A stretch of 64,000 nt of DNA from Arbacia lixula (lineage: Eukaryota > Echinodermata > Echinoidea > Arbacioida > Arbaciidae), in the NCBI GenBank assembly GCA_963669155.1, contig OZ022583.1, forward strand, positions 17,540,805 through 17,604,804, written 5' to 3'. The notes under the pieces are model-generated. The model made no database searches. It had not been told where the DNA came from and was given only the letters and a program-made list of their open reading frames with translations. The translations under genes were made by a program, and so were the position numbers. Shown here one piece after another: positions 1 through 64,000 of the stretch. Position 1 is the stretch's first letter. Each line of letters opens with the position of its first letter.

Positions 1-264
1 AACTGGGCTATTCTGATCTGGATTGATATCTAACCTCGCATTCTCTTCGAGAATCGGTTTAGCATCATTAATGCTAGCATCAGTAGCACGAGTTCTAAGT
101 GAGATGTCACTGACATTTTAATGCAGAAACAGGCCTGTAGTCTACGGAGTACTGTCTGTTATAAGTGGAGTGCATGCATCAAGTAGATTAAAGATTTTAA
201 TGTTATGTTTTGTCAGATGAATGAATATATTCACATTTTGTCTTTGAACAGCAGTGAGGGCAAT
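1..264 (+). other. 5' flank of CNP
   Basis: No gene is seen in this stretch. It contains the in-frame upstream ATG at 205 and a possible splice acceptor ending at 251, so part may be intron or 5' UTR. No convincing core promoter motif was recognised. Confidence 0.4.
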
Positions 265-1699
265 ATGAACCTCTCATCATTCGACTACCCATTTCTGAAT
301 GATGCGAAGACGGTGAAATTCATCGACCTTTCCAAAACACTCTTCATACTGCGAGGTCCACCGGGAAGCGGCAAATCCACCTTGGCGAAGGCAATCCAGG
401 AGAAGTACCCTGGTAAGGCGGCAGTCTGCTCCGCCCAGTCTCACCTTCCATTAGGTGAGAAGCCACCATTCTCCAAGCAGCTCCTGGAGAGGGCGCATGC
501 CGCCTGCGTAGACTGCGTTAGGAAGCACTGCGAGGAAGGTAGACCCGTCGTTGTCGTTGACAACACTAGCCTCACTCTGCGGGAGATACAGAAGTACAGT
601 GCCATCGGGCATGAGTGGGACTACATAGATGTTGTCGTGTCCCTCCAGACGAGGTGGTGTTACAATGCTGAGGAGTTGGTGCGCAGGTCGTCGCGTGACT
701 TTACTCTGGAGACCATTCAGAGGAAAGTGGAAGCCTTCAAGACTCCACTGTACCCGCTCTTCTACGGCTGGTTCCTCAACACACAGGATTCAGAGAAACT
801 GAAATCTCTGGGACAGAGGCTCTATGAGCAGTGCATTAAGAACGCAAGTTTCAAAGAAGAATTCTCCAAGTATCGACTTCCTGATACTGGTGGTGAGCAT
901 AGAGGTAAGAGTGATGCTTCTCATGGTCATTCTCACACATGAGCATTAAAATGATAGTTGTATGATTATCTCTTTGAAATTTCATGTCCATATTGCAGTC
1001 TTGATTTTTTTTGGTTAAATTTCTTTGCTGCTAACATTATGTTAATATTATTATGAAAATAATAAGCAGTTTACTCATTTTAACAATGATGCATGATTTT
1101 GAATGTTCTCCTTAACAGATTTGAGCCACTACTTCTCCATGGCTGCCTATGTCACAGGGCCATCGCTGCTACACTGCACAGCTTTCTTCTGCAACAACGG
1201 TGCTGTCAGCCAATCAGAGGCGTACTCCTCCCGGGAAGCAGTGATGTCAGGTAATAGCAAGGTATTCCAGTTGGGGGTCATTGGACTCCTCATCACTCCT
1301 CGCTCATTGGGCATACGCCTCAAGCTTCACCCAGTAGAGCTCCCTCTTTGGGATTCGGAGGACGATGCGCCCAAAAAGCGAACTCGAGAGGGCGTCAAGT
1401 CATCAGCAGGAGGAGGAGGAGCGGATGACGAGTGTATCATCACTTCGCTCTCACCGACATGTGGGACTGGGAGCAGGGCACACCTCAGCATTGGCAGTGG
1501 GCCAGGAGTCGAACCGGTTCAGACCGGTTTAGACCTAATTGAGATCATCAAATGGGAACAGGCAGCTGAACAGTCAGGGAAAGAGAAGGTAGTCATTGAA
1601 TTAGATGAAGGGTGCGCACGTTGCTTTGGAGATGGCAACTGGATGGTGTATTTTAAAGAAGAGTTGTTTTCGGATGCATTGTTCTCTGCCTATTTCTGA
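265..1699 (+). CDS. CNP: 2',3'-cyclic-nucleotide 3'-phosphodiesterase (CNPase), two exons
   Basis: Exons 265-904 and 1119-1699 join across GTAAGA..CAG in a Gly/Asp-split codon, giving 406 aa (human CNP is about 420). Residues 31-39 are a Walker A loop, GPPGSGKST, in a polynucleotide-kinase-like N-terminal domain. The C-terminal half is a 2H-phosphoesterase fold with its two signature motifs, HCT at 232-234 and HLS at 335-337; family knowledge says these hydrolyse 2',3'-cyclic nucleotides to 2'-nucleotides. Other family matches are KTLFILRG, LYPLFYGWFL and VQTGLDLIEI. The start is placed at 265 because MNLSSFDYPFLNDAKTV lines up with the vertebrate catalytic-form N-terminus; an in-frame ATG lies at 205, and AG at 250-251 could be an acceptor from an unseen 5' exon. 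The protein ends ALFSAYF, so the vertebrate C-terminal prenylation box is absent. A low-complexity acidic/glycine insert sits at about residues 293-317. Confidence 0.9.
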
Positions 1700-2909
1700 T
1701 CAGTTTAACACTCTCCGTACTGACTAATCATTGCCCCATGTCCATTACTACACAGTTTATCTTCTATGGGACGGAGAGGGTGAAGTCGATGTGAGTGCGG
1801 TAATATTTATTGCACCCGGCTTACTGTAGTTGCCATACTTATGACTTAGATGTCAAACGCTCTCCACATTAAACTGATTTGACAGCCGACACATAATGAA
1901 GATCCATCCTAAATGCATTTATGTAGTTTTTAAGAGACAGCTAGTGCTTTGGTGATAATTAATGTCGGATGATATGCAATGTCACGCTGGACATTGAGCG
2001 AAGGGATTGCAGCGGTCAAAGCATTTGTCTCATGCACTCAAGTCAAAGAATTACTGACAATACAATCATCGATATGAACTGACATATTACTCTGATTGCT
2101 TCACATATCACCTCTGAATTTTAAAGCCTAATTTAGATTAATTTACAGAAAATTTCCGTACTCAATGCCAAACATTGATTACACTAATAGATAGCGGATA
2201 GACGTGGAAATGGGACCATTCTACCATCACAGAACTGTTATGTTGTGGGTGTAGGCTAAAGAATAATACTTCATCACATGGTTTAATCTCCCGAATGGAA
2301 CATGTTTATTCAGGAGCATTAGACATAAAGCTTTGTGCCCAACCTATTATCTGTAAGCCTCACCACCTTTGATAGTTAAAGAGTGGTGTACATGCTCAAG
2401 ATGTAAACGTACATGTAGCTCATAACAGGCAGAGGAACAGGTCTCATTCGTATTCAAATAGTTCATAATTTTGAGGATTTATTCCTGATATCAAACAAGA
2501 ATGTGGACCTGTGGCCACGACATAATGATTCTGCAGATTCTATAAATCTTTACTCACGCCATCCCTTAAAATGAAATTTGAAACAAAAGCCATTCCTTTG
2601 AGTGAAGTACCCATGGCTGCGAGGAAGCCCAATTGGCTATTTTGATTATTATCAAACTTTCCTCAATTTATTGATATTAGAGTTTCCCCATGTCACTGCT
2701 GTAGAATGATTTTTTTGACTTGTTTGTTTATACTTAACTATGTTCACCATGAAATGCCATAATATTTCCTTCATATTTACTGAAATATATTTACTGCTTA
2801 CTGGTACTAGAATAGAATACCCAATACAACAAACACTATTTAAGCTCATAGAGGTTGCATTTAAACAAACAAACTAAACTAATCAAACAAACTAAACTAA
2901 ACAAACAAA
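1700..2909. other. CNP 3' flank, no gene seen
   Basis: AT-rich sequence following the CNP stop codon, probably including its 3' UTR. No supported coding region. It ends in a short AAAC/AAACT simple repeat (about 2862-2910) that directly abuts the 3' end of the Gag-like ORF on the other strand. Confidence 0.5.
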
Positions 2910-3917
2910 CTAAATGTGCACATACAGGGTCGTAGACTCCTTTCCATCCTGATTGTCATCATCATCACTTTCTGGATCACCCTCTAAATGGCGAACATTG
3001 CCTTGCTTTCTCTGTCCATAGTTACCTGTCTTGCCAGGAAACTTTCCTTTCATCCAAGCTTTGCCCTTAATGTTAGAAGCTGCACTCTTCATATTGTGGT
3101 TGGCATTTGACTTGCTTTTGCACTTCTTAGCAAAGTGGTCTTTCCCTCCACATTTCCTGCAAACTTTGCCCTTTGCTGGACAGCATGGGTCTCTTCCAAA
3201 ATGCCCTCTGTTCCCACATCTGAAACACTCAAAGTCATGTGTACTAGTAGTAGGCATATGTCTTGGCTGGCTATGGCTATGTGAAAGTCTATTCACGTGT
3301 TGACTAACTTTGGGCTGGCTTGAACTGTCTTTCAATTTCATGGTATGAAATTGCCCTTCAACGGCCTCTAATGCAGCAGCTATTGCTAAAGCATTGGTAA
3401 GTTTCAACTCACCCCCTTTCTCTAGCAGACGTCGTCTCAATTTGTCAGATCTGCAGTGCTGCACAACTTGGTCCAATAACTGATTGTCCAAATCAGATTC
3501 CACGTAATTGCACCCAACAGCAAGTTGTTGAAATCTCGTCACGTACTGGGCGACTGTTTCCCCATCTTCCTGCTTCGTTCTGCGAAACAAATGGCACTGA
3601 AATGTGGCATTTGGTGTCACCACATAATGCGTATTCAATGCATCCACGGCTTTCTGGTACTCCTCCTTCTTTCCAGTATTCGAAAGCGTCTTAAAAGTTT
3701 CCCGAACTGCAGGTCCTGCGGTGAAGAGAAGTAACGCTCTCCGCTGCGCTTTCTGCCCCGCCGTACTCCCATCGAGAAACAGGCCACGACTGTCTGCGTA
3801 GGCTTCAAACTCTTCAAGCCATGCCTTCCACTTCACGCTCACGGCGCTTGCATCGCCAGTCGGGTCGAAATGAGGAACACCGCGAAGTGCTAGAAATTCA
3901 GCTCCAGCGACTGCCAT
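2910..3917 (-). mobile_element. Orphan Gag-like ORF of a Ty3/Gypsy-type LTR retroelement
   Basis: A single uninterrupted 335-aa ORF. The N-terminal half has the helical capsid-like pattern of retrotransposon Gag proteins (YVTRFQQLAVGC, DQVVQHC, LRRRLLEKG, LTNALAIAAALEA). Two CCHC zinc knuckles follow: CFRCGNRGHFGRDPC at about residues 231-245 and CRKCGGKDHFAKKC at about 253-266. The C-terminus is basic, then acidic (DPESDDDD). Gag packages element RNA into particles. No protease, reverse transcriptase or integrase reading is visible downstream on this strand (below 2910), and no LTR pair was recognised. It is therefore either a truncated insertion or a gag gene retained alone. Intactness over 335 codons with no stop suggests youth or selection. 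It lies about 1.2 kb beyond CNP, antisense to it. Confidence 0.8.
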
Positions 3918-6076
3918 GATGAAACATTCCTGCTCAAAGCCACAGATTCGTAATCCACATGTTTATCCTCGTCGCCAATGTCATATTTGTGGCCCGAAAT
4001 GTGAAAATAACAGCACCATCAACACATGATTTACCAGTTCAACATCGGCACGTATTTATTGCCAGTATCCATATTGTTCCAACCCCTGAGCGCTTGCTTA
4101 CATCGCGCACATGCGATCTGACCTGGGGTCAGGTTAATACGTCACACTCATCTGCATATACATGTATCTCATGCATATTCATTACCATGACACCGGCGTG
4201 TACATAATCGGGTGTGATTGAACACGCGCCTAAAATCAACCAGCAACAACAACAACAACAATCGATCCTCGATGGGACGAGTGGTGATTTGAGACCTTGA
4301 ACTTGGCAACTTTTTAAAAAAATAAAACTTTGAGGGCGCTCTACGAGAAAACGATGCATGTTTTTTTATCAATCAAGTAAAAGACTATATATCTGCAAAA
4401 TAGTGGGTTCTAAACTAATTGAGTTTTAAAGTAATCAGCTTCCAAACATGCACCCGAACACATTGCCATTGACGCTCAACACCATTTTCCTTGACGTCAT
4501 GCGTAAGAATGGGTGGTCCGATCGGCACCAGAATACATTGTGCATGTTAAGACTATAAAGTTCTTTCAATTGACAGGAAATGAGCAATGTAACTCATCTA
4601 ACTTGGCTGCAACAGTCAATCAAAAATAGCAAATTTTATTTAAACTCAGTTGTTCGATCACGCATTGGTTGCTAAGGGAGGCCGTATCTTAGCAACCATT
4701 TGACCTTGGGGCAAAATATTTCAGAATCTTCTGTCAGACACTTGGGGGAACATTTGGTGCGAGTTTGGAGAAAATTGAAGGGGGTTGGGTTACAAATCGT
4801 CTGAAAATTGGTTGATTTCACGTGGATTGACCCACATCGTAACGTTATCATATTGTCATATGAATAAAAAAATGAATTTTCATGTATGACGTCACAAACT
4901 TTTTTAATCGTTTTTGCGTATCTCAGTAATTCTTGATAAATTTTCTCCCAAATTTCAGTATGCTGTGCCAGGACATTGTCCTATGGTAAAGTTTTCTTCA
5001 TTTTTCATTTTTCCCACGTCTTCAAGGTGTAAATTTGATTAAGGGCATTAATGTCAAAATTGGACCTATGTATGTGTAATGTCAATAGGAGAGTCATTTA
5101 TTTGAAATCATGAATTGACATGACGATCTTTTAGGAGCTGTATGTCGCTTATGTTTGGACATTTTACTCTGTGATTTAGTATGATGTAGCTGAGTCTTCT
5201 AGCTTTCGGGGTCGTCGTCTCCGTTTATCAAATAGATGTCGGGATCACGGCAGAATTAATTGCAGCTTGAATATTGACTTCTATAAATCATTCTAGCCCC
5301 AGCTGTGCATTACGTGTTAAGTGAATAGGAAGAATTTCTTCTGTTCAATCCCTCACTTTGTCATTCTCTTTGAAATTTTCTTTTCCATTTTCCTCTCGCC
5401 CCTTTATCTTCATTGAATATTATTTACATGTTGTTAGCACATACATGTGATCATTTCGGCAAGTCTTGAAAATGTTAGTATGTTGTAGGTGTGCTATGTG
5501 CTTTATTGAGAGTTGCCTCTGATTTCTATTGAATAGATGGTCACAGTGCACTTACCAGCCCGTGTCTGTGCACGAATTTGTCAATACAGACCACCTTATA
5601 CTTGTCCACAAGTATGTCTCGTTATGATACTGTTATTTCTGAAAATGTGATGCAAGAAAGTTAAGAGAAAAATAAATGCTCAATTTCTAATCATGTAATT
5701 TGTTTCAAGTTTTGGAATGAGTAATTACTGTAACATTGACGCTTCTTATCATTTCTTGTATAGGAAACTTAAGTTTTGACGTTAGCTCACATTATTTGAC
5801 ATTTGACATTTGACATTATTTGACATTATCAATTTGAAGTGTATATAACGTATACCTGTTCCAGTTGTAGTAAAGTCATTTAGGTTATGATATGAGCTTC
5901 CAATTGAAACCAAAAACACCATCATTGTTGAGACAAAATGGAAGCAAACTTGAGTTTGTAAAGAGGTGGTTAACACAATAAATATGAGCTTGCATGTTCA
6001 CAATAAGAAGGAAGTGACCACTCTAAAGACAGTTTAATCCTTTATTTCAGTGGTGGTCACTGGTGCTGATACTCCC
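3918..6076. other. Intergenic region between CNP/Gag and APPBP2, no gene seen
   Basis: No supported gene. It holds the leader side of the Gag-like ORF (3918-4300, with a CAA-rich run near 4243-4262), AT-rich unique-looking sequence, and a short TTTGACAT direct repeat near 5795-5830. Confidence 0.5.
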
Positions 6077-6244
6077 TATTCTATTATTGATTTTCTTCTT
6101 CCTCCAACTCACATGAAAGTACATTGTAATGGTAGACTAAAGTAGACACTGATGTAGACACTGATACATATGTAGACACTGAAATGTACCATTACGATGT
6201 GCTTTCATGTGAGTTGGAGGAAGAAGAAAATCAATAATAGAATA
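6077..6244. repeat. Foldback (MITE-like) inverted repeat
   Basis: Arms 6077-6134 and 6187-6244 are reverse complements over about 55 bp with few mismatches (CTATTATTGATTTTC against GAAAATCAATAATAG). The loop contains three copies of TAGACACTGA. It looks like a small non-autonomous DNA element; it encodes nothing. Confidence 0.75.
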
Positions 6245-6559
6245 TTGTATGTGCAAATTTGTAAATGAGTTGTGTAAAGAGTTAACCAGAAAACATGGCT
6301 GTTCTGCCCATTCAGATATGATACTCAGAATAAAGTGTACTGCAGTACTTGGAGGGCTTTTTTTTTTGGTTATGGTGCTTGTATAACTTTTGTAATTTGT
6401 TGTGCAATTTAAAGATACAGTAATAAAGTAAGCAGCTTTTTCTACACCCATGCATTTCCCAATCTGTGAATTGTCCTCAATTGTCATTTTGATTGAAAAG
6501 TACGTGACAGACTAGATGAACAAAATTTGAGTAAAAGGGAGATGGTGGTGGTGGTAGTG

Positions 6560-6711
6560 TGGTAATAAGTGTATTTGTGGCATATACACTGTGTGCATGT
6601 TTGTGTGTATGAGTGAATGTGTTTGTGGCATGTGTGTGTGTTTGTGTGTATGAGTGAATGTGCTTGTGGCATGTGTGTGTGTGTTTGTGTGTATGAGTGA
6701 ATGTGTTTGTG

Positions 6712-6758
<47 letters not shown>

Positions 6759-7080
6759 TATGGGTGATGTGTGTGTTTGTGTATGGGTGTATGTATTTGT
6801 GGCATGTGTGTGTTTGTGTATGGGTGTATGTATTTGTGGCATGTGTGTGTATTTGTGTGTATGAGTGAATGTGTTTGTAGCGCATGTGTGTGTGTTTGTG
6901 TGTATGGGTGTATGTTTGTGTATGTTTGTGTGTATGGCTTTATGTGTATGTGTGTATATGGATGTATATGTGTGTTTGTGTGTATGGGTGTATGTGTTTG
7001 TGACATCATGTGTTTGTGTATGTGTGCATGTGTATTTGTGTGTATGTGTGTGTGTGTGTGTGTGTGGGTGTGTGTGAATG
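6560..7080. repeat. TG-rich microsatellite/minisatellite block
   Basis: About 520 bp of TGTGTG interspersed with a degenerate unit such as GTGTGTATGAGTGAATG and TTTGTGGCATG. The long His/Thr-rich and Cys/Val-rich open frames here are translation artefacts of the repeat on both strands. A G9 run sits at 7084-7092. Confidence 0.9.
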
Positions 7081-7584
7081 AAGGGGGGGGGGCGGAAAAG
7101 ATGGATTTGAAGATTACAGAATCCTTCACCTCAGTTCTTGTCCTGCTTCTGTCTCTCGATCCCTCTTTAATTTTCCTCCTCATCTCCTCTACTCTTCTTT
7201 TTACCCCTCTTCCGTTTCCTTGACCCTCGATCCTCCATCTCAGTGAAACAGATAGATTATACATTTTTACATAAAAATAAACATCAGTAAATGGCTTTGA
7301 TTAGCCTAAAATTTTGCCAAAATAATGCATGGGTTAATTTTGTGTTACAACATTTCATCTTCGAGAAATCAGCCATGGATGACAATTGTGAATCCAAATG
7401 AAACGTTTATGTCATTCTTAATTAATTTGTGATTTTCAGCAAACCTTAAAATTGTTCTGCTTGAATTAAGGCTATGAGTTAAATGCCCACGTACATGTAC
7501 AGTGCATGCAATACACGTACACACTGCACACAGTATACAGCGGCTAGGGAAAAAAACATATAGGGCGATTGCTAAACAGTAAAC

Positions 7585-10500
7585 ATGGCGGTTGCCAGTG
7601 AGCTGCAATGGGTCCCTGAAACCCTGTACAATGCCGCAATTTCTGCGGTTGTTTCGACGTATTCACGCCACAGGAAAGAGCTGAGACCTTTACCAGAAGA
7701 TATCCAGTTTGACATATATTACAAAGTGAGTATTACTAATTAAATGATACTATAAAGTGTCGACTGTTCTGCTGTAACTTCGTGACAAGCTGTACTGCAG
7801 CCTGTGCACAGGGTGTGCAGCTGTTGTGAGTGCCAATATGATTATGAGTGAGCTGTGTTGACAAATAAAATGCCTGATCATGACTTGCGTGACTGTGGTT
7901 TGGAGATGTTCATGCTTGTGAGTGCCTAAGGAGTAGTGATATATGGATAACCACCCAATCCTCCTTTCTGCTACTGATTTTATTATATCTTGAAAGTTGA
8001 AATTGTGTAATATCCCATACATGTAGCTTTTACTTTTAGGGTGAATGAAGGAGGAAACATGTATCGTGTGCAAGCCATGACTTGTGTTTATTTATTTTTT
8101 TTAAAGTGGAATGTGTTGACTATTGAAAAAAAGGTAAAAGCCATGCACATTTGATACTTGAGTTTCAAGCGCTACGGTGCTATCAACCTTACTATTAGCA
8201 AACACTATTAAACAGTGATCAATTTGCAGAAATGTTTAATTCTTTAGCACTTAATGAATTTACTCATTGCTCACTATTGGTTAGCTATGAAATATTTGGC
8301 GGGTGCTTATGGGCACTCCCAAAATAGACAAGTCCATCGCTAAAAAAGGAAACGTCATCGCTAAGTTGTCGCAGTATGATAAGATTTTGTTAAGTTGGAA
8401 GATTTCTGATCTCAACCTATTTTGATAATTATACCGGTAGACATATTTTACATTTTCAGTTGATCTATAATAATGATAAACCTGTAACTAAGTCATCTGA
8501 CTAACTACGATGAACTATTATAGACTCTTGTATCTTTCTGGGCACAGCCATCTTAAATGGTTGACCATGATATCGACTTTTTAAAGACAATTAACTCCAA
8601 TAAAGTCATTTCATTGCTAAACGTTGCGATCGGCTCATTCATCAATTTTTGTCTGAATAAAGTTCAGTAGAGATGTACGTAGTAATCACTCTTCCTGTTA
8701 GTCTGTTGGTCTGTTAGTCTGTTGGTCTGTTATAAAAATATTCTTTAACTTGCTCTCATTTCTTTTTTCTGTATCAATTGTGATCAAACTTGTACAAAAG
8801 ATCCTTGGTTAATACCACATTTGTCATCATGAGGATGATGAAGCCATGCACATAATTTTTCTCAAAGTTTTTGTTTGACTTGCTCTCATTTCTTTATTTC
8901 TGCATCAGTTGTGATCACACGTGGTACAAATGATCCTTGGGTAGTACCATGTGTGTCCTCATGAGGATGATGGGGTCAAAGGTCATCTAGGGGTCAAAAG
9001 ATCAAATGATATGAGGCCATGTGCATCAGTTTTCTCAAGTTTTTGTTTGACTTGCTCTCATTTCTTTATTTCTGTTTCAGTTGTGATCACACTTGGTACA
9101 AATCATCCTTGCATAATACCACATGTGTCTCTTCATGAGGCTGATGGGGTCAAAGGTCATCTAGGGGTCAATAGGGCAAATGATATGAGGCCATGAACAT
9201 TTTTTTCTCAAAGTTTTTGTTTGATGTGCTTTCATTTCTTTATTTCTGCATCAATTGTGATCACACTTGGTACAAATGATCCTTGGGTAATACACCATGT
9301 GCCTCTTCATGAGGGTGATAGGGTCAAAGGTCATCTAGGGGTCAAAAGGTTTTTAAAAAATATTTGAAAAAAAGAAGTTAGCACTGAAATCGATTGCGAA
9401 ATCAGGTGAGACTCGTGGTTCGCGAACCACCTTTGTATGATTTACTTTTTGTTTATGCTAAATGCGATGGCCTGAGTGAAATGCAAATCTTTTGCTAACA
9501 ACTTTAGCAATGATCTAGTAAGGACTTATTGTGTGAGGGATTTAGCGATTAATGCATATATAATGTTTGCGTCAATATCAATATGTACATACAATTCAGA
9601 GTTCATTACATTTAGTATTATTCAAATGATGTGAACATGTGAAAATCTACTGCATGAAATATGTACATGTATAATTGAAATAATGGAGAAGGTAGGCCTA
9701 CATGTATGTGTATAATTTATTTTTAAGTAAAATGGGTTTTCCTTTTAAAGAGATTTGAATACATTTGTTTGAAGTGTGTATCATAAGGATTGAGCATTTT
9801 GGACTTGGAGCAGGAAGCAGCTCCACAACTTGGGAGCGGCGGCAGAGAGAGTTGTGTCGCAGTAACACATCTTCACATGCGGACCAATATTTCTACTAAA
9901 AGAGTAGCCTATACTATTTCTGTGACATCAGAGGGAGAAAAGTGCTATTGCTACATGTAGCAGCCTTCATACTCAGTATTACGCAATCATGTGGATGAGC
10001 ATTCATGAGTGAGAAACAGTGCAGAAAAATGGAAATGGCCATTATGGCATCTTGCCAATGTTCATGGAAGCACAAAAGGAAAAAAAAAAAAGGGCAAGCA
10101 AAAAGAAAGGAAAGATAAGAGAAAAAGAGGAGGAAAATAAAGCTTTTGACATTCTGTAGCTTGTATCATGGGAGAAGAAGTGATCCTGCAAACTACAATC
10201 CTTCAAACAACAATTGAAACTTGGTGTTTATATTGCTCTCCTCAAGTCATTACTACATGACATTGTCAGTACATGTGTATTTTCTTTTCCCTTCGCATTT
10301 CAGCTGTATAAGCAAGGCAGACTTTGTCAGCTTGGCATGGAGTTTTGTGAGCTGGACATCTTTGCCAAAGTCCTCAGAGTGAATGATAAAAGGTAAGCTG
10401 ACCCCCAGACTAGTACCTGTGTAAAAAGCTTTCATCCTATCATTAGTAGTGGACCAACATTCATTAACATTTACAACAGGAGCATGTCAAAGAGTAAAGA

Positions 10501-13500
10501 TAAATGAATCTCTTAACATCCTTGCATTTATGAAGAAAATGTTTTCTGCACATGCAATATCTATTCAGGAAGATACGTGACCAGACATGCTTCGTACCAA
10601 TTGCAAGAATGTGAAAAATGATGATGTGTAAACATAGAGATTTTGCTCTCCAGGGTATTACACAGATATCTGCATATCCATATTTCCACAAAAGACCCTA
10701 ATATTATGGAGTAATGTGAATAGACAGCTGATCTGAATGTTTTTTTTTCAGTATGAAAAATACAGGGGGGTTCATCCTCCATTTTGTTTGAAACTGTGAT
10801 TTTACACATATCCAGGGTGAAGGTAAATATTGTATCTTGCTTTCCATCTGTCTGTCCAGACATCTCCTGCATCACTGTTTCCAAGCCCTGATGGACCATG
10901 GTGTGAAGGTAGCCACAGTCCTGTCGGATTCCTATGCCACGCACGCCTCAATAGAGGGCCAAAATAAAGATAGGATGAACCGCACTGTGCAACTGGGCTT
11001 CTCGCTGGGTGAGTGTCGCTGCGAAGAATGAAAAGTAGTGTGCCATTTTGAAGAGGGTGATGGCAGCTCAGAGTTCAGTGGGATTTATATTGCACGCTTG
11101 ATGCTAAAAAAAGAAAAAGAAAAAAAAAAGATGGGATAAACCAAACAGTGAAGCTTGGGTTCCTCCTGGTCGAGGGTTGTTGCATATAGTGAAAATAGGT
11201 GTACAAAGAGTGAATCTATTAAAAGTCTTACTGCATGTGATGCATGCATTTTTTATGCCTTATTTGGGGGCCAAAAGAAGACAGCATATAGACCAAACAG
11301 TAAAGCTTGGCTTCTCTCTATGTAATTGTTGATGCTAAGTTTATCAAAGTTAGAGTACAATTTTAAAGAAGTCCTATTTGATTCACAATCACATGCCATG
11401 CACACAGTCTTAATTTCTTTTTTGTGCATGTAGCAATATAGTACCAATAAATGTTAACACCCATTTCCCCCATGTACATCATCTACACTGCAGTGTCATC
11501 AATGTTGATATCAAATCCAGTACTGGTAATCGATATGTGAAACATGCCTGTAGGACTGTGCTGTGTGAAACTTCATACATCCTGTGAAACACAATGCAGT
11601 GATATGAAACCTATCACCTGAAAGACAGGGTGTTTTATTTACAAAATTAATGAAACTCAGCAGGAATCTGTAGTATGCCCTAAAAATAATGTACATTAAA
11701 TCTCACAGGTTATTGTGGATGTGTGATTTATCTTGTTCCCACGTCTTGGCATTGGCAATAATTTCATTGAGTGTTTTTAACTACAATCATAGCGGTCTCT
11801 GGTCTCTAGGCTGTAGGTTTTAAACTCCTCAAAATCTAGCGATCAATGATTTTGCCTTAAGTTAGTTTCCAGGGGCCATATTCATGAAACCTTACTAAGC
11901 CTAGTCAGTTACTAAAACACATTCAGCTACATGCATTTTTAGTAACTGACTAGGCTAGTAAGGTTTCATGAATACGGCTCCAGTTGTATTAATGGGAGGT
12001 AAATTTTGGTACAGTATCTTCTTTCCATTTTCTGTGGTTTTTATAAAATGTTATGTTTTTGACCTGCGAAAGGGACACCCTGTAGAATAGAGTGTGCATG
12101 TGCCAAAGTGTGAATGGCAGTCACAAAGTTGATTGAATCTATGTCCATGTCCATACTTGTAAATTGTTGCATTATTACAGGTGGCTTCCTGTCAGAAGCA
12201 GGTTGGTTCAGCAATGCGGAGAAGGTATATGAGGCATGTTTGAGGTTATGCAAACCTGAGACTGATCAGCAGAGACTGATATGGGCCTTTGAATGCACAA
12301 CAAGGTAAGAAACTCAACTCTAGTCTTGTTTGTTTAACTCAGTTATACTTTGATGCAATTGTTTTTTTTCTACAACTGAAATATTAAACCTTGATATTTT
12401 ATCAAATTTCTTTAATGTTTCCATATCGCAGCTGCAGTTGGCATAGAAATTTCACACATAGAAAGTTGACAAATTGATTTTTATTTTTATTTTTTATTAT
12501 GAAAATGTGTGTCAACTTATGTATGGCGGTGATGCCTATTTTACCGTGTAATACTCATGCTTAAAGGCTTAGAATAGTAATAACAAATGAAACTATGGAA
12601 GGAAAATGTTGATTATAATCTAGTGCGAAAGTAAATACAGATCGATGAAATGTATTGTCCATCTCATTGTGATATTATCTTCTCTTTATTTCCCAAGCAT
12701 ACACATTTGTTCATGCTAGGCTGATTAATCCCTTAGTCAATTCACGCAGTCAATTTAGCCCTAAAACTTTGGTTCCAGAGCTTTCTATTTAATTAACTTT
12801 AAAACTATATATGTCATATGTGGAACCTTATCGCATTACATATGAACTAGCTCAGCAAAATGATCTGTTAATCCATGTGTCCCAGGAAAGATTTATTTAT
12901 TTTATTTATTTATTTATTTTATTTTTCAAGCTTAATATCATAAAACAGACACCCTGATCTATAGAATACATTGTTAACTATTGACGTGAAATAAATATTT
13001 ACAGTAGCTCTTTTGTTATTCACAGAGCCTGGGGGAGGGGGGGGGGGGGTACATCGCCCTGAGCCCCTGTGGAATTTTTTCACTGATATGATGTCCTCTT
13101 GATCCCCTAGGCTGATCCATGTTCGGAATGCCAACTGCAAGTACAGCCAGGCAGAGACGTCCTACCAGTTTGCCCTGGGGCTGCTAGCCCATCTGAAGGA
13201 CATGGGCGTGGTGGTCAGCGAGGCGGCGCTGCATGGTGAGATGTGCTCTCTGCTCTTCTCCAAGTCCCACTATGACGAGGCCTACCGATCCTGCCAGGCG
13301 GCCCTACGCAGCGTGTCCGCGGCCCGCATGCCCACCCGCTGCGTCATTGACATTTTGCGCCAGGCAGCTAAGGCCTGCGTGGTCAAGCGGGAGTTCAAGA
13401 AGGCTGACCTGCTCATTAAACACGCTGTCTGTCTTGTCAGGTGAGCCATATATTTCAACTATTAAATGGACATATTACAATGCAATTCAACCATGGGACC

Positions 13501-16500
13501 TACTACGGAGCATACCAGGAGGGCCCCTAATTAACCTGGCTTCCATGCTTTTAGACAATTCTAATTCAAACTGAAAAAAAATAGTCTAGACATCACAAAA
13601 CTAAACACTCTTTCATTCTTCTCTCTTCTCCCTCTGTTTGTCTCGAATTTGGGCAAGGCGGAGAATAAAATATTTATATGTAGCCTAGCTTCCAGGGTGT
13701 TTCCAGAGTGAATTTCTACTTCAAACATTCCAAAATATATTTGAGTCTACATACAAGACTACTCCTCCTCTTTGCCTAGTTAGTCCTTCAAACTATAGTG
13801 TGAGCTGTTTATACGGTGACTTCTGGATGAGAGATATATCCAGCAGTCTGGAGGCAAGGCTATGTTTCATACTGACACTCCAGATATTGTGTTATATTGT
13901 ATTGTTGGCATTTCTACTTCTCTATTTCTATTCTATTCTATTTAGCCTTTTTCTCTCCACTGCTGAAGGAAGGCCTCCTCCTCATTTTTCCATCTTGATC
14001 TATCTTGTGCCGTTCATTTCCATGTCACACTACCATATTCTCTAATATCGTCAATCCACCTCCTACTTTGTCTGCCTCTTCTTCCGGTGTTTGCTCTGGG
14101 GGTCCAGATGGTTAATTTATATGTTCATCTGTCATCTTTCCTCCTGGCCAGATGACCAGCCCACCTCCATTTCTTTGATTTAATTTCCTTTACTATGTCC
14201 CATACTTTAGTTTTCTTTCTCAAAACCTGGTTTCTAACTTTGTCCCTCTTTGTAGCACCAATCATAATTCTTTCCGTAGCCCTTTTGGTTACTCTAAGTT
14301 TTCTCTCCAGTCTCTTAGTTGTGGTCCATGTTTCTGCTCCATAAGAGAGAAGAGGTATGATGCATTGGTTGACATTGGTTGAAAATCTGTTTCTTCTCTA
14401 TCAATCCTTAGATACCTCCTCGAGCCTGGGGTTGGTTTCAATGCACCTCCACCCTCGTCTCTCTTCACTGTGTGATGTTACTTGCTGCCTTCTTCTCCTT
14501 CGCTTCCCTTGTGTCATTCCTTCAAGTAGCAGCTTCTAGAAACCTCTTTTTTGTATGCTATGTCCAGCATTTTTACAAGCTCTCTTTCCTGTACACTCTC
14601 CAACATTTCTCTCTACACTTCTATATTGCTAATTTCCATAATACTTCTTTGCTCCTGCCTGTTACTTTTACCCCTCCGTACAGGGAACATTTTGGTGTGC
14701 GACATCCCAAGTATTCAGACGTTCTCTTAGATTTTGGTTTCTACTTGCTTAATGTCGACTCAATATGCCAGTCAACAGCAGTGTACCAGGTCAGTGGATA
14801 ATATTATACAGGAACCAATTCCAGAGTTTGATTGATGAATGTTAAAGGGAAAGTTCACCCTGGAAATATTTTGGTTTCAATAAAAGGAAACACGTGAAAG
14901 AAACATATTGAAGGTTTGATGAAAATCGGGTAAAGGAAAAGAAAGTTATTTGAATCTAAAGTTTTGATTTTGTGACGTCATGTGCGTGGTGCTCCCCCAT
15001 ATGTTGCGTACTACTTTTTAAAAAAAATTGTCTTTTTTCTATTCTTTGATGAAGGAATACATTCTTTTCATAGTGACATGTGTGTAAAAATATGTGTCTA
15101 ATGCTATATCAAACACACAGGTGAAATGGTAAATATCCTTTTGAGGAAATGGACAGTTTCCCCCCAAAATGTACACAACATATGGGAGAGCACCTCGCAC
15201 GTGAGGTCACAAAATCAAAGCTTTAAATTCAGATATCTTTGTTTTTCTTGGACTGATTTTCATCAAACTTTAACTTATATGTTTCTTTCATGTGTCTCCT
15301 TTAATTGAAACCAAAATATTTTCAGGGTGAGCTATCCCTTTAAGTGATTGCAGTAGTAGAAGTAGTAGTTGTAGTACTCATAGTAGTGGCAGTAGTAGTA
15401 GTGTGATAAATTTTAGTAGTTGTGGTAGGAATACTCATAGAAGTGATAGTTGTAGTAGCATAAGTAGTAGTAGAAACATTACGTACCAGTACGAGTAAAG
15501 TCAAAGTAGTATTTGAAAGTATTATTAGTAGCAGTATAATTAGTATCGGTAGTGCTTGCAGAAGGAGCTTTGGGGCAATTTATGCTGAGAAGAACAAGCA
15601 GTTGGAGAAAGAGAAGAAAGTACAGTGAGATTGAATTAAATTGAATTGAATTGAATTAAAATGAATGGAGATTGAATTCAAACACTACACAGCACATGGC
15701 TATATGAAAAGGAAAGTCCACCATGAAGTTTAATTGTTTTTTTTTTTATTAAAGCAAAACAATTAAAGAAACATTTAAGTGAAGGTTAGAAGAAATTTTG
15801 ATTATGTGATGTCATGTGCAAGGTGCTCTTGCTTATGTTGTGTATTTTTTTTTTCTCATAAGGAAACCATTTTACCTTACATTTGATATATTGTTAGACT
15901 CATCTTTGTAAACCTATACCTTTATGGACAAGATTTATTCCTCATAAAAAGCAGAAAAAGGGGAAGTTTTGTGGAATTATACAGCACACAACATGAGAGA
16001 GCACCTCACTCTTGATGTCACAAATTAAAAAATGCTCCTATTAAAACCAAGTTAACTTAAGGGTGGACTTTCCCTTTAAACTAATGATCCCTATCATGTC
16101 ATCACTTGAATTTGATAGATTCCCTCTATATCTTATTCTCTTCCATTGATAGCAAGCCCTGGATATCCGGTTATCTGCCTTTGGCGGGAGAAACCTCCAT
16201 GTAGCTGTTGCCCACGAAGATCTTGCCTATGCCTCTTATGTGCACCAATACAGCTACGGCAAATTCGATAGTGCCAAGTGAGTCGTCACAATTTCCTCCT
16301 CTTTTGGGGCTTCCTTTGGTTTTTGTCTAGCAATCACTTTTCCTATTAGTATGTTGATGTATTGGTCTGTTACAAAAAGTTTTTGTTTAACTTATTCTTA
16401 TTTCTTTATATCTGCATCAATTGTGTTCATACTTGGTACATATGATCCTTGGTAATAACACATTTGTGTTGATGAGGATGGTGCGGTCAAAGGTAATCTA

Positions 16501-19500
16501 GGGGTCAAAAGGTCAAATGATATGAGACGTAATTTTTCTTCAAGTTTTGGTTTAACTTGCTCTCATTTTTTAATGTCTGCATCAATTGTGTTCATACTTG
16601 GTTCAAATAATCCTTGGGTAATACCGCATGTGTGTTGAGGATGATGAGGTGGAAGGTCATCTAGGCACCATTTTAAATATTTGAAAAACAGCTTAGCCCT
16701 GTTTATTGATTGCAAAATCAGGCGAGACTCGTGGTTTGCAAACCACCTTGTTTTATTAGTAAAAAAAAAAGACTTGATGCAAGAGAAAAGGGTAATCATA
16801 TACTGTTATGTGCCATTTGCGCTTCTTTTGCGACTTATGTTTGCATATGTTGTTTAAACTGTGAGAGCACCGTGGTTTAGCCACTCACTTAACTGCCACA
16901 AACACAAACAAAAGAGAGAAAATACATTTACTTGTCATATGTCTCTGCCGGCAGCCTGTAGCAGTATACAAATGATGCACAGGTTTGAGTGGGTCGGTAG
17001 GAATTGTGTACACAAGTTACCTCTGAATTGCCTGAACCCACGAGGCGAAGCTGAGTGGGTTTCGGGCAAAATTCAGAGGTAACGAGTATACACAATCCTA
17101 CTGACCCACGAAATAAACCTGTGCATCATCTGTTTTATAGAATGGGCCCCCAAATCTGATAAAAAAGGGTAAAATCTCCATTAACATAATTTACCGGATG
17201 CATGGCTAGCCATGCGTCAGTATTTACCGGATGCATGGCTAGCCATGCGTCGGTAATTACCGATGCATGGCCAGAATTACCGACGCATGGCTGTGATTGA
17301 CCAATCAGATTGCAGAGATCCATCTTCATCATCAATCATCATCAATGATTGGAAAATCTGTCAAGACTAAAATTGTTGTCTTCTTTCACGTTGACAAGTG
17401 TCCAAATAACACAGCTAAAAATATGACATGATTTTCTCCATACACCATGTCAAGTGGACAAATAGAGTCTTTATGTTTAGAACTACCAAGTTCATTAAGC
17501 TTCGATTTGATAACAACCACTTCATATCAGGAAAGACAGATTTACTGCAATTTACTGCGATTGTCCAGAGTGGCGTCGAGTGCCCAAACGAACGTATTTG
17601 TAATGTACAGTGTACATGCTCTAGTAGGCAACTCACCGCAGCACACACTCTTACAGTGCTGCGACAACGTAGAATTCAGACCCGAGTTTGTCCACTTCTC
17701 CGTTAGATATTACTTCCAAATTTACGTGTTTCACTCCTGCAGAGCGTTTGAATATACATGTAGAAAATGAGTGTTCGATGTTGTGGGATAAATTTATACT
17801 TACTGGCAACGTCTGAATCGTCCAAAATCTGTTTCAATTCTTCACCTAACTTTACCGAAGCTTCTCGAGTTTCGTGGGTGCCGCCATTTACGGTAAACAA
17901 TATCGGTATCGATCATACTAAATCTCGATATCGATCATATTAATTCTCGGTATCGCGATATCGTCTTGATATCGCGTGCTGCCAGTAAAAAACAATGCAT
18001 GGTAAATTACGGGTAATTAACCAATCAGATTGCAGAGATTCTGACACCCATTCTATAAAAAAATGATGTGACATTGTGTTTCAAAGTTTGTGATTTATAT
18101 CATGTTAAAATATTATATTATATTATATAAGATTATATCTGCTAGTTAGCAATAGCTAGCAAGCCACGAACACCATGTTTGCAACTTAGTTACCAATGAA
18201 AAAAGAAATTTACATTTACCCATGCAAGTAGGGATAATACATGCACCGAGTCCCAATAACGTTTGGCAATAATAAGCCTACATTTGTGAATTTTGCGGGG
18301 ATATACGGCTACATAATCACTATCTGGATACTGATTAATAGAAATCTCAACACATGTTCAGATTTCTATGAACCAATTGGATGAGAATGCTGCGTGTGGC
18401 AGACTGTGGGGTCCAACTCGAAATATCACAAACAAGTCAGTGGCACGGCCTTGCCTGTTATCGCTCGGCAGTGATTACGGGATGACTTCTGGATTATATG
18501 TCGCCCCCCCATATGCACGATTTTGGATGCTTTCAGGGTTCTGATATTTATTTTTTATGTATTTTTCCCCCCTGTTTAGAAGAGTGTGTCGTTTATTGTC
18601 CTTTACAGGAAATTCATCTTCCACTGGTTCATGCACATAAATAAATACAACATATATTTTAAAAAACATTAAAAGCATAATTATTTATACATGCAATGCT
18701 GAAACATTTAATGATTTGATTAATCTGAGTTTTTGAAAGTCGGTCAATTAAATATTATTTTTCATTACTTCATTCATTATTTGTTTGCATGAAAAAGCCA
18801 ATAAAATGCAAGAGAAGCAGCAGAATTGAGAGAGAAAGAGAATAAAGATATGCTGTATTATTGACAATCAATCCTTAATATTGTAGTAATTTTGTTATGC
18901 CTGTCATGTGTATCAAATTATGCATACTAGTATATGTACTAATATTGCCAAATTCAATTAAAAGTGAAATTGTCATCATCATTGGGTTTCTGTGCTTGTG
19001 TTTAGGGAGCATGCAGAGAAAGCCATCAGTATCATCACCCAAATCTTACCAGAAAACCACCTCTTACTGGCCTCATCAAGGAGGGTCAAAGGTGAGTCAC
19101 TCACAGCCTCTTCCTCAGTCACTTCGTTCCCATTTTTGTCTGTAAACCTTTTACGTTCCACTTGGATTATTTCACCATCAACATACCCAAATCCCATTTA
19201 GCACCATTTTTGTACGGTACACAAAGGGATTAACAAATAGTAAAGGGAACACATACCAAATTCTGTTTATCCGTACGTATATGCTTATGTCCGTGTTGTG
19301 TATCCAACTGTCGGATGCATCCCATGTCAAGGTCATTTTGAAGGACAAATTACGAGATGATTAAAACTTTCTTTCACAAAACAAGCAACACATTTTCCAA
19401 TTGTGGACCCAAACCTACATACTTTCTCTTCTGACTCATGCACAATTATCAATCTATCTGTTGTGTATTTTGTTTTTGTTTTTAATTGTGTGTGTTGCAA

Positions 19501-22244
19501 TTAGCAAATATTAAGAATTTGGCTTGTTGTACATTGCTAATCCAGCCCTGATCCTGGAGGAGATAGCCATAGACTCCCATTGAAATGTTATGAATCTCTC
19601 TCTCTATTTGGCTTGTTGTACATTTCTAATCCAGCCCTGATCCTGGAGGAGATAGCCATAGACTCCCAATGTAATGTTATGAATCTCTTTCTAATTGGCT
19701 TGTTGTACATTGCTAATCCAGCCCTGATCCTGGAGGAGATAGCCATAGACTCCCAATGAAATGTTATGAATCTCTCTCTATTTGGCTTGTTGTACATTGC
19801 TAATCCAGCCCTGATCCTGGAGGAGATAGCCATAGACTCCCATGACAAAGCCCTGGAGACCAAGCTCCTGCAGGAGGCACATGACCTGCACCAGTCCTCA
19901 CTGGGGCTGGCCAGGCAGGCCTTTGGGGAGTTCAACGTCCAGACGGCCAAGCACTACGGCAACCTGGGCAGGCTGTATCAGTCCATGCGTAAATTCAAGG
20001 TATGAACATCTTTATCACATTTCTCACCTGTTATAATACTCTGAGGCCAGAAGTCACAAAAGGAGTTATAGATGTAGTCCATGGTTTAAGCAAATTTTGT
20101 GGCATACATTGAAATAAGTATTGATTGATTGATTTGTTTTATTTCAGATTCAGCATAAAAACATATAAACATATTTACAAACTACATATAAATATATACA
20201 TACATTAAAATATGTAAAACAATGTAAAGCAAATTATAGAAATTGTTGGAAAATGAAATAGGGTGTGTCAGTAAAAGCCTATGTGGCTTGACAAGTTGAT
20301 ACACCCATTGCAATGAATGAAAAGAACGAAAAAAAATATCAAGAAATTATATAGCTGACGGTTACAAAATTGAACTTAAATATACTGTGACAAAAGATGG
20401 TGTTTGTATTTATTTTTGAAGGAGTTTCCAAATCGAATATTGCGTAACACGGGGGGGTAATGCATTCCATAAGATAGGACCAACGAACCTTATAGATTTA
20501 AAACGAGATGCTCGATTAAGCTTATACACTCCCAAGAAGGTTCAACAATACTGTACTGTATGTTGGGTGCTAAATCCATGTTTGTTACTATGGCAGTTTA
20601 TTCAAATTTATTTGCTTAAACCGTGGTCTAAACATCTTAAGCGCAGCTACTAGCATGAGTTTAGGATCCTATGCAAACACAAGCATTCGTCATTGTAACT
20701 TTTTGAAGTGTACGCGCCACAAAAATTTGCTTAAACCGTGGTCATAAAACTCCTTTGTGAATTTGGGCATGAGAGTCAAGCGAGTAGTTTAATTGGATAT
20801 TATTCCCAATTCATATAAAGAAGTCATTTGAAGTCTGATGACCAGTGTACATGGACAGTATAGAGTGGAGATGGTTGCCGTATATCAGCTGTTTAATATG
20901 ATGCAGTCACAGACGTTACATTGTGTGATAACAATATGATGCTCATAACGGGGCATATTTTGACTATATACTTTTGTCACCTTGTTTGATGCATTAGAAG
21001 AAAACAAGTAGTTGTGATAAAGGTGATATAAAAATAGAAATGTGATGGGAGAAAGCTGGAAGGACCTCACATTTATCTTTGGCATGAACTTTATACCCTG
21101 ACAGATGGCTGAAGTGATGCATGTCAGAGCGATAGAAATTAAGGAGAAACTCCTGGGGGAGGAAGACTATGAGGTGGCCCTGTCGGTAGGCCACCTAGCC
21201 TCTCTGTACAACTATGACATGCAGCTGTACCGGGAGGCTGAGAAACTCTACCTGAGGTCCATAGAGATAGGTAAGCAGCTGTGTAGTCTTGACTCCAGAC
21301 CAGCGACTCTCTTCTCCCCCCCCCCCCCCCCCTCTTATACCTTAATACAGGGGCAGTTCATGCTGAAAAAGGTTATTTTAAAAGATGCAAGATCAAAATC
21401 ACAGAAGCAGATCAGTCATTGTTTGAGTAAAATCGAACAGATAATATGGAAATGATGACCATTTGAAGTTTGAACACCATTTATATTGGCAACACATGTG
21501 TGATGTCATACGTGCAGTCATAATATATTTGAAAGCACCATTAATCCCCTCTGACTTCAATACATGCATATTTATATTTATATGGCACCCCCAAGACATG
21601 GAGTGTGCTAGTTTGAGCCGTAGCTTTCTCATTAGCAGTATCTTTGAGTTGTCTCGGACAAATACTAGTCCTGGTGCTTTCTTAGTACTGGTAATTATGC
21701 TGGTGATGTGATTGAGGTTGTATTACTGGTACGTGTCACACTTGATGCCTATCAAAGCCATCTATTTTGTTGTTAAATGTTGTCACACAATGCATAGTCC
21801 TATACATGTGTAATAGACCCGACTTTTGCTAAAGCCGCGTATAAGCCGCGCCCCGACTTATGCATGATTTTTTAAGAAAAAAATCATGCGGCTTATACGC
21901 CGATCAGTACGGTAACACAGTTAATTCATAGAAACAGTATTTTATGTGGAGGGGTCCAAATGAAGCAAATGAAAATGTATAGAATTATAATATATCTCCT
22001 CTCAGGCAAAAAACTGTTTGGCTCAGGCTACAGCGGGCTAGAGTACGACTACCGGGGGCTGATCAGCCTCTACTACAACATTGGGGACCACAACCGCATG
22101 TTTGAGTTCCAGGACATCCTCAACCACTGGAACAACATCCGCGATGGCAACAGCAGTCCTGTGGACATCCTGGAGTACCTGGCCAACTGCCGCACTGAGC
22201 TCACCACCAAGGAGGTCATTGACAAGTTCTTCAAGCAGGACTAA
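7585..22244 (+). CDS. APPBP2: Amyloid protein-binding protein 2 (TPR protein), 11 exons
   Basis: Exons: 7585-7725, 10304-10392, 10860-11008, 12181-12304, 13111-13440, 14684-14789, 16153-16277, 19006-19091, 19809-19999, 21105-21270, 22006-22244. All junctions are GT..AG and all phases close, giving 581 aa (human about 585). In vertebrates APPBP2 (PAT1) binds the basolateral sorting signal of APP, associates with microtubules, and is a CUL2 substrate receptor. Family-typical stretches include YNAAISAVV, YKQGRLCQLGMEFCEL, RHLLHHCFQALMDHGVKVA, KSHYDEAY (about 218-225), KACVVKREFKKA, HPKYSDVLLDFGFYLLNVD, GEFNVQTAKHYGNLGRLYQ and EDYEVALSVGHLASLYNYD (about 467-485). These are tetratricopeptide-type helical repeats through most of the chain; no membrane segment. 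ATG 7585 is chosen because MAV...ELQWVPETLY matches the family N-terminus. The C-terminus (TTKEVIDKFFKQD) is shorter and divergent. Exons 5, 9 and 11 are GC-richer than the introns. Confidence 0.96.
8688..9437. mobile_element. Hairpin-ended element with four internal tandem units (copy A, APPBP2 intron 1)
   Basis: Begins near TCTTCCTGTTAGTCTGTTGG, then about four units of roughly 150-165 bp, each running CTTGCTCTCATTTCTTTATT .. TGTGATCACACTTGGTACAAA .. CAAAGGTCATCTAGGGGTCA. It ends in a 16-bp hairpin, GTGGTTCGCGAACCAC, followed by CTTTG. A related copy is at 16335-16750. The layout (unique head, variable central repeats, 3' hairpin) resembles non-autonomous Helitron/Helentron relatives such as DINE-1; that classification is inferred. 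Confidence 0.6.
11872..11981. repeat. Foldback (MITE-like) element in APPBP2 intron 3
   Basis: A 110-bp near-palindrome: GGGGCCATATTCATGAAACC at the left end is mirrored by GGTTTCATGAATACGGCTCC at the right, and the arms continue through CTAGTCAGTTACTAAAA and its complement. Loop about 20 bp. No coding capacity. Confidence 0.8.
13935..14460 (-). mobile_element. RTE-type LINE fragment, 3' end of the reverse transcriptase ORF, broken
   Basis: Read on the minus strand from about 14360, the peptide runs LLSYGAETWTTTKRLERKL, then VTKRATERIMIG, WDIVKEIK, WAGHLARR and RRWIDDIREY. This is the typical distal part of RTE/BovB-like endonuclease-reverse transcriptase polyproteins. In-frame stops (after ARRKDDR and near the 3' end) show it is dead. 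The catalytic RT core is not included. It lies antisense in APPBP2 intron 5. A fragment of the same family is at 29640-30290. Confidence 0.75.
14842..15343. repeat. Large foldback element with TTAAAGGGA termini (APPBP2 intron 6)
   Basis: About 500 bp with long imperfect inverted arms. TTAAAGGGAAAGTTCACCCT at the left is mirrored by AGGGTGAGCTATCCCTTTAA at the right, with matching inner blocks (TTTGTGACGTCATGTGCG against CGCACGTGAGGTCACAAA; GGTGCTCCCCCATATGTTG against CAACATATGGGAGAGCACC). Non-coding, MITE-like. Confidence 0.75.
15350..15560. repeat. AGT-trinucleotide-rich tract
   Basis: Degenerate AGTAGTAGT microsatellite in APPBP2 intron 6, between two related foldback elements. A short GAATT-rich run follows at about 15630-15665. 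Confidence 0.85.
15705..16080. repeat. Second foldback element related to the one at 14842 (APPBP2 intron 6)
   Basis: Left end GAAAAGGAAAGTCCACC and right end GGTGGACTTTCCCTTT are reverse complements. Inner blocks such as GTGATGTCATGTGCAAGGTG and CACCTCACTCTTGATGTCAC also pair. The end sequence and the inner GACGTCA/GATGTCA block match the preceding element, so the two are diverged members of one family. Confidence 0.7.
16335..16754. mobile_element. Hairpin-ended element with two internal tandem units (copy B, APPBP2 intron 7)
   Basis: Same head (CTTTTCCTATTAGTATGTTG), same internal unit (TTGTGTTCATACTTGGT .. GGTCATCTAGG) and same tail (GCGAGACTCGTGGTTTGCAA then ACCACCTTG) as the element at 8688, but with two internal units instead of four. 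The terminal hairpin is GTGGTTTGCAAACCAC. The stem changes between copies (GCGAAC versus GCAAAC) are on both sides, so pairing is kept. Confidence 0.6.
16972..17129. repeat. Foldback inverted repeat (APPBP2 intron 7)
   Basis: Arms of about 65 bp: TGATGCACAGGTTTGAGTGG on the left and CCCACGAAATAAACCTGTGC on the right; inner GTTACCTCTGAATTGCC pairs with GGGCAAAATTCAGAGGTAAC. It abuts the TIR element at 17133. Confidence 0.75.
17133..18060. mobile_element. Non-autonomous DNA element with short TIRs (APPBP2 intron 7)
   Basis: Terminal inverted repeats TTTTATAGAATGGG (17133-17146) and CCCATTCTATAAAA (18047-18060). Inside the left end are tandem units containing GATGCATGGCTAGCCATGCG, and a 21-bp direct repeat starting CCAATCAGATTGCAGAGA occurs near both ends (17300, 18020). 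No transposase ORF is visible. The interior includes an exon-like segment on the minus strand near 17800-17900 (see findings). Confidence 0.6.
19521..19843 (+). repeat. Four tandem copies of the APPBP2 exon 9 acceptor region
   Basis: Copies start at 19521, 19610, 19697 and 19784 (periods 89, 87, 87 bp). Each has GGCTTGTTGTACATT, the acceptor CTAATCCAG, and the first about 35 coding bases of exon 9 (CCCTGATCCTGGAGGAG onward). Only the fourth copy continues into the full exon (19809-19999). The first and third copies hit TGA within 13 codons if spliced; the second stays open into the third, then stops. Confidence 0.92.
20053..20763. mobile_element. TIR element with a nested insertion (APPBP2 intron 9)
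   Basis: Left arm 20053-20106 (CACAAAAGGAGTT .. GGTTTAAGCAAATTTTGTGG) and right arm 20714-20763 are reverse complements over about 50 bp. Inside, about 20125-20540 begins with ATTGATTGATTTGTTTTATT and looks like a separate insertion with a microsatellite-type end, as seen at LINE or SINE 3' ends; its family was not identified. Confidence 0.6.
21825..21910. repeat. Short foldback repeat (APPBP2 intron 10)
   Basis: AAGCCGCGTATAAGCCGCGC .. ATGCATGATTTTTT faces AAAAAAATCATGCGGCTTAT, forming a hairpin ending just upstream of exon 11. Likely a MITE fragment. Confidence 0.5.
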
Positions 22245-22299
22245 TCGTCATAGCATGACATTTCTGCATTCCTCGTCATGTAGCCTGTGTTCACCTCTG

Positions 22300-22850
22300 T
22301 TTGAGTTAGTTCTAGGACTTAAACCGCCAAAACAATATCAGGGATGGCAGCAGCAGTTTTGTGACCTGGCTGACTGCAGCGCAGAACTCTCATGCATGGA
22401 GGTCATCGAGCATGTCGTCTTTTCATGGAGATTAAGTATTAGACATGTCTGCATTCCTCATGTAGCATGTGTACACCTTTGGGGTATTTGAATTCCAGGA
22501 CTTTAACCGGCGAGACAATATCAGGGATTACGGTCATGTTACAAATCATGTAACATGGTTAACTGCAGCACAGAGCCCACATCCATGGAGGTCACGGAAC
22601 AAGTTCTTTGGTCATGGAGATAGCATTAGATATTTCCGCATTCCTTGTAATGTAGCTAGCATACATCCTTTGCATGAATATTTGAGTTTCAGGACTGCAA
22701 TCTTTGAATCGACATCAGGGATGAGAGCAGCAGTCATGTGACCTGACCATCTGCCATATGACAACCAACATTAGTCATGTGACCTGGACATTCTGTCACC
22801 TAGATCTCACAACTAAGGAAGTCAATGACAAGTTCTTCAAACAGGACTGG
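22300..22850 (+). pseudogene. Three decayed tandem copies of the APPBP2 terminal exon
   Basis: Copies start at about 22300, 22487 and 22681, spaced 187-199 bp like the distance from the functional source (22101). Shared blocks are TTTGAGTT(C)CAGGA, AACAATATCAGGGAT, CATGGAGGTCA, CAAGTTCTT and the downstream GCATTCCTCATGTAGC. The last copy keeps an in-frame echo of the true C-terminus (TTKEVNDKFFKQDW at about 22809-22850). They lie after the stop codon and so would be in the 3' UTR. All carry indels; none is coding. Confidence 0.85.
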
Positions 22851-22859
22851 TTCATGGAA

Positions 22860-25800
22860 GAAGTCTAATTCTAGTCTAGTCTATTGTGGGATCAGAAATA
22901 TCCAACAATCTGGAAGCCAGGTAAGGTACAGTAGGGAGTATTGGTGATTTACCTCAGGGTCTCAGAACCTAGGTTTGAGTACATTCTGCCTGGGTTGTTC
23001 AAAAACATGTGCACATTCAAATAAGGTACTTCTTCAAGATTGCAAATGGTAATCATCCAGAGAACTCTGTCTTAACGACATAAAACAAGTAGAAACTACA
23101 CAAGTTGCAGCTGGAGTAGGCTGGTTCTTTTGACACACAATTAATTCCTGATGTGACGTTGGTGTCCTGTGGCACAGGAAATACACACAAATCCAATAGA
23201 CTGGCAGTTTGGTGCACTAAGGGTTCAAAGGCCTAATGCATGCTGATTACATGGCTCAATAACTTTGTTGAAAGCAAAGATTATCATGTGCACTTATGTG
23301 CAATCACAGTAGGACTAGAATAGTATTATCTGTAAAAAGAAAAAAAAGAAAAAAGAAATTTTTAATAAGAATTACGACAGAGAGCGATATTTGTGTATGA
23401 AATGTACAGATAGAATACTATGAGGTGGTCTCCAGTATGTCATTGGAATAGTTTGTGGCATCAGCCTGTTGTATATTGCTGTTGGTATATATACAAAAAA
23501 AGTCTTGAGTATGTGTTGTATCAATCATCCAGTGAAGATGTAGTGACTGTGCTTTTGTCAACCAGTTTCATTAGTTAAAAAGCAGTGAATTTGTGATCCT
23601 TGTCATGAAAAATGAAGGGCTTAGATGTATATGGATGGATGGATAGTGGATCGGTGGTTACATATATCCCGGTGAAGATGTTTGGTGTTGTACAGAATGT
23701 ATAAGTGAGCAACAAAATGCATAATCTTTTGCTGTCCTGCATGAAGTGCTTGTCTCTGTATACCTTTGTACAGGTTCTACTGATACTGTCTTCAACTCAA
23801 AACCTCTTTCTTACATGTACTCTACATTACGCCGTGTATTCCCTGTGCATGTATATACATGTACATTTGCCATGCTTCGTGAAATTTGTAGAATTTATTT
23901 GGAGATGGTAGAGGTATCATGTGTAATGTTAGACAGCTTTAGCAATGCTTGTGTGTATATACTAGCAGTCACTTTTATAGTTAGTGGGCTGTATTGCACA
24001 CCTAGTTGACATGTATTCATAAGGATTTGGTATGAATCACCCCCTACCAATCAAGTTGAGAAGTCGCCCGAGTAGATCGCAACTCAGTTTTAACTTATTT
24101 TAATATGAATCATGCATTTGTCAGTTGTGGCTGCCCTTGCGACGTTGCTATATCTAGGTGGTTCGAGCTATATCTTATGTTTTCCTGCATAAACCTAGTG
24201 TGCTCAGAAAATATTGCATGGAATAAACAAGCTTTCATTAAATTCTGTTCAACTCTTTGTCAACTCTTGTTTCCTGTTGATAGCTGTAGGCTTGCTCCTT
24301 TTGAAACTATTTGCGATCGAGTACCACAAATTTGGGGCTATAACTTTTGATATCAAGTAATAAAAATCATAAATATGCATCCAATGAAAGAGCATACATT
24401 TTTCATTTATGATTTATCTTTTCTTCTCGTTTAGTGATATGTGTCACCTTTGTAATGATTTTTCAAAGTGAAATAAGGATGAAATCACAAAATCTTCACT
24501 TTGGCACAACTATTACTCTAAAAAATTGTAAAGTTACGGTTGGTTTACAATGGAATGTACATGCCATCTTATAATTGAAATGTGGATTCAACAAAATTGT
24601 GGTGCCACTTTGAAAGCCTAATAGTGATCAGTTTTCCTTGAAAATGGGCTATGTTGTCAAGCTGCCATGATTTGGCATGTCTGTGAGTTACCATGTAATG
24701 CAGTGTATTGTGTTGTGTCAGTATGCAATTTGAGTGATTGTGGAAGGGCAGCCAGCCAATGCCAGCACACACAGTAGCCTCAAGCTAAAACGATCTGTTT
24801 ATACGATTGTATAGGCTTCCATTTCAGATGCCATTGCCAGGTCACAGCAGAGTGCACACTATTTGTAATGTAGCACTCCTGTTTACATTCGGCTTGGAAT
24901 TTAGGGACTTCTTGTTATAGAAAAGGAATTCACAATATGAACATTCTTATTGCTAAACAAAGTGGTACTGAACACTGTACAATCTGCGATGTCTGAAGGG
25001 CATTTGTCATGTTTGCTAAGTGCACTATACAACTGCATGTAGTTGTATGCCATTTTTATGTGCTATATTAATGGTGCAATTCTTAGCCGTTAACATTAAA
25101 GAAATTGTGCAATTTTGACAAAATATAAATGGTTGAGTGTTATAATCTACATTTACATATGATTTATTTGCGTAATCTAAGAGCATCTTCTCTAGAATGA
25201 TAGAGTAGTAGTGCTTGTATTCCTTAAAGAATAATGACCAGTGGTATGTTTCTGAGATATTAGCTTTATTGGGTTGGGAATATGAACCCTTTTACTCTTG
25301 TTAGAACCATAATATGGTCTAATGGATTTATTTGAATTTATATCATTTGCTATTTCCAAGGCATATGAGGAGAAATGCTTATTGGAACTGCATGATGACT
25401 TCAAAATAGTGTATCCCTTTTGAGGACAAAATCAATTTGTATAAATCTTTGCGTGAACTACGAGTACAACATAGAGGTTCAGTTTACATCTCTTTGTGGC
25501 TTGCATCTCAAACTCAACTTGTTTTTCAAATGCAACGTGTAGTTGGAGGTATCTGTGTAATCTCACATGTTTTCCACATGATTGTATCATACCACAAAAT
25601 GGATGAGAAATGTCCCCAATAGCAAGATTGATCTGATTGAGTCATTTAGATTGTAATGTTAAAGAAAATCTTGTCGGTGCATGGGTCTGCAAGTACTAAA
25701 CTGAGGACCCACCAAAACTCTGTATGAAATATAAGGTCAATGCAAACCCATTAAAAATCACTTCTGTATTTCCTATTTTCTGAGGGAAGTTCTTACACAG

Positions 25801-28800
25801 TTGATTCTTTGAAGAACTGTAGTATTTATTTACACAACTGCATAGTTCAGGCATGCAAGAAACATGCACCACATTGAGACCTTCAGAATTGGGAGAAAGA
25901 TGAAAGGTTCATCTTTCAATGTGGGCTGTCTACTGATCATTCCACTTTTACATATTTGCAGGATATTGTTTTTATTATACTTAACGTTCCATCCATGCAG
26001 ATAGCAGATATCTGAAAGAACATTTGCTGATACAATGAAACCTCGGTATAAGTGGTCTTTACACGCTGGTTACATGCAATAGGGACATTGGGACACCTCC
26101 AGTTGAACTAGAGGAATTTGACTCTGCATAGTCGACTTGTATGCCTCCACCCTCATGCACAGCCACTGAAGTATTGCAAAAATCTGGACTATTTAGTAAA
26201 ATTTCATCTTCAAATGCATGGCTATAAAATGCAAGTTAATTGAGAGAGACTCGTCATATATCATCATTGCACCACGTTTGGTGATATTTGGTCATATACT
26301 TTACGGATGGATGGATAGACAACCCAGAAACAAAATGCCCTCCGGCAACTTCAAAGCAGAGGCATAAAATAGAAGAAAACTTTTTGTTTGATTATGATGT
26401 TAGATATTTCAATTATTTTCATAGGCAATACTCCAGAATGATTTCATTGAACCAAAACATATGGAATTCAATTTTTCCGTTATGTACTAACCATGGAATT
26501 TGATTTCCAAAGATTAATAATGAAAGACTCTTTATTGTATGAGTTAGAGCAAATGAATGTAACCATGAATATTCATTTGGGTAAACCAGAATGCCAGTTG
26601 ATCTCCAGTTGAATTACCAGTTGGACAACAAATTTGGTCTGTCTATGCAGGTGGTCGCTGAAGCAGGTTTTATCATACTCCCACGAACTTGTTTTTGCCA
26701 CATATACCGGTACACAAAAATGACAGAGTAGACAAGGGTCAGGTATGTACTTCAAGATGTTTTGTACCATTCCATAATGTTCCTGCATTCAGAATACTTA
26801 AGGTAAATGGCTATTTCTTTGTTTTTGTTATCCAGGTTCACACACTTCATGTTATAACAGTATCTCAAACATGTTTGTTTTAGGTTTAGAAGTTCACAAC
26901 TGCAAATCTGTATGTTTTAATGGAAAGTTTACCGATTTTCTAGTGTAACAGTTTTTATTTGTCCTTTTTTAGTTTTATTAGAAATATGGAATGAAACGTT
27001 GAAGAACTGTAGTTGATCATGCTTGTTGTCATTGCATAGCAATTGTAGTGGAAAAGTACAATTGATGGCTGAATATAGAAAAACGTGGCTTTGTATGCAG
27101 AAACTGGAGATTACCACATCTATGAATATACATTGTATTGTATTTGTTTATAAAGTCATATTACAAATAACTATCTTTATAAGTTATGGAAGGGATGGTT
27201 TTTATTTGAAGCTTAAGGTGCGAAGCATAAGAAAATTGATTGGACTATGGTTTAACCATCTGAGTGCCAAGTCGTAAATGAGCTCTTGACTTATAACACA
27301 GTGGATGTGTCCAGGGTATTATGAGAGGGTAAAGAGCATAGGGGTCAGAAGAAGGGTCTTGTGTCACATACGTCGTAACCTACATTCTCACAGCAGTGGT
27401 TTGCTTCTGTTAATTGATCTTAATGTGAAATAGTGTCAATTTGAGCTGAGAATGTTGGATTATCATGGACAATTATAGCTCTTCTAATTGTATGTAGAGC
27501 CTATCCAATGATTGCACATGTGCAAATCAGATATGTTCCCGCCCCCCATATACTGTATGGAGCTATGATTGCAACTTATCAACAAAATGGAAATGAATGA
27601 GCTACTTCAATTGCGTGACTGGGACGTACATACTAATGAATGAAGGATCAGTATTACAGGTACATGTAACAGCATTTTCAACACAGTCTGCCCACCCCAG
27701 CCAGTACAGTGCTCGGGCATTCATAATACCGCACTTGACACCCCCATGATAGATTGATTGTAATATCTTGTATAAAGCTGTTAAATGTAGAGTTATGTTA
27801 TTGTACAGAGAGAGGGAGAGAAAGAGACACTTTATCTGTTCATTTGCCGAGAGCAGCATATTGTTATAAATTCTGCCAGCTGGAGTTTTAATCTGTACAG
27901 TGCAAGAAAATTAAGAGGCAAAGCGTTTTGCAATAGAGTGGGAAAAAAGCATGTGAAATACCAAATAAACATCAATATGCTGAAAATGTATGTGTGCTTT
28001 GTGTATTTGGATTTTGTATGTGAGGAGTAAGAGGCCTATGGTGATATTCTTGCTCCTTTGCCTATTTTGAAAGCTGGGACAAAAGTATTTCACTCCAGTC
28101 ACAACTGAACTGCATTACCAAGAACTGCCAACTTCCGAACTATAATTTTAGCATTTTTTTAATGTAGAAAAATTGGGTATTCTGATGAAAAATCTGTCTT
28201 TTCTCAAGTAACCTGATAAAAACTTGGTAATGGTTATAACGAAGATGTTTTTGCATTCAAACTTGTTTTGGCTTTATTTTCTGTACAATGTACATGTACT
28301 AGTTGGCAGCTGTATACATAATACACAGAGGTCTATGGAAGGAAAAACGGGACCCAAGAAATGTCCTCGTGATAACAGGGTTCTCTCTATACCCGTGCTC
28401 GTTAAAACGGGGTTTGCCGGACACAAACAGACACATTCACACTCAAAGGCCACCGACAAACATGACCAATCAAACTACAGTTGATATACATAAACCCTTT
28501 ATTTGGATCACACATGTATACATGGCAAGTATAGTGTACATTGGATATAATTTGACAATACATACATGTGTGTGAATAATATGTTGATATTATGTGAAAT
28601 CAATAAATATTGAACATATTCATGCAAAACGTTAGCCCTATATACAAACTAAGAAGCTTTATCGCAACAATAATAGCACGCCATTCCAAGCAAAAACGAG
28701 GGGCAAAATAAATAATACATGTAGTATGTACACGTACAACCTACGCCCATGCAATGCTCTCTTATAGTAGTAAATGTACCGGGTATTGTAATATTGGCAC

Positions 28801-29630
28801 TTAATAATTTTTTAATTTTTGTGTTTTTTTTTTTTTAAATCTTATTGTATCTAAATTAATGTTTTGGCCCAATGTGCTATAATCTAACAATGCCATGATA
28901 CAACAACAAATATCAAAAAGAGCAACTTAATGATTGCAGTGACGTCTGTCTAAATACATGTACATGTACAATAATTTCCACGTCAGATCACTTAATTTAA
29001 GTTCCGGTACAGCTAGTTCAAGTTTTAAAAAAAAAAAAATTATAGTGCACTATGCTTTAACACTTTCTCCATATCGCGATACTTTGGAAGTTGCAATATG
29101 ACACCAGTGATACATGTACAAATACAAAATCACTTTTGTCGTTTGATATGAATTATATTCATATACTGAGCATACAGTAGTCTAATGATCTTGCTGTGCA
29201 TACATGTACATCATCTACCAAAGCACTGCAATGTCAACCACAATCAATCAAGCCTGTTGCTGAAAATCAAAGCAATACATTTACCTATGAAATATTTATC
29301 TTCCAACAACAGTACTTATACAATGATTAAATACTAACATTTTACACAAAGTAATGCACATACACCCAACATTATCTTCATTTAAAGCTTAAAACCATAT
29401 TCAAAATTTGAATGCTAGTTTGGGAGATCACATTTATAGAGTAAATTAAAGAGGTGAATTTCATATGAAAAACAACAGTTAAGAATGTCATCAAATGCTA
29501 CACATTATTTTTTAAGTAAATGTTTTGTAGTACATGTATCGGCTATCAAATTTACATTAATCATAATTTGACCTTCTGGTGGGACAGTTAACAATTCAAT
29601 ATATTTCAGCATACACCATCAGTCATTTTT
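22860..29630. other. APPBP2 3' flank and intergenic DNA, no gene seen
   Basis: AT-rich sequence rich in ACATGTA. It probably contains the APPBP2 3' UTR, but no polyadenylation site could be chosen: several AATAAA-type hexamers occur (for example near 24222 and 28600). A GGAT-repeat lies near 23632-23645. No ORF with recognisable homology was found on either strand. Confidence 0.5.
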
Positions 29631-29639
29631 CAATGCCTT

Positions 29640-30290
29640 AGAAAAGCAGGTCACTGATGGAAAGTACATTCGCCTAATTAAGACCATCTACAAGGACCCT
29701 AGTGCCAGTGTACATCTAGAAAGTACTACAACAGATGCTTTAAAATCTTGAAAGGGGCTGACCCAATCTCACTGAAGCTCTTCATTGCAGCTATGGAAAA
29801 TGTCTTCAGAAACCTTTATTGGCCATCATTGGGAATAGTGGTAGACAGTGAACACCTGACACATCTTAGATTTACAGATTACATTTTACTACTTAGCCAT
29901 ACATCTCAGGAGCTGGAGACAAATATCTGAAGACTAAGTGAAGAAAGCAGAAAAGCTAGACTTAAAATGAATATCACAAAGACAAAGGTAATGATGAGCA
30001 GCAGATTCAACACACTATCACAGTTCGGGGGAAGACTATAGACAACTACATATACTTGGGGAAAAAGATCTCCATAGAAAATGAAAGAGCAGGGGAAGTG
30101 AATTGAAGGATCCAGTTGGCTTGGGCAAAATTTGGCAAGCTCAATTTATCTATCATGATGAGAAGCTCCCTCCCAAGACTTTCAACCAGTGCATCATACC
30201 TGTGCTCTCTTATGGAGCAGAAACATGGACCACAACTGGTGAGAGTAACCCAAAGGGCTATATTTCAGAAAATGACAAAAGGTGAACCAC
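29640..30290 (+). mobile_element. RTE-type LINE fragment, reverse transcriptase ORF, broken
   Basis: Frames with stops and shifts give ALEKQVTDGKYIRLIKTIYK, ADPISLKLFIAAMENVFR, LTHLRFTDYILLLS, ARLKMNITKTKVM and CIIPVLSYGAETWTTT. These are RTE reverse transcriptase landmarks in the right order. The YxDD/FADD active-site block reads FTDY, so a catalytic aspartate is gone. It shares GAETWTTT and flanking sequence with the antisense fragment at 13935-14460. Inactive. Confidence 0.8.
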
Positions 30291-31021
30291 AAACATGAAT
30301 ACCCTTGGCTTGCTATACCATTTCTTCAAAATAAGCAAAAATATTACCTCCAGCCAGTTTGTAGTGGGGGATAAAAAAAAACCACAACAACAAAATGTGA
30401 TACCAAATGCCAACCCTGCCAAATGCATGCTTGCAATAAAGATAATTACCTATTTCCAATACTTTTGCAAAAGCTAAACCCTTTATGATAGCAATAGAAG
30501 CCAGCTATTATTCTAATAACGACTATTGAAAAACATGATACACTAAAAAAAGTTAATATTAACATAACAACTTCGATGATTACAAAAGTCAAGGTATTAC
30601 ATGTAGTACTACAGTTTAAAAAAAAGCCTTGAAAGAATATAATAAGCACACCCCATTAATCAAAGAGAGTAAAATGCACATATACCTAGTCACAATCCAA
30701 TAAAAACATGCTATTACACCAAGTAAAATATAAATGATAGAAATGATAGAAAATACATAGAATACAAGATCACCAACTAGCAATTGTGTCATTAAATATC
30801 AGTTACAATGCTTCATTCAGTTACATATATTGGCATAATATGAATTGATTACATATTGCTGAGAGTCTTAACAAAAGCTAAGTACATGGTATAAATTAAT
30901 AACATAAACATGAGCTTGAATACAATTGTTAATGCTATAAAAAGTCTATACGCTGTTAACCAAAAAACACATCCATAAATACATAAATACTACGCATGTA
31001 TTACACATGCAAAAATTGCAA

Positions 31022-31580
31022 TACCGTGTATCTAAAAAAAAAAGTAACCTTTTGAAATGGCTGCCGAATAAATAATATTTGATTCTGGGGAGAATGATTA
31101 ACCTATGCATAGCTTATGGTCTCAACTTTCATCTGACACCAAAATGTCCAAAAATAATTCTTGCTTGAATGAGCACTGCTCACTTTTGTAAAGGGTATGA
31201 AAATTAGGCTGCGCAGGTAAAGGCCTTCTTGAATATTCAATTCAATATTCATTATATTCATTAATACATTTTGTTGAAAAGAAAAGGAATGTCTCAGCTA
31301 CTGGCTGCCTATTATTCAGCTCATCTATTGACCTAAAGAATAAATTGCAGGCATCTTTGACATTTTTTTTTTTTGACAACCCATAATTGAATATTCACTT
31401 GAATATTCAATATTCAACCTCTTGCAAAATTGGAAGGTTAATTTTCATACCATTAACAAAAGTGAGTAGTGCTCATCCAAGCATGAATTATTATCAGAGG
31501 TTTTCATGTCATATGAAAGAATCATACATTTTTTATTTGGCTGCCATTTCAAAAGTGTATATTTTTTGAGACACACGGTA
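31022..31580. repeat. Large foldback element with arms of about 170 bp
   Basis: TACCGTGTATCTAAAAAA at the left is mirrored by a right end reading GAGACACACGGTA. Inner pairs include CTTTTGAAATGGCTGCC with GGCTGCCATTTCAAAAG, and GAGCACTGCTCACTTTTGT with ACAAAAGTGAGTAGTGCTC. The centre is rich in GAATATTCAA. It is non-coding, MITE-like, and lies 1.4 kb beyond the stop of the minus-strand gene at 33021. Confidence 0.75.
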
Positions 31581-32047
31581 CAGATACAAAACAAGCATGT
31601 CAAATATACATGTACAAAGAAAAACAAATCGCCTGAATACACCAAAAATTTCTCTCATTTTTTGCTCTCAAAATCCCTGCATAAAATTCATATCTGAAAT
31701 AAAATAAATACTGCAGTTTTGCAGTATTTTGGTTATGAAATAACTGAGATGAGCAGCACATGTCTTAATGTGTATTGCTCCCAATAGAATCAAAACTTGT
31801 CAAATCTATAGTCATATTCTCGGAAGGAGTTATATTGGTAAGTGCAAACATACAAAGTGAAATAATGGAAATACACAACATGGCGTATTATAAGGACATA
31901 CTTTAACGCTCTTAATAACTGAAATATTTTCTGTGCAATCTATCAACAGTCAGTTGTCACACTGTGTATCACAAATTTCCAGGAATTTTAGGAAACACAT
32001 TTGATCTGTGAAAGGAAAGTGGAAATATATTATATTAATACATTTAT

Positions 32048-32160
32048 ATAATATTGGATGGTCTTCATGGGGACACCAGACTATATTGCACGAGATAATA
32101 TCATATGGCTTTATCAAGTGCGATATAGTCTGTATCCCCCAAAAGCCATCTAATATTATT
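32048..32160. repeat. Foldback (MITE-like) element
   Basis: A 113-bp near-palindrome: ATAATATTGGATGG .. AGACTATATTGCACGAGATA against TTATCAAGTGCGATATAGTC .. CCATCTAATATTATT. Very short loop. No coding capacity. Confidence 0.8.
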
Positions 32161-32509
32161 ATCATTTTCAAGTGCAAATGTTCTCAGACCTGATGACAGA
32201 ATTAGACTACCGGTAGCCAAAGCCAAGTCTGGTCGGATCAGACAGTGGTTAGGCTGGCTTAAGAGTCTGTGTATAATTGACTAAGTGAGCATTGCTGTGG
32301 GATGAGATAGATGTTAGATCTATCCAAAGTTCACAGCGAGGTTGCTTTTAATCATTTAACTCAACTAGTATTAGATATGACTTGTTTAACTAAGACTCTA
32401 ATAATAAGTTATTACTAGTAAGATCGAACGTAACCGTTTACCGCCCAACTAGCTAGACAGCAGACTCGGTCTAACTCTAAGACATCAAACGTCACCTCAA
32501 CTTGCTCAC

Positions 32510-32652
32510 CAACTCAACAAATCCACTCCAAAACCGTGTTTCCCAGGATAATTACAACATGTTGTTGCAGCCTTTATTAGTAGTCGTTTTCCATGACTTG
32601 TACACCTTGTGGTACAATCCACGTAGAATGACACGTTCACGGGGGCCGCCAT
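32510..32652 (-). other. Candidate first coding exon, minus strand (weak)
   Basis: Minus-strand ATGGCGGCC at 32652 in a good initiation context opens 47 codons (MAAPVNVSFYVDC...) ending at a canonical donor, G|GTGAGC, at 32510/32509. No partner exon was found further left and the peptide is not recognised. It may be a promoter-proximal chance ORF, a first exon of an unseen gene, or 3' UTR of the gene ending at 33021. Confidence 0.2.
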
Positions 32653-33020
32653 TGTTGACAATGATGCGCAATTCATAAGTGCAATACGTGCAATTCGTAT
32701 AATAATCACATATAATGTATAAATGTACAGTTCCTGTACAAAACTGTACTTAAAAACAAAATCTTTTGTCAATTCTTTTGCATACTTCTCTGATACCCGC
32801 AAGGAAAAAAAATCAAGGGGCAATGTAGCACCAGTTGGTAAATTACTAATGCATAGCTCACATTCACTTTCTGGACCTGGAGTGTGGCATTTACACAGTG
32901 TGTTTTCTACACGTGGGACCATCTGCATATGACATGAACATCTATGGTACATCTTTATGCCAAAATGCATTCATTAGAACATAAAGGTAGAACAGCACAG
33001 ACGGAAAGAGAGAAAAACAT

Positions 33021-36000
33021 TCATGGTGACTGGGTAAAGGAGAAGAAACTCTCTGTCAGCATTCGTCCATCAGGTGCATCCTGGGATACAAGGACACCCT
33101 GCTTGCGGCGGAGTCTGAGACGTTGCTTTGGCTCCAAGACGTTCTCCTTGGTCTCCATGGGGTCCGTGCCTTGAGACTTTATAGATGAAGGTCTTGGTCT
33201 CGCAGGCTTCACTGGGGGCTTCAGTACTTGTAGCTTGGTAGAACTAGGTCAGAGGGTAGAATAAGTAGTACTCTATGCTTTAGTAACTGAGTAGAGTAGG
33301 TAGTATGGTAGATTGGTAGAAAGAGATCAAAGGAAGTACAAGAAGTAGAATATTGAAGTAGTACTGTATGCTCTTTGGGTGGTGAGTTTTAGCTACTAGC
33401 CCTGTCACGGTCTGGGTCCTATTCATGTTTGATTGCAGAATACCAGAAGGAATTGTATCAAAATAACACAAATGTTATAAGAACAAAAATCTGGTGCCAA
33501 TGATGATGGTAGAATGGAGCTGCCATAACTAGCACCACAGTCCACTCCTTACCTTTAAAGGTAGGGTGGTCAGTAGCCCTTTTATAAAAGTCCTGATACT
33601 TGACACAAATCCGCTTGTATATACGCGAATGATAAGATGTATGAAATCTCAGTCACAGTCATATTGCACCAGTCAGTATTTTGTTTAAAAAGGCTATTAA
33701 TTCATACCTGTCCTGTTTGGTGATGGTTTGAGTCAGCCCCTCTCCCATAGTCCTGAACGCCTGCACACCAGTGGCCACTGAGCACTCACCCACCTGAAGG
33801 GTCAGCGAGTTGAGCTCTCGCAAGACCTGGCCGGGACTCTTGGCACTCAGCTGGATCCTGCCAACCACAACAACCGGAAGTCTTATCAAATTTGATTTGA
33901 TATGATATAAGTTTACCAAATAGCATAATTACACTTGATTCTCAAATTCTAATCATTCATACTAGGATTCTGTCACATCCACAATAAAAGAGGAATAAGT
34001 AATTTACAAATTTAGCAAATTCTTCGGAAACACTCTTAGAACTCTTATTACATCAACAAAACAAACGGCAAAGGGGTACATTAATTTCTCTCATTTGATT
34101 AGCATACAACCGTCAGTTACACAGCTCATCTGTGGAATATATGTAGCTCTGTCATGCAATTATTTACATCAAAGTTCTAAAGACCGTACTAATATGGCTA
34201 GTTAGAGTCTGATGCATGATGCATGGTATGTGATGCGGTCCATACTGTACCTTTTTGGCGTAGTCCTTCGAATTCGAGCCTGGACCTCTTTGCGTGGTGT
34301 GGGTGTTTGGCCTGCAATTCTCGCTGAGCGCCTGAGAGGATCTCCAGACGGTGTGAGAGGCGTCCCTGGTGTGCCGACAGGGCGAGTCGCGCGGTACTGG
34401 TGTGAGTTACTGGGCGTGGTGAAGGGGTCCGGGGTGAGGGGGGAGTTGATCATGAGACGCCTGGTGGAGGGGGTCTGGGGGCTAGAGAGGCTGACACTCC
34501 ATAGGGGGTGAGGACGCAGTCTGCGTGAATTTGCTTCTGCTGGCTTCTTCTGTTGGACAAAAAAGAATGGTAAAACTAAACATTTGAAATGTAGCGACAA
34601 TAAATTACATGTATATCAATATTCTATTGCAGCAGCCAGTGGCGCGGAGCCCGCATTGCGCTGCTCACATAATTCAAGTTTGATATTGTGAGGGAAGTTC
34701 TTATTTCAACATTTTCAAGTAAGAAATAATTTTCTTCCATTTTAATGTGTTTTACAATGTTTTCTTTTTAAACTTCAAGAAGAATCGAAAAACTTAGGTT
34801 TTTGCATCACCATCCCTTTTCTATTTTTGATCTTCTAAAAATATGAATTTGTACATTTTTTTATCTTACTAAAAGAAAAAGCAGTTGCCAAAACTTCAAA
34901 AAGTGGGAGGCCTATAATTTGTCTTTTTCACAATAACTTTTGCTTTAAATGTCAAACATCTCAAGAAACTTGAGAATAATGTGCATTCTCTGAGTCTAAG
35001 AGAGGGCTTTGACCATACCTAGTAGTAGAAGTACTATCTTATTTTTCTTACAATGTGCAAGTCATAAGACATCAGCTGAAGTTTTAAACATAGGGACTAT
35101 GTCTACAGAATGAGAATTGTCTGAGAAATTGAGAATCAAACTTCCATGTTTTGACATATGATGCGTGTGCCTCAAACCGGCCCTCTGTTTTCTTTGGAAT
35201 ATATTGGTACTAAGATTAACTCTTAGAGTGCCATAGCGCTGCAAACACACTATTGTTACGGTGCTTCATACAGCTAGCACGCTACCGATTGACTGCTTTG
35301 TACATGCGAGCGCGCTACCATTCGAAAGCCACAAGCGCCCTTGCTCGCATTTGTAATAGCAGTCATTGTTCATGCTCATTGCGCATATACTAAATGCTTC
35401 GCACACGCTATTGTTCATCACATCGCATGCACCGGCCAGCTAGTCGGCTTTGGATTATGCATGTTTGTTTACACCTTTCAGACTGGATTTTCTTGAGTAA
35501 TTTACCATTTTGTATTTGACATACAGGATGTACCTTATTACCCCCTCATGCAAATACACAGGATGTACATTGTGTACCCAATTGTTTCTAGTCAAGGCAT
35601 AGCCTATTTGTGGGGTCCAAGGGGGACATTTCTCACAAAATGCCAAATGCAAGTTACCATGTAAACATATAACATGATGAATATGATCTGAAGATAAAGA
35701 AGCATGTATGCAGTTCAAATAAATATATCACAGAGAAATGAAAAGTACAACATAACGTTTATGATTAGTAAATTAACAAAATAAGACCTCCCTAGAAATT
35801 TGATATCATAATAAAGCTGAATAGCTGATACAGTTTTCTACAACTTTTGTGTACAAGTTTTCCTGTAACAGTGTATAGGTTTCAAAATATAGTGGTTCGA
35901 AAATGCCAACACTGAAAATAAAGCGCAACTAACAAGGCCTCAAAATAAACTTGGCACAGGGCGGATTTGGGGCTGGCACAATGGGGATTAACGGCTTGGC

Positions 36001-37554
36001 TCTATGCATTGGGGCAGACTAAGAGTTAACAGGTAAAATACTGAAATTTCACTCACACATCAAAATAATGCTCTTTGAAGATTTTTTTTAAATTGAAGAT
36101 CAGCGAGAATCTTTCGGAGAAATAGCACTTTGAACATTGCTTGGTAACATCGTTCATTCACATCACTGAACACTGACACCAGCTCCCTACCGATAATGTG
36201 TAATATCTCTGTCAATCCGACGGGTACAGTGCCGACATATATCATCAGTATTGCATCTCGATTATGTTGATTTGATGTTCTTTCGAGTGGAATGAAGAAA
36301 TGACTGGAAACTTTTCTATGATTGACAAGAAAATCGTGGAAGTACGAACGCAAGTTGTTGAAAAAACAAAAACAAAAAATGGTGCTAATGCACTTTGGTA
36401 TCCCACATAAATGCACACAATGGGAACATTGCAATACCGATTGTCGTTGGCAGAAAGTGACCTAGAAATCACTTTTCTGGACGAATTAAACAGCAAAAAT
36501 TGTGTCTAGCTAGGGTTAGGGTTAGGTTTAGAATTAGGTTTAGGATTTCAAATTTCATCAAACTAGTAGTGGGATACTAGACCGAAAAATCAGTCTCTGT
36601 AGGATGTTGGATCCACTGAGATTGCATCTGGCTCCTCTGAATGCCCTGGCTCCTCTGAATGCCCTATGTTAGTAGATGTAATTTCGATAAAAGAATGTCT
36701 CGAATGAGACGGTTGGTAGTGCCTAGTGGGATACATGTACCAAAGTGCATTAATCATTAGCGCCGACAAAATATACCAAGGTCATGACGGTTTAAAACTG
36801 CGGCTCTTTCCCTTTCCCTTTTACCCATTCCAATTCCTCTGACATGTCTGAGCTGTAGTGCCAGAGTGTAGGCCGTTCATATTCAGAGGAGCCAGATGCA
36901 ATCTCAGCGGATCCAACGTCCAATGTACAAACTACAGAGACTGATTTTTCGGTCTAACCATCACTCTAGTAATAGTATAAAAAGTATAATTATATATCCC
37001 CGAGGGCGTTAGGAGCCAGGTACACAGGTACAATTAAATGGAGTCAATGGCCTAAGTACATGCAGTACGACAGACATGGCAAAGACTGATTTTGGAATTT
37101 GGGTCTAAACTTTGCACATCTCGACAGAGTCAGTGAGTCACAACTCAGTCTCAATCAGCCGGCAGCCACATATGACACAAGCCAGTGGCAACGCCCTGGC
37201 CAAAAGTAGCACTAGCAGTACTAATAGTAGCACAGTAACTGTGCGGCTACCGTGCGCGCAGCAGCAAGACAGAAAAATGTCACCCACCGCTTTGCCTTTC
37301 GCTTTGAACGTTCCCCATGCTTTCTTCACCGTCCTCAGCCTTCGCGTGGCCGTGCCTCTGGCTGCTCTCAACTGCTGCAAGCCCATGTTCACAACACCCT
37401 GTGTTTCTGCAACAAGACCACTTTCTGTGTCACTTGGAACAAGAAGTGTGTCTGTTTCCGTTTCTCTTTCCGAGTCACTCTCGTCCTGATATTCCCGTGA
37501 ATGTTTCACTGGACGAGTATAAGGGGATAGGAGATTACTCCTTTCACTATCCAT
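33021..37554 (-). CDS. Unidentified Ser/Thr-Pro-rich protein, four-exon model
   Basis: Minus-strand exons: 37554-37288, 34549-34251, 33857-33708, 33243-33021. Junctions are GT..AG and phases close, giving about 312 aa. Exon 1 encodes an acidic Ser-rich start (MDSERSNLLSPYTRP) and a basic helical stretch. Exon 2 is basic and packed with proline-directed sites (SPQTPSTRR, SPLTPDPF, TPGTPLTP, TPTPRK, TTPKR) plus LRRSARIAG. Exon 3 is helical (SPGQVLRELNSLTLQVGE). Exon 4 is basic and ends LTESFFSFTQSP. The composition suggests a CDK-regulated nuclear or mitotic protein, by inference only. Exons 2-4 are well supported by splice signals. The exon 1 join is less sure (donor GCG|GTGGGT); without splicing, exon 1 reads on into a hydrophobic segment and stops at 37138. 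The gene is divergent from CYP46, with starts about 0.84 kb apart. Confidence 0.55.
36511..36545. repeat. Short TTAGGG-like run
   Basis: TAGGGTTAGGGTTAGG followed by degenerate TTAGG units. It is too short to be more than an interstitial telomere-like microsatellite. Confidence 0.6.
36579..36955. mobile_element. TIR element in intron 1 of the minus-strand gene
   Basis: AGACCGAAAAATCAGTCTCT at the left and AGAGACTGATTTTTCGGTCT at the right are perfect 20-bp inverted ends. The arms extend with a small indel through GGATCC, ACTGAGATTGCATCTGGC and GGCTCCTCTGAATG. Loop about 240 bp, no ORF. A 21-bp GGCTCCTCTGAATGCCC block is directly repeated at the inner edge of the left arm. Confidence 0.75.
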
Positions 37555-38004
37555 AGTTCGGAGAGTTCAAATAAAGCGCCGAATTTTCAAAATAGAATTT
37601 ACGTTTCCCTGGCGAATTCATCACCCGAATATAGCAGTTGCTATTTGAAAAGCCCGCGGATTAAGCTGCTTTCCAGCGCCAGTGCATTATCAGTGGTGCG
37701 AAATGGGGGGCCCGGGAAAAAGCATACGGTGATTTCACTACTCATGAAGGGAGGATGTAATCTATGAAGTAATATTGATAGATCCAATGTCGACGATGCC
37801 AATAAAAAATTGAACATTTAATTAAATATCTTCTTACTATTTATGTAAGACATAGTTTCCTGGAGATTAAATTCAACAATACTTATGCTTTGAAACTAAC
37901 AACTTTTTTTCCGTAATGCGCGAAACCCATATACAATATGGAATAGTCCATTATAATTTGCAGCACGGAAGTTATTACACCCATGCACCTGTACTTTGTA
38001 CCCT

Positions 38005-38042
38005 CTCCGTCTCTCTCTCTCTCTCTCTTTCTCCTTCTCTCT

Positions 38043-38096
<54 letters not shown>

Positions 38097-38133
38097 CTGT
38101 ATCCTCGTTTCTCTCTCTCTCTCTGTATCCTCG

Positions 38134-38201
<68 letters not shown>

Positions 38202-38260
38202 TCTCTCTCTCGCTCTCTCTCTCCCTGTCTCTCTCTCTCTCCCTGCCTTTCTTTCTCTCG
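38005..38260. repeat. CT microsatellite upstream of CYP46 exon 1
   Basis: About 250 bp of CTCTCT with interspersed TCTGTATCCTCGT. It ends about 130 bp before the CYP46 start codon. A purine (GA) tract also precedes the start of the second CYP46 copy (60671-60731), so a homopyrimidine/homopurine tract is present at both promoters, in opposite strand orientation. Confidence 0.9.
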
Positions 38261-38392
38261 CGCATTTCATGAAATGTAATGCATTGTGCAGGTTGCATCA
38301 GGTGATCGCTGGATACAGATCTAGCTTACATTTCTCAGAAGCAAAACAGGCTCTCCGCACAACGATCGCGATCGTGACCGCGAGCACAAGTG

Positions 38393-41300
38393 ATGAATAT
38401 GGAGTTCTTCTTCCTTCAGTGTCTCACCTACGCTATTGCGTTGACAGTATTACTTGCAGGGACAGCTTTTGTTTTCCTCACCCTGTACACCTACTACCAG
38501 CATGAAAAATACGCCCACATTCCGGGTCCCAAGAGGGAAAAGTGAGTAGAAATATTTTGGAATATTTGTTTGGGACTGGCCTAGCCCCGGGCCGGGACTG
38601 AGCGGACTGGTCGCAGTAAGGACTAGCCGTATGGCAAGCCGTTTTAACATTTATTCCTATTTCTTGATATCACGAATTCGATTTCTTGATATCAAGAATT
38701 TGATTTCTTGATATCAAGAATTCGATTTCTTGATATCAAGAATTGCCATTGCTTTACCACACAAAACCATTTCTTGATATCAATAATTCGAATTCTTGAT
38801 TTCAAGAAGTCGAATTCTTGATATCACGAATTCGATTTCTTGATATCAAGAATTCATTTCTTGATATCAAGAATTCTAATTCTTGATATCAAGAAATGGT
38901 TTTGTGTAGTTAAGCAATGGCAATTCTTGATATCAAGAAATCGAATTCTTGATATCAAGAAGTCGAATTCTTGATATCAAGATTTCGATTTCTTGATATC
39001 AGAAATTCCATTTCTTGACATCAAGAATTCGATTTCTAGATATCAAGAATTGCCATTGCTTTACTATCAAGAAATGGTTTTGTGTAGTAAAGCAATGGCA
39101 ATTCTTGATATCAAGAAATCGAATTCGTGATATCAAGAAATAGGAATAAATGTTAAAACGGCTTGCCATATGGCCGAATCGATCGCGAGGCTAGTACTCG
39201 TAGCAGGGATGTGTTAGGAAGGAGAAACAACTCGAGCATATATTCAAACATCTGTATGGATACTAAAGCGTGCTAATGATTGTCAAAAGCATTCCACAAT
39301 CACTACAATGCTTTGATGTCCCATGCGCGGCACCGATATATAGCTGCTGTCCACTTGGAAAGCAATATCTTTAATTCACTGTTTTGTCTCTGAAAGCTAT
39401 GTTTCTTATCACATTTTTGTGCAATTTTCAACTTATTACGGGCAACCCCACTAAAAATCCAGTACTCGGTTTTCTTCTAAATAATTGTTGAATGATGCAC
39501 AAACGGAGATTCTTACTTACACAATTAACAAATTTCTTCACTTTCCGCAGATTTCCGCAAATGTGGGAATATCAAAATTATATCTTAAGCTCTTTATTTT
39601 CATTAACAGAGTTTGCATGCATTTGCGTGCAACTGAGATATTTTAGTACTAGAAAAACTGTTTATTTTTGTTCTCTGATATCTCTTTTCCTCACAAAAGT
39701 ATTATGCAATCCAACAGAACTGGACAAGTGAAATAAGACTCTACATTTCTTTTGTTCTATCTGAGAAACCGTTGCTATGCAATCATGCTTGTTATTATTA
39801 AAACACCTGAAAAGCACATGCTGAGAAGACAATGTTTTTGGCGGTGCCACGCATGGGTTCAAAGAAAGAAAGTAATTCATATCCTTCCATAACACATCCC
39901 TGGTAGTAGCTTCGAGGATGCGTTGCATTTGCCACACGCCGTCAATGCAGGGCTCGCGAGACTACTGTATAGACTCGATGAGATCGACAATAACGGGAGA
40001 GGGATTATTTCAGCTGCGGACCCAGGATTTTTCTAGAGTGGGAAAAGTTTGAACATATACATAGGAGGGGGGAGCAGAGCGACATTTTCTTGATTATTGC
40101 TGTATCAATGTTCAGTGCATGATTCTCCATAAACAGAGGGGGATTCATTAGTGCATCTAATTGTTCCCCTGTCTGGAAACGCATTTGTATTCTTCCTGAA
40201 ATATATTCCGTTCGCGCACATTCACAATAATTATTTCAGCATGTCTGTATAAATACACTAAGAGCCATCATACAAAACCAAATTGGGTAATTCATGTACA
40301 CATGTAGGCCTGTTTGAATTATTTGGACATTTAGCTTATAAGCAATCATAAGTTTCATATTAAAAATTATGTTCGTGAGTTCTGCGATTCTCAATGAGTA
40401 TATGCCACATGCATGAATTATTATAATTTTGTAAATCCGTTCTACATTTTTTTTTTCAAGATCACTTCATGAGTCATTCAGACACAATAAAGGAATATAA
40501 ACGTACAAATGCACATCTTTAACATGCATATTGTGCATTTGACAATTCTTTTTTTTCTCTAGCTCTTTTAATTCCCTCTTCTCCCCCTGTCTTTGTTGCC
40601 TTTTAAAGAAATTTATCATGCTTTGTTTACTTCTTTACCCCCCCCCCCCCCCCACACACACACACCCTCTTGATCTCCATTTCTTTATTTCACCCACCCC
40701 TTCCACCTTCTCTCTCTGTTTTTTTTTTAATTATTATTCACAGTTTCTACCTGGGAAACACTGCGACTTTCATTAAAGAAGAGGGTTTCTTCAAGGTCTT
40801 GAATGAATGGTAAGGGGTTGATTATTAATTTCAACATTTTCTTCTTCTATGAATTGTCATGTAGAACAAGGATATAAGGAAGGGGTTGATTATTAATTTC
40901 AACATTTTCTTCTTCTATGAATTGTCATGTAGAACAAGGATATATTTGTGTTCACAATTGTCCATAAATGCAGGTTGTACTAATGTAATGTTTGAAAGGG
41001 TTAATGGCGTCCCTCGGTATTGACAGTCGCCTTTGTAACTTAGTGATGACTGATTTAGAGTAAGATTGTGTACATGTATTGTTTGCTTGATGTCTCTATA
41101 TTTACTTTATGACTTATGGGAATATATTCCTGACAAAACTAATGGCATCTCAGAGTGTGACATGAGTGTTTGACAGTTAGCCAGCTAGGGGCTAGTGGAT
41201 ATCAGATTCAGGGGATGACAGTTAGCCAGCTAGGGCCGGCTAGTGGATGTCAGATTCAGGGGATGACAGTTAGCTAGGGGCTAGTGGATGTCAGATTCAG

Positions 41301-44300
41301 GGGATGACAGTTAGCTAGGGGCTAGTGGATGTCAGATTCAGGGGATGACAGTTAGCCAGGGGCTAGTGGATGTCAGATTCAGGGGATGACAGTTAGCCAG
41401 CTAGGGGCTATGGATGTCAGATTCAGGGGATGACAGTTAGCTAGGGGCTAGTGGATGTCAGATTCAGGGGATGACAGTTAGCCAGGGGCTAGTGGATGTC
41501 AGATTCAGGGGATGACAGTTAGCCAGCTAGGGGCTAGTGGATGTCAGATTCAGGGGATGACAGTCAGCTTGGGGCTAGTGGATGTCAGATTCAGGGGATG
41601 ACAGTTAGCCAGGGGCTAGTGGATGTCAGATTCAGGGGATGACAGTAAGCCAGGGTCTAGTGGATGTCAGATTCAGGGGATGACAGTTAGCCAGGGGCTA
41701 GTGGATGTCAGATTCAGGGGATGACAGTAAGCCAGGGGCTAGTGGATGTCAGATTCAGGGGATGACAGTTAGCCAGGGGCTATAAGTGGATGTCAGATTC
41801 AGGGGATGACAGTTAGCTAGGGGCTAGTGGATGTCAGATTCAGGGGATGACAGTTAGCCAGCTAGGGGCTAGTGGATGTCAGATTCAGGGGATGACAGTA
41901 AGCCAGGGTCTAGTGGATGTCAGATTCAGGGGATGACAGTTAGCCAGGGGCTAGTGGATGTCAGATTCAGGGGATGACAGTTAGCTAGGGGCTAGTGGAT
42001 GTCAGATTCAGGGGATAACAGTTAGCCAGGGGCTAGTGGATGTCAGATTCAGGGGATGACAGTTAGCCAGGGGCTAGTGGATGTCAGATTCAGGGGATGA
42101 CAGTTAGCCAGGGGCTAGTGGATGTCAGATTCAGGGGATGACAGTTAGCTAGGGGCTAGTGGATGTCAGATTCAGGGGATGACAGTTAGCTAGGGGCTAG
42201 TGGATGTCAGATTCAGGGGATGACAGTTAGCTAGGGGCTAGTGGATGTCAGATTCAGGGGATGACAGTTAGCCAGGGGCTAGTGGATGTCAGATTCAGGG
42301 GATGACAGTTAGCCAGGGGCTAGTGGATGTCAGATTGAGGTGATGACAGTTAGCCAGGGGCTAGTGGATGTCAGATTCAGGGGATGACAGTTAGCCAGCT
42401 AGGGGCTAGTGGATGTCAGATTCAGAGGATGACAGTTAGCCAGGGGCTAGTGGATGTCAGATTCAGGGGATAACAGTTAGCCAGCTAGGGCCGGCTAGTG
42501 GATGTCAGATTGAGGGGATGACAGTTAGCCAGGGGCTAGTGGATGTCAGATTCAGAGGATGACAGTTAGCCAGGGGCTAGTGGATGTCAGATTCAGGGGA
42601 TGACAGTTAGCCAGCTAGGGCCGACTAGTGGATGTCAGATTCAGGGGATGACAGTTAGCCAGGGGCTAGTGGATGTCAGATTCAGGGGATGACAGTTAGC
42701 CAGGGGCTAGTGGATGTCAGATTCAGGGGATGACAGTTAGCTAGGGGCTAGTGGATGTCAGATTCAGGGGATGACAGTTAGCCAGGGGCTAGTGGATGTC
42801 AGATTCAGGGGATATGTTAGAGCTTTATTTTTGTTTTATGTGACATCAGAAAATCTGTATCTTCTTCTTCGAGATTGAAAAAGAGGACATATGTATTGAC
42901 CAAAAATAAAAACGAAAGGAAAATAGGAAAAAGGTGAGGCTATGACATCATAGCGTCATTCAATTGTAAATTTGCCTCCATCAAAATACTGGTCATTGAA
43001 ACATTCATCATATTCAGTCACATTCCCCTCAAATTTGTTAAAATATGTTCCCCCTATTTGTCAACTTTTACAAAGAGTGACTTATTTTTGAACCAGAGAT
43101 GTCTTGATCTACTTTTGGATTATTGGGGAGGATGCATTTTGGTCTACGTGATCACTTTGGGGTAATTTTAGACCTAAAATTTTCTGTGGATCAGATAATT
43201 AATCTAGAACACAATAATGTCCATTGTGCATCACACATTTACCCACAATGACTTTTCTGCCATAAGCATCATGATGGCAGTGGTTATATTAGTAGATTGA
43301 ATTCTTAATGTGATATTCACATATTTTTGGTCCAAATTTGCCCCAAAATGAAAATCTTATTTAATTTTTCATGGATTATTCCAAGAACAATGACTGATAA
43401 AATGTCACGGAAGCTGCTTCAAAAATATGTGACTTCCATTGACTTTATGATGTGTAAATTTCAACTTAACTCGTTGCCCGCTTTGTTCGACTCGCGGCAC
43501 ATACAGCGGGCTGCCAAGTTTGACTCAAGTCACATTTCGCGCACAATGCATACGGAAGGCATTTAATTGTATTGTGCGCACACACATACAATAGCGACGC
43601 GTGTATTGCATAAGGGGATCAAAGTATCAATAGGCAGGAAGTTTCCCAGGACAGGAAGTCTATTGATAAGTACCCAGGGTCAATTTCAATAGAGGAGTTT
43701 AGTTCATTGTTAGCTTACTCTTTTTGAATGCCCCATTTAAATCCTAAATTGCTTGGCTCATTATTCCCATAAAGACATGGGTTTGGTATGTAATGAAAGC
43801 TAAAGAACACATTTTTATGAACTAACTTAGTGAATAACTTTCATTAGGACATATTGAATATAAGAGGTATAAAATAGCCTCCAAAACGATAATTTGGAGA
43901 CAGAATGTAAAGTTATAAGTCTCAGAATCTATGATATTATACATGGCAAAAATGATACCATTGTCAAGAGTATTAATTTCTTTTAGACTTTGCTACACAT
44001 TTTTTTTTCATCACTACAAACCAATAAAAAGTTATTGCAAGTTAAATAAGACAGTGCACGCAAAACCCCTCTGAATGTGGCACCCTGAAATTAATGTGGC
44101 GCAGGGGAGATAGTGTGCGTGGCGGGCAAAGAGTTAATTCAAGGTGTAACTCTCAAGTCATCATTTTGCAAAAGTGTCAATTTTTTTTTCAATAACCAAA
44201 GTTATTTTGATGTTTTCACCAGGAAATTGAATTGTTCATTTAAATCAATGTATCAGGCGCAGAGAATTTGGTCAGCTGTACGTCTGCTTTGCCATGTACA

Positions 44301-47300
44301 AGCCTATGCTTATATGTTCAGACTCCGCAGTGATTAAGGTATGTACTGGTTACTTCAAAATATCAAATGGGGTCCATATTCACTATTTGAAACTCCAATT
44401 CTCTCATATATAGAACACATTTTTATTGTAGCCATTGGGCCATTATTTCAAAATGCAAGATGGCAGCCTTTTTTAAGATCACTATGGCTGTTATGGTGCT
44501 AGATGATACTAGTACATCCAGAATAACGCTTGTGTTGTCTTCAGAATTAATATAATTTGCCACAATGCCCATTGGCAGTATAGTTATCGACCTTGTATCA
44601 ACTATAGTATCAGTTCACTTTCAAGTACTTTGTGTTTCTTGCTAATGCAGGTCGATGGTTGCTGCCTGTTTACTTGCATTTGTTATGAATGATTTAGGAC
44701 AGAAATTGGCTCTCCTAACTCCAATCTTAATTTGTATACATTACAATAGATTAAAGAAAAAAGTGAAAGGCAATATAGGATCAAAGCTAGGAGAAATTTC
44801 GGAATATCATTTAGGAAGAAACCTAGAGGGGATTTACAAGTTTTTTCTTCTTTTCACCTGCATCGTTTTACATGCATTATGAGCTTCGCCGAAATAAATA
44901 TGCTGCAACAGCAAATGAGATTTTATTTCTGATGTAGATTTACTTATAATAATGTGATTTGTTTACTGTGCAAAAAGATTATAAAATGTATGATTTTATC
45001 AACTTTTCATTATGTTGATGGAATCTCCAAACATGATTCCTTGCCTTAGTTGGTGCACAGCTTAGTGTGTGTATACCATTGCATTCCAGTACACAATTTT
45101 GCTGATGTGCAGAGCTGCAGAGTAAGGAGGCTGTAGTGAGAATGGGCCACTAACCATGTCTTAATATGTTCTGTCCACAGGCAATAGTGACGAGAAGCAT
45201 GTACCTGAAGCCAGAGGACAACTATCGTCCATTTTATGCTTTGTTTGGAGAGAGATTGATGCACCGGGGCCTCGTCTCTGTCATTGATCATGGTGCCTGG
45301 ATCAAGAGAAGAGCCCTCTTCAATCCAGCGTTTCACCGCAAGTAAGAGAAAGAGAAATAAATATCTGTCCCAATCTAAGTTGCCAAAGTTGATAAAATGA
45401 TATGATGTTGATTCATTCTGCCCTACTTTGACAAAAAGAAAAAATAACAAAGGAGACTTTTCTTGTGAATGAGCAAAATGTATCTGTCATTTGCATTGGC
45501 AAAAGTTAAAGCAACCCCCCCCCCCCCCTTTAGCCCCACCGATAGTAAGGGGCTAAGGATTTTTGTTTGCCAGTGTAAGGAGTATAAGAGAGGGGTAGTC
45601 AGTTTATTGTCACTTTAAAGGAAGTATTTCTCTACTACATACATGCCTAGGTTTTCAAATTGTGATTGAGTATATAGAAGAGAAAGAACTTGAGACCATG
45701 CACTTTCACGTCATCCCCAGCGAGTGATTCCCTCCATATCTTGTAAGGCCAGCTATATATGGCCTTGGGCCGGCTATCTCAAAATCAAAATACCCTTTGG
45801 GCTCTGCTCCCGATGTCAATACCAGCCCTTAGTCCATTAGTCACATATTTTTTAATTTCAGGTACCTGATGGGACTAATGGACCAGTTCAATAGTTCATC
45901 TGATCACCTGATCAATCACCTGACCCAGTTTGCAGATGGTCGAACTGAGGTGAAAATGCTCGATGAGTTTGGACGCCTCACGCTTGACATCATTGCTAAG
46001 GTTTGCAGTCACCAAACTTTTATGCATCAAAATCTACCCTTTTTATGCCCCCGCCACGAATTGGCCAGAGGCATTATGTTTTCGGGTTGTCCGTCCATCT
46101 GTCCGTCCAAAAATTGTCACATTCTCTCATGTAAACTTAAAGTAACTTTAATAAGATTACATCATCATGATAGCTCCCTTGTTCCTATAATGTGCTTAGA
46201 CTGTATTATCATCAGCCGTGGATCCAGGATTGAGGAGGCACTGAATTTGAACATAGAGGCGGCGCAGAATAAAATTTTCTAGGATGCGGTTGTACTAGCA
46301 TGAATGTTCAGTGTGTGATTCTCCTAAATTAGAGGGGGCGCACATCTTACGCCCCGACCTGAATCTGTCACTGACATTGAAAATAAAGGTGTTATATTCT
46401 CCAGTCCACATAAGAAGCAAATAATCAGCGTTGGTGAAGGCGATGGGACGAACTATCACTTCCGAGGCGATCTGGATGTAGCTGTCTTTCCGAAGCGCAG
46501 CTGAGGAAAGATAGCGTATACATTCCGATCGCCGAGGAAGTGATAGTTCGTCTCATTGCCTGAAACCAAAAGTTGATTATTTGCTTTATATTCCACATCT
46601 TAAACCAACCATCTATACCAACAATGTCTATTTGACATTTGACATGGATTGGCTTTGAGATGAAAGAGGATTTCACCTCATAGCCATATATGTGTTGTAG
46701 GTATAGGGGATATATATATATCTTATCCAAATGAAAAACAAACAATGTTTTCTTGATGTCTGCATCAGGTTGGCTTTGGGATGGAGGAGGATTTCATCTC
46801 ACAACCAGACCATCCCCTGTGCCGCGTCGTCCCCAGCATTATCTTTGGGATGGGAGAGATGTACAGAAAGCCATTCCTGGGGGTAAGGAAGCCTGATTGC
46901 TCTGTCCTTCCCCCTTCAGTGGACACTGAGAGCAACTTCCCACCTGACTGCAATTTTTATTTTTTTCAGGTTGTCCGTCCATCTGTCCCTCCGTGTGTCT
47001 GTCCGTCCATCCTGAATCTGTTTATTCAATATCTTGAGAACCGTTAAACAGATCTGCTCCAAACTTGATACCTGAATGTATTATATCAATCTAGTGGATG
47101 CAATCATCCAATTCAAACCAGACATGGTACAAAGATATGTGAGGTAAACAAGTAGCATTTTGCATGAAAACCTTGAGTGGCCAAAGGTCAAAGATCATCA
47201 AACTTGTAAAAAATATCAAGAACTTCCCAAAATGTCATCTTTCTCAAAATGTCTAGAAATGAAATTATTCACTTCACCCAAACTAGATACATAGGCGTAT

Positions 47301-50300
47301 TACAGCATGGAGATAGACTGAGATAGGAGGTCAAATTACCCAGAGTTAAACACCAATGAACTTTGCCAATTGTTTAGCAATTACAATGTACTAGATATTT
47401 AATGGTCCAGTTTTGACCCAATGTGTTACAACGATGGATCCTTCCCTAAATGGAGATAGACTAATGTTACGTTTTTCCCAGTATTAAACAATGATCCAAT
47501 TTTAGTCAAACGTGGTACAGAGGTGGATGATCACATGTAGTTAGACTGATGAGGTAAGAGGTCAAATTCCTGAGAAGACAAAGGTGAATGAACTTAGGTA
47601 ATAATCAGGAATTCAATGGTCCAATCACAGATTGTCAATTCAAACCAGATAAAGCTAACATTAAGGCGGAGGCTTATTTATTGAGTGCATAGCAGTCAAA
47701 TTGCTCCAGTTTCTTGTTTTGTATGTGATTATAGTCAATCACAGTATAAACACGTGAATAAGCTGATGGCATTAACTGTAATTGGTTGCATTCATGCTGG
47801 GTAGGTGATCACCAGCTCTGCTGTGTATTGGTGATAATGGATAATAGAGGGAGCTAGACAGCTTTATTATCTATTTGAGTTCCGATATCTGTTAAAAAAA
47901 GTTCGGGCCGAATAATTTGAGGAGTTGACATTGAATCACTAATTTATCAAAATGTGTATCATTTGAGGGCAAATAACTTTCACCAAGTTTCTAAAATGGA
48001 CAATACATGAATTTAAGACCATTGGTAAGAAGATTGCTCACGACCACCCTTTTGAAGGCTTTTTTGTCTTCCCAGTACAGTATATGCCGTTTAATGATAG
48101 ATACCAAGCCTGATGCCATCAAACAAACGCCATGAACTATGTTTTCACTTTCTCAAGGATCCCTTACCAATTTATGATATTATCTCTTCTGATATGTAAT
48201 GTGTACAAATGTGGGTAAGCTTCAGCATAGAGGGTAAAGAAGGGAGGAAGTGAGTTTGGAAGGGGGTCAGAGAAACGGCAAATGGTGTACCAGAGTCAGT
48301 AAATAGAGAGGCAAGCCAGTGTTTGATTGGGTTACCTTGGGTATATGTATGGTGATGTAGGGTGTAGTGAATGTAGTTATAGTAGGAAGACTGACAGCAC
48401 TTGATTAACAAGTTTTGAGGTAGTCAGCCCAAGACCATATAGTGTATGGTTGGCCTTGCAACATATCAGGGAATCACTGGCTGTATGACATTATGACAGT
48501 GCCTGGTCTTGAGTTATGTTTTCTTCTGTGTAATGTGGTATTTCAATCACAATTTGTCGAAAGTGAAAGTGGCCCCAAGCTGTCAACAAGACGATTTCAC
48601 CATTGCATTTCTATTCTTTACACAAATGAAAACAAGCAAAGTCTGTTTTCAATTCATTGCATAGCTGAGCCCTCTTCCGCACCACATGGCATTCAAGAAG
48701 AAAACGCGGTCGATTGTCCGCCAGTTTCGAGAAATGGGCCACCGCTGCGTCGATGCCCGGATTGAGGCCCTGAAGCGAGGTGACGACGTCCCCCCAGACA
48801 TCTTGACGTATATCCTGAAAGCGTCACACAACTTGAGTGACGAGGGCTTTGGGAAGGAGGAGATGGTGGACGAATTCTGTACCTTCTTTGGGGCAGGTGA
48901 GGATGTTGGATGTGTTACTTAATGGCCTACTCATGAAAACCCGTTATGGTGACCAAGCCTTCTCATCCATTGCCCCCTCCCTTTGGAACAAACTCTATAT
49001 TCAGAATGTCACATCCATTTAATCATTTGAAATCCTCCTTAAAACTCAGCTTTTTATTAAATCAGCTATCATTTTCGGGAGGCGCACACAGCTACTAAGC
49101 ATTGTATCACTTGTAGTGTATATACATATAATCTCAATATATAGTATAGTTATTGTCACATTGTGGAACCTATAACGATGTTTGATTAAAATGTTTATAT
49201 ATTTTTGAGTAAAGCTTAACATTCATTTAAAATGAACATCTTTCGTATGGGGTCTCCATTTTGGATGTCTCAACATTAGTGAGGGGGTGGGGGAGAAAGA
49301 AGGGTATTACTTTGCTTTCAGTTGTAACCTTTTTCCATGAAACTTGGTTACAAAAGTGCAGTCTTTATTGTTTAATATACATTTGAGGAATTTTTCCATA
49401 TTCATGCATTTTTAATCGACAGGACAAGAGACCACGGCCAACCTCCTGGCCTTCACCCTGCTACACCTGGGACGCAACCCACATGTCATGGAAAAGTAAA
49501 CATGCTCAAGATAATGTACAACCCAATGGAAATGTAGACGAGCTGATTAGATGCCTTCTTAAACCTTTGGTCACTAGATAAACTGCAGCTATATGGGATT
49601 TGTGTGCATTATTTCTGAAAAGAAGAACACAAGGGAATTGTCATAATTGCAATGACTTGCAATTAGAAGAGGCTGATTGAAATTGAACCCAATCCAAAGA
49701 TAGACCAACAAATGGGGAACTTGACACTGCCTTTATCAGGATTTTGTGTTGAAGCTCAATGCTTACAATAATTGTTGTTATAATGATACTGTTATGAGAA
49801 CGGTCATCAAACATAATAGTAATATACCGTTGCACATAGAGGACTTACACATGTATATATAGACAGGAAGATACATGTGTTATTTCTAATTGCATTTTGT
49901 TGTTTAATGTTATGTTGTTCTATCATCACAATTATGTTTATTAATCTTTATTTAACCAATCATTTAATCACATCTCAAAATATCATCCAATATTTAATAT
50001 GGGATGCTGCATCAGTAAAATGCAAGTTAATTTTTGTTTTTTGTTGTCTGTCAAATTTATGGAGAGACTAAAAGGTTATATTAAATATTTGCATCCATGC
50101 AAAGTCACATAAACTTGCGATAATTCAGGCAATATTTTGCTGATACTTAACACCTTTACTTTGTGGGTGTTATGGTTTTACTACATCTTTTCATAGTGCT
50201 TGCTATTGATCTTGATCTTTTCTTCTGAAGGCTAAGGGAAGAGGTGCTGTCTGTTTTGAAGGATAAAGACTTTGTGGAATACGCAGATGTGACGAAGATG

Positions 50301-50738
50301 TCATACCTAGGATTGGTGAGTTGCCTACATTAATGTTATCATGATATGTACCAGTTGGTTCAAGTAAACCACTGGTCAATGGTAATTTGGAAGCCGAATC
50401 AATGATAAATTTGAAACTTTGTTCTAATGCACTATTTGAATTCAAAGGAAAAATATCACATGTTCTACACATTTGAACAAGGACCATTATACTACCTGGT
50501 ACTCGATTGCAATTGTTTATGGGAGAGAACTTGAATGATAGGAATATTTATCAATATATATGTACAATATATATATATGTATATATATATATCAATGTAA
50601 GAAATTATACATATACAACAGCTTCGGCATCACCAATTTTTCCAAAGGGTAGATAGCTCTGGTGAACCTTGATTTAAGCTACGCCTACCATTGTTCTCTT
50701 CATACATTTCTTTCACAAAATATATATATATATATACA

Positions 50739-50777
<39 letters not shown>

Positions 50778-53700
50778 ACATTTAATATACTGGTAGATAT
50801 ATTCACATCCATCATGCATTAACATTGTTAAACAGTTACTTCAGAATACTAGTACAGTCATACCTGTGTAAAAAAGACCGTTCAAAGGAGATAAGAAATG
50901 TGGTCTTTATGTACAGATTACTTTCATACATATTTCAATGAAAAATGTTGTTCAAGGAAAAGAAAAAATGTGTTGTTTGTAGGCAACAGGTTTTTCTATA
51001 AACATGATATAGGTGATCAAGGTGATTGCTAAAGCAGGTGTCACTTTGATGGAATTTAAAAGGCATTAATTTGATTATGCTTTGTTCTGTCTCCTCAGGT
51101 CCTGAAAGAGGCACTGCGGCTTAATCCTCCTGTTGCGGGTACAAGCAGAGTGATCCACCAGGATACGGAGATGTGTGGGTACAACGTCCCGGCAGGCACT
51201 CAGTTCGTAGTAAGCTCAGTGTATAGATGATATTCATTTCTAAAGCACAATAACTGTATGGATATACTGTAAAAGTGTTTTTTTTCGCTTGCAGATATTT
51301 TTACGCTCGACGGGGGTCCTAACATTTTCGCGCGATGTTAAATTCGCAGTCGGCAAAATCTAAAGTAACTAGAACTAGGCTAGGCTAAGTAATCCATCTG
51401 ATCATGTGCGAATTCATTTGACCTACATTCTGGACATTTTTCCACGCATCGCGCGCTGTATCGTTGTGTGTGCTATTTTTAGCGCCGCATACGCAACTCT
51501 GCTCGTGGAGTTCAACACATTTTGTAGCGTAGATAAATTTGCGGTAATGCTCAAAACCTTTTCGCGTGATGTTAAATTCGCAGACGCATCTCGATTCGCG
51601 AAAATAAACCCCCCGCGAAAGAAACCACTTATACAGTATTCTATTGCGCTGCAAGGTATCATAAATGTGTTGGTGTACATACTATACATGAACGTACATA
51701 AGTAAGTTTTCAGTGTTGATTCAAAGGTTTCTAGGGATGGGGCTTTCTTTATATAACAGTTACCCTCGTTTTGTTCAGCAGTAGTGTAGAGGATCTGTCC
51801 CTGTTTTGCAGCTGTGAGAGGGATTTTACAATTGTAGCCCTGATAGCTGGATGCAAATATGTAACATGCACACATAATGTGCACCATCTCCAATACCTGA
51901 GGAGGATTCATTGCCCCGTTCACCTCATATGAGGTACTCATTTAAGCTATGGGTGGAGAACAGCAGAATGGATAAAATATCTTCCTGAAGGATGCAATAA
52001 GTACCATGGGTGGGCTTTTTAGAGACTCCACATACTGGTCATGGCTGTGTATCGCTTGTTAGTAATGATTTCGGAAATACCTCACACTTGAGCACCACAC
52101 ATTTAAATTTCTAGTGACTTTATGGACTTCATGATGAAGTGACAGGCTGAATGTGACAAAGAAAGAAAAAATACCAATATCATGGGTTGGGAATAATAGG
52201 GAGAGGATTTTGAACAAATCACCAAATGTGCCCATAGACTGCAAAGAGTATCTATGAGGTGTATATATATGAACAGTGAGCTGGACTATTAAAGTCAGTT
52301 TCCAGTTTTATTATTGGGAGGAAATGTCTGATACAGTACCTCCTTATATTTTATGTGTTTTTACAGAATTTTTCATTTTGACCTGCAAAAGGGATGGCCT
52401 TTCTTTAACAGGCCTCAATAAGTGCAGAGAATTCTGAGTAAGAAATTACTGTATTTCACATCATACATAACATATATCTGCACCACAATATAAGTCAACC
52501 TGTCGGTAGATTTTCAAATATTGACAGCTTTTGCTTCCTTGATTATGACTAGTATTTATACTAGTTTATAATACTAATACTAATTTATACTAATGTATAC
52601 TAATAATCAATCATTTTGAGGATATTCTTTCTTGTAGAAAAGAATGGCAGATAAGAGTTCTACATAATCAAAGTAAAATGTAAAATGAAATAGACTAGCT
52701 CTCTGGGCAGCCCCTGGGCTTTCGAATATTCCCCATTACTACCGTAATGGCAAATAAATCCCCACTAGATGCTGTTCAATCTGTGTTTACAAGATTCAGC
52801 TGTACTGAAAGCAGATATGTAACTGTAATGATGTAAATGGCATCGTGTGGATAATGTTTAACGCTGTGCTTTCTCCTTCAAATGCCAGGCATCAATGTTT
52901 TTGATGGGGCAGCATGAAGATCACTTCAAGGACCCGCTGACGTTTGACCCAGACCGCTTCACGAGGAACGAAGACAAGTGAGCCTTAATTCACTTAACTA
53001 ATTGTCTTAACTCATTGGGACCAATTCCTTTTAAGAGCAAAACTTATCATTATTTGGCTTTCCAGTAGGCAACACTATCTAACTTTTAAATCAGATTTAC
53101 ATTGCAAATTAACAAATCGCGAAAAACATAAAATTTAAGGTTAGAGTGATAGTTGTTCCAAATTGAAGAGTGAAAGCATAATTTCAATCATTTTAGAACA
53201 TTGCCAATTTGAAGATTTAGCAATCATTTGAAGGGAATATATATGATTTAACCTGAAAAAGTCTTGTATAGGAATGTTTACTCTTTCATGTGATACATCT
53301 TTGACTACTTTTAACCCATTGCTCACGGTTAGATTTTCTGGCTGTACGTGTGAACCCTGCTCCAGTAAGAATGTCATCAATTGCCCTGGAACTGCAGTCC
53401 AAATGAGTGTACCTTAATTGTTAAGTTTATATTCATAGCCTGTGGTATATTGTCTGAACAACAGATTGTATGGGAATCATGCTGCTTAGTATCTGAGCGG
53501 AAAAAGGTCAGACCGCATATATGCGGGCTCATGCACTAAGGAGCGGGTTAATACTTGAAATTAAACGTTATGGCCCCAAACCATGTACATGTACTTGCTC
53601 CCAAATGGGTTAACACATAGGGTTTTTCTAATCTGGGAGCCTGTCATTTTAATCTGGGAGCCTGTCATTTTTTTCTTTTTTGTTGTTTCTTCCATTCAGA

Positions 53701-54467
53701 CCTCTGTTTGCATTCTTCCCCTTCTCTCTTGGGGCCAGAAACTGCATCGGCCAGGTTTTCGCTCAGGTATGTGTATCTACAGTGATTGAACCCATTAGCT
53801 CATTTTCTGCACTAAATTCAACCTGCCCTGAACCAGGGTGCAAGTACAGATTTAAGTGGAATTGAAATGAAAGAAATGATATGGCATTATAATCGATTCT
53901 TGATCATTGTTTAGAGCTGCCCTCACACTCTGACTTGGTTACAGACACATAAAGTCTGTCTGATTTTGATGTAACAAGTTGATTTCCATAACTGTTCTAC
54001 ACCCTGCCTGACATGTTTAGTGCATGGAGCAAGTGTGTTGTACTATTTTTAGAGTATGGGCCATAGACGTTTATAAATTTGCTAGGATTGTTATAATTGA
54101 AAATAAATCACACCCATTTCTTGATTTCATGTCAAGCACTGGTGGGAAACTACTGGTGGTTATTTATTACCATCAATGCGATAGATTGAACCTAAAGTGA
54201 TCATCAGTAAGCTGTCAAAGAAATTTGACTTTTTTAGTTGTGACATTTGATAATGAATCACAGCCGTTCTATATCAAGCTCTGGGTTGGAACCCTTAATA
54301 ATGATTTATTTTTACTCCCATCACAGATTGAAGCTAAGGTGATCATGAGCAAGCTTGTAAAGAAGTTTGACTTCCGCCTAGTGCCAGGTCAGAGCTTTGA
54401 CTTTGTAGAGGACCTCACCATGAAACCCAAGGACAAATGCAAGAACTTCATCACTCTGAGGACCTAA
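38393..54467 (+). CDS. CYP46A1: Cytochrome P450 family 46 (cholesterol 24-hydroxylase-like), 13 exons
   Basis: Exons: 38393-38541, 40744-40809, 44257-44338, 45181-45341, 45862-46000, 46769-46882, 48665-48896, 49423-49495, 50231-50315, 51099-51209, 52889-52977, 53700-53766, 54327-54467. All junctions are GT..AG and phases close, giving 502 aa (human CYP46A1 is 500). An N-terminal membrane anchor at about residues 8-35 is followed by YAHIPGPKR, as in ER-bound P450s. Landmarks: I-helix AGQETT (314-319), K-helix KEALR with E371 and R374, FDPDRF (423-428), and heme loop FSLGARNCIG with the thiolate Cys449. REALKRGEEVPADIL of the human protein is matched by IEALKRGDDVPPDIL, which supports family 46. 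Family 46 hydroxylates sterol side chains; the substrate here is inferred. ATG 38393 is used; Met3 is an alternative start. Exon 3 is short and was found only by phase and splice logic (FAMYKPMLICSDSAVIK). Confidence 0.95.
38631..39169. repeat. Foldback satellite built of TTCTTGATATCAAGAA palindromes (CYP46 intron 1)
   Basis: Outer arms 38631-38681 and 39119-39169 are perfect 51-bp inverted repeats (ends ATGGCAAGCCGTTTTAACAT and its complement). The interior is about fifteen copies of the 16-bp palindrome TTCTTGATATCAAGAA and variants, separated by G or C bases. Three nested arms carry CCATTGCTTTACC/ACACAAAACCATTTC in alternating orientation. No ORF. Confidence 0.9.
39180..40740. other. Rest of CYP46 intron 1, no gene seen
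   Basis: No coding region recognised. It holds a C-rich homopolymer run (40639-40653) followed by ACACAC. A dispersed repeat at about 40010-40160 (CCAGGATTTTTCTAGAG .. GTTCAGTGCATGATTCTCC) recurs in diverged form in intron 5 at about 46210-46350. Confidence 0.5.
40812..40947. repeat. 68-bp tandem duplication just after CYP46 exon 2
   Basis: Two essentially identical head-to-tail copies starting AAGGGGTTGATTATT at 40812 and 40880. The first overlaps the exon 2 donor (GTAAGG); the second has GGAAGG instead, so the donor itself was not duplicated. Confidence 0.9.
41160..42815. repeat. 42-bp minisatellite in CYP46 intron 2
   Basis: About 38 copies of a 42-bp unit: GATGACAGTTAGCCAGGGGC then TAGTGGATGTCAGATTCAGG and GG. 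Variants insert AGCTAG or AGCTAGGGCCGG between the two halves, or change GCCAGG to GCTAGG. Every unit has in-frame TAG stops, so it is not coding. Confidence 0.95.
42816..44256. other. Rest of CYP46 intron 2, no gene seen
   Basis: Unremarkable AT-rich sequence. A possible TTAA-bounded element lies at 43465-44135, with ends TTAACTCGTTGCCCGC and GCGGGCAAAGAGTTAA; both inner flanks contain GGC-rich text. Otherwise nothing is recognised. Confidence 0.4.
46413..46586. repeat. Foldback element in CYP46 intron 5
   Basis: AAGCAAATAATCA at the left pairs with TGATTATTTGCTT at the right. Inner GGGACGAACTATCACTTCC pairs with GGAAGTGATAGTTCGTCTC, and GCTGTCTTTCC with GGAAAGATAGC. It is MITE-like and lies about 60 bp before the decayed exon 6 copy. 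Confidence 0.8.
46641..46695 (+). pseudogene. Decayed duplicate of the start of CYP46 exon 6
   Basis: In the exon frame this reads IGFEMKEDFTS then a stop, against VGFGMEEDFIS in the true exon 6 (46769). The acceptor dinucleotide is lost (CATGG in place of CATCAG). It lies 121 bp upstream of the functional copy, consistent with an old local tandem duplication. Confidence 0.75.
46967..47700. repeat. Dispersed repeat with GTCCGTCC head (CYP46 intron 6)
   Basis: Starts with TTGTCCGTCCATCTGTCC and continues with AACCGTTAAACAGATCTGC and multiple blocks ending GAGGTCAAATT. A short related head occurs at 46085-46110 in intron 5. The style (GTCCGTCC head, GGTCAAA blocks) recalls the hairpin-ended elements in APPBP2. 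No ORF. Confidence 0.45.
48912..49080 (+). mobile_element. CR1/L2-like LINE 3' end fragment (CYP46 intron 7)
   Basis: Reads TRYGDQAFSSIAPSLWNKL .. FEILLKTQLF, the characteristic end of CR1/L2-clade reverse transcriptase ORFs, with a stop between the two parts. It begins about 15 bp after the exon 7 donor. Dead fragment. Confidence 0.7.
50565..50780. repeat. AT microsatellite (CYP46 intron 9)
   Basis: Two TATATA tracts (about 50565-50595 and 50715-50775) flank roughly 120 bp of ordinary sequence. Intron 9 otherwise holds nothing recognisable. Confidence 0.85.
51264..51639. mobile_element. TIR element rich in TTCGCG (CYP46 intron 10)
   Basis: Ends ATACTGTAAAAGTG and ACTTATACAGTAT are imperfect inverted repeats, extended by TTTTTTCGC against GCGAAAGAAA. 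The block TTTTCGCG(C/T)GATGTTAAATTCGCAG occurs twice in the same orientation inside (near 51330 and 51560). Non-autonomous. Confidence 0.6.
53309..53553. repeat. Possible TTAA-bounded MITE (CYP46 intron 11)
   Basis: Left end TTAACCCATTGCTC and right end GAGCGGGTTAA are short inverted repeats. TTAACCCATTGCTCAC-like text recurs in inverted form at 57557-57572 (GTGAGCAATGGGTTAA), so this is a dispersed family. No ORF. Confidence 0.4.
54185..54250 (+). pseudogene. Duplicate of the start of CYP46 exon 13, still open and with an acceptor
   Basis: Preceded by an AG (GCGATAG) and in the correct phase, it reads IEPKVIISKLSKKFDF then FSCDI and a stop at 54248, against IEAKVIMSKLVKKFDF in the functional exon 13 at 54327. 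The two starts are 142 bp apart. If spliced it would give a 477-aa variant lacking the normal C-terminal strand region; it is more likely a relic. Confidence 0.75.
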
Positions 54468-55636
54468 CAGGTTAACCCATATCTTAAAAGAACCAGGTGG
54501 TCCCTGTGGTAGGTGTATGACATGGAGGTAATGTAGGAGTCAATGGGTAATAAAGACAGGTTCGCTCTTTTGCAGGTCAGGTCAAAAAATATGTTTTTGT
54601 AAAAACCATGGATAATAGCAGGAACTGCTGTATAAGACTTCCCTCACAATATTTGAGCAGAAAAGTGACTTTGAGTAGAATTATATTGATTGCTAGATTT
54701 CGAGGAGGTTTGGGACAGGTCGTCAGAAACCTTTAGCCCAGGAGACAGGAGACCGCAATATGCAATAGTGCACATCACAGCTTTTGCAACGCACAGTGAT
54801 GTGTTGAGGCAAGGGGCGTACCCTGAGCGAATGTTGCATTTCGGTATGTGACTGTAGACCATGGCCGGTACTTTCCTAATGTAAATGGATAGTTTTTAAC
54901 TTCTGAAAATATTTGTGAAGCTATGGCTGTAAAATTTCACACACATCATAGGTAGGGTACACTTCTAATTCCTGCCAAGTTTCATGACTATTGCAAATGA
55001 GCCACTCTGCCTTTAAAGGAGAATGACAGACTGAAAATGAATTGAATTGGATTAAAGCAGAAAAATAAAAGAAAACAAACAGGTTGATATAAGTTGAAGA
55101 AAAATCTGACATATTATATAAATGAAGTTCTGAATTTGTGAACATTTTAATTACTAGCACTGATACCTGATCGCTAAACTTCATGGGCAAATCAATTGGT
55201 CCAAAATTACTTTACTATGGATTTTGTTTAAAGCTTTTTTGCCTTTATTCAGATTTTCATAATTCATAATTAAACAAAATGATATAAAGACGAACATAGT
55301 TGTTCTTACAGTATAAACATAGTACATTGCCTCATATATTATGAGCACAAACATATTTAACAAAAATATTTTCCATAAGTATCCAAACTAATATGGTACG
55401 TATTTAGTCAAATATACAAATTGTGATACAATTGTGCAAATTGCAGGAAAAAAAAATTCCATATAAAATGGAAAAGGTGACTGTAATACTTCATATTACT
55501 AAAACAAAACAAAAAAGAAACAATTTTTACAGTACATGTATAAAAGTATCTTCTATGCAAATGAATTACATGTAGTTCAATATAAATGAACCATCTGAAT
55601 AAAGATTTTCTTATACATGTATAAACAAAAAGTATA
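54468..55636. other. CYP46 3' flank, no gene seen
   Basis: Probable 3' UTR and intergenic DNA, AT-rich. An AATAAA occurs shortly after the stop (54549) and could serve polyadenylation. No ORF with recognisable content. Confidence 0.5.
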
Positions 55637-56812
55637 AGTGAAAAGGTTTTCTGGGGTAATTTCAATTTACAAAGAAATTTTAGGCATACACCCAGTAGTA
55701 AGGATAGCGTGCTCCATCCTGTAAATGAACGAAAAACAAGTCAGACAAAAATCTTGGAACCAGACGGGATTTGAACCTGCAGTCTACTGCTTACCGGGCA
55801 GCGACTTAACCACGCAAGCTATTTCTAGTTCACGGGTCAAGACACGACAACATGGAAACAAATACCCGAAAGAGTCTCATTTCACCTGACTCATTAATAT
55901 TCATGAGTAGTCCGCCTTAGGGACAATTTTAGTGAAAAGGTTTTCTGGGGTAATTTCAATTTACAAAGAAATTTTAGGCATACACCCAGTAGTAAGGATA
56001 GCGTGCTCCATCCTGTAAATGAACGAAAAACAAGTCAGACAAAAATCTTGGAACCAGACGGGATTTGAACCTGCAGTCTACTGCTTACCGGGCAGCGACT
56101 TAACCACGCAAGCTATTTCTAGTTCACGGGTCAAGACACGACAACATGGAAACAAATACCCGAAAGAGTCTCATTTCACCTGACTCATTAATATTCATGA
56201 GTAGTCCGCCTTAGGGACAATTTTAGTGAAAAGGTTTTCTGGGGTAATTTCAATTTACAAAGAAATTTTAGGCATACACCCAGTAGTAAGGATAGCGTGC
56301 TCCATCCTGTAAATGAACGAAAAACAAGTCAGACAAAAATCTTGGAACCAGACGGGATTTGAACCTGCAGTCCACTGCTTACCGGGCAGCGACTTAACCA
56401 CGCAAGCTATTTCTAGTTCACGGGTCAAGACACGACAACATGGAAACAAATACCCGAAAGAGTCTCATTTCACCTGACTCATTAATATTCATGAGTAGTC
56501 CGCCTTAGGGACAATTTTAGTGAAAAGGTTTTCTGGGGTAATTTCAATTTACAAAGAAATTTTAGGCATACACCCAGTAGTAAGGATAGCGTGCTCCATC
56601 CTGGAAATGAACGAAAAACAAGTCAGACAAAAATCTTGGAACCAGACGGGATTTGAACCTGCAGTCTACTGCTTACCGGGCAGCGACTTAACCACGCAAG
56701 CTATTTCTAGTTCACGGGTCAAGACACGACAACATGGAAACAAATACCCGAAAGAGTCTCATTTCACCTGACTCATTAATATTCATGAGTAGTCCGCCTT
56801 AGGGACAATTTT
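55637..56812 (-). repeat. Four perfect-period 294-bp tandem units, each with a tRNA-like region
   Basis: Units start at 55637, 55931, 56225 and 56519; a fifth begins at 56813 and breaks off. Period is exactly 294 bp with only a few substitutions (for example TCTACT/TCCACT). Each unit carries, on the minus strand, a tRNA-like segment (55755-55831, 56049-56125, 56343-56419, 56637-56713): A-box-like TAGCTTGCGTGG, B-box GGTTCAAATCC, an anticodon-like arm CTGC-CCGGTAA-GCAG, and ends GAACTAGA / TCTGGTTC that can pair. This suggests a tRNA-derived SINE that has become a tandem array. Confidence 0.9.
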
Positions 56813-56985
56813 AGTGAAAAGGTTTTCTGGGGTAATTTCAAGATTTTTCCAAGATTTTTGTCTGACTTGTTTTTCGTTCATTTACAGGATGGAGCACGCT
56901 ATCCTTACTACTGGGTGTATGCCTAAAATTTCTTTGTAAATTGAAATTACCCCAGAAAACCTTTTCACTAAAATTGAGAGATCAT
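56813..56985. repeat. Inverted partial unit closing the 294-bp array
   Basis: The fifth unit starts normally (56813-56842), then the sequence turns round: 56843-56985 is the reverse complement of the first about 140 bp of the unit, ending TTTTCACTAAAATT. The array therefore ends in a hairpin junction. Confidence 0.85.
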
Positions 56986-56992
56986 GTGTTAA

Positions 56993-57082
56993 AGAACCTG
57001 TCCATAGCAGCCACCTGTCTATAAAGGCCACACTTTTTGTTTCCCATGGGTGGCCACTATAGACAGGTTTCACTGTATAAAC
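56993..57082. repeat. Short inverted repeat with CACTGTATA end
   Basis: AACCTGTCCATAGCAGCCAC / CTGTCTATAAAGGCCACAC faces GGGTGGCCACTATAGACAGG then TTTCACTGTATA. It looks like one end of a dispersed DNA element; similar text (CCTCGGTATAAGTGGTC) is at 26041. Confidence 0.45.
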
Positions 57083-58033
57083 AACTTCCCTTGTGATGTG
57101 TCTGATTTTTCTCAAATATTGGATGCCCTTCACCTGGTCTGAGGATAAACCACACATTGTTAGAGAAGAAGGCTAAGGAAGTCACTAATAGCTAGAGAAT
57201 ATGTTGGGAACAGTCTTTACAGTGTGATCAAGAGTGGCCAGGCTAGTCAATTCATTGTCACCTAAGATGTTGAATAATGTGTCTTACTTATGAGAGTTTT
57301 GTTTGTGTAGTCAATTATTGTCACTGTAACCCATTCTTTATTGAGCCTACAAATGTGTGGGTTGGTATTTTTTACTCAGGTACTCAGCAGCTTATGATGA
57401 CATCATCTACTGTACAGACAATAAACAACATGTTATAAATAAACGTAACATTCCTTATAGGGCGCAAATTAAGCCACACCCTTTTGTGACTGCAGTTCCA
57501 TGGCAAGATTTTATATCAGTACCGGATCAGGCTTCACATAGTCGGAAAAACTTACTGTGAGCAATGGGTTAACATGTTTGATGTGTCTTATTTAGTAAAA
57601 TGTTTCATGTTTATTCTGACTATTTTGTGGCCTGATCCTGTTTACACCTTAAAATGTCAAATAGAGAGATAAGTTTTATTTTAGGGGACTTGTATAATAG
57701 GTCCATGTGATGTTCAAATAACATCTTTCCAAGCTCAGGAATGTAGTACATTATGAGGAGCAATTGTTGAATGGTAACCTGTTAGTCACTCCGTGTCTGT
57801 GTGAATCGTGTGATTATGATTTGTTCATCCATTTTTGTTTATTTATGTTAATCTTCTATAATGTAGTGGTTCTTTTCAAGAATCACACGCTTATGACAGT
57901 TAACGTTGTTGTATAGTGTCACCTGGGCCCTCGGAAAGAACAGTACCTGGCCTACTGGCAGGGTAACCTCAAATGAGGAAGACACAAAAAATCGATGAAT
58001 ACCGGTATCTAGATTATGATGACTGCACAGTCT

Positions 58034-58318
58034 TACTTTACCCACAGTGAAATGATTGTAAATTTAAAAAATGTGTACAACGAAAATTTTTACTTCACCC
58101 ACAGTGAAATGATTGTAAATTTTAAAAATGTGTACAACGAAAATTTTTACTTCACCCACAGTGAAATGATTGTAAATTTTAAAAATGTGTACAAAGAAAA
58201 TTTTTACTTTACCCACAGTGAAATGATTGTAAATTTTAAAAATGTGTACAACGAAAATTTTTACTTCACCCACAGTGAAATGATTGTAAATTTTAAAAAT
58301 GTGTACAAAGAAAATTTA
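58034..58318. repeat. 57-bp minisatellite, five copies
   Basis: Five head-to-tail units of 57 bp starting at TAC TTC ACC CAC AGT GAA. Because 57 is a multiple of three, an open frame runs through all copies (repeat FTHSEMIVNFKNVYNEN) on the plus strand, and another on the minus strand. No sign of a real gene around it. Confidence 0.9.
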
Positions 58319-58319
58319 A

Positions 58320-60160
58320 ATAACCGGCAAGGTTCAACAAATGTTTGCATCTTACACTAGCTGTATCTATATTCATGGGGTCACAAAATGAATGCCAAAT
58401 TTTTAGGCAGATGCTGACTGTTATGTTGTCATGACATGACATACATATTTTGATTGTATACATGTAGTTGAGAAATAAAATCCATATGTTTATAAGGAAT
58501 GTGAATTATTTCCTCAATTACAGAGTATCATGCTGTGAACCGACTGAAATAAAGATTTTATTGCACACTTGTGTTTGTTTTGCAAGCATTAATGAATGTG
58601 TTTTTTTTAGCCAAAATCCGTTTTATATTTCCCTGCATTCTAGAGTACTATGCTATGAAATTATTGAAATGCGTATATGTTTTATTGTAAATTAGTACTT
58701 GTTGTTGAAAACTTTCTTTTTGTTCACAATCTAGGTTATTTTCTGGAGTGTTATGCTGCGAAATTATTGAAATTAGAATTAGTGCATTAAGTGCAATCAA
58801 TAATGTATTTTCATAGATTTTTTAAAAATCACATTTATTATCTTATGTTTGCATGAAGTGATATGCCACAATCTTTAAGATACTGTACGTGTGGTACATT
58901 AATAATCTTGAGTACTCTCTATTTCTTTCTACATTCTGATAGAAATAAGGTTGATTCAATTGATTGTCCGATTTTGTGCATTAGGCTTGAGATATGTAGC
59001 AGTTTAGCTGCATGTATTTTATGTCAAACTTTCCGTGGAAGTACAGTTCATCTAGTACTTATCCAAACATTCCTGGCGGGTGTATCACCAAGCTGTTCGT
59101 AAGTTAAGAACGGCTTTACGAACGACTGGTTATCCCTTCTTGTGCTAAATGCGATACCACACTTTGTTCATTGAGAATCTGGTTTAGCACAAGAAGGGCT
59201 CACCAGTCGTTCGTAATTTAGGAACAGTTTGGTGGAACCAGACTCCCACCTCCCTGGTGAAACACTCTAGACACCTATAACTTTTGGTGATGCTGCCCCC
59301 AATGTTCCGCCGAGCATTTCTAGTTCATATCTGATTTCAAAACATGTTCATGCTATAGCGTGCCTTACATAATGTATGGTCACAAGGATTATAAACTGCC
59401 AGTCAGGTTACAAACATCATTATTATACCATGTGTCTTATACATGTGCCTTTTACACATATTGAGAAAACATTGGTTTTATGCTTGGTTTACTTATAAGG
59501 CACATCTGTTTTGTGCGCCATAGAATGTAAAATGTACAACTTATGTTACCCTAATTGTTTACCTGCTCGTAGTGAATGTAATGTAATGTCAAAGCATTCA
59601 AAGCAAATATGTTTACATGGTAAGATGCTAAATTTGATGAAGTTGTGGTGTTCTGAACATCGTGATATTTCATCATTTTTTTAGGTCCGCGTGCTTGTGT
59701 GTCATTATAATGAAACATTGACTGAAATCATCAACTATTGTAACTATATATGCACATCTGCAAAATAATTTCAATCCATAAAAGCATTTTTATCTACATT
59801 TAGGCATGTATTTGTGATGTACCCATTCAATGTATTATTATTTTAGTGTGAACAGTGGTTCATAGTCAGTACAGACTATAAAATAAACAGTATGATCTGT
59901 AACTTTTTTCTTAATTGTTGAATCTTTCTTCGCTCTACGTTGTTTCTCTCTTGTGTTTTGGAATTGAACGGAATACCGGCAACTGCTGGAGGGAGATATT
60001 GCATATCCCTATACATGTAAGGGCTATATGTACAAAATGACGCACGTGATGTCGCGCGCAATTACCGTGATGAGTATGTGGGTCGGTGATGCCATTGTGG
60101 TGCGCTAGCCAATCTGATGCGACGGGGAGAAGAAAAAAAACGCCCGCGGGCAACTGTTGC
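58320..60160. other. Intergenic DNA between the CYP46 copies, no gene seen
   Basis: AT-rich, apart from the foldback at 59085. A slightly higher GC stretch (59990-60160) marks the approach to the second CYP46 copy. Confidence 0.5.
59085..59237. repeat. Foldback (MITE-like) element
   Basis: ATCACCAAGCTGTTCGTAAG at the left mirrors CGTAATTTAGGAACAGTTTG at the right; inner TACGAACGACTGGTTATCCC and CTTCTTGTGCTAAA pair with TTTAGCACAAGAAG and CACCAGTCGTTCGTA. Loop about 30 bp. Confidence 0.8.
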
Positions 60161-60161
60161 A

Positions 60162-60378
60162 GTAGCCTAGTTACTAGGCTGATGAATGCATTTCACAACC
60201 GAGTCTGTTAACAACTATGAGTTTGGTAATACAGACTAGGCCCTAATTCCTCGGACTGCCCTGGATCCTCTTCCTTGGATTCAGGGCAGTCAGAAGGATT
60301 CGGGGGCCTAGTCTGTATTACAAGACATAGTTGTTAAGAGACTGATCATGCTCCCGTCAGTCTGGTAACTAGACTACC
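60162..60378. repeat. Foldback element upstream of the second CYP46 copy
   Basis: GTAGCCTAGTTACTAGGCT at the left pairs with a right end reading AGTCTGGTAACTAGACTAC; inner GTAATACAGACTAGGCCC pairs with GGGCCTAGTCTGTATTAC, and GACTGCCCTGGATCC with a complement near 60278. It lies about 370 bp before the start codon. Confidence 0.8.
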
Positions 60379-60439
60379 GTTACAGATCGATGGAAAGCCC
60401 GGGCAAAAAATGGCCTCTGCGGACGTTGTTCCGTAAAGG

Positions 60440-60480
60440 CACTGAACTAAAAAGAAAGAAAGGTTCTTTTTAGTTCAGTG
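60440..60480. repeat. Perfect 17-bp-stem hairpin
   Basis: CACTGAACTAAAAAGAA and TTCTTTTTAGTTCAGTG are perfect inverted repeats around a 7-bp purine-rich loop, 270 bp upstream of the second CYP46 start codon. Function unknown; may be the remnant of a foldback element. Confidence 0.8.
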
Positions 60481-60750
60481 ATTGTAGGCAACTTATTCAT
60501 GTAGACGCGGCTTAACTGATTCGCAAGGTCCCCCTTTCGACCCGGCGTGGAATACACGCCGTGTAGCCTGCCTGGACGACTGAGCGAGTGATACAATTTC
60601 ACCGTATTTTGCTGGCGGATTACACGTACACGTGCTCAAGAGAGGAAGGAATCCAGAATCTTCAAGATCGAGAGAGACAGAGAGAGGGAGAGAGAGAGGG
60701 AGAGAGAGAAAGAGAGAGAGAGAGAGGGAGAAAGAAAACGAAGGGAAAAA

Positions 60751-60893
60751 ATGGCATCTGTATTTATTTTCTGCCTGAGTTATGCACTGTTGTTATTCGT
60801 AATTCTTGCTGGGATATGTTTCATTCTCATCACCCTGTATATCTACTACCAACATGCGAAATACGCCCACATTCCAGGGCCCCTAAGGACAAG
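60751..60893 (+). CDS. Second CYP46-like gene, first exon only (continues beyond window)
   Basis: ATG at 60751 opens 47 codons plus two bases, ending at the donor AG|GTAAGC (60894). The peptide (ASVFIFCLSYALLLFVILAG .. YYQHAKYAHIPGPLRT) has the same anchor, the same YAHIPGP motif and the same exon phase as exon 1 of the CYP46 gene at 38393. The 5' context also resembles it: a homopurine tract ends 20 bp upstream. None of the later exons were found up to 64000, so intron 1 exceeds 3.1 kb. It is a tandem paralogue in the same orientation, 6.3 kb after the first gene's stop. Whether the rest is intact cannot be seen. Confidence 0.85.
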
Positions 60894-60974
60894 GTAAGCT
60901 AATTAAAGAATTACTTAATTGTTTGTAAATGTTTAAGTGGTTCCCCGCAGCGATGGAAAAGTTAATCACCCCAG

Positions 60975-62520
60975 GTCAAAATTCCCTAGAAACTAGTAGA
61001 AACCAGTCGAGACCGTCTACTGGTTTCTACTGGCGTTTCAGAAACCAGTAGAGTGGAGGCCTATACTGGTCTGAAAAGGAACCGCAAAATCAAACCAGTA
61101 GAAACCAGAAGAGTCTAGCTAACATGTCTAATGGTATTAAAGACCAGCAGAAACCAATAAAAACAAGTGAGATCTAATGGTTTGAAAAGGTGTGTGAAAA
61201 ATACAAAGTCAAACCAGTAGAAACCATTAGATCCTAGTGGATTCTACTTGTTGGATTCTACTGGTATTGGAGACCAGTAGAAAGTTAGAAACCAATAGAA
61301 ACCAGTGAGATCTATTGGTTTGAAAAGAAGTGTGAAAAATACAAAGTCAAACCAGTACTTAAGAAACCATTAGAGATCAGCTGTGGATTCTACTGGTATT
61401 TAAGACCAGTAGAAACCAATAGAAAATAGTGAGATCTAACATGTCTAATGGTTTGAAAAGGAGTGTGTGAAAAATACAAAGTCAAACCAGTAGAAACCAT
61501 TAGAGACCAGTGGATTCTACTGGTATTGGAGACCAGTAGAAACCAATAGAAACCAGTGAGATCTAATGGTTTGAAAAGGAGTGTAAAAATACGAAGTTAA
61601 ACCAGTAGAAACAAGAGGATTCTACTAGTATTGAAGACAAGTAGAAACCAATAGAAACCAGTGAGATCTAACATGTCTAATGGTTTGAAAAGGAGTGTGA
61701 AAAATACAAAGTCAAACCAGTAGAAACCATTAGAGACCAGTGGATTCTACTGGTACTGGAGACCAGTAGAAACCAATAGAAACCAGTGAGATCTAATGGT
61801 TTGAAAAGGAGTGTAAAAATACGAAGTTAAACCAGTAGAAACAAGAGGATTCTACTAGTATTGAAGACAAGTAGAAACCAATAGAAACCAGTGAGATCTA
61901 ACATGTCTAATGGTTTGAAAAGGAGTGTGAAAAATACAAAGTCAAACCATTAGAAACCATTAGAGACCAGTGGATTCTACTGGTATTGGAGACCAGTAGA
62001 AACCAATAGAAACCAGTGAGATCTGATGGGGTTTTTTTTTTCAATTTTTTTCAATTTCAATTTATTCATATTTCTGTTCAATACATGTAAAATAAAAGCA
62101 ATAATACATCAACATAGTCAGTCTTTGACAAAACAAAACTAGTATAATGATGCAAAATATTACATAATGGTCAATATCAAACATACAATGGATATAGGTA
62201 AAGAAATATGAATGGGGCCTATTTAAAACAAGCTTGTAAATCGTATAGACCCCAAAATAATGTGGATTAAAAGAGTACGGATAAACAAATTGACCAAAGA
62301 AATAAACAAAAGGAATCATAAACAACTCAAGAAACAACATGAAAACAAATCGAGAACAAAGGAGTGTAAAATACGAAGTTAAACCAGTAGAAACTAGAGG
62401 ATTGTACTGGCATTGAAGACAAGTAGAAACCGATAGAAACCAGTAGATTTCACTAGTATTGTAATATAAAACAGTGAGATCTAATGGTTGAAAAGCAGTG
62501 TAAAGTCTGATTTCAAAATG
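60975..62520. repeat. Satellite of CCAGTAGAAACC units, intron 1 of the second CYP46 copy
   Basis: About 1.5 kb of a hierarchical repeat. The short motif ACCAGTAGAAACCA(A/T)TAGA, and its complement TCTACTGGT, are arranged in a higher-order unit of roughly 130-190 bp with TGAGATCTAA, ATGGTTTGAAAAGGAGTGTG and AAAATACAAAGTCAAACCAG. Both orientations of the short motif occur inside each unit. Interrupted by an insertion at about 62032-62356. Confidence 0.9.
62032..62356 (-). mobile_element. Insertion in the satellite, LINE/SINE 3'-end-like
   Basis: Starts at a T10 run followed by TCAATTTTTTTCAATTTC and splits a satellite unit between ATCTGATGG and GGAGTGTAAAATACGAAG. On the minus strand it would end in a poly-A-like tail, as at retroposon 3' ends. 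Family not recognised; resembles the insertion at 20125 in style only. Confidence 0.45.
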
Positions 62521-64000
62521 ATTATTTTGGGGGCATACTGGATCCTGTTCTAATTTTCTGCTGGCTCCAGTGGGTACTCTCGACTGGCTTGTAATGGTTC
62601 CAGTAAGGATTTCTACTGGTCTCCCAATGGATCAAGTAGGATTTCTTCTGGTCTTCTAAATGTAATCGCAGTGATTCCCACTGGTCTTCTACTGGTCTTT
62701 TAATAGACCCAGTAGAGATTCCTACTGGTCTTCTACTTGATCCATTAAGGATTTCTAACATGACGTAATATTCTTAAAAAGCCAACTAATCCTAATCTCA
62801 TATATGTAATAATCCCAAATTCAGTCTTATCCTACTCCTACGATCACTTCAAGCAATTGCTGTATGACCCAAGTGTTATTATAATTAATACAGGACGTTT
62901 ACCACTTTAAAACATTTATCTGAGATGCTCATGAATATTCATGCATGTATTAGGCCTTTTTGTATTTTTAAATAGATAACCCCCACATAACCAGATATAT
63001 CAAAGTATATAATACCAATAAATGATTTGAATTTTAAACATGATATAGCGAATGTCACCTACTCAAAAGTGAAGACAATAATGATAACAACGAAAAATGC
63101 TCGTCTTATGTAGGTTAATACTAACCAATATCTTGCGAAGCTTATAACCATATTACTATATAATGTACATGATTGTATATGAAAGTGCATGTGTGTGGAA
63201 GAGTACGAAATAGGATAGGAATAGGATAATCGGATAGGTTAGGAAATGAAGAGCTGATGTCAGAACTTTCATAGTTCAAAGAAAGCAGACCCTTGATTGG
63301 TGACGAATGGTATATTATTGTACTGGAGTCACAGGACGTACCGTAAGCTTCATTTTTTTTATTATGTTAAATTTCTGCACCTCTGCGGCATGTTCATTCC
63401 AATAATGCACACAAAAAGCTAGCTCTTTAACATCACACACAGAGATCGTCAGACATTGAGAATGTTGTAGCTACGAAAGTACCAATCTGGTAGGGTTTCC
63501 ACAAGCCGCCATAATGGAGGACAAAACAACAAAGACCAGTGCATCAGACCAAGGATGTTCACATGGATATCCATTTTTAATTAATGCAGAATTGCAGATT
63601 CATTGTACTCTCCTTCTAGTCGCAAAAGAACGCTTTACAAAGATTTTCTCTTTGATCCCCCATGTTCGATGCCGCCTGGATGATTCTCTGGATGATTTTT
63701 GCCTGGATTTGACGTATAAACAAAATGGGATGCGCAGAAGAATTTGGTGAAATATCCTCTCCTCATTATGCTTGCGCAGTTGTGACATGTATGAAGATTC
63801 AATCAAGGAATAGTGTTACAATATGGCAAAAAGGCTCTAAACGTGATATCAAGTTGCAGTATAAAAGTCTCAATTTCACAATGACTATGCCATAACGATG
63901 ACATATATTTTTTTTTTATATAATCACAGTCATAGCTTTACGTAGCTTTTCAGGAAAAGTAAAATAAAATTGTCCGTGTTTACGTTTGAAACAGCCCGAC
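62521..64000. other. Remainder of intron 1 of the second CYP46 copy, no exon found
   Basis: The satellite motif decays through about 62760. After that the sequence is AT-rich. An ATG in good context at 63514 (CCGCCATAATGGAG) opens 78 codons with no recognised domain. It is more likely chance or a repeat fragment than a gene, but it lies in a GC-richer patch. Confidence 0.35.

Follow-up and report, generated by a model that had tools for sequence, protein, structure and literature searches.

Four tandem units and a terminal inverted arm at 55637–56976 of the window (the whole 64,000-nt stretch of Arbacia lixula DNA analysed here) probably stem from a young, local, DNA-level tandem amplification of a 294-bp non-coding repeat with a degenerate tRNA-related stretch inside it. 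This stretch is best explained either as a tRNA pseudogene or as an old tRNA-derived repeat of which it forms the head. We set out below the structure of the array and its right-hand junction, the tRNA-like stretch with its polymerase III (pol III) signals, and the relationship to repeats elsewhere.

Architecture of the 294-bp array

Tandem Repeats Finder delimited an array at 55637–56841 with a period of 294, 4.1 copies, 99% matches and no indels. The array holds four full head-to-tail units of 294 bp (55637–56812): unit 1 (55637–55930), with the left array end at AGTGAAAAGG, unit 2 (55931–56224), unit 3 (56225–56518) and unit 4 (56519–56812), followed by a truncated fifth copy comprised of the first 29 bp of the unit (56813–56841). 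Comparison of the units revealed no differences between units 1 and 2 and two variable sites in total, namely one substitution at unit position 149 in unit 3 and one at unit position 86 in unit 4. The initial annotation had described four units with an exact 294-bp period and few substitutions, and this description holds. With two substitutions and no indels across four units, the copies are likely to be recent or homogenised. Each unit also contains a 20-bp palindrome, 90% self-complementary, at unit positions 253–272 (55889–55908 in unit 1, recurring every 294 bp). A coding tandem protein was ruled out, as the six frames of an endless tandem contain 9–30 stops per 882 bases.

An assembly or library artefact, either a fold-back chimera or a collapsed or expanded repeat, would account for the identity of units 1 and 2 and for the inverted right end, an inverted end being a typical signature of a chimera. 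This explanation is highly improbable, given the private substitutions in units 3 and 4 and the continuation of each side into different, non-array sequence.

The junction and the inverted arm

The right end of the array is closed by an inverted partial copy of 130 bp (56847–56976), which covers the sequence between the 3′ edge of the tRNA-like stretch and a point 7 bp beyond the unit border, and lacks the tRNA-like part itself. Such a closing copy had been recognised in the initial annotation, but its right border, placed at 56985, included 9 nt of flank; the arm ends at 56976. Between the truncated fifth copy and the arm lies a 5-bp spacer, GATTT (56842–56846), and the junction reads TTTCAAGATTTTTCCAAGATTTTTG, with CAAGATTTTT occurring twice (...TTTCAA-GATTTTT-CCAAGATTTTTG...). 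The join combines a short direct duplication with microhomology, which supports a fold-back switch. During microhomology-mediated template switching a strand slips and, where a few bases match, moves to the opposite strand; the right-end junction, with its two occurrences of CAAGATTTTT, fits a slip and a switch of this kind. We propose that the units would have multiplied through replication slippage, unequal exchange or break-induced replication, and that the strand under synthesis would, at the right-hand side, have jumped to the complementary strand at the short match CAA / CAAGATTTTT, traversed one partial unit in reverse and returned to the chromosome. A related template-switching model concerns yeast (PMC10766183). 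Replicative or unequal-exchange amplification had been suggested in the initial annotation and is plausible here.

The inverted copy complements units 2 and 3, left junctions included, at every position (100%), but has one mismatch to unit 4: the arm carries T at unit position 86, where the adjoining unit 4 carries G. Because the arm lacks the unit 4 substitution, a simple fold-back onto unit 4 needs a later change or another template unit. The fold predicted for unit 4 together with the inverted arm is a hairpin of −278.5 kcal/mol (z −31, none of 100 shuffles as good), and a transcript across this region would be expected to fold into a hairpin of ~130 bp. Matches to miRNA families at 56801–56980 (MIR8007, MIR1435, MIR5048 and MIR2655) all fall below their gathering scores, and were rejected as miRNA genes since the short inner part of the inverted repeat explains them. 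Just right of the array, a separate hairpin-forming inverted repeat at 56995–57069 (arms 57013–57031 and 57050–57068) resembles a small inverted-repeat element.

The two outer ends of the array, 55637 and 56969/56976, face outwards and lie within 7 bp of one unit position. This arrangement stands against local amplification: slippage does not predict it, whereas an inverted-end mobile element would. The candidates are non-autonomous DNA elements of the inverted-end or foldback type, and Pearl/CvA-like or Helitron-like elements with a tandem core; the terminal 123–130 bp would then serve as inverted arms and the array as the core. The outer ends do carry terminal inverted repeats, 123-nt arms which are 100% identical (AGTGAAAAGG...CCTTTTCACT), and the near coincidence of their unit positions fits as well. 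Precedents include the bivalve CvA, reported with subterminal inverted repeats and a tandem core (PMC5874043), and foldback elements, listed as a source of satellite DNA in PMC9659126. Nevertheless, we consider an inverted-end element rather unlikely. No target-site duplication (TSD) of 2–15 bp was found at either of two candidate end pairs, the borders which the test covered. The two 80-bp flanks have no direct 7-mer in common, the left end has no counterpart of the right arm's final 7 bp, and no other copy is present in the 64-kb window. The left and right flanks of 80 bp do share ACTTTTTGTTT, an inverted low-complexity match of 11 bp, which was taken as chance.

It is also conceivable, at a low probability, that the whole array is mobile, with a tandem core bearing a tRNA-type promoter and identical, outward-facing arms of ~125 bp, and that it moves as fold-back DNA or as a multimeric intermediate, the satellite then being the transposon. 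Should ends that face outwards in this way be present elsewhere in the genome, then it would be the array that is mobile, and satellite birth would be linked to transposition.

The tRNA-like stretch and the SINE question

On the minus strand, each unit contains a tRNA-like stretch, located at 55764–55821 in unit 1, 56058–56115 in unit 2, 56352–56409 in unit 3 and 56646–56703 in unit 4. The Rfam tRNA model RF00005 matches all four (20.8 bits in units 1, 2 and 4, 18.5 bits in unit 3; model positions 8–63 of 71), at scores below the gathering score of 29. The covariance search thus agrees with the initial annotation in placing a tRNA-related match in every minus-strand segment, but at scores beneath the family cut-off. 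The corresponding E-value of 0.28 over 4227 families amounts by arithmetic to ~7e-5 for one family in the 1.6-kb stretch searched. In an equal-size control covering 36001–64000, with E up to 10, units 1, 2 and 4 were returned at E 4.9 (4227 families) and unit 3 dropped out. Searches of ~28-kb pieces (1–28000, 28001–55600 and 36001–64000, E up to 10) produced no other tRNA matches.

ARAGORN reported no tRNA genes under default settings. When relaxed and applied to a two-unit stretch, it called Thr(ggt) in both units, against a background of calls in 50 of 2000 shuffled units and in 6 of 188 other chunks of the window. The earlier description of a minus-strand tRNA-like stretch in which GGT occupies the anticodon is supported. 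The case for a foldable region is weaker than was stated: its folding is no better than that of shuffles (z +0.26 for 71 nt, z −1.08 for 91 nt). A functional tRNA gene or cluster was ruled out from the RF00005 scores of 18.5–20.8 bits, relative to a cut-off of 29, and from the empty default ARAGORN result. Judged from the nucleotide sequence, tRNA ancestry of the stretch is likely and a working tRNA encoded by it is not.

Within the tRNA-like stretch, the B box GGTTCAAATCC occupies 55767–55777 on the minus strand of unit 1, with minus-strand starts at 56071, 56365 and 56659 in units 2–4. It matches the consensus RGTTCRANTCC exactly in all four units. The only further exact site in the 64 kb, at 1515, lies opposite a 198-aa open frame (1103–1699), is without a tRNA match, and was taken as chance. 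The A box agrees with the consensus at 10 or 9 of 12 positions, depending on placement. Of the two pol III boxes named in the initial annotation, the B box therefore stands in full, whereas the A box is weaker than was stated.

Runs of T such as T5 stop pol III. One T5 run lies at 55747–55751 on the minus strand, 26 nt past the B box start, and is followed by a second T5 at +41 and a T4 at +133. A single pol III transcript spanning the unit is unlikely because two T5 runs follow the B box, and the earlier suggestion of a tandem pol III transcription unit is, given these T runs, plausible only for a short RNA of roughly 90 nt. We infer that the tRNA-like part may be a passenger, or at most the promoter of a short pol III RNA that ends at the T5 run.

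These signals bear on two retrotransposition readings. The first holds that a true SINE, with tRNA head, body and tail, was tandemised via nested insertion or unequal exchange, and that the array is the first stage of a SINE-derived satellite. The exact B box and the tRNA-like stretch are in keeping with this. A SINE normally has a transcribed body without an internal pol III terminator, while here the T5 runs at +26 and +41 and the T4 at +133 lie downstream of the B box start, and the A box is weak. Neither a TSD, at the two end pairs, nor a poly-A or simple-repeat tail, in the unit sequence or at the unit joins, was found, though arrays could have lost both. Single copies are likewise absent from the 64-kb window: we found no second copy of the unit, and the best match outside the array, to the junction region, spans 28 nt (E 0.013). 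Some 100 bp precede the tRNA-like stretch, provided that the outer ends mark the end of the element, and such an upstream segment would be unusual for a SINE. The anatomy of SINEs is given as a head, a body, a LINE-derived region and a simple-repeat tail in the review PMC10702118, which also offers precedents in SINE-derived satellites of reptiles and, in a jerboa, SINE multimers with as many as eight units. On balance we regard the tandemised SINE as improbable. The label of SINE for the unit is unproven, and the initial annotation's view of the unit as a whole SINE is not upheld, there being no TSD, tail or second copy found in the window and T5 runs soon after the B box.

In the second reading, a multimeric RNA was reverse-transcribed and its 5′ part was inverted by twin priming, a mechanism that gives 5′ inversion during reverse transcription. 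The 3′ end in the tRNA sense would then be at 55637 and the inverted part would be on the 5′ side. The order and orientation of the inverted segment relative to the tRNA-sense array do fit, as does a 36-nt overlap between the inverted and direct parts. However, no TSD was found at the two end pairs, a poly-A tail is absent, the internal T5 runs oppose a long pol III RNA, and there is no ribozyme match to make circular templates, which together leave a twin-primed origin very unlikely.

Terminal-repeat elements with a tRNA-like LTR (TRIM, of the Helenus/TRIMp3 type) were also considered. They resemble the array in having a tRNA-like sequence within a short element able to form tandem arrays; the zebrafish LTR-11_DR occurs in such arrays, and animal Helenus elements are reported from six phyla (PMC10886601). 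They differ in features which we did not find here. No segment is repeated inside the unit except short palindromes, no LTR pair was found, pure purine runs of at least 8 are absent from both strands, and there is no 4-bp TSD at the two end pairs. A TRIM origin is thus extremely unlikely and was ruled out on anatomy. Candidate primer-binding sites, TGG sites in the unit, were judged by eye without a tRNA set, and one of them starts a stretch complementary to the tRNA-like part of the unit. Tandem arrays are also reported for Cassandra (PMC7215508).

Metazoan retrozymes share with the array tandem units of ~300 bp and low GC, and are present in many invertebrates (PMC7229834). They are distinguished by their hammerhead ribozyme, which we did not find in the 294-bp unit: the core CTGANGA is absent from both strands, apart from a single minus-strand site with one mismatch, and the 12 Rfam matches obtained with E up to 5 include no ribozyme. 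A retrozyme was ruled out on these grounds.

Tandem repeats in the window and in other animals

Local amplification is favoured by the lack of a TSD at the two end pairs and of a second copy in the window. The 64 kb contain nine other tandem arrays with units of at least 32 bp, two of which overlap by 12 bp, and all ten arrays of this class together make up ~7.7% of the window. Because these nine other arrays make amplification common here, local tandem amplification needs no SINE-specific machinery.

We compared the inverted arm with the other arrays by searching for minus-strand copies of the first two units of eight of them, and found none in five of the eight. The array at 17189 has a minus-strand self-match of 82%, the 22-bp array at 38659 is complementary to itself, with identity reaching 100% over 42 bp, and for the array at 61385 the minus-strand matches are diverged (68–85%), both internal and just to its left at 61209–61282. 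An inverted relative next to an array is therefore not unique in the window, but the long perfect arm at 56847–56976 is the sole such case among the nine arrays examined.

Other repeats of the window are described here in their own right. The region 61209–62029 holds a 230-bp (2 × 115) tandem array together with the diverged inverted relatives just mentioned, inside the array and immediately to its left (61209–61282). A 174-bp tandem array is accompanied, at a distance of ~7 kb, by related sequence of 72–82% identity (8680–9433 and 16328–16749), an older dispersed relative of the tandem repeat. There is a 41-bp minisatellite at 41238–42813 (37.7 copies, 93% matches), and the 22-bp array at 38659–39139 (21.8 copies) of the self-complementary unit ATTTCTTGATATCAAGAATTCG, with many miRNA-family matches below the gathering score. 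The octamer TACATGTA occurs 29 times in the window (1–64000), compared to ~2 expected from base composition. Pfam matches were obtained for three of the seven open frames given and none for the other four. One frame has a P-loop domain above the cut-off and a CNPase match below its own cut-off, and another has a tetratricopeptide repeat. The third, a minus-strand open frame of 350 aa (2910–3962), has a zinc knuckle above the cut-off and gag/PNMA-like matches below it, and is probably the gag of an LTR retrotransposon.

Tandem repeats that include a tRNA-like stretch have been published before, and the array is a fairly ordinary example of them. The review PMC10702118 describes PolIII/TAN of the newt Cynops (~360 nt), OAX/satellite I of Xenopus and Rana/polIII (~250 nt) as tandem repeats whose descent from SINEs is unproven. 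The array resembles them in its head-to-tail units, each with one tRNA-like stretch, here below the Rfam cut-off. Rana/polIII makes up as much as 10% of some genomes according to this review, in contrast to one array of 4.1 units in the 64-kb window. The same source could not confirm the abundance of PolIII/TAN, considers OAX units too long to count as a proper satellite, and doubts the tRNA origin of the salamander Hy/polIII; the word "invert" is absent from its main text. SINE-derived satellites, which it treats for 56 squamate genomes alongside the jerboa multimers, are similar to the array in being tRNA-related, in some cases of few units, and in reflecting early satellite birth. The squamate satellites have known parent SINEs, and most of their arrays use SINE parts with a longer terminal unit, whereas the array here is without an identified parent element. 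Among invertebrates, PcH-sat of the limpet Patella is also a tandem repeat similar to a SINE (Nin-SINE), but has a 179-bp unit without boxes A and B, comprises ~10% of the genome and is mainly pericentromeric (PMC11121367). Reviews relevant to this background are PMC9659126 and PMC6947457.

No description of a tRNA-like array that ends in an inverted copy was found in the literature searched, the inversion being covered by part of that searching. The 294-bp unit was likewise not found in the literature by text searching, which cannot query the letters of the unit, and an exact DNA pattern for relatives of the unit gave no matches in the prokaryote-genome and viral collections, which agrees with the animal-like look of the window.

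Local amplification at the DNA level thus remains our preferred explanation. The array appears to capture a very early stage in which a tRNA-related sequence gives birth to a tandem repeat. The rearrangement at its end is still legible, and such loci allow the breakpoints to be read ahead of their decay.
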